Assembly: GCA_018334875.1 (NCBI GenBank)
Contig: JAGXLC010000009.1
Location: 1-35,695 of the forward strand
Direction of reading: 5' to 3'
Source of the DNA: Bacteroidales bacterium
GTDB taxonomy: Bacteria; Bacteroidota; Bacteroidia; Bacteroidales; UBA12077
DNA: 35,695 nt
Each line of letters begins with the position of its first letter. Position 1 is the stretch's first letter. Shown piece by piece: positions 1 to 35,695 of the stretch. The position numbers and the translations under genes were made by a program. Below the pieces are notes generated by a model, which was given only the letters and a program-made list of their open reading frames with translations, was not told the DNA's origin and did not search any database.

Positions 1-54
1 TTAAAATGAATAAATTCGTTAATTTTACGGTTGAATTAATGAGCGCATCTTGAT

Positions 55-1764
55 ATGAAAGTTTTCAACAAAATACTTAAATTCCTCAGTGAAAACAACA
101 CACTTATTGACCGCAAAGAATTTAACCGGGGACTTTTCATCAACCTTTTATCCGTGTTTACCCTGATATTTACAGGTCTCATTGCAATTAATGAGTTAAC
201 GGAATCCGGTAACATATTCATGAGGATCCTTCCACTTTTGGCTGTTATTTTATTGATTGTCAATCTAATTTTACATAATTACAAAAAAGGAGGAAAATCA
301 GTTTTAACAGGGAGTTTTCTTTTAATAATCATTTCGATATATTCCTTAACTGCTCTTTTTACAGGGAAAATTCAGGAAGGAAATATATTCTGGCTCACCA
401 CCTACCCCATTGTAGCCCTCTTATCCACTAATAATAAAGCCAATCTGTTTTCATTCCTATTCCTTTTCATTATACTTATTGCCCCCGCTGTGTTGCCTTT
501 TTCCGTATTTAGCCAACAATGGATTGTGGCAACAGAAGCAATTGCCTTTTCAACGGTTTACATAGCGAATTTTTCTGTTATTTATTTGGTCCTCAAAGGT
601 ATTCATGATACAGCCAGACAAAAAGACCGCAAAATTTACCGGTTACATGACGAACTTAAAGACAAAGAGGAATTTATTTCCAGGATATCTCATCAAATCC
701 GCACCCCCCTAAACAATATTGTAGTGGTTTCCAATATGCTCGATCCTTCTGATTTAAACGATAAGACAAAAGATTACTTCGATACCATTCTGGCCTCCAC
801 CAATAACCTGGTTGACGTAGTGAACAGCTTCTCAGACATCACCAACGTGGATGTCCAGGAACGAAAAAAATACGAGATACAATTTGACCTCAACAACACC
901 CTGCAAAACACCAAAAACCTCTTCGTTGACAGGGAATCGAACAGCCGGGGGCATCCCATTCATATCCATTCCAGTATTGATTATCCACTAATAGGTGATC
1001 CGGTTAAGATAAAGCAGATCTTTCTGAATTTAATGGAACAAATAATAAAACATTCAAAGACCAAACAAATTGAAATCAACGTATCCGACCAGGAAACAGG
1101 CACAGATGATTCCCCGGTAGAAGTTATATTTGAGCTCTCCACCATGGATATTCAGCAGCTTGACAAAGAGTTAAGGGACAAATCGCAGGCTGTTAAAACC
1201 AAAAAGTTAATAGACAAACTGGAGTTACATATTGCACAACGTACCATTGAATCATTGGGAGGACAGCTTCAAATACAGACCCTTCCGGAAAAGTACAATT
1301 TCCGGTTTACACTCCAGTTTAAAAAGGCAGAGGACAAAACGATAAAGCAAGAAGACACAGGGATCCCGAGACGGGAAAAGGAGAAAATCGAACTCAGCGA
1401 TGCCAATGTGCTTTTGGTAGAGGATAACCTGATCAATCAAAAAATTGTAGTGCTGAGCCTTAAAAAATATGTAAACAATGTGGATGTGGCCAATAATGGA
1501 AAAGAAGCGCTGGATAAATTTGGTTCGGTGAAATACGACATCATATTAATGGATATCCAAATGCCCGTTATGAATGGAATTGTCTCCACAAAAAAGATCA
1601 GGAATATAGAAAAAAGCACGAATACACACACGCCTATCATTGCCATAACGGCCAATGCCTTACTGGGAGATAAGGAGGAGTGCCTGGAAGCAGGAACCGA
1701 CGATTATATCAGCAAACCTTTTCAAATAGAAACATTACTGGAGAAAATGAGGAATCTCTTATAA
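55..1764 (+). CDS. Hybrid histidine kinase / response regulator, membrane-bound, with degenerate ATP-binding domain
   Basis: The protein has 569 residues. About six hydrophobic segments (roughly 28-47, 57-75, 84-103, 114-125, 129-149 and 158-180) anchor it in the inner membrane without a recognisable periplasmic sensor domain. A short linker leads to a DHp domain with a good H-box, ISHQIRTP, putting the phosphoacceptor at His213. A receiver domain fills 450-569 and looks intact: E456/D457, phosphoacceptor D500, T532 and K554. The ATPase domain between them (about 310-425) does not. The N-box Asn is replaced (NLMEQIIK, Gln329), and the DxGxG and GTGLGL motifs are missing, although the flanking GDP and LGG landmarks can be aligned. 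It may therefore act as a phosphatase or phosphorelay scaffold rather than a kinase; this is inference. It is convergent with the next gene, 28 bases away. No clear promoter is visible in the 54 bases before the ATG. Confidence 0.85.
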   Translation: MKVFNKILKFLSENNTLIDRKEFNRGLFINLLSVFTLIFTGLIAINELTESGNIFMRILPLLAVILLIVNLILHNYKKGGKSVLTGSFLLIIISIYSLTALFTGKIQEGNIFWLTTYPIVALLSTNNKANLFSFLFLFIILIAPAVLPFSVFSQQWIVATEAIAFSTVYIANFSVIYLVLKGIHDTARQKDRKIYRLHDELKDKEEFISRISHQIRTPLNNIVVVSNMLDPSDLNDKTKDYFDTILASTNNLVDVVNSFSDITNVDVQERKKYEIQFDLNNTLQNTKNLFVDRESNSRGHPIHIHSSIDYPLIGDPVKIKQIFLNLMEQIIKHSKTKQIEINVSDQETGTDDSPVEVIFELSTMDIQQLDKELRDKSQAVKTKKLIDKLELHIAQRTIESLGGQLQIQTLPEKYNFRFTLQFKKAEDKTIKQEDTGIPRREKEKIELSDANVLLVEDNLINQKIVVLSLKKYVNNVDVANNGKEALDKFGSVKYDIILMDIQMPVMNGIVSTKKIRNIEKSTNTHTPIIAITANALLGDKEECLEAGTDDYISKPFQIETLLEKMRNLL

Positions 1765-1792
1765 GACTCCCTGAATATAACAGAACCTGCTT

Positions 1793-4700
1793 TTACTGCC
1801 TTGTGTTTTCATCACCAATGGTTTGCGGATTGAAGCCCAATATCAATATATCGTCTACCTGTTCCTGATCCCCCATCCAATCTTCAATGCTCTTCCTAAG
1901 ATAATATTGCTGCTGCTCCACAGGTAATTTATGGATGTTCAGCAATAAGTGGCGAAATCTCCGGTACTTATATTTTTTGCCCTCCGGGCCGCCAAATTGA
2001 TCGGCATAACCATCGGTGAACAAATAGACCATATCGTACTTTTCAAGATCAAAGGTTTGTTGGGTTATTTCATGAACATCCGTCAGGTCATCATGGGAAC
2101 CTACTGAAAAACGGCCTCCTTTTATCTCTTCTATTTTATTTTCCCGCAGCAGGTACAAAGGCCGAAACGCACCTGCAAATGTCAATTCCCGCTTCTTCTT
2201 ATCAATGACACAAAGGGCAATATCCATCCCATCATGCAGGGATTGTCTATTTTTCGCATCTTTTGACAAAGTAGATGAAATGCCTTTATTCATTTCATAA
2301 AGAATATATTCTGGCTCGGTAATACCCCGATCATTAATTATATTATCGAATAGTTCAACACCAATGATTGACATGAAAGCACCCGGTACGCCGTGCCCGG
2401 TACAGTCAACCACAGCCAGAAAAAGCTTGTCATTTTTCTCATTGATCCAGTAAAAATCACCGCTGACAATATCTTTAGGCTTATAAAGTATAAAGGAATT
2501 TTTGATCTGACTTTCCAGGGTATCATCAGTTGGTAAAAGGGCTTCCTGTATGCGCTTTGCATATAAAAGACTATCTGTAATATTCCTGTTTTTTAAACTC
2601 AACTCTTCTTTTTGCCGCGCCACTTGTTGCGCAATTCTTTCCTGTTCTTTTAACTGCAGATTGGTCTTTCTTAACCTGAGGGTTCTCCAATGGATGACCG
2701 ATAAAACCAGAGCAATTCCCAATATACCATATAGCAGCAATGCCCAGTCTTCCTGCCATAAAGGAGTTTCCACTCTGATAAAAAGTGAAGTTCCTTCTTC
2801 ATTCCAAACATTATCTCGGTTTGAACCTTTTACCCTGAAGATATAATCACCCGGAGCCAAATTCGAAAAGGTCGCATACCTTCTTGTTCCGATATTTACC
2901 CATTCATCTTCCACTCCTTCGAGTTTATAAGCATATTTGTTTCGGGAAGGCTGCACAAAATCCATCGAAGCGAATTCAATGGTAATGAGACTGTTACTAG
3001 GGGTAACTGAAATGGTGTCGGAAACCATGAAATCATGGATTGTTTTCTTCTTATTGGTTATCACTTCTACTGAAGTTATTTCTATATCAGGTATATGCGG
3101 ATAAAGGTTTATAGAATCGGGATAAAATGAATTTAAACCGGAAATTCCTCCAAAAAACATCTCCCCGTCTCCGGCTTTATAAGCAGCAAGATGATTAAAC
3201 TCATAGTCCTGGAGTCCATCATAAACATCAAAATTTACAAAGTTTTCACTATGAGGATTAAATTTAGTAATCCCCCTGTTGGAGCTAAACCATAAGTTAC
3301 CCCTTTCGTCTTCCAGAATGGCATATATTAAGTTATTGGCCATGCCGTCCTGTTCTGTATAAGTTGTAAATTTTCCGGAACGGGGGTCAAAACGATTGAG
3401 GCCATCAATGGTGCCAATCCAGATATAACCGGACTCATCTTCATGTAAGCATAAAATTTCATTATTTACCAAACAGTTCGAACATGTAAGCGAGTCCCTG
3501 GTGAATTGTTCAAACCCTTTGCCTGTGCCCAGGTATTTATTTAATCCTTTATTTGTAGCCACCCAAAGGGTATCGTGGCTATCTACCATAACGTCGTATA
3601 CCAGGCTGGAAGTTAAAGACGTGGTATCAGAACCATTCCCGTAAAAACTTTTTAAGTTTTGATTGTCGTAAACGTGAAGTCCGTTTCGGGTACCGAACCA
3701 GATTCTCCCCTTCTGATCCTGATCAATAGAATACACCCGGTTTTTATCGAATATTTGCCTGGCACGTGGTGGTTCAAAAGAATAAAATGACTGGTCATTC
3801 AAATCATACAGGGATACACCCTGTTCTGTGCCGATCCACAGCCGTTTTCTGCTATCGGCCAACAGGGCATGCACATCATTACCCGGTATATATGGGTGTT
3901 TAAGGGTAAACCTTTCCAATTGAAATGACTTTCTGTCCAACCTATACAGTCCATTATTCCAGGTGCCTACCCAAATTCTGTCATATTGATCTTTATAAAT
4001 AGAAGCAATAAGATTATCAACAAATAATGGCTGATTATCATCCCTGTTTTTATAAAGCCTGAAATCTTTCAGATTCTTCTGTAATTTTACCAATCCCTGT
4101 AAAGTGCCTACCCATAATATTTTGGAATTAAAATTACTTATTTTGTTAATTTGGATATCCGTTAATCCTGAAGAAGTATGCAATAAATTACCGGGGTTTT
4201 CGAAAGTGCCTTTGTGCGCTTTAAACAAATATAAACCTGCATCGGTTCCCACCCAAAATAAGCCCTCCTCGTCAACGCATATATCATTGATGCTATTTAT
4301 CCCACGGTTTTTGTTTAGGCTATCCAGATAATACCGCTGGAATTCACCCGTCGTCCTGTTGTATTTGTTAAGTCCTTTATCTGTGCCAATCCACAGGACA
4401 CCAGAAGTGTCCTCATATATATCCTGAATGGTATTGTTGCTTAATGTTCCTGTGTCGGACTGATAATGGGTAAAACGCTCCAGTGTATCATTAAAATAAT
4501 TCAATCCATCTTTTGTACCTATCCAAAGTTTACCCGTGTGATCCCTCAAAATGGCAAAATTGTTATCCCCTTCATAGTAGTTTGAATCATCTGCAAAATG
4601 CCTGAAACTCTCAAATTCTCCCGTTGCGGTGTGATAACGTGTAAGATAATGCATGGTTTTAATCCAGATGAAACCCTGATCATCCTGGTATAAATTAAAT

Positions 4701-5137
4701 ACCTGATTTTCTGGGATACTATTACCACCAGAATCAGCCAGAAAGATTTCAAAGTTTCCATTTTTGGAATTATACCTGTTCAAACCATAATTTGTGGCAA
4801 TCCATAATTCACCGGACTTGGTTTCGATAATATCATTAATACGATTGTGCGAGAGAGAATTGGTGTCAGAAGAATTGTTTTTAAATTTTTTGAACCCGTA
4901 TCCATCGAAACGATTGAGTCCATCCTGGGTTCCTATCCACAAAAACCCCCGGTTATCTTTTAGGAGACAGGTAACGCTCGATTGAGAAAGGCCTTCATTG
5001 ACATTGAAATTATCAGTATGGATAAGCTGAGCATACATTTCACCAATAACGGTAAGCATCAGTAAAATTAACAAATATAATTTCTTTAAGCTTCTACGAT
5101 AGGAATCATATTTTCGGAACTGTAAAAAAATCACCAT
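1793..5137 (-). CDS. Two-component-regulator-like propeller receptor with C-terminal SpoIIE/PP2C phosphatase
   Basis: The protein has 1114 residues. An N-terminal signal peptide or anchor (hydrophobic 20-32, possible cleavage after MYA-Q) is followed by about fourteen Reg_prop repeats of the type LWIGTxxGLNRFD, which should fold as two seven-bladed periplasmic propellers. A Y_Y_Y domain follows (YKLEG...W...F..L.PGDY), then one membrane segment near 798-818 (WALLLYGILG...), a charged coiled-coil linker, and a SpoIIE-type serine phosphatase. The phosphatase motifs are present: DIVSGDFYW near 886, VVDCTGHGVPGAFMS near 908, DGMDIAL, TDGYADQFGG near 1041 and a final VDDILIL. The best known members of this architecture in Bacteroidota carry a histidine kinase and DNA-binding module and sense glycans. 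Here the output is protein dephosphorylation, perhaps of a STAS-type partner, none of which is encoded nearby. The ligand is unknown. The metal-binding aspartates appear retained, so it is probably active. Confidence 0.9.
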   Translation of the reverse strand: MVIFLQFRKYDSYRRSLKKLYLLILLMLTVIGEMYAQLIHTDNFNVNEGLSQSSVTCLLKDNRGFLWIGTQDGLNRFDGYGFKKFKNNSSDTNSLSHNRINDIIETKSGELWIATNYGLNRYNSKNGNFEIFLADSGGNSIPENQVFNLYQDDQGFIWIKTMHYLTRYHTATGEFESFRHFADDSNYYEGDNNFAILRDHTGKLWIGTKDGLNYFNDTLERFTHYQSDTGTLSNNTIQDIYEDTSGVLWIGTDKGLNKYNRTTGEFQRYYLDSLNKNRGINSINDICVDEEGLFWVGTDAGLYLFKAHKGTFENPGNLLHTSSGLTDIQINKISNFNSKILWVGTLQGLVKLQKNLKDFRLYKNRDDNQPLFVDNLIASIYKDQYDRIWVGTWNNGLYRLDRKSFQLERFTLKHPYIPGNDVHALLADSRKRLWIGTEQGVSLYDLNDQSFYSFEPPRARQIFDKNRVYSIDQDQKGRIWFGTRNGLHVYDNQNLKSFYGNGSDTTSLTSSLVYDVMVDSHDTLWVATNKGLNKYLGTGKGFEQFTRDSLTCSNCLVNNEILCLHEDESGYIWIGTIDGLNRFDPRSGKFTTYTEQDGMANNLIYAILEDERGNLWFSSNRGITKFNPHSENFVNFDVYDGLQDYEFNHLAAYKAGDGEMFFGGISGLNSFYPDSINLYPHIPDIEITSVEVITNKKKTIHDFMVSDTISVTPSNSLITIEFASMDFVQPSRNKYAYKLEGVEDEWVNIGTRRYATFSNLAPGDYIFRVKGSNRDNVWNEEGTSLFIRVETPLWQEDWALLLYGILGIALVLSVIHWRTLRLRKTNLQLKEQERIAQQVARQKEELSLKNRNITDSLLYAKRIQEALLPTDDTLESQIKNSFILYKPKDIVSGDFYWINEKNDKLFLAVVDCTGHGVPGAFMSIIGVELFDNIINDRGITEPEYILYEMNKGISSTLSKDAKNRQSLHDGMDIALCVIDKKKRELTFAGAFRPLYLLRENKIEEIKGGRFSVGSHDDLTDVHEITQQTFDLEKYDMVYLFTDGYADQFGGPEGKKYKYRRFRHLLLNIHKLPVEQQQYYLRKSIEDWMGDQEQVDDILILGFNPQTIGDENTRQ

Positions 5138-5413
5138 TATTCAGTTGCGCTATTATTTGACCCGCAATGTCCCCTGAAACCCGCATGCAGCATACTTCCC
5201 AACAAGAGTGATGGCTAATACGCGGGTTCCATGGTTATACGCGCGGTATTTGTAAATTTGGCAGATGAATCAATATGACATTCATACCCTTAATAAACTG
5301 TTAAGCCAATGATTTTATAATATTGATGAATTCGTCAATTGAAGCCAAATACCATCCGGTTTTAATCTGTAAATATACATAAATCATGATCATCTTATTC
5401 GATTATTCTTACT

Positions 5414-5443
5414 CTAACCCGAATTATTCTTGAATAATTCTGA
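5414..5443. repeat. 30-base palindromic repeat, copy 1
   Basis: Thirty bases are identical to 29893-29922, in the same orientation. The core is a perfect palindrome, GAATTATTC-TT-GAATAATTC, with 9-base arms, preceded by CTAACCC. It begins 3 bases beyond the U-run of the eno terminator, in the direction of eno transcription. Its function is unknown. A dispersed REP-like element or a protein-binding site are both possible. Confidence 0.85.
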
Positions 5444-5445
5444 AT

Positions 5446-5478
5446 AAAAAATCCGCAGAAAATAAAATTCCTGCGGAT
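5446..5478 (-). terminator. Rho-independent terminator of eno
   Basis: Read on the minus strand, ATCCGCAG and CTGCGGAT form a perfect 8-base stem around a 12-base loop and are followed directly by TTTTT. It begins 31 bases after the eno stop codon, which fits a terminator for that gene. Confidence 0.85.
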
Positions 5479-5508
5479 GCAAAAAAGGTTTCATACTTCC
5501 GCCTCAGT

Positions 5509-6807
<1,299 letters not shown>

Positions 6808-6839
6808 TTATTTATTTTGAACATCATGAATTGTCGTTT

Positions 6840-6847
6840 CAAATTTA
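6840..6847 (-). promoter_or_regulatory. Possible -7 element of eno
   Basis: TAAATTTG on the minus strand matches the Bacteroidota -7 consensus TAnnTTTG and lies 45 bases before the eno ATG. I see no good -33 TTG at the expected spacing, only TTATGG, so the call is tentative. Confidence 0.35.
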
Positions 6848-6887
6848 TTCAATAAAATTTATAATGCCATAATAATCTAAACAATCT

Positions 6888-6915
6888 AAAAAAAGGGATG
6901 ACTAACAGCCATCCC
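6888..6915 (-). terminator. Terminator of the ribosomal protein cluster, after rplQ
   Basis: On the minus strand GGGATG and CATCCC form a 6-base stem with a 9-base loop, followed by seven T residues. It lies about 40 bases past the rplQ stop and marks the end of the long ribosomal transcription unit, separating it from eno. Confidence 0.8.
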
Positions 6916-6955
6916 TCCCTGATTATACCTAATAAACAAGGCTAAGATTACAAAG

Positions 6956-7648
6956 CTATTCCTCTTTTTTATCTTCCCCGGAATCACTGTCTTGCTTGTT
7001 ATCTTCATCATTACGGTTCTCTTCTTCTCCGGGTTCTTGTTGCTGAGCACTGGCCGACTCATCTTTTGACTGCTGCTCCTCCGAAGTTTCTTTACTCGGA
7101 GCTTCCTGACTTTGTTCATCTGCTGATTGCTCTTCGGCCGTGCCCTGGGCACTCTGCTGAGTATCCCCGCCACTTTCCTGAGCTGAGGACTCTTCAGCCT
7201 TCTGCTGAGATTGTGATTTTTTCTTACCTCCTCTTCTTCTTCGTCGTCTTCGCGAGGTAGTTTGTTTTTCTTCAGTAGAAGTATAGTTTTCATTATAATC
7301 TACCAGCTCCAGGAAGCACATCTCGGCATTATCCCCATTTCGGTTGCCCGTTTTCAGTATCCGCGTATATCCTCCGGGACGTTCTCCAACCTTTTCCACT
7401 ACATCCCTAAAAAGTTCAGATACTGCCACTTTATCATGCAGATAACTGAAAACCATTCGTCTTGAATGGGTGTTATCCTGTTTGGCCTTTGTTATAAGTG
7501 GCTCAACATATTTTTTGAGGGCTTTGGCTTTTGCCGTAGTGGTGTTGATTCTCTTATGTAAAATTAAAGAGGATGCCATATTGGCAAGCATCGCCTTTCT
7601 ATGTGAACTCGTCCGGCTTAAATGATTAATCTTTTTTCCGTGTCTCAT
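6956..7648 (-). CDS. rplQ: 50S ribosomal protein bL17 with long C-terminal extension
   Basis: Residues 1 to about 120 are a normal bL17 ([17 protein letters not shown]..., [16 protein letters not shown]), which binds 23S rRNA on the large subunit near the tunnel exit. About 110 further residues follow. First comes a basic patch with seven consecutive arginines (133-139) and KKK (142-144), then a low-complexity tail rich in Ser, Gln and Glu that ends in EEKKEE. Many bacterial bL17 proteins stop near 120-130 residues. Longer forms occur in Bacteroidota, but this tail is long and strongly acidic and is presumably disordered. The reading frame is open throughout and stays on one strand, so a frameshift is unlikely. 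It is the last gene of the cluster, 4 bases behind rpoA. Confidence 0.97.
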
Positions 7649-7652
7649 TCTT

Positions 7653-8645
7653 TTACTCTTTGTCTAATTTATACCTAGAAACATCCATGCCAAAATTGAG
7701 ATTCATCTTATCCAGCAATTCCTCCAGCTCAGCAAGAGATTTTTTGCCAAAATTTCTGAATTTCAGCAGATCATTCTTATTGTACTGAACAAGATCGCCC
7801 AAAGTTTCAACTTCAGCAGCTTTAAGACAATTCAAAGCGCGTACCGAAAGATCGAGATCGGTTAATTTGGTTTTGAGCAATTGTCGCATATGAAGCGCTT
7901 CTTCATCGAACTCCTCGGTTTCATATTCTCCTTCCGTTTCCAATGTGATCTTTTCATCGGAGAATAGCATCAGATGATAGATCAAAATTTTAGCTGCCTC
8001 TTTCAGGGCATCTTTCGGATGAATGGATCCGTCTGTGGTTATATCGAAAAGAAGTTTTTCGTAATCTGTTTTCTGTTCCACCCGATAATTTTCGATGGAA
8101 TATTTAACATTTTTGATCGGGGTGAATATGGAATCTATGGCGATCGTTCCCATTGGATCATCCTCGGATTTATTCTCCTCGGCCTGAACGTATCCCCTTC
8201 CCTGATTCACGTGAACCTCCATCTGAAGCTTCACATCCGGTTCCATTGTGCATATTAAAAGATCGGGATTAAGCACCTTAAAATTAGTAAGAAAATTATT
8301 CAGTTCACCTGCACGAAACTCATTCTTGCCTTCCAGGGTAACATTAATCTTCTCATTGCTTACATCACTGGTGGTTTGCTTAAAGCGTACCTGCTTCAGG
8401 TTCAATATAATCTCACTAACATCCTCAATCACACCGGTGATGGTTGAAAACTCGTGTTCAACCCCTTCTATTTTAATTTTTGTTATCGCGTATCCTTCTA
8501 AAGACGATAGCAAAACCCTTCTTAAAGCGTTGCCCACAGTTATTCCGTATCCGGGCTCCAGGGGACGAAACTCGAATGAACCCTGAGTTTCATCCGATTC
8601 GAGCATAACTACCTTATCGGGCTTTTGAAATTCTAATAAAGCCAT
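7653..8645 (-). CDS. rpoA: DNA-directed RNA polymerase subunit alpha
   Basis: The alpha subunit dimerises to start assembly of RNA polymerase and touches promoter UP elements and activators. The 330-residue length is standard. The N-terminal domain (about 1-230) contains the dimerisation region, with [18 protein letters not shown] at 33-50. A short acidic linker ([15 protein letters not shown]) leads to the C-terminal domain with its helix-hairpin-helix ([16 protein letters not shown]... [17 protein letters not shown]). It sits between rpsD (16 bases) and rplQ (4 bases), the usual alpha-operon position. Confidence 0.99.
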
Positions 8646-8661
8646 AAATAAATGATTAATA

Positions 8662-9270
8662 TTATTTTGAATACAATTCTACAATAAGCTGTTCCTTGAT
8701 TTTTTCAGGAATTTCCTCCCTCTCGGGATTATTGATAAACTTTCCTGCCATTTGCTGTCCATCCCATTCCAACCAGGAATATTTCGATACATTGCTGATT
8801 TCAAGGGAATCGTTAATGACCTCCAGTGATTTGGATCTTTCTCTTACAGCTACAATATCTCCGGGTTTAACATTATAAGAGGGGACATTGGTCACTCTGC
8901 CATTAACGGTAATATGCCTGTGCGATACAAGCTGCCTGGCTCCTCTTCGTGTAGGAGCCAAACCCAACCTAAAAACTACATTATCAAGCCGGGATTCAAG
9001 TAATACCAGGAGATTCTCCCCTGTAATACCTTTTTGCTGAGTAGCTTTTAAAAAGGTATTGTAAAATTGCTTTTCAAGCAAACCGTAAGTATATTTTGCC
9101 TTTTGCTTTTCAAGCAATTGCATCCCGTATTCCGAGAGTTTTCTTCGTTTTTTGGTCATTCCATGCTGTCCCGGGGGATAATTCTTCTTCTCAAAATATT
9201 TATCCGGTCCAAAAATGGGTGCGCCGACTTTCCTTGCAATTTTTGTTTTTGGTCCTCTATATCTAGCCAT
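8662..9270 (-). CDS. rpsD: 30S ribosomal protein uS4
   Basis: uS4 is a primary 16S rRNA-binding protein that nucleates assembly of the small-subunit body. I place the start at [14 protein letters not shown], giving 202 residues, because family members begin there; an ATG two codons earlier would add only Met-Asn. The N-terminal part has [19 protein letters not shown], and the S4 RNA-binding domain covers about 90-155 ([31 protein letters not shown]). No N-terminal zinc-binding cysteines are visible, so it is the zinc-free form. It lies between rpsK and rpoA in the alpha block. Confidence 0.97.
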
Positions 9271-9300
9271 ATTCAATAATCAATTTTTCTCGTATATAAA

Positions 9301-9690
9301 TTAAACTCTTCTTCTTTTTGGCGGACGACATCCGTTATGCGGAATCGGAGTAATATCTACAATCTCCGACACATTTATACCGGTATTGTTAATGGTTCGG
9401 ATTGCCGATTCTCTACCGGACCCAGGACCCCTCACATAGACTTTTGCTTTTCTCATGCCCAGGTCATAAGCGATTTTTGCACAATCGGCAGCAGCTACCT
9501 GGGCAGCATAAGGAGTGTTCTTCTTGGAGCCTTTGAATCCCATCTTACCGGATGAGGCCCAGGAAATTACCTCTCCGTTAGAGTTGGTCAGGCTAATGAT
9601 AATGTTATTAAACGAAGCATGGATATGAGCCTCACCAGTCGGCTCAACCGTAACTTTTTTCTTTCTTGTTGCTCTACTTCTTTTCGCCAT
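9301..9690 (-). CDS. rpsK: 30S ribosomal protein uS11
   Basis: uS11 sits on the platform of the small subunit and helps shape the mRNA exit region. At 129 residues it is full length, with the family motifs [17 protein letters not shown] and [14 protein letters not shown], and the basic C-terminus [13 protein letters not shown]. It follows rpsM by 10 bases and precedes rpsD by 30 bases. Confidence 0.98.
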
Positions 9691-9700
9691 ATTCGATTAA

Positions 9701-10078
9701 TTATTTGACAGTTTTTTTCTTATTTGCAACTGTTTTCTTCTTTCCTTTTCTTGTTCTGGCATTATTACGCGTAGACTGTCCTCTAACTGGCATCCCGGAA
9801 CGATGTCGTATACCTCTGTAGCAACCAATATCCATCAACCTCTTAATATTCATCTGCACTTCAGAACGCAATCCCCCTTCAACCTTATATTTTTCATTCA
9901 AAATGTTCCGCAATGTGGATATTTGGTCGTCGGTCCACTCATTAACCCTAATGTTCTTATCTATTCCAGCTTCCTCCATAATTTTGGAGGCAGTACTTTT
10001 TCCTATACCATAAATATAAGTAAGGGCAATAACGCCTCTTTTGTTTTTAGGTAAATCAACTCCTACTATTCTTGCCAT
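9701..10078 (-). CDS. rpsM: 30S ribosomal protein uS13
   Basis: uS13 is in the head of the small subunit and forms bridges to the large subunit and contacts to P-site tRNA. The 125-residue protein starts [26 protein letters not shown], and contains [17 protein letters not shown] and a lysine-rich C-terminal tail. It is the first gene of the alpha block. A possible internal promoter overlaps the end of rpmJ just upstream. Confidence 0.98.
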
Positions 10079-10096
10079 ATTTTTTCAATTTGAGTG

Positions 10097-10130
10097 CAAA
10101 ATTAACAATTTATCCCTGCCGCTGTTTCAA
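10097..10130 (-). promoter_or_regulatory. Possible internal promoter for rpsM-rpsK-rpsD-rpoA-rplQ
   Basis: On the minus strand TAATTTTG matches the Bacteroidota -7 element exactly and ends 18 bases before the rpsM ATG. A TTG lies 23 bases further upstream, inside the rpmJ reading frame. The spacing is a few bases longer than usual, so this is a candidate only. If real, it would let the alpha-operon genes be expressed separately from the upstream cluster. Confidence 0.35.
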
Positions 10131-10226
10131 CTTGGGATTCTTTTTATTTATTATGTACAAACGTCCTTTTCTTCTTACGATTTTACAATCGCTGCTTCTT
10201 TTCTTTAAAGATGCTTTTACTTTCAT
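10110..10226 (-). CDS. rpmJ: 50S ribosomal protein bL36, zinc-free type
   Basis: This 38-residue protein starts [17 protein letters not shown] and ends NPKLKQRQG, the ending shared by the family. It binds 23S rRNA near the L7/L12 side of the large subunit. Zinc-binding bL36 has a Cys-Cys-Cys-His site; here only one cysteine (Cys14) remains, so it cannot bind zinc in that way and belongs to the C-minus form. The position between infA and rpsM is the conserved one, with gaps of 30 and 31 bases. Confidence 0.97.
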
Positions 10227-10256
10227 TTTTTCCGTAATTTTTTATTACCAAAATCA

Positions 10257-10475
10257 TTATTTATATCGGTATGTAATACGACCTCTGGAAAGATCATAGG
10301 GCGACATTTCCACTTTAACCTTATCTCCGGGTAAAATCTTTATATAATGCATACGCATCTTCCCGGAGATATGGGCCGTTATGATATGCCCATTTTCCAG
10401 TTCTACCCGAAACATAGCATTAGATAACGCTTCCACAATAGTACCATCCTGTTCAATAGAGGGTTGTTTAGCCAT
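10257..10475 (-). CDS. infA: Translation initiation factor IF-1
   Basis: IF-1 binds the A site of the 30S subunit during initiation and helps IF-2 and IF-3. The 72 residues form a single OB-fold S1-like domain ([53 protein letters not shown]), the normal length and sequence pattern. It lies 13 bases after map and 30 bases before rpmJ, as in the spc operons of many bacteria. Confidence 0.99.
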
Positions 10476-10488
10476 ATCCTGTAAACAC

Positions 10489-11268
10489 TTAATTTTCTAT
10501 TATTGATTGATTTTCTATATATTCAAATGTTGATAAAATATCTGCTTCTCCGTTTCTTATCGCAAGAGCCAGTTCATAATGGGCTGAGGGTTGGGAATCC
10601 ATTGTCCTGATGGTCCAACCGTCGGGATCCTGTTTGATATTTTTTGTTCCCAGATTGATCATGGGTTCTATACAAATTACCAAACCCGGTTTCAGCTTGG
10701 TTCCCTTTCCCCTTTTTCCGTAGTTAGGTACTTCAGGTGATTCGTGCATATGAGCACCCAATCCATGACCAACCATTTCTCTTACTACTGAAAAACCTGC
10801 TCCTTCTGCATGATTCTGGACTGCAAAACCAATATCACCAACACGATTCCCTGCCACCGCTTTCTCAATTCCTTTAAAAAGCGACGCTTTAGTAGCGATC
10901 AGCAGTTGTTTTACATCCTCACGAAGTTCTCCTACAGCGAAAGTATAAGCGGTATCCCCATAAAATCCGTTCTTATAAGTTCCACAATCTATGGAAAGGA
11001 TATCTCCTTCCTTCAGCTCATAATCCGAGGGAATACCATGAACTACCTCATCATTAACAGAAGTACAGAGCGAATTCGGAAAACCTCCATAACCCAGGAA
11101 CCCTGGTTCGGCTCCGTGATCCCGTATGTATTCTTCAGCTCTTTTATCAAGGGCTGCAGTAGTTATACCGGGTTGAATCATTTTACCAACTTCAGCCAAG
11201 GTCTTGGAAACAAGAAGATTATTATCCCTGATTATTTCAATTTCCTCTTCACTCTTCACTTTCTGCAT
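10489..11268 (-). CDS. map: Methionine aminopeptidase, type I
   Basis: The enzyme removes the N-terminal methionine from new proteins. At 259 residues it has the compact pita-bread fold without N-terminal extension. The five metal ligands are visible: D94 ([10 protein letters not shown]), D105 (GDTAYTF), H168 (VGHGLG), E201 (ICIEPM) and E232 (HYELAL), with H77 (VVHGIP) in the active site. It is co-transcribed with secY upstream (32 bases) and infA downstream (13 bases), linking protein export, N-terminal processing and initiation in one unit. Confidence 0.98.
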
Positions 11269-11300
11269 TCAAAGAACCTTTAGCAATTTATATACTGATA

Positions 11301-12641
11301 CTATATTACCGACGAGCCTCCCGATCTGCCTTTAATCCGGCCTGTTTTCATCAATCCATCATAATGACGCATGAGCAGATGACTTTCAATTTGCTGTAAT
11401 GTATCCAACACTACACCTACCAGAATTAACAACGAAGTTCCCCCGTAAAATTGTGCCCATTGTTGATTAACACCTGCTATCATTGCAAAAGAAGGTAAAA
11501 TAGCAATAAAGGCCAGGAAAATTGAACCCGGCAAAGTGATACGTGACATGATTCGGTCCAGAAATTCTACAGTCTTTCTTCCGGGCTTGACGCCGGGGAT
11601 AAAACCTCCGTTTTTCTTCATGTCCTCTGCCATCTGTGAAGGATTAATTGTAATCGCTGTATAAAAATAGGTAAAAAGGATGACCATTGTGGCAAAGGTA
11701 AAATTATACCAGAAGCCTGTAAAATCAGAAAATGCCCGTGCAAATCCGGTAAGGGCATCCGATTCAGTAAACCCTACCAGTGTTACCGGAACAAACATCA
11801 ATGCCTGAGCGAAAATAATCGGCATAACACCTGCAGAATTCACTTTTAATGGAATATATTGTCTGACACCACCGTATTGTTTGTTCCCAACAATTCTTTT
11901 GGCGTATTGTACGGGTATTTTACGAACTCCCTGAACCAGCAAAATTACGCCAACAAATACAAAGAACAGTATAATCATTTCAAGGAGAAAGGCTACAAGA
12001 CCACCCCCTGCTTCTTCAAGTCTTGATATAAATTCTGCAAACAGGGCATAAGGTAGCCTGGCAATAATACCAATCATAATGATCAGAGAGATTCCATTGC
12101 CTATGCCTCTGTCGGTGATTCGTTCACCCAGCCACATAATAAACATGGAACCGGCAGTAAGTATAATAACGGATGAAACCCAAAAGAAGGATCCTTCAAG
12201 TACAAAAGCCGATTGATTTAGCTGCACCTGCAAGTTTTTAAGATAGCCCGGCGCTTGAATGATCAAAATACCAACAGTAAGATAACGGGTAAACTGGTTG
12301 ATTTTTCTTCTTCCGCTTTCTCCTTCTCTTTGAAGCCGCTGAAAGTAGGGGACTGCAATACCCAATAACTGTACAACAATTGAGGCAGAAATATAAGGCA
12401 TAATGCCCAGTGAAAATATTGATGCGCGGGCAAAAGCCCCTCCTGAGAACATATTTAACAGCCCCAGGACACCCCCGGAAGTTTGTTGCTCCAGGGCATC
12501 CAACTGAGCCGGATCTATCCCGGGAAGTACTACAAAACTACCCAAACGATAGATCAGCAGTATTCCCAGAGTAAATAAAATACGTTGTCTGAGATCTTCT
12601 ATTTTCCAAATGTTCTTTATGGTATCTATTAATCCCCTCAT
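11301..12641 (-). CDS. secY: Protein translocase subunit SecY
   Basis: SecY is the pore of the SecYEG channel in the inner membrane. The 446-residue protein has about ten hydrophobic helices, the N-terminal segment RILFTLGILLIYRLGSFVVLPGID, the plug region GLLNMFSGGAFARASIFSLGIMPYISASI, and the cytosolic loops QREGESGRRKINQFTRY and NGGFIPGVKPGRKT that contact the ribosome and SecA. It follows rplO by 7 bases and ends with a short basic tail. Confidence 0.98.
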   Translation of the reverse strand: MRGLIDTIKNIWKIEDLRQRILFTLGILLIYRLGSFVVLPGIDPAQLDALEQQTSGGVLGLLNMFSGGAFARASIFSLGIMPYISASIVVQLLGIAVPYFQRLQREGESGRRKINQFTRYLTVGILIIQAPGYLKNLQVQLNQSAFVLEGSFFWVSSVIILTAGSMFIMWLGERITDRGIGNGISLIIMIGIIARLPYALFAEFISRLEEAGGGLVAFLLEMIILFFVFVGVILLVQGVRKIPVQYAKRIVGNKQYGGVRQYIPLKVNSAGVMPIIFAQALMFVPVTLVGFTESDALTGFARAFSDFTGFWYNFTFATMVILFTYFYTAITINPSQMAEDMKKNGGFIPGVKPGRKTVEFLDRIMSRITLPGSIFLAFIAILPSFAMIAGVNQQWAQFYGGTSLLILVGVVLDTLQQIESHLLMRHYDGLMKTGRIKGRSGGSSVI

Positions 12642-12648
12642 TATAAAA

Positions 12649-13095
12649 TTATAATTTTACTGCTGTTCCTTCAACTGATTCTATTGCTTCCCTGGCTGAA
12701 TTGGAAAAAGCATGAGCATGCACTTCAAGCTTTTTCGTAAGTTTGCCTTTACCCAGAATTTTTACAAGGTTTCCCTTCTTCACCAAACCATTATTATAGA
12801 TGGCATCCAAATCGATTTTCTCCAAATTCTTTTCTTCTGCAAGCTTTTCTAAAGCCTCTAAATTAACTGCCTTATACTCTTTCCGATTGATATTCTTAAA
12901 ACCGAATTTGGGAATTCTCCTGTAAAGAGGCATCTGTCCTCCTTCAAAACCCAATTTTCTACTGTAACCCCTTCTCGACTTCTGTCCTTCTTTACCCCGG
13001 GTTGAGCTGCCTCCTTTTCCGGAACCCTGGCCTCTTCCTTTACGTGTTTTGCTTTTTGACGAATTGGGTGCTGGTTTAATGTTACTTAAGTCCAT
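12649..13095 (-). CDS. rplO: 50S ribosomal protein uL15
   Basis: uL15 is a late-assembling protein of the large subunit with a long glycine- and basic-rich N-terminal extension that runs into rRNA (KTRKGRGQGSGKGG..., GFEGGQMPLYRRIPKFGF). The 148-residue length is normal. The globular C-terminal part carries VKILGKGKLTKKLEVHAHAFS. It lies 15 bases after rpmD and 7 before secY. Confidence 0.98.
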   Translation of the reverse strand: MDLSNIKPAPNSSKSKTRKGRGQGSGKGGSSTRGKEGQKSRRGYSRKLGFEGGQMPLYRRIPKFGFKNINRKEYKAVNLEALEKLAEEKNLEKIDLDAIYNNGLVKKGNLVKILGKGKLTKKLEVHAHAFSNSAREAIESVEGTAVKL

Positions 13096-13110
13096 ATCTT
13101 GGTTTCTCTT

Positions 13111-13293
13111 TTATTTTAACTCTTCAACTTGTACCAGATGTCCAATCTTCTTAATCATTCCTCTAATCTGGGGCGTATCCTCTTTCTCAACGGTATGGTT
13201 CATCCGTTTTATTCCCAAAGCTTCCAGATTTTTTTTCTGGCGTTTTGTACTTCCAATCTTGCTTTTTATTTGCGTAACTTTCAATTTCGCCAT
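13111..13293 (-). CDS. rpmD: 50S ribosomal protein uL30
   Basis: This 60-residue protein matches the short bacterial uL30 (KVTQIKSKIGSTKRQKKNLEALGI, RGMIKKIGHLVQVEE), which packs against 23S and 5S rRNA regions of the large subunit. It is placed between rpsE and rplO, as is usual in the spc block. Confidence 0.97.
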   Translation of the reverse strand: MAKLKVTQIKSKIGSTKRQKKNLEALGIKRMNHTVEKEDTPQIRGMIKKIGHLVQVEELK

Positions 13294-13313
13294 GATCTAA
13301 GTTTTTTAAAAAT

Positions 13314-13835
13314 CTATCCGTTAAACACCTTTTCAAGCGGCACGTTCCTCTGTTCTGCAATGGTATAGGCGTCTCTCATATCCAACAAGGCATTAATGGT
13401 ACCTTTTACCTGATTATGAGGATTGCTGGATCCTTTGGATTTAGCCAGTAAGTCGGTAATACCAACACTTTCCAGTACAATTCTCATGGCTCCTCCTGCC
13501 TTAACACCCGTACCATGGGCCGCAGGTTTCATAAAAATATGAGCTCCGGAATACTTATATTCAATGGGATGTGGAATGGTACCATTCAATATAGGAACTT
13601 TAACCAGGTTCTTTTTGGCTGATTCCACACCCTTTGCAATTGCTGTTGTTACTTCTTTAGCTTTGCCCAAACCGTAACCGACGATTCCATTTTCATCTCC
13701 AACTACCACCAATGCGGTGAATCCAAACTGACGGCCACCTTTGGTTACCTTGGTAACTCTTTTGATATTGACCAGACGATCTTTGAGTTCTAAATCACTG
13801 GTCTTTACTTTTTTAATATTTGCGTCTTTTGGCAT
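13314..13835 (-). CDS. rpsE: 30S ribosomal protein uS5
   Basis: uS5 lies near the mRNA entry channel and influences decoding fidelity and mRNA unwinding. The 173 residues include the double-stranded RNA-binding domain ([23 protein letters not shown]-like [20 protein letters not shown]) and the C-terminal half with [15 protein letters not shown] and [14 protein letters not shown]. It is 5 bases behind rplR and 20 before rpmD. Confidence 0.98.
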
Positions 13836-13840
13836 AGGTT

Positions 13841-14203
13841 TTAAAATTTAAGTCCTTCCTTTCTTGCTCCTTCAGCTAATTTTTTTATACGTCCATGATA
13901 CTGATAACCACTGCGGTCCAAAACAACGGTATTAATGCCTTTTTCCATTGATTTCTGAGCCAAATACTTTCCTACCAATTCTGCCTGTGAGGATTTATTG
14001 AGCCCCTCACTCTGATCAGCCACTTCTTTTTTTCTGGTAGAATAAGAACATAAAGTTTGCCCTTCTTCATCATCTATCAGTTGGGCATAAATATGCTTAT
14101 TGCTTCGGAAAACTGACATTCTGGGCTTCTCAGCGGTTCCGCTGATTTTTTTCCTGACTCTTCTTTTTATTCTATATCTTCTGTCTTTTTTTGTAAAGGC
14201 CAT
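13841..14203 (-). CDS. rplR: 50S ribosomal protein uL18
   Basis: uL18 binds 5S rRNA together with uL5 in the central protuberance. It has 120 residues: a basic N-terminus ([30 protein letters not shown]), the core [19 protein letters not shown], and the C-terminal [19 protein letters not shown]-like motif. Its position between rplF and rpsE is standard. Confidence 0.98.
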
Positions 14204-14223
14204 GATTTTAATATTTAATAATT

Positions 14224-14778
14224 TTAAACATTTCCTGCCTTACCAGCCTTACGCCTGATTCTTTCCCCAACATATTTGATGCCTCTGCCTTTATAAGGTT
14301 CCGGGGGTCTGATGGCTCTTATTTTTGAAGCAACCTGACCCAACAGCTCCTTATCATGACTGGACAAGGTTACTTTAGGATTGCTTCTCCTCTGGGTTGT
14401 GGCTTCGAGCTGGATTTCTTCCGGTATTTCAAAATGGATGTCATGGGAAAATCCAACACTCATCTCCAGGACCTGCCCTTTGGCTTCAGCACGATATCCC
14501 ACACCGTCAAATTCGAGTTGTACGGAATAACCCTGAGACACTCCTTCTACCATACCTTGAATAAGGGATCTCGACAATCCGTGTAATGCTTTATGCTTCT
14601 TTGAATCACTGGCTCTTGAAAGAGACACCTGATCATCCTTTACCTGTATTGAAATGGAAGGATCAAAAATCCGGGATATCTCCCCTTTAGGTCCTTTGAC
14701 ATGAACCTCATTTTTATCATCAACTGAAACGTTGACTCCCTCTGGTATGTTAATGGGTAAAACACCTATTCGTGACAT
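14224..14778 (-). CDS. rplF: 50S ribosomal protein uL6
   Basis: uL6 lies near the sarcin-ricin loop and the factor-binding site of the large subunit. The 184-residue protein has two similar domains and the C-terminal signature [19 protein letters not shown]. The start is fixed by an unusually complete Shine-Dalgarno sequence 7 bases before the ATG, listed separately. An out-of-frame ATG lies 5 bases upstream of the chosen start and opens only five codons, so it is unlikely to be used. Confidence 0.98.
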
Positions 14779-14785
14779 TGCATTT

Positions 14786-14793
14786 CCTCCTTT
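14786..14793 (-). promoter_or_regulatory. Strong Shine-Dalgarno sequence before rplF
   Basis: AAAGGAGG directly follows the rpsH TAA stop and stands 7 bases before the rplF ATG, so the whole 15-base gap is site plus spacer. Most gene starts in this window have no such site, as expected for Bacteroidota. Confidence 0.85.
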
Positions 14794-15192
14794 TTAATGT
14801 ACATAACACAAGACTTCACCGCCTACATTTAACTTTCGGGCTTCTTTATCTGTAATAACTCCCCTTGAAGTAGATAGTATTGCGATTCCCAAGCCATTAA
14901 GCACTCGGGGAATATTTCTTATATCCACATAATGTCTTAGCCCTGGCCGGCTCACTCTTTGCAGTTCACGAATTCCAGGTTCCCTGGTCTTAGGATGATA
15001 TTTCAACGCGATCTTAATAACATCTTGAACCTGTCCTTCTTCAAATTTATAACTCAGAATATATCCCTGATCATGCAATATCTTGGTAATATTCTTCTTC
15101 AGGTTTGAGGCTGGAATCTCCACAACTTTATGACCAGCCATCTGGGCATTTCTTATTCTTGTAAGATAATCTGAAATGGTATCTGTCACCAT
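14794..15192 (-). CDS. rpsH: 30S ribosomal protein uS8
   Basis: uS8 binds the central domain of 16S rRNA and is needed for platform assembly. The 132 residues show the N-terminal [19 protein letters not shown] and the C-terminal [22 protein letters not shown] typical of the family. It starts 24 bases after rpsN; a partial purine-rich GAAGGA lies in that gap. Its stop codon abuts the rplF Shine-Dalgarno. Confidence 0.98.
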
Positions 15193-15216
15193 GATCTGTA
15201 TCCTTCTTTTAATTGA

Positions 15217-15486
15217 TTACCAACTTGCTTTTTTGACACCAGGAATAAGGCCTTTAGAAGCCATTTCTCTGAAAGTAATGCGGCTTAGGCCAAACTGACG
15301 CATATACCCTCTCGGTCTGCCGGTTATTTTACACCGGTTGTGTTGCCGCACGGGGCTCGAATTTCTCGGTAAACGGCTTAAGCCTATATAATCTCCTTCA
15401 GCTTTAAGCTCTGCCCTTTTCCTGGCATACTTATCAGCCATTTTCTTTCTTTTCTTTTCTCTTGCCTTCATTGATTCTTTTGACAT
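15217..15486 (-). CDS. rpsN: 30S ribosomal protein uS14, zinc-free type
   Basis: uS14 is in the head of the small subunit. The 89-residue length and a single cysteine (in [20 protein letters not shown]) identify the longer C-minus form, rather than the 61-residue form with a CxxC...CxxC zinc site. The C-terminus [11 protein letters not shown] is the family ending. It lies 3 bases after rplE. Confidence 0.98.
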
Positions 15487-15489
15487 AAT

Positions 15490-16047
15490 CTACTCTTTTT
15501 TTAAGTTTCTAAAAGGTAGTCCGAATTCCCGCAGAAGTGCAAATCCTTCTTCATCAGTCGGAGCGGATGTTACAAATACAGCCTCCAGACCGACTATTTT
15601 TTGCACTTTATCCAGATTGATCTCCGGGAAAATGATCTGTTCTTCCAATCCAAGAGAATAATTTCCCCGACCGTCAAAATTGCTCTTTACTCCGTTAAAG
15701 TCTTTTACACGCGGTAAAGCCACTCTTATCAATCGTTCAAGGAATTCGTACATTCTTTCTTTTCGTAGTGTCACTTTAACACCTATGGGCGTATTTTCCC
15801 GAAGTTTAAAGTTAGAGATGGCATTTTTTGAGTACGTTTTAACAGCTTTTTGACCTGCGATGGCTGTCAACTCTTCCTGTGCCGTTTCTATTAATTTTTT
15901 ATCCATCACGGCCTCACCTACACCGCGGTTCAATACAATCTTCCTGAGTTTGGGAACTTCCATAACCGATTGATAATTGAACTCTTTAATCAGCGCAGGT
16001 ACAATTTCTTCGTGATATCTTTTCTTTAATGCCGGCTGATAATCCAT
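15490..16047 (-). CDS. rplE: 50S ribosomal protein uL5
   Basis: uL5 binds 5S rRNA and touches P-site tRNA and the small subunit head. The protein has 185 residues with the motifs [45 protein letters not shown] and the C-terminal [10 protein letters not shown]-like [16 protein letters not shown]. The ATG overlaps the rplX stop by one base (TAATG), and a purine-rich GGGGAGGAG inside the last rplX codons stands 8 bases before it, suggesting coupled translation. Confidence 0.98.
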
Positions 16048-16376
16048 TATTTAATCTCCTCCCCTGACTTTTTTGAATAACGCACAAGTTTATTATTATC
16101 ATCCAGTTTTCTTCCTATTCTTGTCGGTTCTCCGGTTGACGGATCAACAAGCATCAGATTTGAAATGTGCACGGGAGCCTCTTTTTTGATAATCCCGCCC
16201 TGTGGATTATCGTTGCTGGGTCGTGTATGTTTTGAAACCATATTGACTCCCTCAACCAATGCTCTCTGGCGCTCGGGATAAACTTCCAGCACTCTGCCTT
16301 GTTGTCCTTTATATTCTCCGCAATTCACGTAAACCGTGTCACCTTTTTTTATATGTAGTTTCTTTCTTTTTTCCAT
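16047..16376 (-). CDS. rplX: 50S ribosomal protein uL24
   Basis: uL24 starts large-subunit assembly by binding the 5' part of 23S rRNA. The 109-residue protein has the KOW motif near its N-terminus ([20 protein letters not shown]) and the [10 protein letters not shown] motif. It follows rplN by 12 bases and overlaps rplE by one base. Confidence 0.98.
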
Positions 16377-16388
16377 GATTTCAATGTT

Positions 16389-16754
16389 TTAGAGAACTTC
16401 AGGTGCTAATGACACAATTCTCATATATTTACTCCTCAACTCCCTTGGGATAGGTCCAAATATGCGGGTACCCCTAATTTCTCCCAGATTATCTATCAGT
16501 ACGCAAGCATTATTGTCGAAACGGATATAAGAACCGTCCACCCTTCTCATTTCTTTCTTAGTTCGGACAATAACAGCCCTACTGACAGTCCCCTTTTTGA
16601 TTTCGGAAGCAGGCAAAGCACTTCGCACACTAACAACTACGGTATCACCAACAGAGGCATATCTACGGCCGCTGCCCCCAAGTACCCGGATAACCTTCAC
16701 TATTTTAGCGCCACTATTATCAGCAACACTAAGCTTACTTTCTTGTTGTACCAT
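16389..16754 (-). CDS. rplN: 50S ribosomal protein uL14
   Basis: uL14 lies at the subunit interface and is the docking site of the silencing factor RsfS. It has the normal 121 residues, with [31 protein letters not shown] and the C-terminal [17 protein letters not shown]. It lies 6 bases after rpsQ. Confidence 0.98.
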
Positions 16755-16760
16755 TTTATC

Positions 16761-17018
16761 TTATTTAACTCTTTCTAAAATTTCTACCAATCTCCAGCGT
16801 TTCCTTTTGCTCAGCGGACGAGTTTCCATTATCTTCACCGTATCTCCTTCACTACACTGATTCTTTTCGTCGTGAGCTATAAATTTGGTTCGCCTGTTGA
16901 TAAACTTATGATATTTAGGGTGCTTGACTCTACGGTTCACTACAACACTAATGGACTTATCCATTTTGTTGCTGGAAACGATGCCAACTTTCTCTTTCCT
17001 TAAACCTCTCTTTTCCAT
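16761..17018 (-). CDS. rpsQ: 30S ribosomal protein uS17
   Basis: uS17 is a primary 16S rRNA binder in the body of the small subunit, with an OB-fold of 85 residues. Visible motifs are [25 protein letters not shown]-like start and the C-terminal [24 protein letters not shown]. It is 12 bases after rpmC. Confidence 0.98.
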
Positions 17019-17030
17019 CGTAATGGTTTC

Positions 17031-17246
17031 TTATTGATTATCGTAATTTATAGAAGCTTCCTTAAGTCGCTTATTTAACTCTGTCTTCATTCTGGCTATA
17101 TTTTTCCGGGCTTCCTTTATTTTTGCCGGATTATCTAAAGGTGAAACTGCATGATTGAGTTTCAACTGTGTCAGACGTGTTTGCTCGCTATCGACACGCT
17201 CTTCTATTTCCTTATCTGTAAATTCACGTATTTCAGAAGGTTTCAT
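17031..17246 (-). CDS. rpmC: 50S ribosomal protein uL29
   Basis: This 71-residue, mostly helical protein sits at the exit of the peptide tunnel beside uL23 and takes part in contacts with trigger factor and SRP. It has the pattern EIREFTDKEIEERV...LKLNHAVSPLDNPAKIKEARKNIARMKT. Its position between rplP and rpsQ is conserved. Confidence 0.97.
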   Translation of the reverse strand: MKPSEIREFTDKEIEERVDSEQTRLTQLKLNHAVSPLDNPAKIKEARKNIARMKTELNKRLKEASINYDNQ

Positions 17247-17261
17247 CTTCTCTAATTTTGT

Positions 17262-17681
17262 TTATTCCACATAATCTCTTCTTACAACAAACTTGGTTTT
17301 AACGGGAAGCTTTTGAGCTGCAAGGCGCAATGCTTCCTGTGCTACATGTCTGGAAACACCTTCAGCTTCCAGAATCATTCTGCCAGGCTTAACAGGAGCC
17401 ACAAAACCTTCCGGGTCACCTTTTCCCTTACCCATTCGGACCTCAGCGGGTTTATTGGTAATGGGTTTATCGGGAAAAATCCGTATCCAAATCTGTCCTT
17501 CCCTTTTCATATAACGCGTCATCGCCTGCCTGGCCGACTCCAGTTGTTTCTGGGTTATCCAGTCCTGTTCCAGTGCTTTTACCCCAAAAGAACCAAATGC
17601 AAGTTGAGTACCCTTTTGGGCTATACCTTTCATCCGGCCTTTCTGCCGCTTCCTATATTTAGTCTTTTTTGGCTGTAACAT
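17262..17681 (-). CDS. rplP: 50S ribosomal protein uL16
   Basis: uL16 helps position tRNA near the peptidyl-transferase centre. The 139 residues start [19 protein letters not shown] and contain [22 protein letters not shown]-like and [18 protein letters not shown] motifs. It lies 20 bases after rpsC and 15 before rpmC. Confidence 0.98.
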
Positions 17682-17701
17682 GGGTTGATTTTCTTTTTAT
17701 A

Positions 17702-18400
17702 TTATTTTTTCTTTCTTCTTCCTTTGGATTTGGCACCCTTACTTTCACTTGGAATTGCAGGGGTAAGATCAACTTTATCGAATATTTCTCCTTTGAAAAT
17801 CCATACTTTGATTCCAATCAAACCTGCTTTTGTCAGGGCTTCTCCTAACGCATAATCAATATCGGCTCTGAAAGTATGTAAAGGTGTTCTACCTTCCTTG
17901 TAAACTTCTGTGCGAGCCATTTCAGCACCACCCAATCGCCCTGCTATCTGTACTTTTACACCTTCTGCTCCAAGTCGCATGCCGGAAGCAATGGCCATCT
18001 TAATTGCCCTTCGGTAAGAAATCATGCCTTCAATCTGCCTGGCAATACCGTCAGCTACCAATCTGGCGTCCAACTCGGGTCGTTTAACCTCAAAAATATT
18101 TATCTGTACTTCCTTTTTGGTCAGCTTTTTAAGCTCTTCTTTGAGTTTATCTACTTCTTTACCACCTTTCCCGATAATAATTCCAGGACGAGCAGTATGA
18201 ATGGTAACGGTGACCAATTTCAATGTCCGCTCGATAACAATCTTGGAAATACTTGCCTTCGTCAGGCGGGTGTGCAAATATTTTCTGATCTTATCGTCTT
18301 CGAGCAATTTGTCGCTATAATCTTTGCCGCCGTACCAGTTGGATTCCCAACCTTTAATAATACCAAGCCTGTTACTTATTGGATTTACTTTTTGTCCCAT
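17702..18400 (-). CDS. rpsC: 30S ribosomal protein uS3
   Basis: uS3 forms part of the mRNA entry tunnel with uS4 and uS5. The 232-residue protein has an N-terminal KH domain with the GKGG loop at 77-80 and the C-terminal domain [20 protein letters not shown]..., plus a lysine/arginine-rich tail. Its ATG follows the rplV stop codon with no base between them, so the two are probably translationally coupled. Confidence 0.98.
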
Positions 18401-18883
18401 CTATTCCTGATTATTTTGTGTCTCATTAACATTCTGTTTGTTGCTTTCGGTCTCCGTATCTTCAGCAACCTGCTCTACCTGTCTTGCTTCGTTCATATTT
18501 TCCAGAAAAAGGGTAATGTGGCTGGATCTTTTCCTGATCAAATGAGCCCTTCCCATTGCTTCCGGACGGATTCGCTTCAATGTTTGTGCTTTATCGACAC
18601 GAATCTCACTTACTATAAGATAACTTTCTTCTATCCGAACCCCTTCGTTCTTATTTTGCCAGTTTGATATAGCCGACAAAAGCAATTTCTCTAAATAAAT
18701 AGAGGCGGCTATTGAGTTGAATCGCAAAAAATCCAGGGCCTGATTCACCTCTTTTCCACGAATCTCATCAGCCAAAAGACGTACCTTCCGGGGGGAGGTA
18801 GGGCATCCTTTCAAAACTGCAAAATATTGCTTTTTCCTTTGCTCTTTTCTGTTTTCCGCTCGGATACGTTTATTTGAACCCAT
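18401..18883 (-). CDS. rplV: 50S ribosomal protein uL22 with acidic C-terminal tail
   Basis: uL22 lines the peptide exit tunnel with its beta-hairpin. The core spans about 20-129 (GCPTSPRKVRLLADEIRG, and RPEAMGRAHLIRKRSSHITL at the hairpin). The 160-residue length exceeds the usual 110 or so: a charged N-terminal segment precedes the core, and about 30 acidic, Asn/Gln-rich residues (EQVAEDTETESNK...) follow it. The tail is presumably disordered on the ribosome surface. Confidence 0.97.
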   Translation of the reverse strand: MGSNKRIRAENRKEQRKKQYFAVLKGCPTSPRKVRLLADEIRGKEVNQALDFLRFNSIAASIYLEKLLLSAISNWQNKNEGVRIEESYLIVSEIRVDKAQTLKRIRPEAMGRAHLIRKRSSHITLFLENMNEARQVEQVAEDTETESNKQNVNETQNNQE

Positions 18884-18906
18884 TATTTAGTTTTTTTACA
18901 GATTTA

Positions 18907-19176
18907 TTATTTTCCTTTTTTGGTAGGATGACCTTTAAACTGTCTGGTCGGGGCGAACTCACCCAATTTATGTCCTACCATATTCTCGGTAATATATACT
19001 GGAATGAATTTATTTCCGTTATGAACAGCAATTGTATGGCCCACAAAATCGGGGGTAATCATAGATCTTCTTGACCAGGTTTTAATCACCTTCTTTTTTC
19101 CTGATTCGTTCATTTCTATGACGCGCTGTTCCAGCTTATACTCTACAAAAGGTCCTTTTTTAAGTGAACGACTCAT
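18907..19176 (-). CDS. rpsS: 30S ribosomal protein uS19
   Basis: uS19 is in the head of the small subunit next to uS13 and contacts the large subunit. The 89 residues start [19 protein letters not shown] and include [23 protein letters not shown] and [12 protein letters not shown], all family hallmarks. Gaps are 19 bases to rplB and 23 to rplV. Confidence 0.99.
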
Positions 19177-19195
19177 AGTATATCAGATTATTCGT

Positions 19196-20029
19196 TTATT
19201 TTTTCTTCTTACCTCTTCTTACAACAATATACTGACTTGACTTTTTCTTGGCTTTCCGTGTTTTATATCCTTTGGCGGGAACACCGTTTCTTGACCGGGG
19301 TATACCACCTGAAGCACGGCCTTCTCCACCACCCATAGGATGATCTATCGGGTTCATTGCAACCCCTCTTACTCTTGGCCTGTGGCCTTTCCATCTGTTT
19401 CTTCCGGCTTTACCCGAAGAAACGATAATGTGATCGGAATTCGACACCGTACCAATGGTTGCCTTACAAGTAGTTAATATCATCCGGGTTTCTCCGGAAG
19501 GCAGCTTAATATTGGCGTACTTTCCGTCTCTGGAAGTGAGCTGGGCATAAGTTCCTGCACTTCTGGCAAGTACCCCGCCATTCCCGGGATTTAATTCTAT
19601 ATTGTGTATGATGGTTCCCAAGGGTATATCTGAAAGATATAAACTATTACCTACCTCAGGAGTAGCTGATTTGCCGGAATTGATTGTTTGCCCAACCCTC
19701 AGTCCACGGGGTGCCAGTATGTATCGTTTCTCTCCGTCTTCATATACTATAAGTGCTATACGGGCAGTACGGTTGGGGTCATACTCAATGCCCTTCACAC
19801 GTCCCTGAATGTCTTCTTTATCACGTCGAAAATCTATGAGACGATATCTTTGTTTATGACCTCCTCCGCGGTGGCGCAACGTCATACGTCCTTTGCTGTT
19901 CCGGCCACCGGATTTATTTTTGGGTCTTAACAATGATTTTTCAGGAGTGCTTTTTGTAATGGTATCGAAAGCACTTATAATTCTGTGTCTTTGTCCGGGT
20001 GTTACTGGTTTTAATTTTCTTACTGCCAT
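19196..20029 (-). CDS. rplB: 50S ribosomal protein uL2
   Basis: uL2 is a large rRNA-binding protein close to the peptidyl-transferase centre and part of an intersubunit bridge. At 277 residues it is of normal length, with [17 protein letters not shown] near the start and [19 protein letters not shown] near 225-242. By my count H230 corresponds to the His229 implicated in E. coli and is retained, while the second His of the usual HPHGGG is Met here. The C-terminus is strongly basic. Confidence 0.98.
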
Positions 20030-20042
20030 AACTCAAATTTTC

Positions 20043-20345
20043 CTAAATGTTGCTATAAAAATCGATCGTATCACCTTCAACCAAAGTAACAATGGCTTTT
20101 TTGAAACTATTTTCTTTTCCTCTTATAATTCCGGCCCGCGTATAGCGGCTACGCTGTTTTCCGCGGTATCTCATCGTATTCACCGAATCCACGGTAACGC
20201 CATACATCTCTTCCACGGCATTTCTGATCTGTATCTTGTTTGCCTTCTTGTCAACGATAAACCCATATTTATTGAAATCATCACCCTGCTCGGTCATTTT
20301 TTCCGTAATGAGGGGTTTAATCAGTATGTCATTTGTCCTGGCCAT
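20043..20345 (-). CDS. rplW: 50S ribosomal protein uL23
   Basis: uL23 is at the tunnel exit, the docking point for trigger factor and SRP. The 100-residue protein shows LIKPLITEKMTEQ, YGFIVDKKANKIQIRNAVEEMYGV and VNTMRYRGK. It lies 3 bases after rplD and 13 before rplB. Confidence 0.98.
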   Translation of the reverse strand: MARTNDILIKPLITEKMTEQGDDFNKYGFIVDKKANKIQIRNAVEEMYGVTVDSVNTMRYRGKQRSRYTRAGIIRGKENSFKKAIVTLVEGDTIDFYSNI

Positions 20346-20348
20346 ATT

Positions 20349-20981
20349 TTATGCACTTAAATGTTTTTCCAATGTATCAAGCGAACCTTCAAAGAAAACA
20401 ATTGCATGAGCATTCATAATTTCATATGTATTCAGCTCATTTACAGGTAATACCTTAACATCCGGTATATTTCGGGATGACAAATATATATTTTTGCTTG
20501 GGTTTTCCAGAATGAAAAGGGATTTTCTATCACTAACTCCCAGATTTTCCCTTATTTCGGAAAATTCTTTGGTTTTAGGCTGTTCCATATCAAAACGCTC
20601 TACAACAGCAATGGCATTATCCTTTACCTTGTAAGACAGGGCAGAGCGCCTTGCCAGTTTCTTTATTTTTTTATTAAGCTTAAAGCTATAATCTCTGGGC
20701 CTGGGGCCAAAAACCCTTCCACCCCCACGGAAAATAGGATTCTTATTATCGCCTGCGCGGGCTGTACCTGTTCCTTTTTGCCGCTTTATTTTTCTTCTGC
20801 TAGCGGTTATTTCATTTCTTTCCTTAGCATGATGCGTACCCTGCCGGTTATTGGCCATATACTGTTTGACATCAAGGTATATGGCATGATCATTTGGCTC
20901 TATACCAAATATCTGATCGTTTAATTGAATTGTCTTTCCGGTATCTTCGCCTGCTTTATTTAAAACTGGTAACTCCATCAT
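20349..20981 (-). CDS. rplD: 50S ribosomal protein uL4
   Basis: uL4 reaches into the tunnel constriction with a long basic loop (about 45-95, [39 protein letters not shown]). The length is 210 residues. Two adjacent ATG codons could start it; both overlap the rplC stop (ATGATG), and the second, giving MELPVLN, fits the family better. Either way translation is likely coupled to rplC. In E. coli uL4 also represses its own operon; no such leader can be judged here. Confidence 0.98.
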
Positions 20982-21595
20982 TTTTCAATAATTAAATATG
21001 AACCTTTATTTCCTGGTACAGATCCTTTAACCAATAACAAATTCTTGTCTGGCATAACTTTTATCACTCTAAGATTAAGTATTTTAACCTTTTTACCTCC
21101 GGTTCGTCCGGCCATTCTCATCCCTTTAAATACTCTTGAGGGATCGGAAGAGCCACCGACTGAACCGGGTGCGCGTACCTGATCAGCCTGGCCGTGGGTC
21201 TCATCGCCAACTCCCCTGAAACCATGACGCTTAACTACTCCCTGAAAACCTTTTCCTTTTGATATTCCTGAAATATCCAACCAGGTATCGTTCTGAAAAA
21301 GATCGACAGTCACTGAATCACCCAGGCCATAGTTTTCTGCAAAACCGGTAAATTCGGCTATCTGTCGCTTAGGAGCGGTTTTTGCCTTTTTAAAATGGCC
21401 AAGTAAAGGCTTTGATGTTCTTTTTTCTTTTTTATCTTCAAAAGCGAGTTGTAAGGCGGAATAACCATCTTTTTCCTCGGTTTTCACCTGAGTAACTACG
21501 CAGGGACCCGCCTCAATAACGGTGCAGGGAATACTTTCTCCCTCGGCACCAAAAACTGAAGTCATTCCAACTTTCTTTCCAATTAATCCAGCCAT
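20978..21595 (-). CDS. rplC: 50S ribosomal protein uL3
   Basis: uL3 begins large-subunit assembly and extends a loop toward the peptidyl-transferase centre. The 205 residues include [48 protein letters not shown] and [24 protein letters not shown]. It follows rpsJ by 18 bases and overlaps rplD by 1 to 4 bases. Confidence 0.98.
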
Positions 21596-21613
21596 TCCTT
21601 GTGACTTTTTAAT

Positions 21614-21919
21614 TTAAACTTTAATTTCAACCTCAACGCCGCTAGGCAATTCCAACTTCATCAGCGAGTCAATGGTTTTGGGTGTAGTACTGTAAATATC
21701 CATCAACCGTTTAAATGAACAGAGCTGAAACTGTTCTCTAGCCTTTTTATTGACAAATGGCGAACGATTAACAGTAAAAATCCTTTTTTGGGTTGGAAGC
21801 GGAATGGGTCCGCTAACAACAGCACCGGTGGACTTTACCGTCTTCACAATTTTTTCTGCGCTTTTATCCACCAAATTGTGATCGTAAGATTTTAATTTGA
21901 TTCTTATTTTCTGGCTCAT
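21614..21919 (-). CDS. rpsJ: 30S ribosomal protein uS10 (NusE)
   Basis: uS10 is a head protein of the small subunit and, as NusE, a partner of NusB and NusG in antitermination and transcription-translation coupling. The 101 residues have [49 protein letters not shown] and [11 protein letters not shown]. It is 12 bases after fusA: no tuf gene lies between, which is typical of Bacteroidota. Confidence 0.99.
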
Positions 21920-21931
21920 TCTAAATAAAAT

Positions 21932-24040
21932 TTATACTAATTCTATTTTACCCTTTGCTTTTTCTATAATGTCTCTGGCTATATCCTTAGGCACTTCAGC
22001 ATAATGTGAAAATTCCATGGTTGAAGTTGCCCTTCCCGAAGTGATGGTTCGCAAGGTCGTAACATAGCCAAATTTCTCGGCAAGAGGCACAGCAGCCCTT
22101 ATAACCTTTGCACTGCCTTTATTCTCCATTCCTTCAACATTTCCTCTTCGCTTGTTGAAATCATCAATCACATCACCCATATATTCTTCAGGGGTAACTA
22201 CTTCAGCTTTCATAATTGGCTCAAGCAGAATCGGCTTGGCTTTTACCAGAGCATTCTTAAACGCCATTCTGGCAACGGTTTCAAAGGACAGTTGATCGGA
22301 ATCCACTTCATGATATGACCCGTCATAGAGTACCACCTTCATTCTATCCATAGAATATCCAGCCAAAACACCATTCTGCATGGAATCTCTAAATCCTTTC
22401 TCTACAGACGGTATAAATTCCCTGGGTATATTGCCGCCTTTGATTTTATTCTCAAACTGCAAACCTTTAATATCATCATCGGCAGGTCCAATCTTAACAT
22501 TTATTTCAGCAAATTTACCGCGCCCACCGGTTTGTTTCTTGAATACTTCGTGATGGTCAACCTCCTGGGTAATTGCTTCTTTGTAATTAACCTGCGGTGT
22601 ACCCTGATTGCAATCAACCTTAAATTCTCGTTTAAGTCTATCCATTATTACTTCCAGATGCAACTCACCCATTCCGTTGATAACAGTTTGTCCTGAATTA
22701 TCGTCGGTATGCACCGTAAAAGTGGGGTCCTCTTCTGAAAGCTTGGCAAGAGCTGTGGAAAGCTTATTGTACTCTTTCTGGGTTTTAGGTTCCACAGCCA
22801 CTCCAATAACCGGTTCGGGAAATTCAATAGATTCCAGCAGTATAGGATTATTGGAATCACAGAGGGTATCGCCGGTCCTGAGGTCCTTGAAACCAACAGC
22901 CGCACATATATCTCCCGCCTCAATCCGTTCTTTAGGATTCTGTTTATTAGCGTGCATCTGGTACAGTCTGTTTACACGCTCTTTTTTTTCTGTTCGTGGG
23001 TTAAACAAGGTCGATTTCGCAGTGAGCACTCCGGAATAAACCCTCATAAAGGCAAGCCTTCCGACATATGGGTCGGTGGCAATTTTGAATACAAGAGCAG
23101 ATATAGGCTCTTCTACATCGGGTTTCCTGTAAAGCTTCTCACTGGTTCTAAGATGCATTCCCTCAATAGCGCTTATATCCACAGGACTAGGCAGGAAGCT
23201 GATAACAGCATCCAGTAATTTTTGAACTCCCTTGTTCTTGAAGGCTGAACCACAAAGAACAGGTACAATACTCATGTCAATAGTGGCTCTTCGAATGGCT
23301 CCCATCATATCATCACTGGTAATAGAAGCCGGATCTTCAAAGAATTTTTCCAGAAGGGCATCATCATATTCAGCGACAGCTTCAATAAGCTGATTTCTGT
23401 ATTTTTCCGCCTCTTCTTTCAATTCATCGGGAATCTCCTGATATTCATAATTGGTACCCAAAGTTTCATCATCAATCCAAACAATAGCCTTATTTTCAAT
23501 AAGATCAACCACGCCTTTAAATGTATCACTCATCCCAATGGGTATTTGCAATGGAATGGGATTGGCCTTCAGTTTATCTTTGATCTGACTAACCACTGAA
23601 TAAAAATCAGCCCCTTGGCGGTCCATCTTATTAACAAACGCAATTTTGGGCACTCCGTACTTATCAGCCTGGTGCCAAACTGTTTCGGACTGCGGTTCAA
23701 CGCCTCCTACTCCACAGAAAACAGCAATCGCTCCGTCTAATACACGCAGCGATCGTTCCACTTCAACTGTAAAGTCTACGTGGCCTGGTGTATCAATAAT
23801 ATTGATTTTATAATCATGATTCTCATATTCCCAAAAACATGTAGTTGCAGCAGATGTGATGGTTATTCCTCTTTCCTGTTCCTGAACCATCCAATCCATC
23901 TGAGCATCTCCGTCATGCACCTCTCCTATTTTATGGGTGATACCGGCATAATAAAGCATCCGTTCAGTAGTGGTAGTTTTGCCGGCATCGATATGTGCCA
24001 TTATGCCGATATTCCTGGTATATTGTAATGTCTTGTTCAT
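21932..24040 (-). CDS. fusA: Elongation factor G
   Basis: EF-G drives translocation of tRNA and mRNA and, with RRF, ribosome recycling. The 702-residue protein has the full five-domain layout. The GTPase motifs are G1 AHIDAGKTT (15-23), switch RGITI (58-62 region), G3 DTPGH (83-87) and G4 NKMD (137-140). The domain IV tip region GYSMDRMKV and the C-terminal [17 protein letters not shown] are also present. Its place in the str block and canonical motifs mark it as the main housekeeping EF-G rather than a paralogue. Confidence 0.98.
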
Positions 24041-24081
24041 CCCTTAATCTTATCCTCTTTTCTTGTGTACTATAAATTAAA

Positions 24082-24558
24082 TTAAAATCTGAAATGCGCA
24101 AAAGCCTTGTTTGCTTCGGCCATTCTATGAATTTCCTGTTTTCGTTTAAAAGCTCCGCCTTCTTCGTTGTACGCAGCCATAATTTCTGCAGCAAGCTTTT
24201 CTTTCATGCCTCTGCCACTCCGCTGCCTGGCATATTTAATAAGATTTTTAATACTGATTGACGTTTTTCTTTCAGGATTGACCTCCTGTGGTACCTGAAA
24301 AGTAGCCCCTCCGATTCTCCGGCTTTTAACCTCCACCAATGGTGCTACGTTTTCCAGCGCTTTTTTCCATACATCCAAAGGCGTATTTTCATCGTTCTTC
24401 ATCCTTTCTCCAATAATATCCAGTGTATCATAAAAGATTTTGAAAGCCAACGATTTCTTTCCATTATACATCAGATCGTTCACAAACCTTGTCACTAAGG
24501 TTTCATTGAATTTTGGATCAGGCAAACGATCCTGCTGGTTACTTTTATATTTTCTCAT
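24082..24558 (-). CDS. rpsG: 30S ribosomal protein uS7
   Basis: uS7 organises the head of the small subunit and contacts the E site. The 158-residue protein has the N-terminal [25 protein letters not shown], the [19 protein letters not shown] hairpin and the C-terminal [25 protein letters not shown]-type ending. It lies 21 bases after rpsL and 41 before fusA, the largest gap within the str block. Confidence 0.98.
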
Positions 24559-24579
24559 TTTTCTGCAACGCTTTATTTT

Positions 24580-24954
24580 TTACTTTTTAGGTTTTTTGGC
24601 ACCATACTTTGATCTTCCCTGCAACCGGCCTTCAACACCAGAGCTATCCAATGTTCCACGAACCAAATGATACCTCACTCCCGGTAAATCTTTTACCCTG
24701 CCTCCGCGAATCAAAACGACAGAGTGTTCCTGGAGATTATGACCTTCTCCCGGAATATAGGCATTCACTTCTTTCCCGTTGGTCAGCCTTACCCTTGCAA
24801 TTTTACGCATTGCAGAATTGGGCTTCTTTGGAGTGGTTGTGTATACTCTGGTACAAACCCCTCTCTTCTGAGGACATGAATCCAAAGCCGGAGACTTTTT
24901 CTTCTTCTCTGTTTGCTTTCGTCCTTTCCTAATTAATTGCTGTATTGTTGGCAT
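24580..24954 (-). CDS. rpsL: 30S ribosomal protein uS12
   Basis: uS12 lies at the decoding centre. The 124 residues include [16 protein letters not shown] and [13 protein letters not shown]. The lysines at 43 and 88, where streptomycin-resistance changes commonly arise, are both wild type, so this protein should confer no resistance. It is the first gene of the long ribosomal run and is preceded by a clear promoter with a leader of about 35 bases. Confidence 0.99.
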
Positions 24955-25441
24955 ATAATCAGTTTAGTTTAAATCACTGTTTTCAAAATCGGTTCGCAAA
25001 GGTATTTTTTTTTTAATAAATACCCAATTAATTTCCTTTTAATTTGAAAAATTATTCTCTTTTAACGCGAATTTCTTGCATCTCAGAGGTCTAAATATAA
25101 GACTCTAAATGTTAAAGAATTAATAAGAGAGCCGCAAAAATATAATGTTTTTTAACAAATTCATAATTTTTATGGGATAAATCACTGCCTACCCCCCTTT
25201 CAAAAAGGAAATCAATAGAAAAATGTAGCTGGCAAAGAATTGTTTGTAAGCAATTGAAGACTGCCTTCCGATTGCATATAACTATAATGAAGACATTATA
25301 TTATATGAATACAATACAAATTTCTATTCCTGGGGAATAAGCTGCATACAAGGAAAAAATCCGTCTAAAGAAACCCCGGAACAACAGGTTTTATTGAATG
25401 TAATCGGTATAAATGAAAACTTTTAAGCCAATCCGCTCCAA
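24955..25441. other. Gene-free region between purS and the ribosomal cluster
   Basis: This 487-base AT-rich stretch holds the rpsL promoter at its left end. An imperfect short hairpin (AGAGgTCT/AGACTCT, 25085-25106) has no U-run. I see no terminator for purS and no credible gene; a 59-codon open plus-strand stretch at 25250-25426 has no start codon. Confidence 0.6.
24997..25027 (-). promoter_or_regulatory. Promoter of the rpsL-to-rplQ ribosomal cluster
   Basis: On the minus strand a TTG (25027-25025) is followed after 20 bases by TACCTTTG (25004-24997), an exact match to the Bacteroidota -33/-7 promoter pattern TTTG...TAnnTTTG with normal spacing. The spacer contains ten consecutive A residues. 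Transcription would start near 24990, giving a leader of about 35 bases before the rpsL ATG. Confidence 0.8.
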
Positions 25442-25702
25442 TCAATTATCCGCCTCCTCAACAGTGTAATCATATCCTTCCATAACCGGATTGGCAAGGA
25501 TTTTGTTACAGGCTTCATTTACCTTTTCCATAGCTTTTTCCTTACTTTCCGCTTCAAGTTCCATAGTGATATGTTTACCTATCCTAACAGAAGAAACCTC
25601 TTCAAAACCCATTTTCTGCATGCTGTTGAACACAGCTTTTCCCTGAGGGTCAAGCAGATTCTTTAAAGGCATCACATTGATTTCAGCAATATATTTTTTC
25701 AT
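25442..25702 (-). CDS. purS: PurS-like subunit of phosphoribosylformylglycinamidine synthase
   Basis: The 86-residue protein starting MKKYIAEINVMP matches PurS: LLDPQGKAVFNSMQKMGFEEV, VRIGKHITMEL and NPVMEGYDYTVEEA. An upstream in-frame ATG would add 12 residues overlapping pssA and is less like the family. PurS is the small subunit that bridges PurL and PurQ in the three-part FGAM synthase of purine synthesis. No purL or purQ is nearby; instead it lies 4 bases after pssA and is probably co-transcribed with it. No terminator is evident after it. Confidence 0.88.
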   Translation of the reverse strand: MKKYIAEINVMPLKNLLDPQGKAVFNSMQKMGFEEVSSVRIGKHITMELEAESKEKAMEKVNEACNKILANPVMEGYDYTVEEADN

Positions 25703-25706
25703 AATG

Positions 25707-26465
25707 TCAATGTTTTGAATTACATAAGTGATAAACAAATGAGAATATTACATACATTAATATTATAATGGGTATACTCATTGCCTGCAATGATACCAAT
25801 AAAATAACAGAAATTCCAATAAATAAATATTGAAATTGATTATCAGTCCATCTCACATTTCGAAATTTAAGAGAAATCATTTTTATTTCCGATACCATAA
25901 GGATGGAAAACAAAATGGCAAATCCATCCCAGAAAAAAATGGTATTCATTACCTCATAAAAAATCTGTATTTCAGTGGTTTGGAATAAGTATACAGCAGA
26001 AGCAAAAAAAAGTGCCATTGCCGGAGTTGGCAAACCAATAAAGTGTGCTTTCTGCCGGGTATCAATATTGAATTTTGCCAGCCTCAATCCTGCAAAAATA
26101 CTCAATATAAAAGGGAGAAAAATGAGAATTCCAAAATTCCAGCTCAGTGATGAAAGCGGATGGGATCCCAAAGAAGATGAAAACATTAACAAAACATTAA
26201 TAAAAACTAAAAACGCAGGGGCAACTCCGAAGCTTACCATATCAGCCAGGGAATCAAGCTGAGTCCCAATCCGGGAATGGGCTTTTAACAGATTGGCAGC
26301 CAAACCATCTAAAAAGTCCATTATGGCTGCTAAAAAGATAAATATTGCAGCAATCCCGAAATGGTGATGCGAAGCCCAGGCAATAGACAAACACCCGAAC
26401 AAAAGGTTAAGTAAAGTAATAATATTTGGTATATGATTCCGTAGGTTTCTTAGCCTGTAAAACAT
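25707..26465 (-). CDS. pssA: CDP-diacylglycerol-serine O-phosphatidyltransferase
   Basis: The enzyme makes phosphatidylserine, precursor of phosphatidylethanolamine, in the inner membrane. The 252-residue protein is very hydrophobic, with about six to eight membrane segments, and carries the CDP-alcohol phosphotransferase motif near 50-75: D50, D53-G54, A57, G67, D71, D75. The Arg that normally follows A57 is Asn58 here; all other motif positions fit, and the following SFGVAPA is typical of bacterial type II PssA. It is transcribed divergently from the PorV/PorQ gene, 70 bases away, and purS follows closely. Confidence 0.92.
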   Translation of the reverse strand: MFYRLRNLRNHIPNIITLLNLLFGCLSIAWASHHHFGIAAIFIFLAAIMDFLDGLAANLLKAHSRIGTQLDSLADMVSFGVAPAFLVFINVLLMFSSSLGSHPLSSLSWNFGILIFLPFILSIFAGLRLAKFNIDTRQKAHFIGLPTPAMALFFASAVYLFQTTEIQIFYEVMNTIFFWDGFAILFSILMVSEIKMISLKFRNVRWTDNQFQYLFIGISVILLVSLQAMSIPIIILMYVIFSFVYHLCNSKH

Positions 26466-26475
26466 TTAGCAATAT

Positions 26476-26509
26476 TTTGCACAAAAATAAGTTAAATTAA
26501 GTAGTTTCG
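26476..26509 (+). promoter_or_regulatory. Possible promoter of the PorV/PorQ-family gene
   Basis: TTTG at 26476-26479 is followed after 22 bases by TAGTTTCG, one mismatch from the TAnnTTTG element, 26 bases before the ATG. On the other strand TATTTTTG (26489-26482) matches the -7 element for divergent pssA but lacks a well-spaced -33. Both are candidates only. Confidence 0.4.
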
Positions 26510-26535
26510 TAAACCAAATATAAAGATATTCTGAG

Positions 26536-27621
26536 ATGTACAAGTATTTGGTCTTGTTTTTTACAGCATTACAGCCATTTTTCTGTACAGCCCAAACCGC
26601 CAAATACAGTAATGAATTCTTATCGCTGGGCATAGGTGCAAAAGCCTTTGGAATGGCCAATGCAACGGTGGCACATATCGATGATGTAACTTCAGGATAT
26701 TGGAATCCTGCAGGATTATCCAGACTCAGCAACAATTATGAGTTGGGTGCAATGCATGCAGAGTACTTTACGGGAATAGCCAAATATGACTATCTGGGAG
26801 GTGCCATGAGGATTGACTCAACCCAACACATAGGAGCATCAGTGCTGCGTTTTGGTGTGGACAACATACCCAATACTACAGAACTTATAGATAATCAGGG
26901 AAACATAGATTATGACAGAATCAGCTATTTTTCGGCTGCCGATTATGCTTTGATCTTCTCCTATTCCCGGAATACACCTGTTAAAAATCTCTATTACGGA
27001 GGCAACGCCAAGATAATCCATCGCAATGTAGGAAGTTTTGCTTCGGCCTGGGGATTCGGATTCGATGTAGGTATGCAATACAGGATGAACAAATGGCAGT
27101 TCGGTGGAATGATACGTGATGTGACAACCACTTTCAATGCCTGGACTTACAACGAAGAAGAATTGGAAATAGAAGTCAAAGACAGTACCTTTAATTTTGC
27201 ACCGGAGAACAATATTGAACTCACGTTACCTAAAGTAACACTGGGAACAGCCTACCATATCTCAGTTGCCCGAAATATTGAAGCTTTGTTTGAGTTAAAC
27301 CTGAACGTGCTTTCCGATGGAAGAAGGCATTCACTGATCACTTCAAAAATATTCAGCGCGGACCCACGCCTGGGTGCAGAATTCAATTACAGCCAGTTAA
27401 TATATTTGCGTATGGGAATAGGCAATATTCAAAAAACAGAAGGAATAAACGGAAAGCAGACCCTCAATTATCAGCCCAATATTGGAGTGGGCATACACTA
27501 TGAAAACATTGCCCTTGATTATTCCCTTACCGATCTGGGGGATCAGTCGATAGCCCTGTATTCAAACATTTTCTCATTGAGGTATTCATTTGACGGAGAA
27601 AAAAATAATGGATCCCAGTAA
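26536..27621 (+). CDS. PorV/PorQ-family outer membrane protein
   Basis: The 361-residue protein begins with a signal peptide (MYKYLVLFFTALQPFFCTAQ) and then the family opening FLSLGIGAKAFGMANATVA...DVTSGYWNPAGLS, typical of FadL-like barrels of the PorV/PorQ group. Alternating hydrophobic strands run to a C-terminal FSLRYSFD, consistent with an outer membrane beta-barrel. PorV and PorQ are parts of the type IX secretion machinery (cargo shuttling and the surface attachment complex). Which role this one has cannot be read from sequence alone, and it may be one of several paralogues. The presence of sprA in the same window fits a type IX secreting organism. Confidence 0.8.
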   Translation: MYKYLVLFFTALQPFFCTAQTAKYSNEFLSLGIGAKAFGMANATVAHIDDVTSGYWNPAGLSRLSNNYELGAMHAEYFTGIAKYDYLGGAMRIDSTQHIGASVLRFGVDNIPNTTELIDNQGNIDYDRISYFSAADYALIFSYSRNTPVKNLYYGGNAKIIHRNVGSFASAWGFGFDVGMQYRMNKWQFGGMIRDVTTTFNAWTYNEEELEIEVKDSTFNFAPENNIELTLPKVTLGTAYHISVARNIEALFELNLNVLSDGRRHSLITSKIFSADPRLGAEFNYSQLIYLRMGIGNIQKTEGINGKQTLNYQPNIGVGIHYENIALDYSLTDLGDQSIALYSNIFSLRYSFDGEKNNGSQ

Positions 27622-27654
27622 ACCGATCATCCTGAATTTTCATCGAGATATTAT

Positions 27655-27662
27655 TATCTTTG
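27655..27662 (+). promoter_or_regulatory. Possible -7 element before the HAD-like gene
   Basis: TATCTTTG is an exact TAnnTTTG match 24 bases before the ATG. The -33 position shows CTG rather than TTG, 20 bases upstream. It would drive the HAD-like gene and perhaps the following lipoprotein gene. Confidence 0.45.
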
Positions 27663-27686
27663 CAAACAATATAAGGATATGAATGT

Positions 27687-28091
27687 ATGAAAATCGCAGT
27701 AGATTTTGACGGGACAATAGTAGAAAACAAGTATCCTAAAATTGGTAAAACAAAATTGTTTGCTTTTGAGACGCTTTCGGAGTTACAGAAACATGGTCAT
27801 CTTCTGATACTCTGGACTTATCGTTCCGGGGAAAAACTGGACGAGGCGGTTAACTTTTGCAGAGATAATGGAATTGAATTTTATGCCGTAAACAAAAACT
27901 ATCCGGAAGAAAAATTCAATGAAAACATCAGTCGTAAAATTGCTGCGGATATCTTCATAGATGACAGAAATCTCGGTGGCTTTCCCGGCTGGAGTGAAGT
28001 CTGGAAAATGATGAATCCTGGAATATATAAAACGAAACACCAGAATGCCGGCAAAACCTGGTACTCCATCTTGAAAAGGATTTTTGGTTAG
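27687..28091 (+). CDS. Small HAD-like hydrolase
   Basis: The 134-residue protein has haloacid dehalogenase motifs: AVDFDGT (D6 nucleophile and D8), ILWTYRSG (T44 as motif II), K84 as a likely motif III lysine, and IDDRN (D92/D93) as motif IV. There is no room for a cap domain. Cap-less proteins of this length are common in Bacteroidota and are mostly of unknown substrate; phosphatase activity is likely but unproven. The gap to the next gene is 35 bases, so the two may be co-transcribed. Confidence 0.78.
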   Translation: MKIAVDFDGTIVENKYPKIGKTKLFAFETLSELQKHGHLLILWTYRSGEKLDEAVNFCRDNGIEFYAVNKNYPEEKFNENISRKIAADIFIDDRNLGGFPGWSEVWKMMNPGIYKTKHQNAGKTWYSILKRIFG

Positions 28092-28126
28092 CAATCAACT
28101 ATTCAATAACATTCAAAATAAGACCT

Positions 28127-29236
28127 ATGATAAAATATCTGATATTATCATTCTCATTATTAATGGTTCAATCCTGTTCCGATAAAAAAAGCAGGGAGGA
28201 AGATAAAACAAATGGGTCCATTTCACGAGAGTCAAAAGAAGAGAATTACCAGAAAGTTTCCACACTTAACTTTCATAAGAAAAAAGATAATTATGTAATT
28301 GGGGATCGGGTTCAATTTGACCTTTCTATTCCTGATTCACTCACCGCAGATTCCGTGAAAACCTACTCCAATTCCAAACTTCAAAAAACCATTACCGGAA
28401 AACAGGATGTAATTGATATTCCAACCTCAAATCTTCCGGTAGGAAATAACACATTTAAAGTGGAAGCCTTTCTCAGTAATGGAAAAAAGGAATCGCATTA
28501 CGAATCTTTGAAATTTCTCTCGGATATTCAACCCAAGCAATTGACAGTACAAATAATGGAAACTTATCCCCACGATCCCAATGCATATACCCAGGGGCTT
28601 TTCTATGAAAAAGGTTTTTTATATGAAGGTACAGGAAAAAGAGGCAGATCATCACTGAGGAAAGTTGAACTGGAAACCGGAGAATTGACCAATAGTCATG
28701 CATTACCCAATGAATATTTCGGGGAGGGCATATCACCCATCAATGGTAAAATCATTCAGCTTACCTGGACTTCAAAAACAGGATTTGTATATGATAAAGA
28801 AAATCTCAAGCTGCTCAATAAGGTAAAATATCCCACCCAAGGTTGGGGTTTAACAACAGACGGGGAAAAGCTGATCATGAGCGATGGTACTGCCACAATA
28901 TATTTTCTTGATCCCGATTACTTTAACGAACTAAGCCGGATAAAAGTGTATAATCACGAAGGACCTGTTAAAAACCTTAATGAGCTTGAATACATTAACG
29001 GCAAAGTCTATGCAAATATCTGGCAGGAATCCTATATCATCAGCTTTGATCCCGAAACCGGCAAAGTATTGGAAAAAATCGACTGCAGCAAGCTGGTACC
29101 TGAGCAGTATAAAAACGATAAGGATAATGTGCTGAATGGAATCGCCTATGATCAGGAAAATCAAAGGATTTTTCTTACAGGGAAACGCTGGAGTCAGGTT
29201 TACCACGTTGAAATTATAAATCCTTCAAATTCTTAA
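28127..29236 (+). CDS. Lipoprotein glutaminyl-peptide cyclotransferase
   Basis: The 369-residue protein begins with a lipoprotein signal ending at Cys17 (LMVQSC), followed by a charged linker and an Ig-like region at about 50-130. The rest matches the beta-propeller glutamine cyclotransferase family: YPHDPNAYTQGLFYEKGFLYEGTGKRGRSSLRKV, GWGLTTDGEKLIMSDGTATIYFLDP, NELEYINGKVYANIW and NGIAYDQENQRIFLTGKRW. The enzyme converts N-terminal Gln of exported proteins to pyroglutamate. In Bacteroidota this matters because many exported proteins expose Gln after signal cleavage. Location would be the periplasmic side of a membrane. It converges with the methyltransferase, 35 bases away. Confidence 0.88.
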   Translation: MIKYLILSFSLLMVQSCSDKKSREEDKTNGSISRESKEENYQKVSTLNFHKKKDNYVIGDRVQFDLSIPDSLTADSVKTYSNSKLQKTITGKQDVIDIPTSNLPVGNNTFKVEAFLSNGKKESHYESLKFLSDIQPKQLTVQIMETYPHDPNAYTQGLFYEKGFLYEGTGKRGRSSLRKVELETGELTNSHALPNEYFGEGISPINGKIIQLTWTSKTGFVYDKENLKLLNKVKYPTQGWGLTTDGEKLIMSDGTATIYFLDPDYFNELSRIKVYNHEGPVKNLNELEYINGKVYANIWQESYIISFDPETGKVLEKIDCSKLVPEQYKNDKDNVLNGIAYDQENQRIFLTGKRWSQVYHVEIINPSNS

Positions 29237-29271
29237 ATACTGGTCATGCCCACTTCAAAAGAAATTTCCCG

Positions 29272-29868
29272 TCAGTTCAACTTTCGGGCAATCAACTGAA
29301 TAACTTCAGCCTCTCCTTTGTGGTAGTATCCTTCATTGAGACCCCGCCGTTTTTCCTTATAATGAACCAATTCCAGTGATTTAAGATCTTCGGCTAACTC
29401 CTGGCCATTGTACAAAAGGGCTAGATTTTTCGGACCACCGGTATTGTAAAGGATCTGTTTACGACTAAAAGCCTCTATGAGAAAATACCCTCCAGGTCTA
29501 AGAAATTTAATCAGTTTGCGGTGCATTTGCTGCCTTGTTTCCGGGGGCAGATGAAGAAAAATCAGTGCCACTGCATCAAAATTCCGGTTTGTCTGAAAAT
29601 CCTCTATGGATGAAATATGATACTCAATGCGGACACCATATTCGGCTGCCAGTTGCATGGCTTTTGCTTTGGCTTTACTGCTAAAATCAAACGCAGTCAC
29701 ATTCCATTTCTTCAAGGCAGCATAAACTGCATTCCTTCCCTCACCTTCGGCAGGTAAAAGTAAATCCCCTGGTGGGGTATTGTCTATAAAATCTTTAAAT
29801 AAAGCATTTGGAGCTTTGCCATATACAAACTCCCTGGTATCATATCTTTCATCCCAAAACTCTTCCAT
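29272..29868 (-). CDS. Class I SAM-dependent methyltransferase
   Basis: The 198-residue protein has a Rossmann-type methyltransferase core. Motif I is LLLPAEGEGRNA (37-47), the acidic residue that binds the SAM ribose is probably D61 (VTAFDFS), and IEDF...FDAVALIFLHLPP is followed by LIKFLRPGGYFLIEAF. The start WDERYDTREFVYGKAPNALF resembles the TehB-like and thiopurine-methyltransferase-like small enzymes. The substrate is unknown. The ATG is only 24 bases from a 30-base palindromic repeat upstream, and no promoter is clear. Confidence 0.82.
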   Translation of the reverse strand: MEEFWDERYDTREFVYGKAPNALFKDFIDNTPPGDLLLPAEGEGRNAVYAALKKWNVTAFDFSSKAKAKAMQLAAEYGVRIEYHISSIEDFQTNRNFDAVALIFLHLPPETRQQMHRKLIKFLRPGGYFLIEAFSRKQILYNTGGPKNLALLYNGQELAEDLKSLELVHYKEKRRGLNEGYYHKGEAEVIQLIARKLN

Positions 29869-29892
29869 GAAAAATTCCCTGTTAATATTTGC

Positions 29893-29922
29893 CTAACCCG
29901 AATTATTCTTGAATAATTCTGA
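29893..29922. repeat. 30-base palindromic repeat, copy 2
   Basis: It is identical over 30 bases to 5414-5443 and in the same orientation. It starts 8 bases beyond the minus-strand T-run of the hydF terminator, the same relation that copy 1 has to the eno terminator, and lies 24 bases upstream of the methyltransferase start. Confidence 0.85.
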
Positions 29923-29930
29923 CGCTATTG

Positions 29931-29978
29931 AAAAACCTGGCTTTTTGCTTCAATAAATTTCGCAAAAAGCCGGTTTTT
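29931..29978 (-). terminator. Strong, possibly bidirectional terminator after hydF
   Basis: AAAAACCTGGCTTTTTGC and GCAAAAAGCCGGTTTTT form a stem of 17 base pairs with one bulged base and a 13-base loop. The arms end in A and T runs on both sides, so it can terminate in either direction. No plus-strand gene runs into it, so its natural use is probably for aspA-hydF. Confidence 0.75.
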
Positions 29979-29991
29979 CTAATGCGGGGTT

Positions 29992-30061
29992 GCCTGCATC
30001 CACCACACAAACCATCCCGCCTTCACAAACTTCACTCCATTCGTTTGTGAATGATGCAGGC
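29992..30061. repeat. Nested inverted repeat
   Basis: Outer arms GCCTGCATC (29992) and GATGCAGGC (30053) enclose inner arms TTCACAAAC (30022) and GTTTGTGAA (30043), all perfect 9-base matches. A second CACAAAC at 30006 can also pair with GTTTGTG, so two folds are possible. I cannot assign a function. Confidence 0.7.
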
Positions 30062-30217
30062 TAAAACGATCATTTTATGCTCTAATGTTAATACAATTTT
30101 CTCATAAAAACAAAATATTTAAAAACTTTTCCTGAGCTGGTAATTCGTAGTAAAGCCTGTACCTGCAAGCGGTAAAAAAAATTTCCTGAAAGGCTGCACC
30201 TTGCCGATTATAAAGGG

Positions 30218-31450
30218 TTACAGATAATCCAGAGCTTCGATCTCCCGGCTTACAAAAGGAGCTATAGCGCGGTGATAAATCCCCTGCACATAAGCAATAG
30301 CCATTCCATAATTGGTAACCGGCACCCCCGCTTCTATAGCCGGTTTTATTCTATTTATCAACTGCTTACGGGTAATCATACAACCGCCACATTGCACTAC
30401 CAAAGCATACTCCCGAATGTCTCTGGGTAAATCATTCAATCCGGATACTACCTCAAATTCCAGATTTTTACCGGTGAAATTGGTAATCCAGCGTGGAATT
30501 TTCACTCTTCCAATATCATCACAGGAAACATGGTGCGTACAGGATTCTAACAATAAAACCCGATCCCCCTCTTTTAACTCCGCTATTTTTGGTGTGCCCT
30601 TCAAATAATTCTCAAAATCTCCCTTGAAACGGGCAAGAACAATACTAAAGCTGGTCAAGGGAACATCATGCGGAACTGAAGAATCTGCCCTGGTAAACAT
30701 CTGGCTGTCGGTTATGGCCAATTTCGGCTTAATACCTGTACGTTTAAGAAACGCATCAACCTCCCGCTCCTTAAGGATTATACTGACTGCATCATTATCC
30801 AGAACATCCCGTATGGTCTGCACCTGAGGTAAAATTAATCGTCCGGCCGGGGCTTCTATATCAATGGGAGTAATTAGAAGCACAATATCTCCATAACTTA
30901 GCAAATCCCCTATAAGAGATGGGATTTTAAAAGCCGAGTCAGGGATGGTTTTCTTGATGGTTTGAATAATGACATCGGAATTATAACCATTTAAAATACT
31001 GTAATCCATCACCTCACAATTGTATTCTTCCCGGATTTGTTTTTTCAATCCGGGGTCTAAAGGTTCCAAATCCGACTTATTATGGACAATAAAAAAAGGC
31101 GTATAATTTTTATGGAATTCCTCAATTACTTTTTGCTCAAAATCACCAAAAAGGTTGTGGGTTATAACCAAAATTCCCAGATCAATTGTCTTAATGGATG
31201 AGCGGGTTTTGGATTTTCTCTTCTCACCCAATTCACCGGTATCATCAATACCTGCGGTATCAACAAGAACCACCGGTCCGAATCCCGTAATCTCAAATGA
31301 TTTCTTTACCGGATCGGTGGTGGTACCGGCATAATCAGAAACAATGGCAATATCCTGATTTGCGAGCTGATTGATCAATGAACTTTTGCCATTATTTCGT
31401 CTCCCATATATCCCAAGATGCGGCTTCGATTCTTTTCCTCTGGCCATCAT
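30218..31450 (-). CDS. hydF: [FeFe]-hydrogenase maturation GTPase HydF
   Basis: HydF is the scaffold on which the 2Fe subcluster of [FeFe]-hydrogenase is finished before transfer to the apo-enzyme. The 410 residues have an N-terminal GTPase domain (P-loop GRRNNGKSS from 16, DTAG 64-67, NKSD 124-127), a dimerisation domain, and a C-terminal cluster-binding domain with C304-T-H306 and C354-G-G-C357, the expected iron-sulfur ligands. Length is normal. It follows aspA by 45 bases and is probably co-transcribed. The partner radical enzymes HydE and HydG and the hydrogenase itself are not in the window. Confidence 0.96.
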   Translation of the reverse strand: MMARGKESKPHLGIYGRRNNGKSSLINQLANQDIAIVSDYAGTTTDPVKKSFEITGFGPVVLVDTAGIDDTGELGEKRKSKTRSSIKTIDLGILVITHNLFGDFEQKVIEEFHKNYTPFFIVHNKSDLEPLDPGLKKQIREEYNCEVMDYSILNGYNSDVIIQTIKKTIPDSAFKIPSLIGDLLSYGDIVLLITPIDIEAPAGRLILPQVQTIRDVLDNDAVSIILKEREVDAFLKRTGIKPKLAITDSQMFTRADSSVPHDVPLTSFSIVLARFKGDFENYLKGTPKIAELKEGDRVLLLESCTHHVSCDDIGRVKIPRWITNFTGKNLEFEVVSGLNDLPRDIREYALVVQCGGCMITRKQLINRIKPAIEAGVPVTNYGMAIAYVQGIYHRAIAPFVSREIEALDYL

Positions 31451-31495
31451 GATATCATTCTTTTTCGAATTCTGTAACCAATTTGAATTAAAGCA

Positions 31496-32941
31496 TCAAC
31501 CTTCCAACAGATCATTGATTCTGAATCCCATTTTCAGTAAATTATCCGAAGAAAGCAAGGTTTTAAGCTTTTCCTTTTCAATATATTGAAAGTGGTCATT
31601 GGCATCCAATATATTGATATTTTTTTCTTTCATTAAACGGGCTAAATCCGCCGCCTTGTTGTATCCAATATAAGGACTTAAGGCCGTAGCTATTGACGGG
31701 CTCTGATACAACCGTTCAAGGGCAACTTGTGTATTAACGGTTAATCGTTCTATCATATTATCTTTCAGGGTTTGATTGATTCCCTTCAGTAACTTCAGAC
31801 TTTCAATAATGGCATGACCAATTAAGGGGGTATGAGGATTCAGTTCAAGGTTTCCCTGACCTGCCAGGGAAGAAACCAGGTTGTCGTTTGCATATATTTT
31901 ATGTACAGCGCCAATCACAAATTCAGGTATCACCGGATTTACTTTCCCCGGCATAATAGAGCTCCCCACCTGCCGCCTGGGTAGTTCCACTTCATGGTTT
32001 TTTACCAGATCAGAGGCCAGCAATCGTAAATCTGATACCATCTTTTCCAGATTTACCGCATGAGCCTTTAACGTGGCATGTACTTCAACAAAGGAATCCA
32101 GATTGGAGGTGGCATCCGCCATATTCTCACTTCTTGAAAGGGGCAACCCGGTAAGGTGCCGAAGCACAGGAACAACCTCCATAATAAAGAAAGTGGGTAC
32201 GGTAATACCCGTACCTATGGCACTTCCTCCAAGGTTAACCACTTTTATGCGTTCGGAGCATTTGGAAACACGCCACCAATCTCTTGACAGTGCTTCATTG
32301 TATGTACTGAATAACTTCCCGTAAGAAGAAGGCACAGCTTGCTGCATTTGAGTATAACCGATTCTTAAATCATGCCTATGTTTGTTCTCCAGATGCTCCA
32401 AGTTTTTTCTGAGATCGTTAATGCTTTCCTCGAGATTTTCAAGCAAACGCATTACAGCAACTTTTAAAGCCGTCGGTACCACATCGTTTGTCGACTGGTA
32501 AACATTTGCATTTTCGATGGGATCTATGTACCGGTAATCGCCGGGCCTGCCACCCAATTTCTGAAGGGCGGCATTGGCAATAATTTCATTTATGTTCATA
32601 TTGATGCTTGTTCCGGCACCTCCCTGCACGGCTGGTACAATAAAGTGATCCATATATTTTCCCTCACTTATTTCCTCAGCACTTTTAATCAGAACCTCCA
32701 TAACTTCCTCGTCTATAAATCTTAAAGGAATCTCAGCATGAGGATATTTATAATTCACCGCTCTCCTGAACTTCTGATAAGTCTGATAACATGCAAGTTT
32801 GGTTACGCCCATAGCGCGATACCACTCCTCCTGAAAGGATGTCCGGTCAGGAAAATTTTCATTGGCTCTCATTGAATGTATGCCATATAAGGCGTTTTCA
32901 GGAATCTCCTTCTTGCCTATATAATCTTCCTCAATCCGCAT
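31496..32941 (-). CDS. aspA: Aspartate ammonia-lyase
   Basis: The enzyme splits aspartate into fumarate and ammonia. The 481-residue protein has the fumarase/aspartase superfamily motifs: GTSINMNINE (110-119), QSTNDVVPTA (149-158) and the signature loop GSSIMPGKVN (326-335) with the catalytic serine at 327/328. Class II fumarase shares these motifs, so substrate choice is not proved by them. The pairing with hydF favours the aspartase-like lyase that accompanies hydrogenase maturation genes in many Bacteroidota. A promoter candidate lies 36 bases upstream, and hydF follows after 45 bases. Confidence 0.88.
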   Translation of the reverse strand: MRIEEDYIGKKEIPENALYGIHSMRANENFPDRTSFQEEWYRAMGVTKLACYQTYQKFRRAVNYKYPHAEIPLRFIDEEVMEVLIKSAEEISEGKYMDHFIVPAVQGGAGTSINMNINEIIANAALQKLGGRPGDYRYIDPIENANVYQSTNDVVPTALKVAVMRLLENLEESINDLRKNLEHLENKHRHDLRIGYTQMQQAVPSSYGKLFSTYNEALSRDWWRVSKCSERIKVVNLGGSAIGTGITVPTFFIMEVVPVLRHLTGLPLSRSENMADATSNLDSFVEVHATLKAHAVNLEKMVSDLRLLASDLVKNHEVELPRRQVGSSIMPGKVNPVIPEFVIGAVHKIYANDNLVSSLAGQGNLELNPHTPLIGHAIIESLKLLKGINQTLKDNMIERLTVNTQVALERLYQSPSIATALSPYIGYNKAADLARLMKEKNINILDANDHFQYIEKEKLKTLLSSDNLLKMGFRINDLLEG

Positions 32942-32976
32942 AATCTGTCTATTATCATTGAAACTGTGAATTTTCT

Positions 32977-33005
32977 CAAAATTATAATTTTTTGTAACAA
33001 ATCAA
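32977..33005 (-). promoter_or_regulatory. Possible promoter of aspA-hydF
   Basis: On the minus strand TTG (33005-33003), an 18-base spacer and TAATTTTG (32984-32977) fit the Bacteroidota -33/-7 pattern, with a spacer slightly shorter than typical. The leader before the aspA ATG would be about 30 bases. Confidence 0.5.
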
Positions 33006-33011
33006 TATTTT

Positions 33012-33170
33012 ATGAAGAAACATCAATCGGCGGCAGTCTGTTTTATTATGCCAAAATATATACAAAGACTAAAAAAGATGCAGGAAGAATTCAGAATCAC
33101 AAAACCATATTCACTAAAAGACATTAAACTTGATGGCATTGTTGAAACAAATGCTTATTTTAGCCCGTAA
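33012..33170 (+). CDS. Possible small protein of 52 residues upstream of ruvA
   Basis: An ATG-started frame begins MKKHQSAAVCFIMPKYIQRL and ends NAYFSP, 8 bases before the ruvA ATG. It is rich in charged residues and not simply the low-complexity Asn/Ile/Lys text expected of random AT-rich DNA. I recognise no family, signal peptide or membrane segment. A later ATG (MPKYIQRL) would give 40 residues. The frame covers most of the 237-base divergent aspA/ruvA gap, where promoters are also needed, so it may be chance. Confidence 0.3.
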   Translation: MKKHQSAAVCFIMPKYIQRLKKMQEEFRITKPYSLKDIKLDGIVETNAYFSP

Positions 33171-33178
33171 AAATAATT

Positions 33179-33760
33179 ATGCTTGAATTCATTAAAGGGC
33201 AAATTAATGAGGTAACCCCGGCCTATGTAGTAGTTGAGATCATGAACACCGGTTATTTTGTAAACATTTCCCTAAATACCTATTCTCAAATTTCAGAAAA
33301 CAAAGATTGTACTTTATTTATCCATGAAATAGTCAGGGAAGATGCCTATGTGCTTTATGGATTTGCTGACAAAAAGGAGCGGGAAATCTTCAGAAACCTG
33401 CTTTCTGTATCCGGGGTAGGTGCCAACACGGCTTGCATGATGCTTTCTTCATTATCACCCGGCGAACTTCAAAATGCAATAGTCAATGGAGAAGTAAACA
33501 CTTTAAAAACCATCAAGGGAATCGGCGCTAAGTCCGCCCAAAGGATTATTGTGGATCTAAAAGATAAGCTGGAAAAAGAAGGTTTCGAAGAACAAATTGT
33601 CAGAAGTAAGGACAATACAATTAAGGAAGAAGCGTTATCTGCTTTAGTAACTTTGGGGTTCCCCCGTAAAAATGTGGAACAAGTTCTTGAAACACTTACA
33701 CATAAAGAACCCGGATTAAATGTAGAGGATTTGGTAAAAAAAGCGTTAAAAAAACTATAG
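33179..33760 (+). CDS. ruvA: Holliday junction branch migration subunit RuvA
   Basis: RuvA binds four-way junctions as a tetramer and loads the RuvB motor in recombination repair. The 193-residue protein has an N-terminal OB-fold (MLEFIKGQINEV...VNISLNTYSQI, HEIVREDAYVLYGFADKKER), two helix-hairpin-helix motifs (VSGVGANTA at 77-85, IKGIGAKSAQR at 112-122), and a small C-terminal domain (about 148-193) that contacts RuvB. sprA starts 18 bases after its stop, a gene order also seen in other Bacteroidota. Confidence 0.97.
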   Translation: MLEFIKGQINEVTPAYVVVEIMNTGYFVNISLNTYSQISENKDCTLFIHEIVREDAYVLYGFADKKEREIFRNLLSVSGVGANTACMMLSSLSPGELQNAIVNGEVNTLKTIKGIGAKSAQRIIVDLKDKLEKEGFEEQIVRSKDNTIKEEALSALVTLGFPRKNVEQVLETLTHKEPGLNVEDLVKKALKKL

Positions 33761-33778
33761 TAACCCCATTCATCATCC

Positions 33779-35695
33779 TTGAATTTTACGCGAGCTAAAA
33801 TATATAAGCTGTTGATATTATTATTTTTGTGGGCCTTGGGATTGTCATCAGAAGCTCACATTAATTTTTTAGTACAGCAAACACCCGATAGCCTAGCCCT
33901 TCAGGATACCATAGAACTCCCCTTTAACTTTGAAGATGAAGAAGCGTACCCTTATATGGAAGATGAGGAAGAATCGCCGTTATTTTTAGATAACCCGGAA
34001 AATGTAAAATCCTCATACGAATACGACCCTGAAAACGATGAATATATCCTCAGAAAAAAAATAGGGGAATTTGATTACCGCCCTCCTGCCCACCTGGGCC
34101 GGGAAGAATACTGGGATATCAGATTTGAACAAATGTTAAGGGATTTCTGGCGGCAGAAAGCCAGCGGAGCCGAAGCCACAGGTGACGAGGGTTTACTACC
34201 CCAACTCAAACTGGGAGGAGAAACATTCAGCAGAATTTTCGGAAGCAATACCATCGACATTGTTCCTCAGGGATCGGCGGAGTTGATTTTCGGGGTCAAC
34301 ATAAATAATGTGGAAGACCCCAAACTTTCCGAAAAACTAAGAAGAAACACTACCTTTGATTTCGAGGAAAAGATACAGATGAATGTAACCGGTTCCATTG
34401 GGGATAAAATCCAATTAGGCATCAATTACGACACAGAAGCAACCTTTGACTTTGAAAATCAAACAAAACTGGAATATTCCGGAGGAGAGGATGAAATCCT
34501 TCAGGACATAGAAGCGGGAAATGTCTCAATGCCATTGCCTGGTTCATTAATTACCGGAAGTCAAAGTCTTTTCGGGTTAAAGACCAGAATGCGCTTTGGT
34601 AATCTGGAAATGACCACTGTCTTTTCTCAGCAAAAAGGTCAGAGTAAAGTAATTCAGGTACGAGGGGGGGCACAAACCCGGGATTTCGAAATAGATGCCG
34701 ATGAATATGACCAAAACCGGCACTTTTTCCTTTCTCATTATTTTCGGGAAAACTACAACAAAGCATTAAACAAATTACCTGTTATTCAATCAAATATAGA
34801 CATAACCAGGGTTGAAGTTTGGATTACCAATAAAAGAAGCAACTTTGAAAACTCAAGAAACATTATAGCCCTTATGGACCTTGGTGAGGGGCAAATCAAC
34901 GGGAATACAGATCATATTTTTGCATCGGATCAGCTTATTAATGTCATTAACGAGCAGCCTTCCGACAATCAAGCCAATAACCTATATCAAAAATTAAACT
35001 CTGCTGCGATGCAGGGAATTAGAGATATTAATAATACCGCCAGCATTCTGCAGCAATGGGATCAATATGACTTTCGTTCAGGGCAGGATTATGTAAAACT
35101 GGAAAACGCCAGAAAACTGGATCCTAATGAATATACCGTCAATGAAAAACTGGGCTACATTTCGCTGAAATCGCAGCTACGCAATGATGAAGTGCTGGCT
35201 GTGGCCTTTGAATATATCAAGGGGGGTGAAAAATACCAGGTGGGCGAATTTTCAAACGAAGGCATTACTGCCCCAAATGCACTTATGGTAAAATTGCTGA
35301 AAGGAACGGCATTTACCCCAAAATTTCCAACCTGGAAGCTCATGATGAAAAATATTTATTCAATTGATGCTTACCAGGTAAATAAGGAGGGATTTGAGCT
35401 AAATGTTCTTTATCAGGATGACAAAACGGGAAACGAAATCAATTACCTCCCTGAAGGGAAAGTAAGGGATCAAATGTTATTACGGCTTTTAAACCTGGAC
35501 AATGTGAATTCCCAGAACGATGCCAACCCCGACGGCATGTTCGACTTCATCCCCGGCATCACCATCAACCAATCCGAGGGTAAGATCATCTTTCCGGTGG
35601 TTGAGCCTTTTGGGGCCTATCTAAGAAAACAGATCGGAAACAACTCAGTGGCCGAAAAATATGTATTTGAGGAATTATATGATTCTACGCTCACC
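33779..35695 (+). CDS. sprA: Type IX secretion translocon / gliding protein SprA, N-terminal part (runs off window)
   Basis: SprA is the giant outer membrane barrel through which type IX cargo passes; family members exceed 2,000 residues. Only the first 639 codons are present. The frame is open from a TAA at 33761 to the window end and has no ATG before codon 60, so I choose the TTG at 33779. This gives a signal peptide (MNFTRAKIYKLLILLFLWALG). Then follow an acidic stretch (52-65), YILRKKIGEFDYRPPAHLGREEYW, and SprA-typical text such as GSAELIFGVNINNVEDPKL, EKIQMNVTGSIGDKIQLGINYDTEATF, EAGNVSMPLPGSLITGSQSLFGLKT and RNDEVLAVAFEY. It is probably co-transcribed with ruvA. Confidence 0.93.
   Translation, partial: MNFTRAKIYKLLILLFLWALGLSSEAHINFLVQQTPDSLALQDTIELPFNFEDEEAYPYMEDEEESPLFLDNPENVKSSYEYDPENDEYILRKKIGEFDYRPPAHLGREEYWDIRFEQMLRDFWRQKASGAEATGDEGLLPQLKLGGETFSRIFGSNTIDIVPQGSAELIFGVNINNVEDPKLSEKLRRNTTFDFEEKIQMNVTGSIGDKIQLGINYDTEATFDFENQTKLEYSGGEDEILQDIEAGNVSMPLPGSLITGSQSLFGLKTRMRFGNLEMTTVFSQQKGQSKVIQVRGGAQTRDFEIDADEYDQNRHFFLSHYFRENYNKALNKLPVIQSNIDITRVEVWITNKRSNFENSRNIIALMDLGEGQINGNTDHIFASDQLINVINEQPSDNQANNLYQKLNSAAMQGIRDINNTASILQQWDQYDFRSGQDYVKLENARKLDPNEYTVNEKLGYISLKSQLRNDEVLAVAFEYIKGGEKYQVGEFSNEGITAPNALMVKLLKGTAFTPKFPTWKLMMKNIYSIDAYQVNKEGFELNVLYQDDKTGNEINYLPEGKVRDQMLLRLLNLDNVNSQNDANPDGMFDFIPGITINQSEGKIIFPVVEPFGAYLRKQIGNNSVAEKYVFEELYDSTLT

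Follow-up and report, generated by a model that had tools for sequence, protein, structure and literature searches.

Why does one 30-base sequence, built around a palindrome, stand twice in a contig of an uncultured Bacteroidales bacterium, each time next to what had been taken for the terminator of a gene? The window, that is the whole stretch of DNA analysed (35,695 nucleotides), is one entire contig, C9, of a 4.72 Mb genome in 533 contigs. Its two copies, at 5414-5443 and 29893-29922, are identical and share one orientation. The preliminary description judged a chance match very unlikely, and rightly so: for the 20-base palindrome with up to three mismatches, 0.01 sites are expected in the window and two are found.

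A dispersed family of palindromes

The proposal of a dispersed, REP-like palindromic element holds well beyond the window. The exact 20-mer palindrome occurs at 41 sites in the genome. Allowing up to two mismatches gives 74 matches in forward and 84 in reverse orientation, and none for the reversed control; many sites are counted on both strands because they are palindromes. A 15-base end pattern that includes part of the flank, TARCCYGVATWATTC, has 187 matches in the genome; read backwards, it has none. Altogether, the element family has more than 100 copies, and about 60 copies of one perfect palindrome are readable.

This palindrome forms the left end of a small gene-less transposon spread through the genome. 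The copy at 29893 looks intact: the complete element at 29893-30064 reads CTAA, CCCGAATTATTC...GATGCAGG, CTAA, with 164 bp between the flanks. The features of the two copies are the following.

29893-29896, + strand: 5' target duplication CTAA, identical to 30061-30064
29897-30060, + strand: complete 164-bp A+B element (MITE), left end CCCGAATTATTC, right end GATGCAGG; from ends, flanks and family members
29900-29919, + strand: hairpin 1, the palindrome GAATTATTC-TT-GAATAATTC; from sequence and fold
29930-29979, + strand: hairpin 2 of module A, earlier read as the hydF terminator; from the fold and its presence in 54 of 69 left ends
29992-30060, + strand: module B, second inverted repeat including the right end; from fold, family members, ends and flanks
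30061-30064, + strand: 3' target duplication CTAA, identical to 29893-29896
5414-5417, + strand: CTAA, YTAR-type flank of the solo copy; ATAA follows 5443 and is not identical
5418-5443, + strand: 26-bp solo left end (CCC, hairpin 1, TGA) beside eno; the family match ends 3 bases past the palindrome
5451-5478, - strand: eno terminator hairpin, context only, outside the element; a like hairpin without palindrome stands in the sister genome G002

Put in one orientation, the copies usually begin with CCC-GAATTATTC-(TT or AA)-GAATAATTC-TGACGCTATTGAAAAACC...GCGGGG, which we call module A. It is mostly followed by module B, a second long inverted repeat with the end GAATAATGCAGG, and a further short palindromic insert sometimes lies between the two. 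Terminal inverted repeats, CCCGAATTATTC and CCTGCATTATTC, stand at the two ends; the elements are short (26-336 bp between the ends), multicopy and devoid of a transposase gene. As a single strand, the 29897-30060 copy folds into a closed stem with two hairpins, then a second stem, with a z-score of -7.46 (-5.80 for the other strand). No Rfam family matches the window at gathering scores.

Several variants accompany the main form. Inserts of the type CTTGCTCCGC(A)GAAGCTTCGCGAAGGCGAGCCT, palindromic and of variable length, lie between modules A and B in L010, L011, L015 and L036. A longer form (about 330 bp), in which an insert separates hairpin 1 from module A, occurs at L124 1536-1864 and L126 1551-1886 of this genome; the duplications around it are TTAA and CTAA. 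A second repeat family, C, has the same ends around another body, CCCGAATAATTC-AA-GAATTATTC-CTGTCTCCGACAGCG... (L009 1895-1987, L139 1506-1636 and 9029-9189, L133 1355-1492, L140 1414-1551); several of its copies end early, just past a small second hairpin. Finally, at L067 (about 6312-6188, minus strand, contig C30 of this genome) the inverted repeat GTACCTTATCA...TTGATAAGGTAC lies just inside another left-end copy and is perhaps a different miniature element nested there.

Target duplications point to transposition

We paired element ends by sequence alone, without requiring a duplication, in the fetched loci of this genome; deduplication by context left 54 pairs. Identical 4-bp flanks were found in 40 of them, 38 of the form YTAR: CTAA 17, TTAA 14, TTAG 6, CTAG 1, ATAA 1 and TTTA 1. 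The other 14 pairs are counted as misses; among them are a small number of wrong or nested pairings (one element enters twice) and flanks off by one or two bases. Where the two can be told apart, direct flank repeats outnumber inverted ones by 25 to 2 (binomial p 6e-6). In L013, a nested insertion sits at a CTAG inside a 26-bp palindrome. Judged by sequence, the ends and the 4-bp direct repeats are those of a transposon of the DDE type, the best match being the IS1380 family.

These duplications bear on a quite different mode of spread. A REP/BIME-type element would be moved by a RAYT, a Y1 tyrosine transposase that recognises hairpins at a fixed tetranucleotide and makes no target duplication. 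Short, high-copy intergenic palindromes adjoined by a tetranucleotide, YTAR, are in keeping with such a system, and the genome does hold three Y1_Tnp genes. However, no palindrome was found within the up to 1.5 kb fetched on each side of these genes, and the single one scored reached 55.6 bits for IS200/IS605 (cut-off 55) and 21.2 for the REP-associated transposase (cut-off 80), so that the RAYT the preliminary description suggested looking for finds no support. No repeat-flanked RAYT was met among them; the four flanking bases, moreover, vary together on both sides of the element as direct duplications, and the tag is YTAR instead of the GTAG or CGTC of the two REP super-families (PMC3733652). 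We consider spread by a RAYT extremely improbable.

Empty sites in related genomes

The preliminary description suggested comparing related genomes for empty sites, and these exist, at eno and between hydF and a methyltransferase-like gene. At L212 our own genome is the empty one. In G002, the sister genome from the same genus, the element lies between CAGCCTTTTAA and TTAAGTCTTTGAATCAT with TTAA on both sides, and our genome reads CAGCCATTCAAGCCTTTGAATCAT there; the filled and empty sites differ by the element plus one copy of the four bases. Conversely, the element in L057 of our genome is missing from G002, with a few differences at the joint; for the one in L130 the comparison with G002 is not clean.

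Downstream of eno the element is absent in four of four relatives. In G002 a terminator-like hairpin, ATCCGCAG...CTGCGGAT, has been kept but the palindrome is missing; G001, G003 and G004 differ in sequence here and likewise have no palindrome. Just past the eno hairpin G002 reads GAATTAT, so the right border of our eno copy is only putative. From hydF to the methyltransferase-like gene, G001, G003 and G004, the three that keep this neighbour, have no element; G002 lacks the methyltransferase-like gene beside hydF.

The 26 bases made up of TAR and the CCC palindrome have 39 matches in our genome, three in G002 and none in the 23 other genomes searched from the bacterium's family. The 15-base end matches 2 times in G001, 24 in G002, 1 in G003 and 0 in G004. 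Of 296 genomes sampled from the phylum, three contain a stricter 20-base end with ATGAA, which our own lacks. Among named genome contigs, the CCC palindrome occurs in 11 stretches, six of them in the MAG Bacteroidales bacterium Tobar15.5-16.5m-G5; the other five are full 26-bp palindromes, CCCGAATTATTC-AT-GAATAATTCGGG, from Lutibacter, Woeseia, a Proteobacteria MAG and a Deltaproteobacteria MAG (two). Two left ends of G002, L083 and L087, have about 60 bases of left flank in common that look like part of another repeat.

Phages match the element only at E 3, and viral contigs hold no exact CCC palindrome. A looser tip led to L162 of IMG/VR, where a 236-bp pair of CCCGCATTATTCATGAA ends at 805-1040 has CTAG on both sides; at a second viral contig, L163, the neighbouring ORF scored as GrpE and not as a transposase. 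Such end pairs also lie about 210-240 bp apart on Persicobacter plasmids, with identical flanks in two of four pairs.

Terminators and gene context

The preliminary description placed both palindromes just past the T-runs of Rho-independent terminators, those of eno and hydF, and took this to suggest a preference for terminators, or else a structural or protein-binding role. At eno the terminator stands, as a separate hairpin at 5451-5478 on the minus strand. At hydF it does not: the supposed terminator is the repeat's own hairpin 2, which follows the palindrome in most of the tabulated left ends, and a terminator scan of 29800-30250 found none by its rule. The hydF link is thus a misreading. 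Nor does a preference appear among the 66 copies with enough flank, of which four, eno's included, have a terminator-like hairpin no more than 70 bp beyond the element, versus 19 of 300 random intergenic points. The eno copy is beside the eno terminator by chance.

We classed 55 of 69 copies with a simple gene caller, the other 14 lying too near a contig end. The element was tandem in 26, convergent in 8 and divergent in 21 cases, against about 35, 9 and 11 expected from intergenic length; convergent pairs thus show no excess. The copies may favour divergent promoter regions, though the caller is crude and the background comprises 52 gaps.

Could the palindrome instead be a binding site of a host protein, or an RNA structure selected near gene ends or promoters, with transposition only as its origin? 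Its arms are perfect in 41 of 54 A-family copies, none of the 69 copies (the 14 unclassed ones near contig ends included) lies inside a called gene, and there is the surplus at divergent pairs, all of which would suit a functional site. Perfect arms are, however, equally expected of an end bound by a transposase and of template switching; the element is absent from orthologous sites in relatives, and neither terminators nor convergent pairs are enriched. A functional site therefore seems to us highly improbable, and a mobile element remains the preferred reading.

The insertion at 29893 may still have local effects. The methyltransferase-like gene (PF13649) occupies 29272-29868 on the minus strand, and its start is 28 bp from the 164-bp element. 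As the element lies upstream of that start, a transcript initiated further upstream would carry its hairpins in the leader, where this copy probably sits. Upstream of the gene, an AT-rich stretch resembling a promoter is, by eye, common to the compared genomes; the element lies between this stretch and the start codon.

A probable IS1380-type transposase

Which enzyme could have moved these elements? A lead came from a Deltaproteobacteria MAG, G027, reached through locus L089, which has 304 matches to the end pattern. Many of them lie about 100 bases from contig ends, as if the repeat broke the assembly. In its locus L168, an IS1380 transposase gene (NF033539, E 1.7e-122; PF13701, E 6.5e-155) lies between the ends CCCGGATTATTCACC and CCCGCATTATTCATC, which are 1.65 kb apart. 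The flanks of this pair, TTAA and CTAA, are not identical, which speaks against the IS1380 reading.

As a yardstick we took seven IS1380 copies on named plasmids, chosen from the 40 best of 3,677 records. They have ends of the form CC...ATTCA and duplications that are all YTAR (CTAA, TTAG, CTAG, CTAG, CTAA, CTAG, CTAG); the choice was biased, with an identical 4-bp flank scored 3 points, although YTAR itself was not selected for. L191 and L194 are second-ranked pairs, and two are ISAzs3 copies whose sites have the same 8 bases in opposite orientation. The ends of our element resemble those of L168 and of the seven plasmid copies. Since IS5, too, duplicates YTAR (PMC10359306), it is the ends and not the target that carry the IS1380 assignment.

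Some observations fit less well. The A ends of our genome have TT or AA where the related ends have AT, which speaks against IS1380. No intact IS1380 gene was found in this genome, the only trace being a broken copy on C30 whose first piece contains two in-frame stops; as the assembly is fragmented, an intact repeated IS may be missing from it.

Other candidates were set aside. Of the IS1380-like loci in the family (L093-L095, L097-L099, L102, L103), only L094 has tips beside the gene; it is the C30 locus, and these tips near the broken IS1380 gene are part of separate elements. A transposase of IS4 type on C456 of this genome (PF01609 and PF13546 searches) has flanks without matching ends. 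Viral contigs yielded no relatives of the L168 transposase.

Altogether, it is very likely that we are dealing with a mosaic MITE family, probably moved by IS1380, because ends and target both fit that family. In this reading, a DDE transposase of the IS1380 family would work in trans: it would recognise the end CCYGVATWATTC, cleave immediately outside CC and place the element into a YTAR site, whereby these 4 bp would be duplicated. The ends, the direct duplications, the nested insertion, the empty site in the sister genome and the likeness to IS1380 are read from the sequences themselves; that IS1380 mobilises the elements in trans, and when and by what agent they spread, we infer.

Possible rewriting of the palindromes

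The two bases between the arms of hairpin 1 vary. In 54 A-family copies the spacer is AA in 23, TT in 18, AC in 8, TA in 3 and TC in 2, and inversion of the spacer turns TT into AA. Fifteen copies with an identical 69-base body are divided into seven TT and eight AA. Of the 41 copies with TT or AA, 29 have a readable right end and were placed on a tree, which is weakly supported (two of 26 inner branches starred). It requires a minimum of 10 spacer changes; when the labels were shuffled 300 times the mean was 9.6, and 10 or fewer changes sufficed in 212 of the shuffles. Switching of the 2-base spacer independently of the element tree suggests that the palindromes are rewritten by template switching. 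Template switching at inverted repeats, with homogenised arms and inverted spacers, is described in yeast (PMC8604942). Here, replication template switching after insertion would keep the arms perfect and invert the spacer between TT and AA; we infer such rewriting in place from the patterns among copies.

Alternatively, TT and AA could mark two old subfamilies. Family C, nearly uniform with AA in 13 copies and TT in one, agrees with this and means that flipping is not seen everywhere; and no insertion common to our genome and G002 with opposite spacers was found in 20 G002 stretches and four other G002 loci. Against two subfamilies stand the identical bodies with either spacer and the near equality of observed and shuffled changes, on the same weak tree. 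We hold two old subfamilies to be possible, yet unlikely.

Module B, too, shows that flipping is uneven, its TTACCA apex being inverted in one of 15 copies. In 23 of 29 copies (Fisher p 0.006), an internal base at the foot of module B and the first base of the duplication are complementary; these 29 are the ones with G/A and C/T there among 31 with identical duplications, and the column is one of several examined. The fourth duplication base shows no link to the internal base (p 1.0). A link to the first base of the target would be expected if the arms extend into the flank after insertion.

Solo ends

The eno copy is best described as a truncated 26-bp solo left end. We examined 60 left ends of our genome with enough sequence, two of which are two readings of one 26-bp palindrome. 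The family match ends 2-5 bases past the palindrome in six (eno's, L121, L125, L135, L142, L145) and at 19 in one; the rest go further. Two left ends have internal changes at 21 and 23, yet reach the right end. Among six ends of G002, the match ends at 3-6 bases in three and at 1 in one. Such a concentration of endpoints at the foot of hairpin 1 could come from a cut made at the mirror of the true end, or from a nuclease that cleaves the hairpin foot, with subsequent deletion. Most solo copies have no duplication on the right side, which argues against mirror-end cutting; L142, a 29-bp unit, has TTAA on both sides.

A palindromic end mirrors itself, and a transposase could therefore cut on both sides of it. 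A single end might then travel as a 26-bp micro-transposon, CCC-9-NN-9-GGG, with the palindromes rewritten in place afterwards, an idea that we put forward as tentative and rather doubtful. Three such units have TTAA or CTAA on both sides (L128, L129 and L084 of Lutibacter). Against mirror-end cutting, too, only the Lutibacter one of the full 26-bp palindromes elsewhere has identical flanks; in L092 of Woeseia, L089 and our L122 they are inverted. If true, two-sided cutting would give a reason for solo copies, eno's among them, that end 2-5 bases beyond the palindrome, and the rewriting would account for palindromes whose spacers flip and whose arms grow into target DNA. The units would be among the smallest mobile DNAs and would hold a genome-wide record of template switching.

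Comparison with known systems

A MITE family is an ordinary kind of element. In a limited literature search, mostly of titles and the openings of abstracts, we found no description of one with IS1380-type ends or derived from IS1380, which is weak evidence of absence. What seemed a terminator-linked palindrome becomes a history of insertions, that of a MITE family multiplied in one lineage of uncultured Bacteroidales; it is also a warning that hairpins inside MITEs are not to be taken for gene terminators.

The elements have the ends CC..G..(T)ATTCA and the 4-bp YTAR duplications of IS1380-family ISs such as ISAzs3, and the ends of L168 are near-identical to theirs. Unlike these ISs, they are 26-268 bp long without a transposase gene, and their left end is a near-perfect palindrome with a TT/AA spacer. 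With bacterial MITEs, e.g. MITEPye1 of Paracoccus yeei, which has IS1182-type ends, and the Tn3-derived TIMEs, they have in common that they are short, non-autonomous and bounded by terminal inverted repeats; direct repeats, a foldable core and an intergenic position are likewise features of both (PMC11578231, PMC4133298). They differ from these in their IS1380-type ends, in more than 100 copies and in several internal families with only the ends in common. REP elements with their RAYTs are also small, high-copy palindromic repeats (PMC3733652); our family, in contrast, has direct 4-bp duplications, no GTAG/CGTC tag and no linked RAYT.

Finally, the yeast study of template switching concerns inverted repeats with spacers of 2-5 bp (PMC8604942), comparable to ours. 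It followed strains at one locus, whereas here the copies, with 9-bp arms, are dispersed in one bacterial genome; some 60 readable copies, with a spacer independent of the tree, would allow the rate of palindrome rewriting to be estimated in a bacterium.
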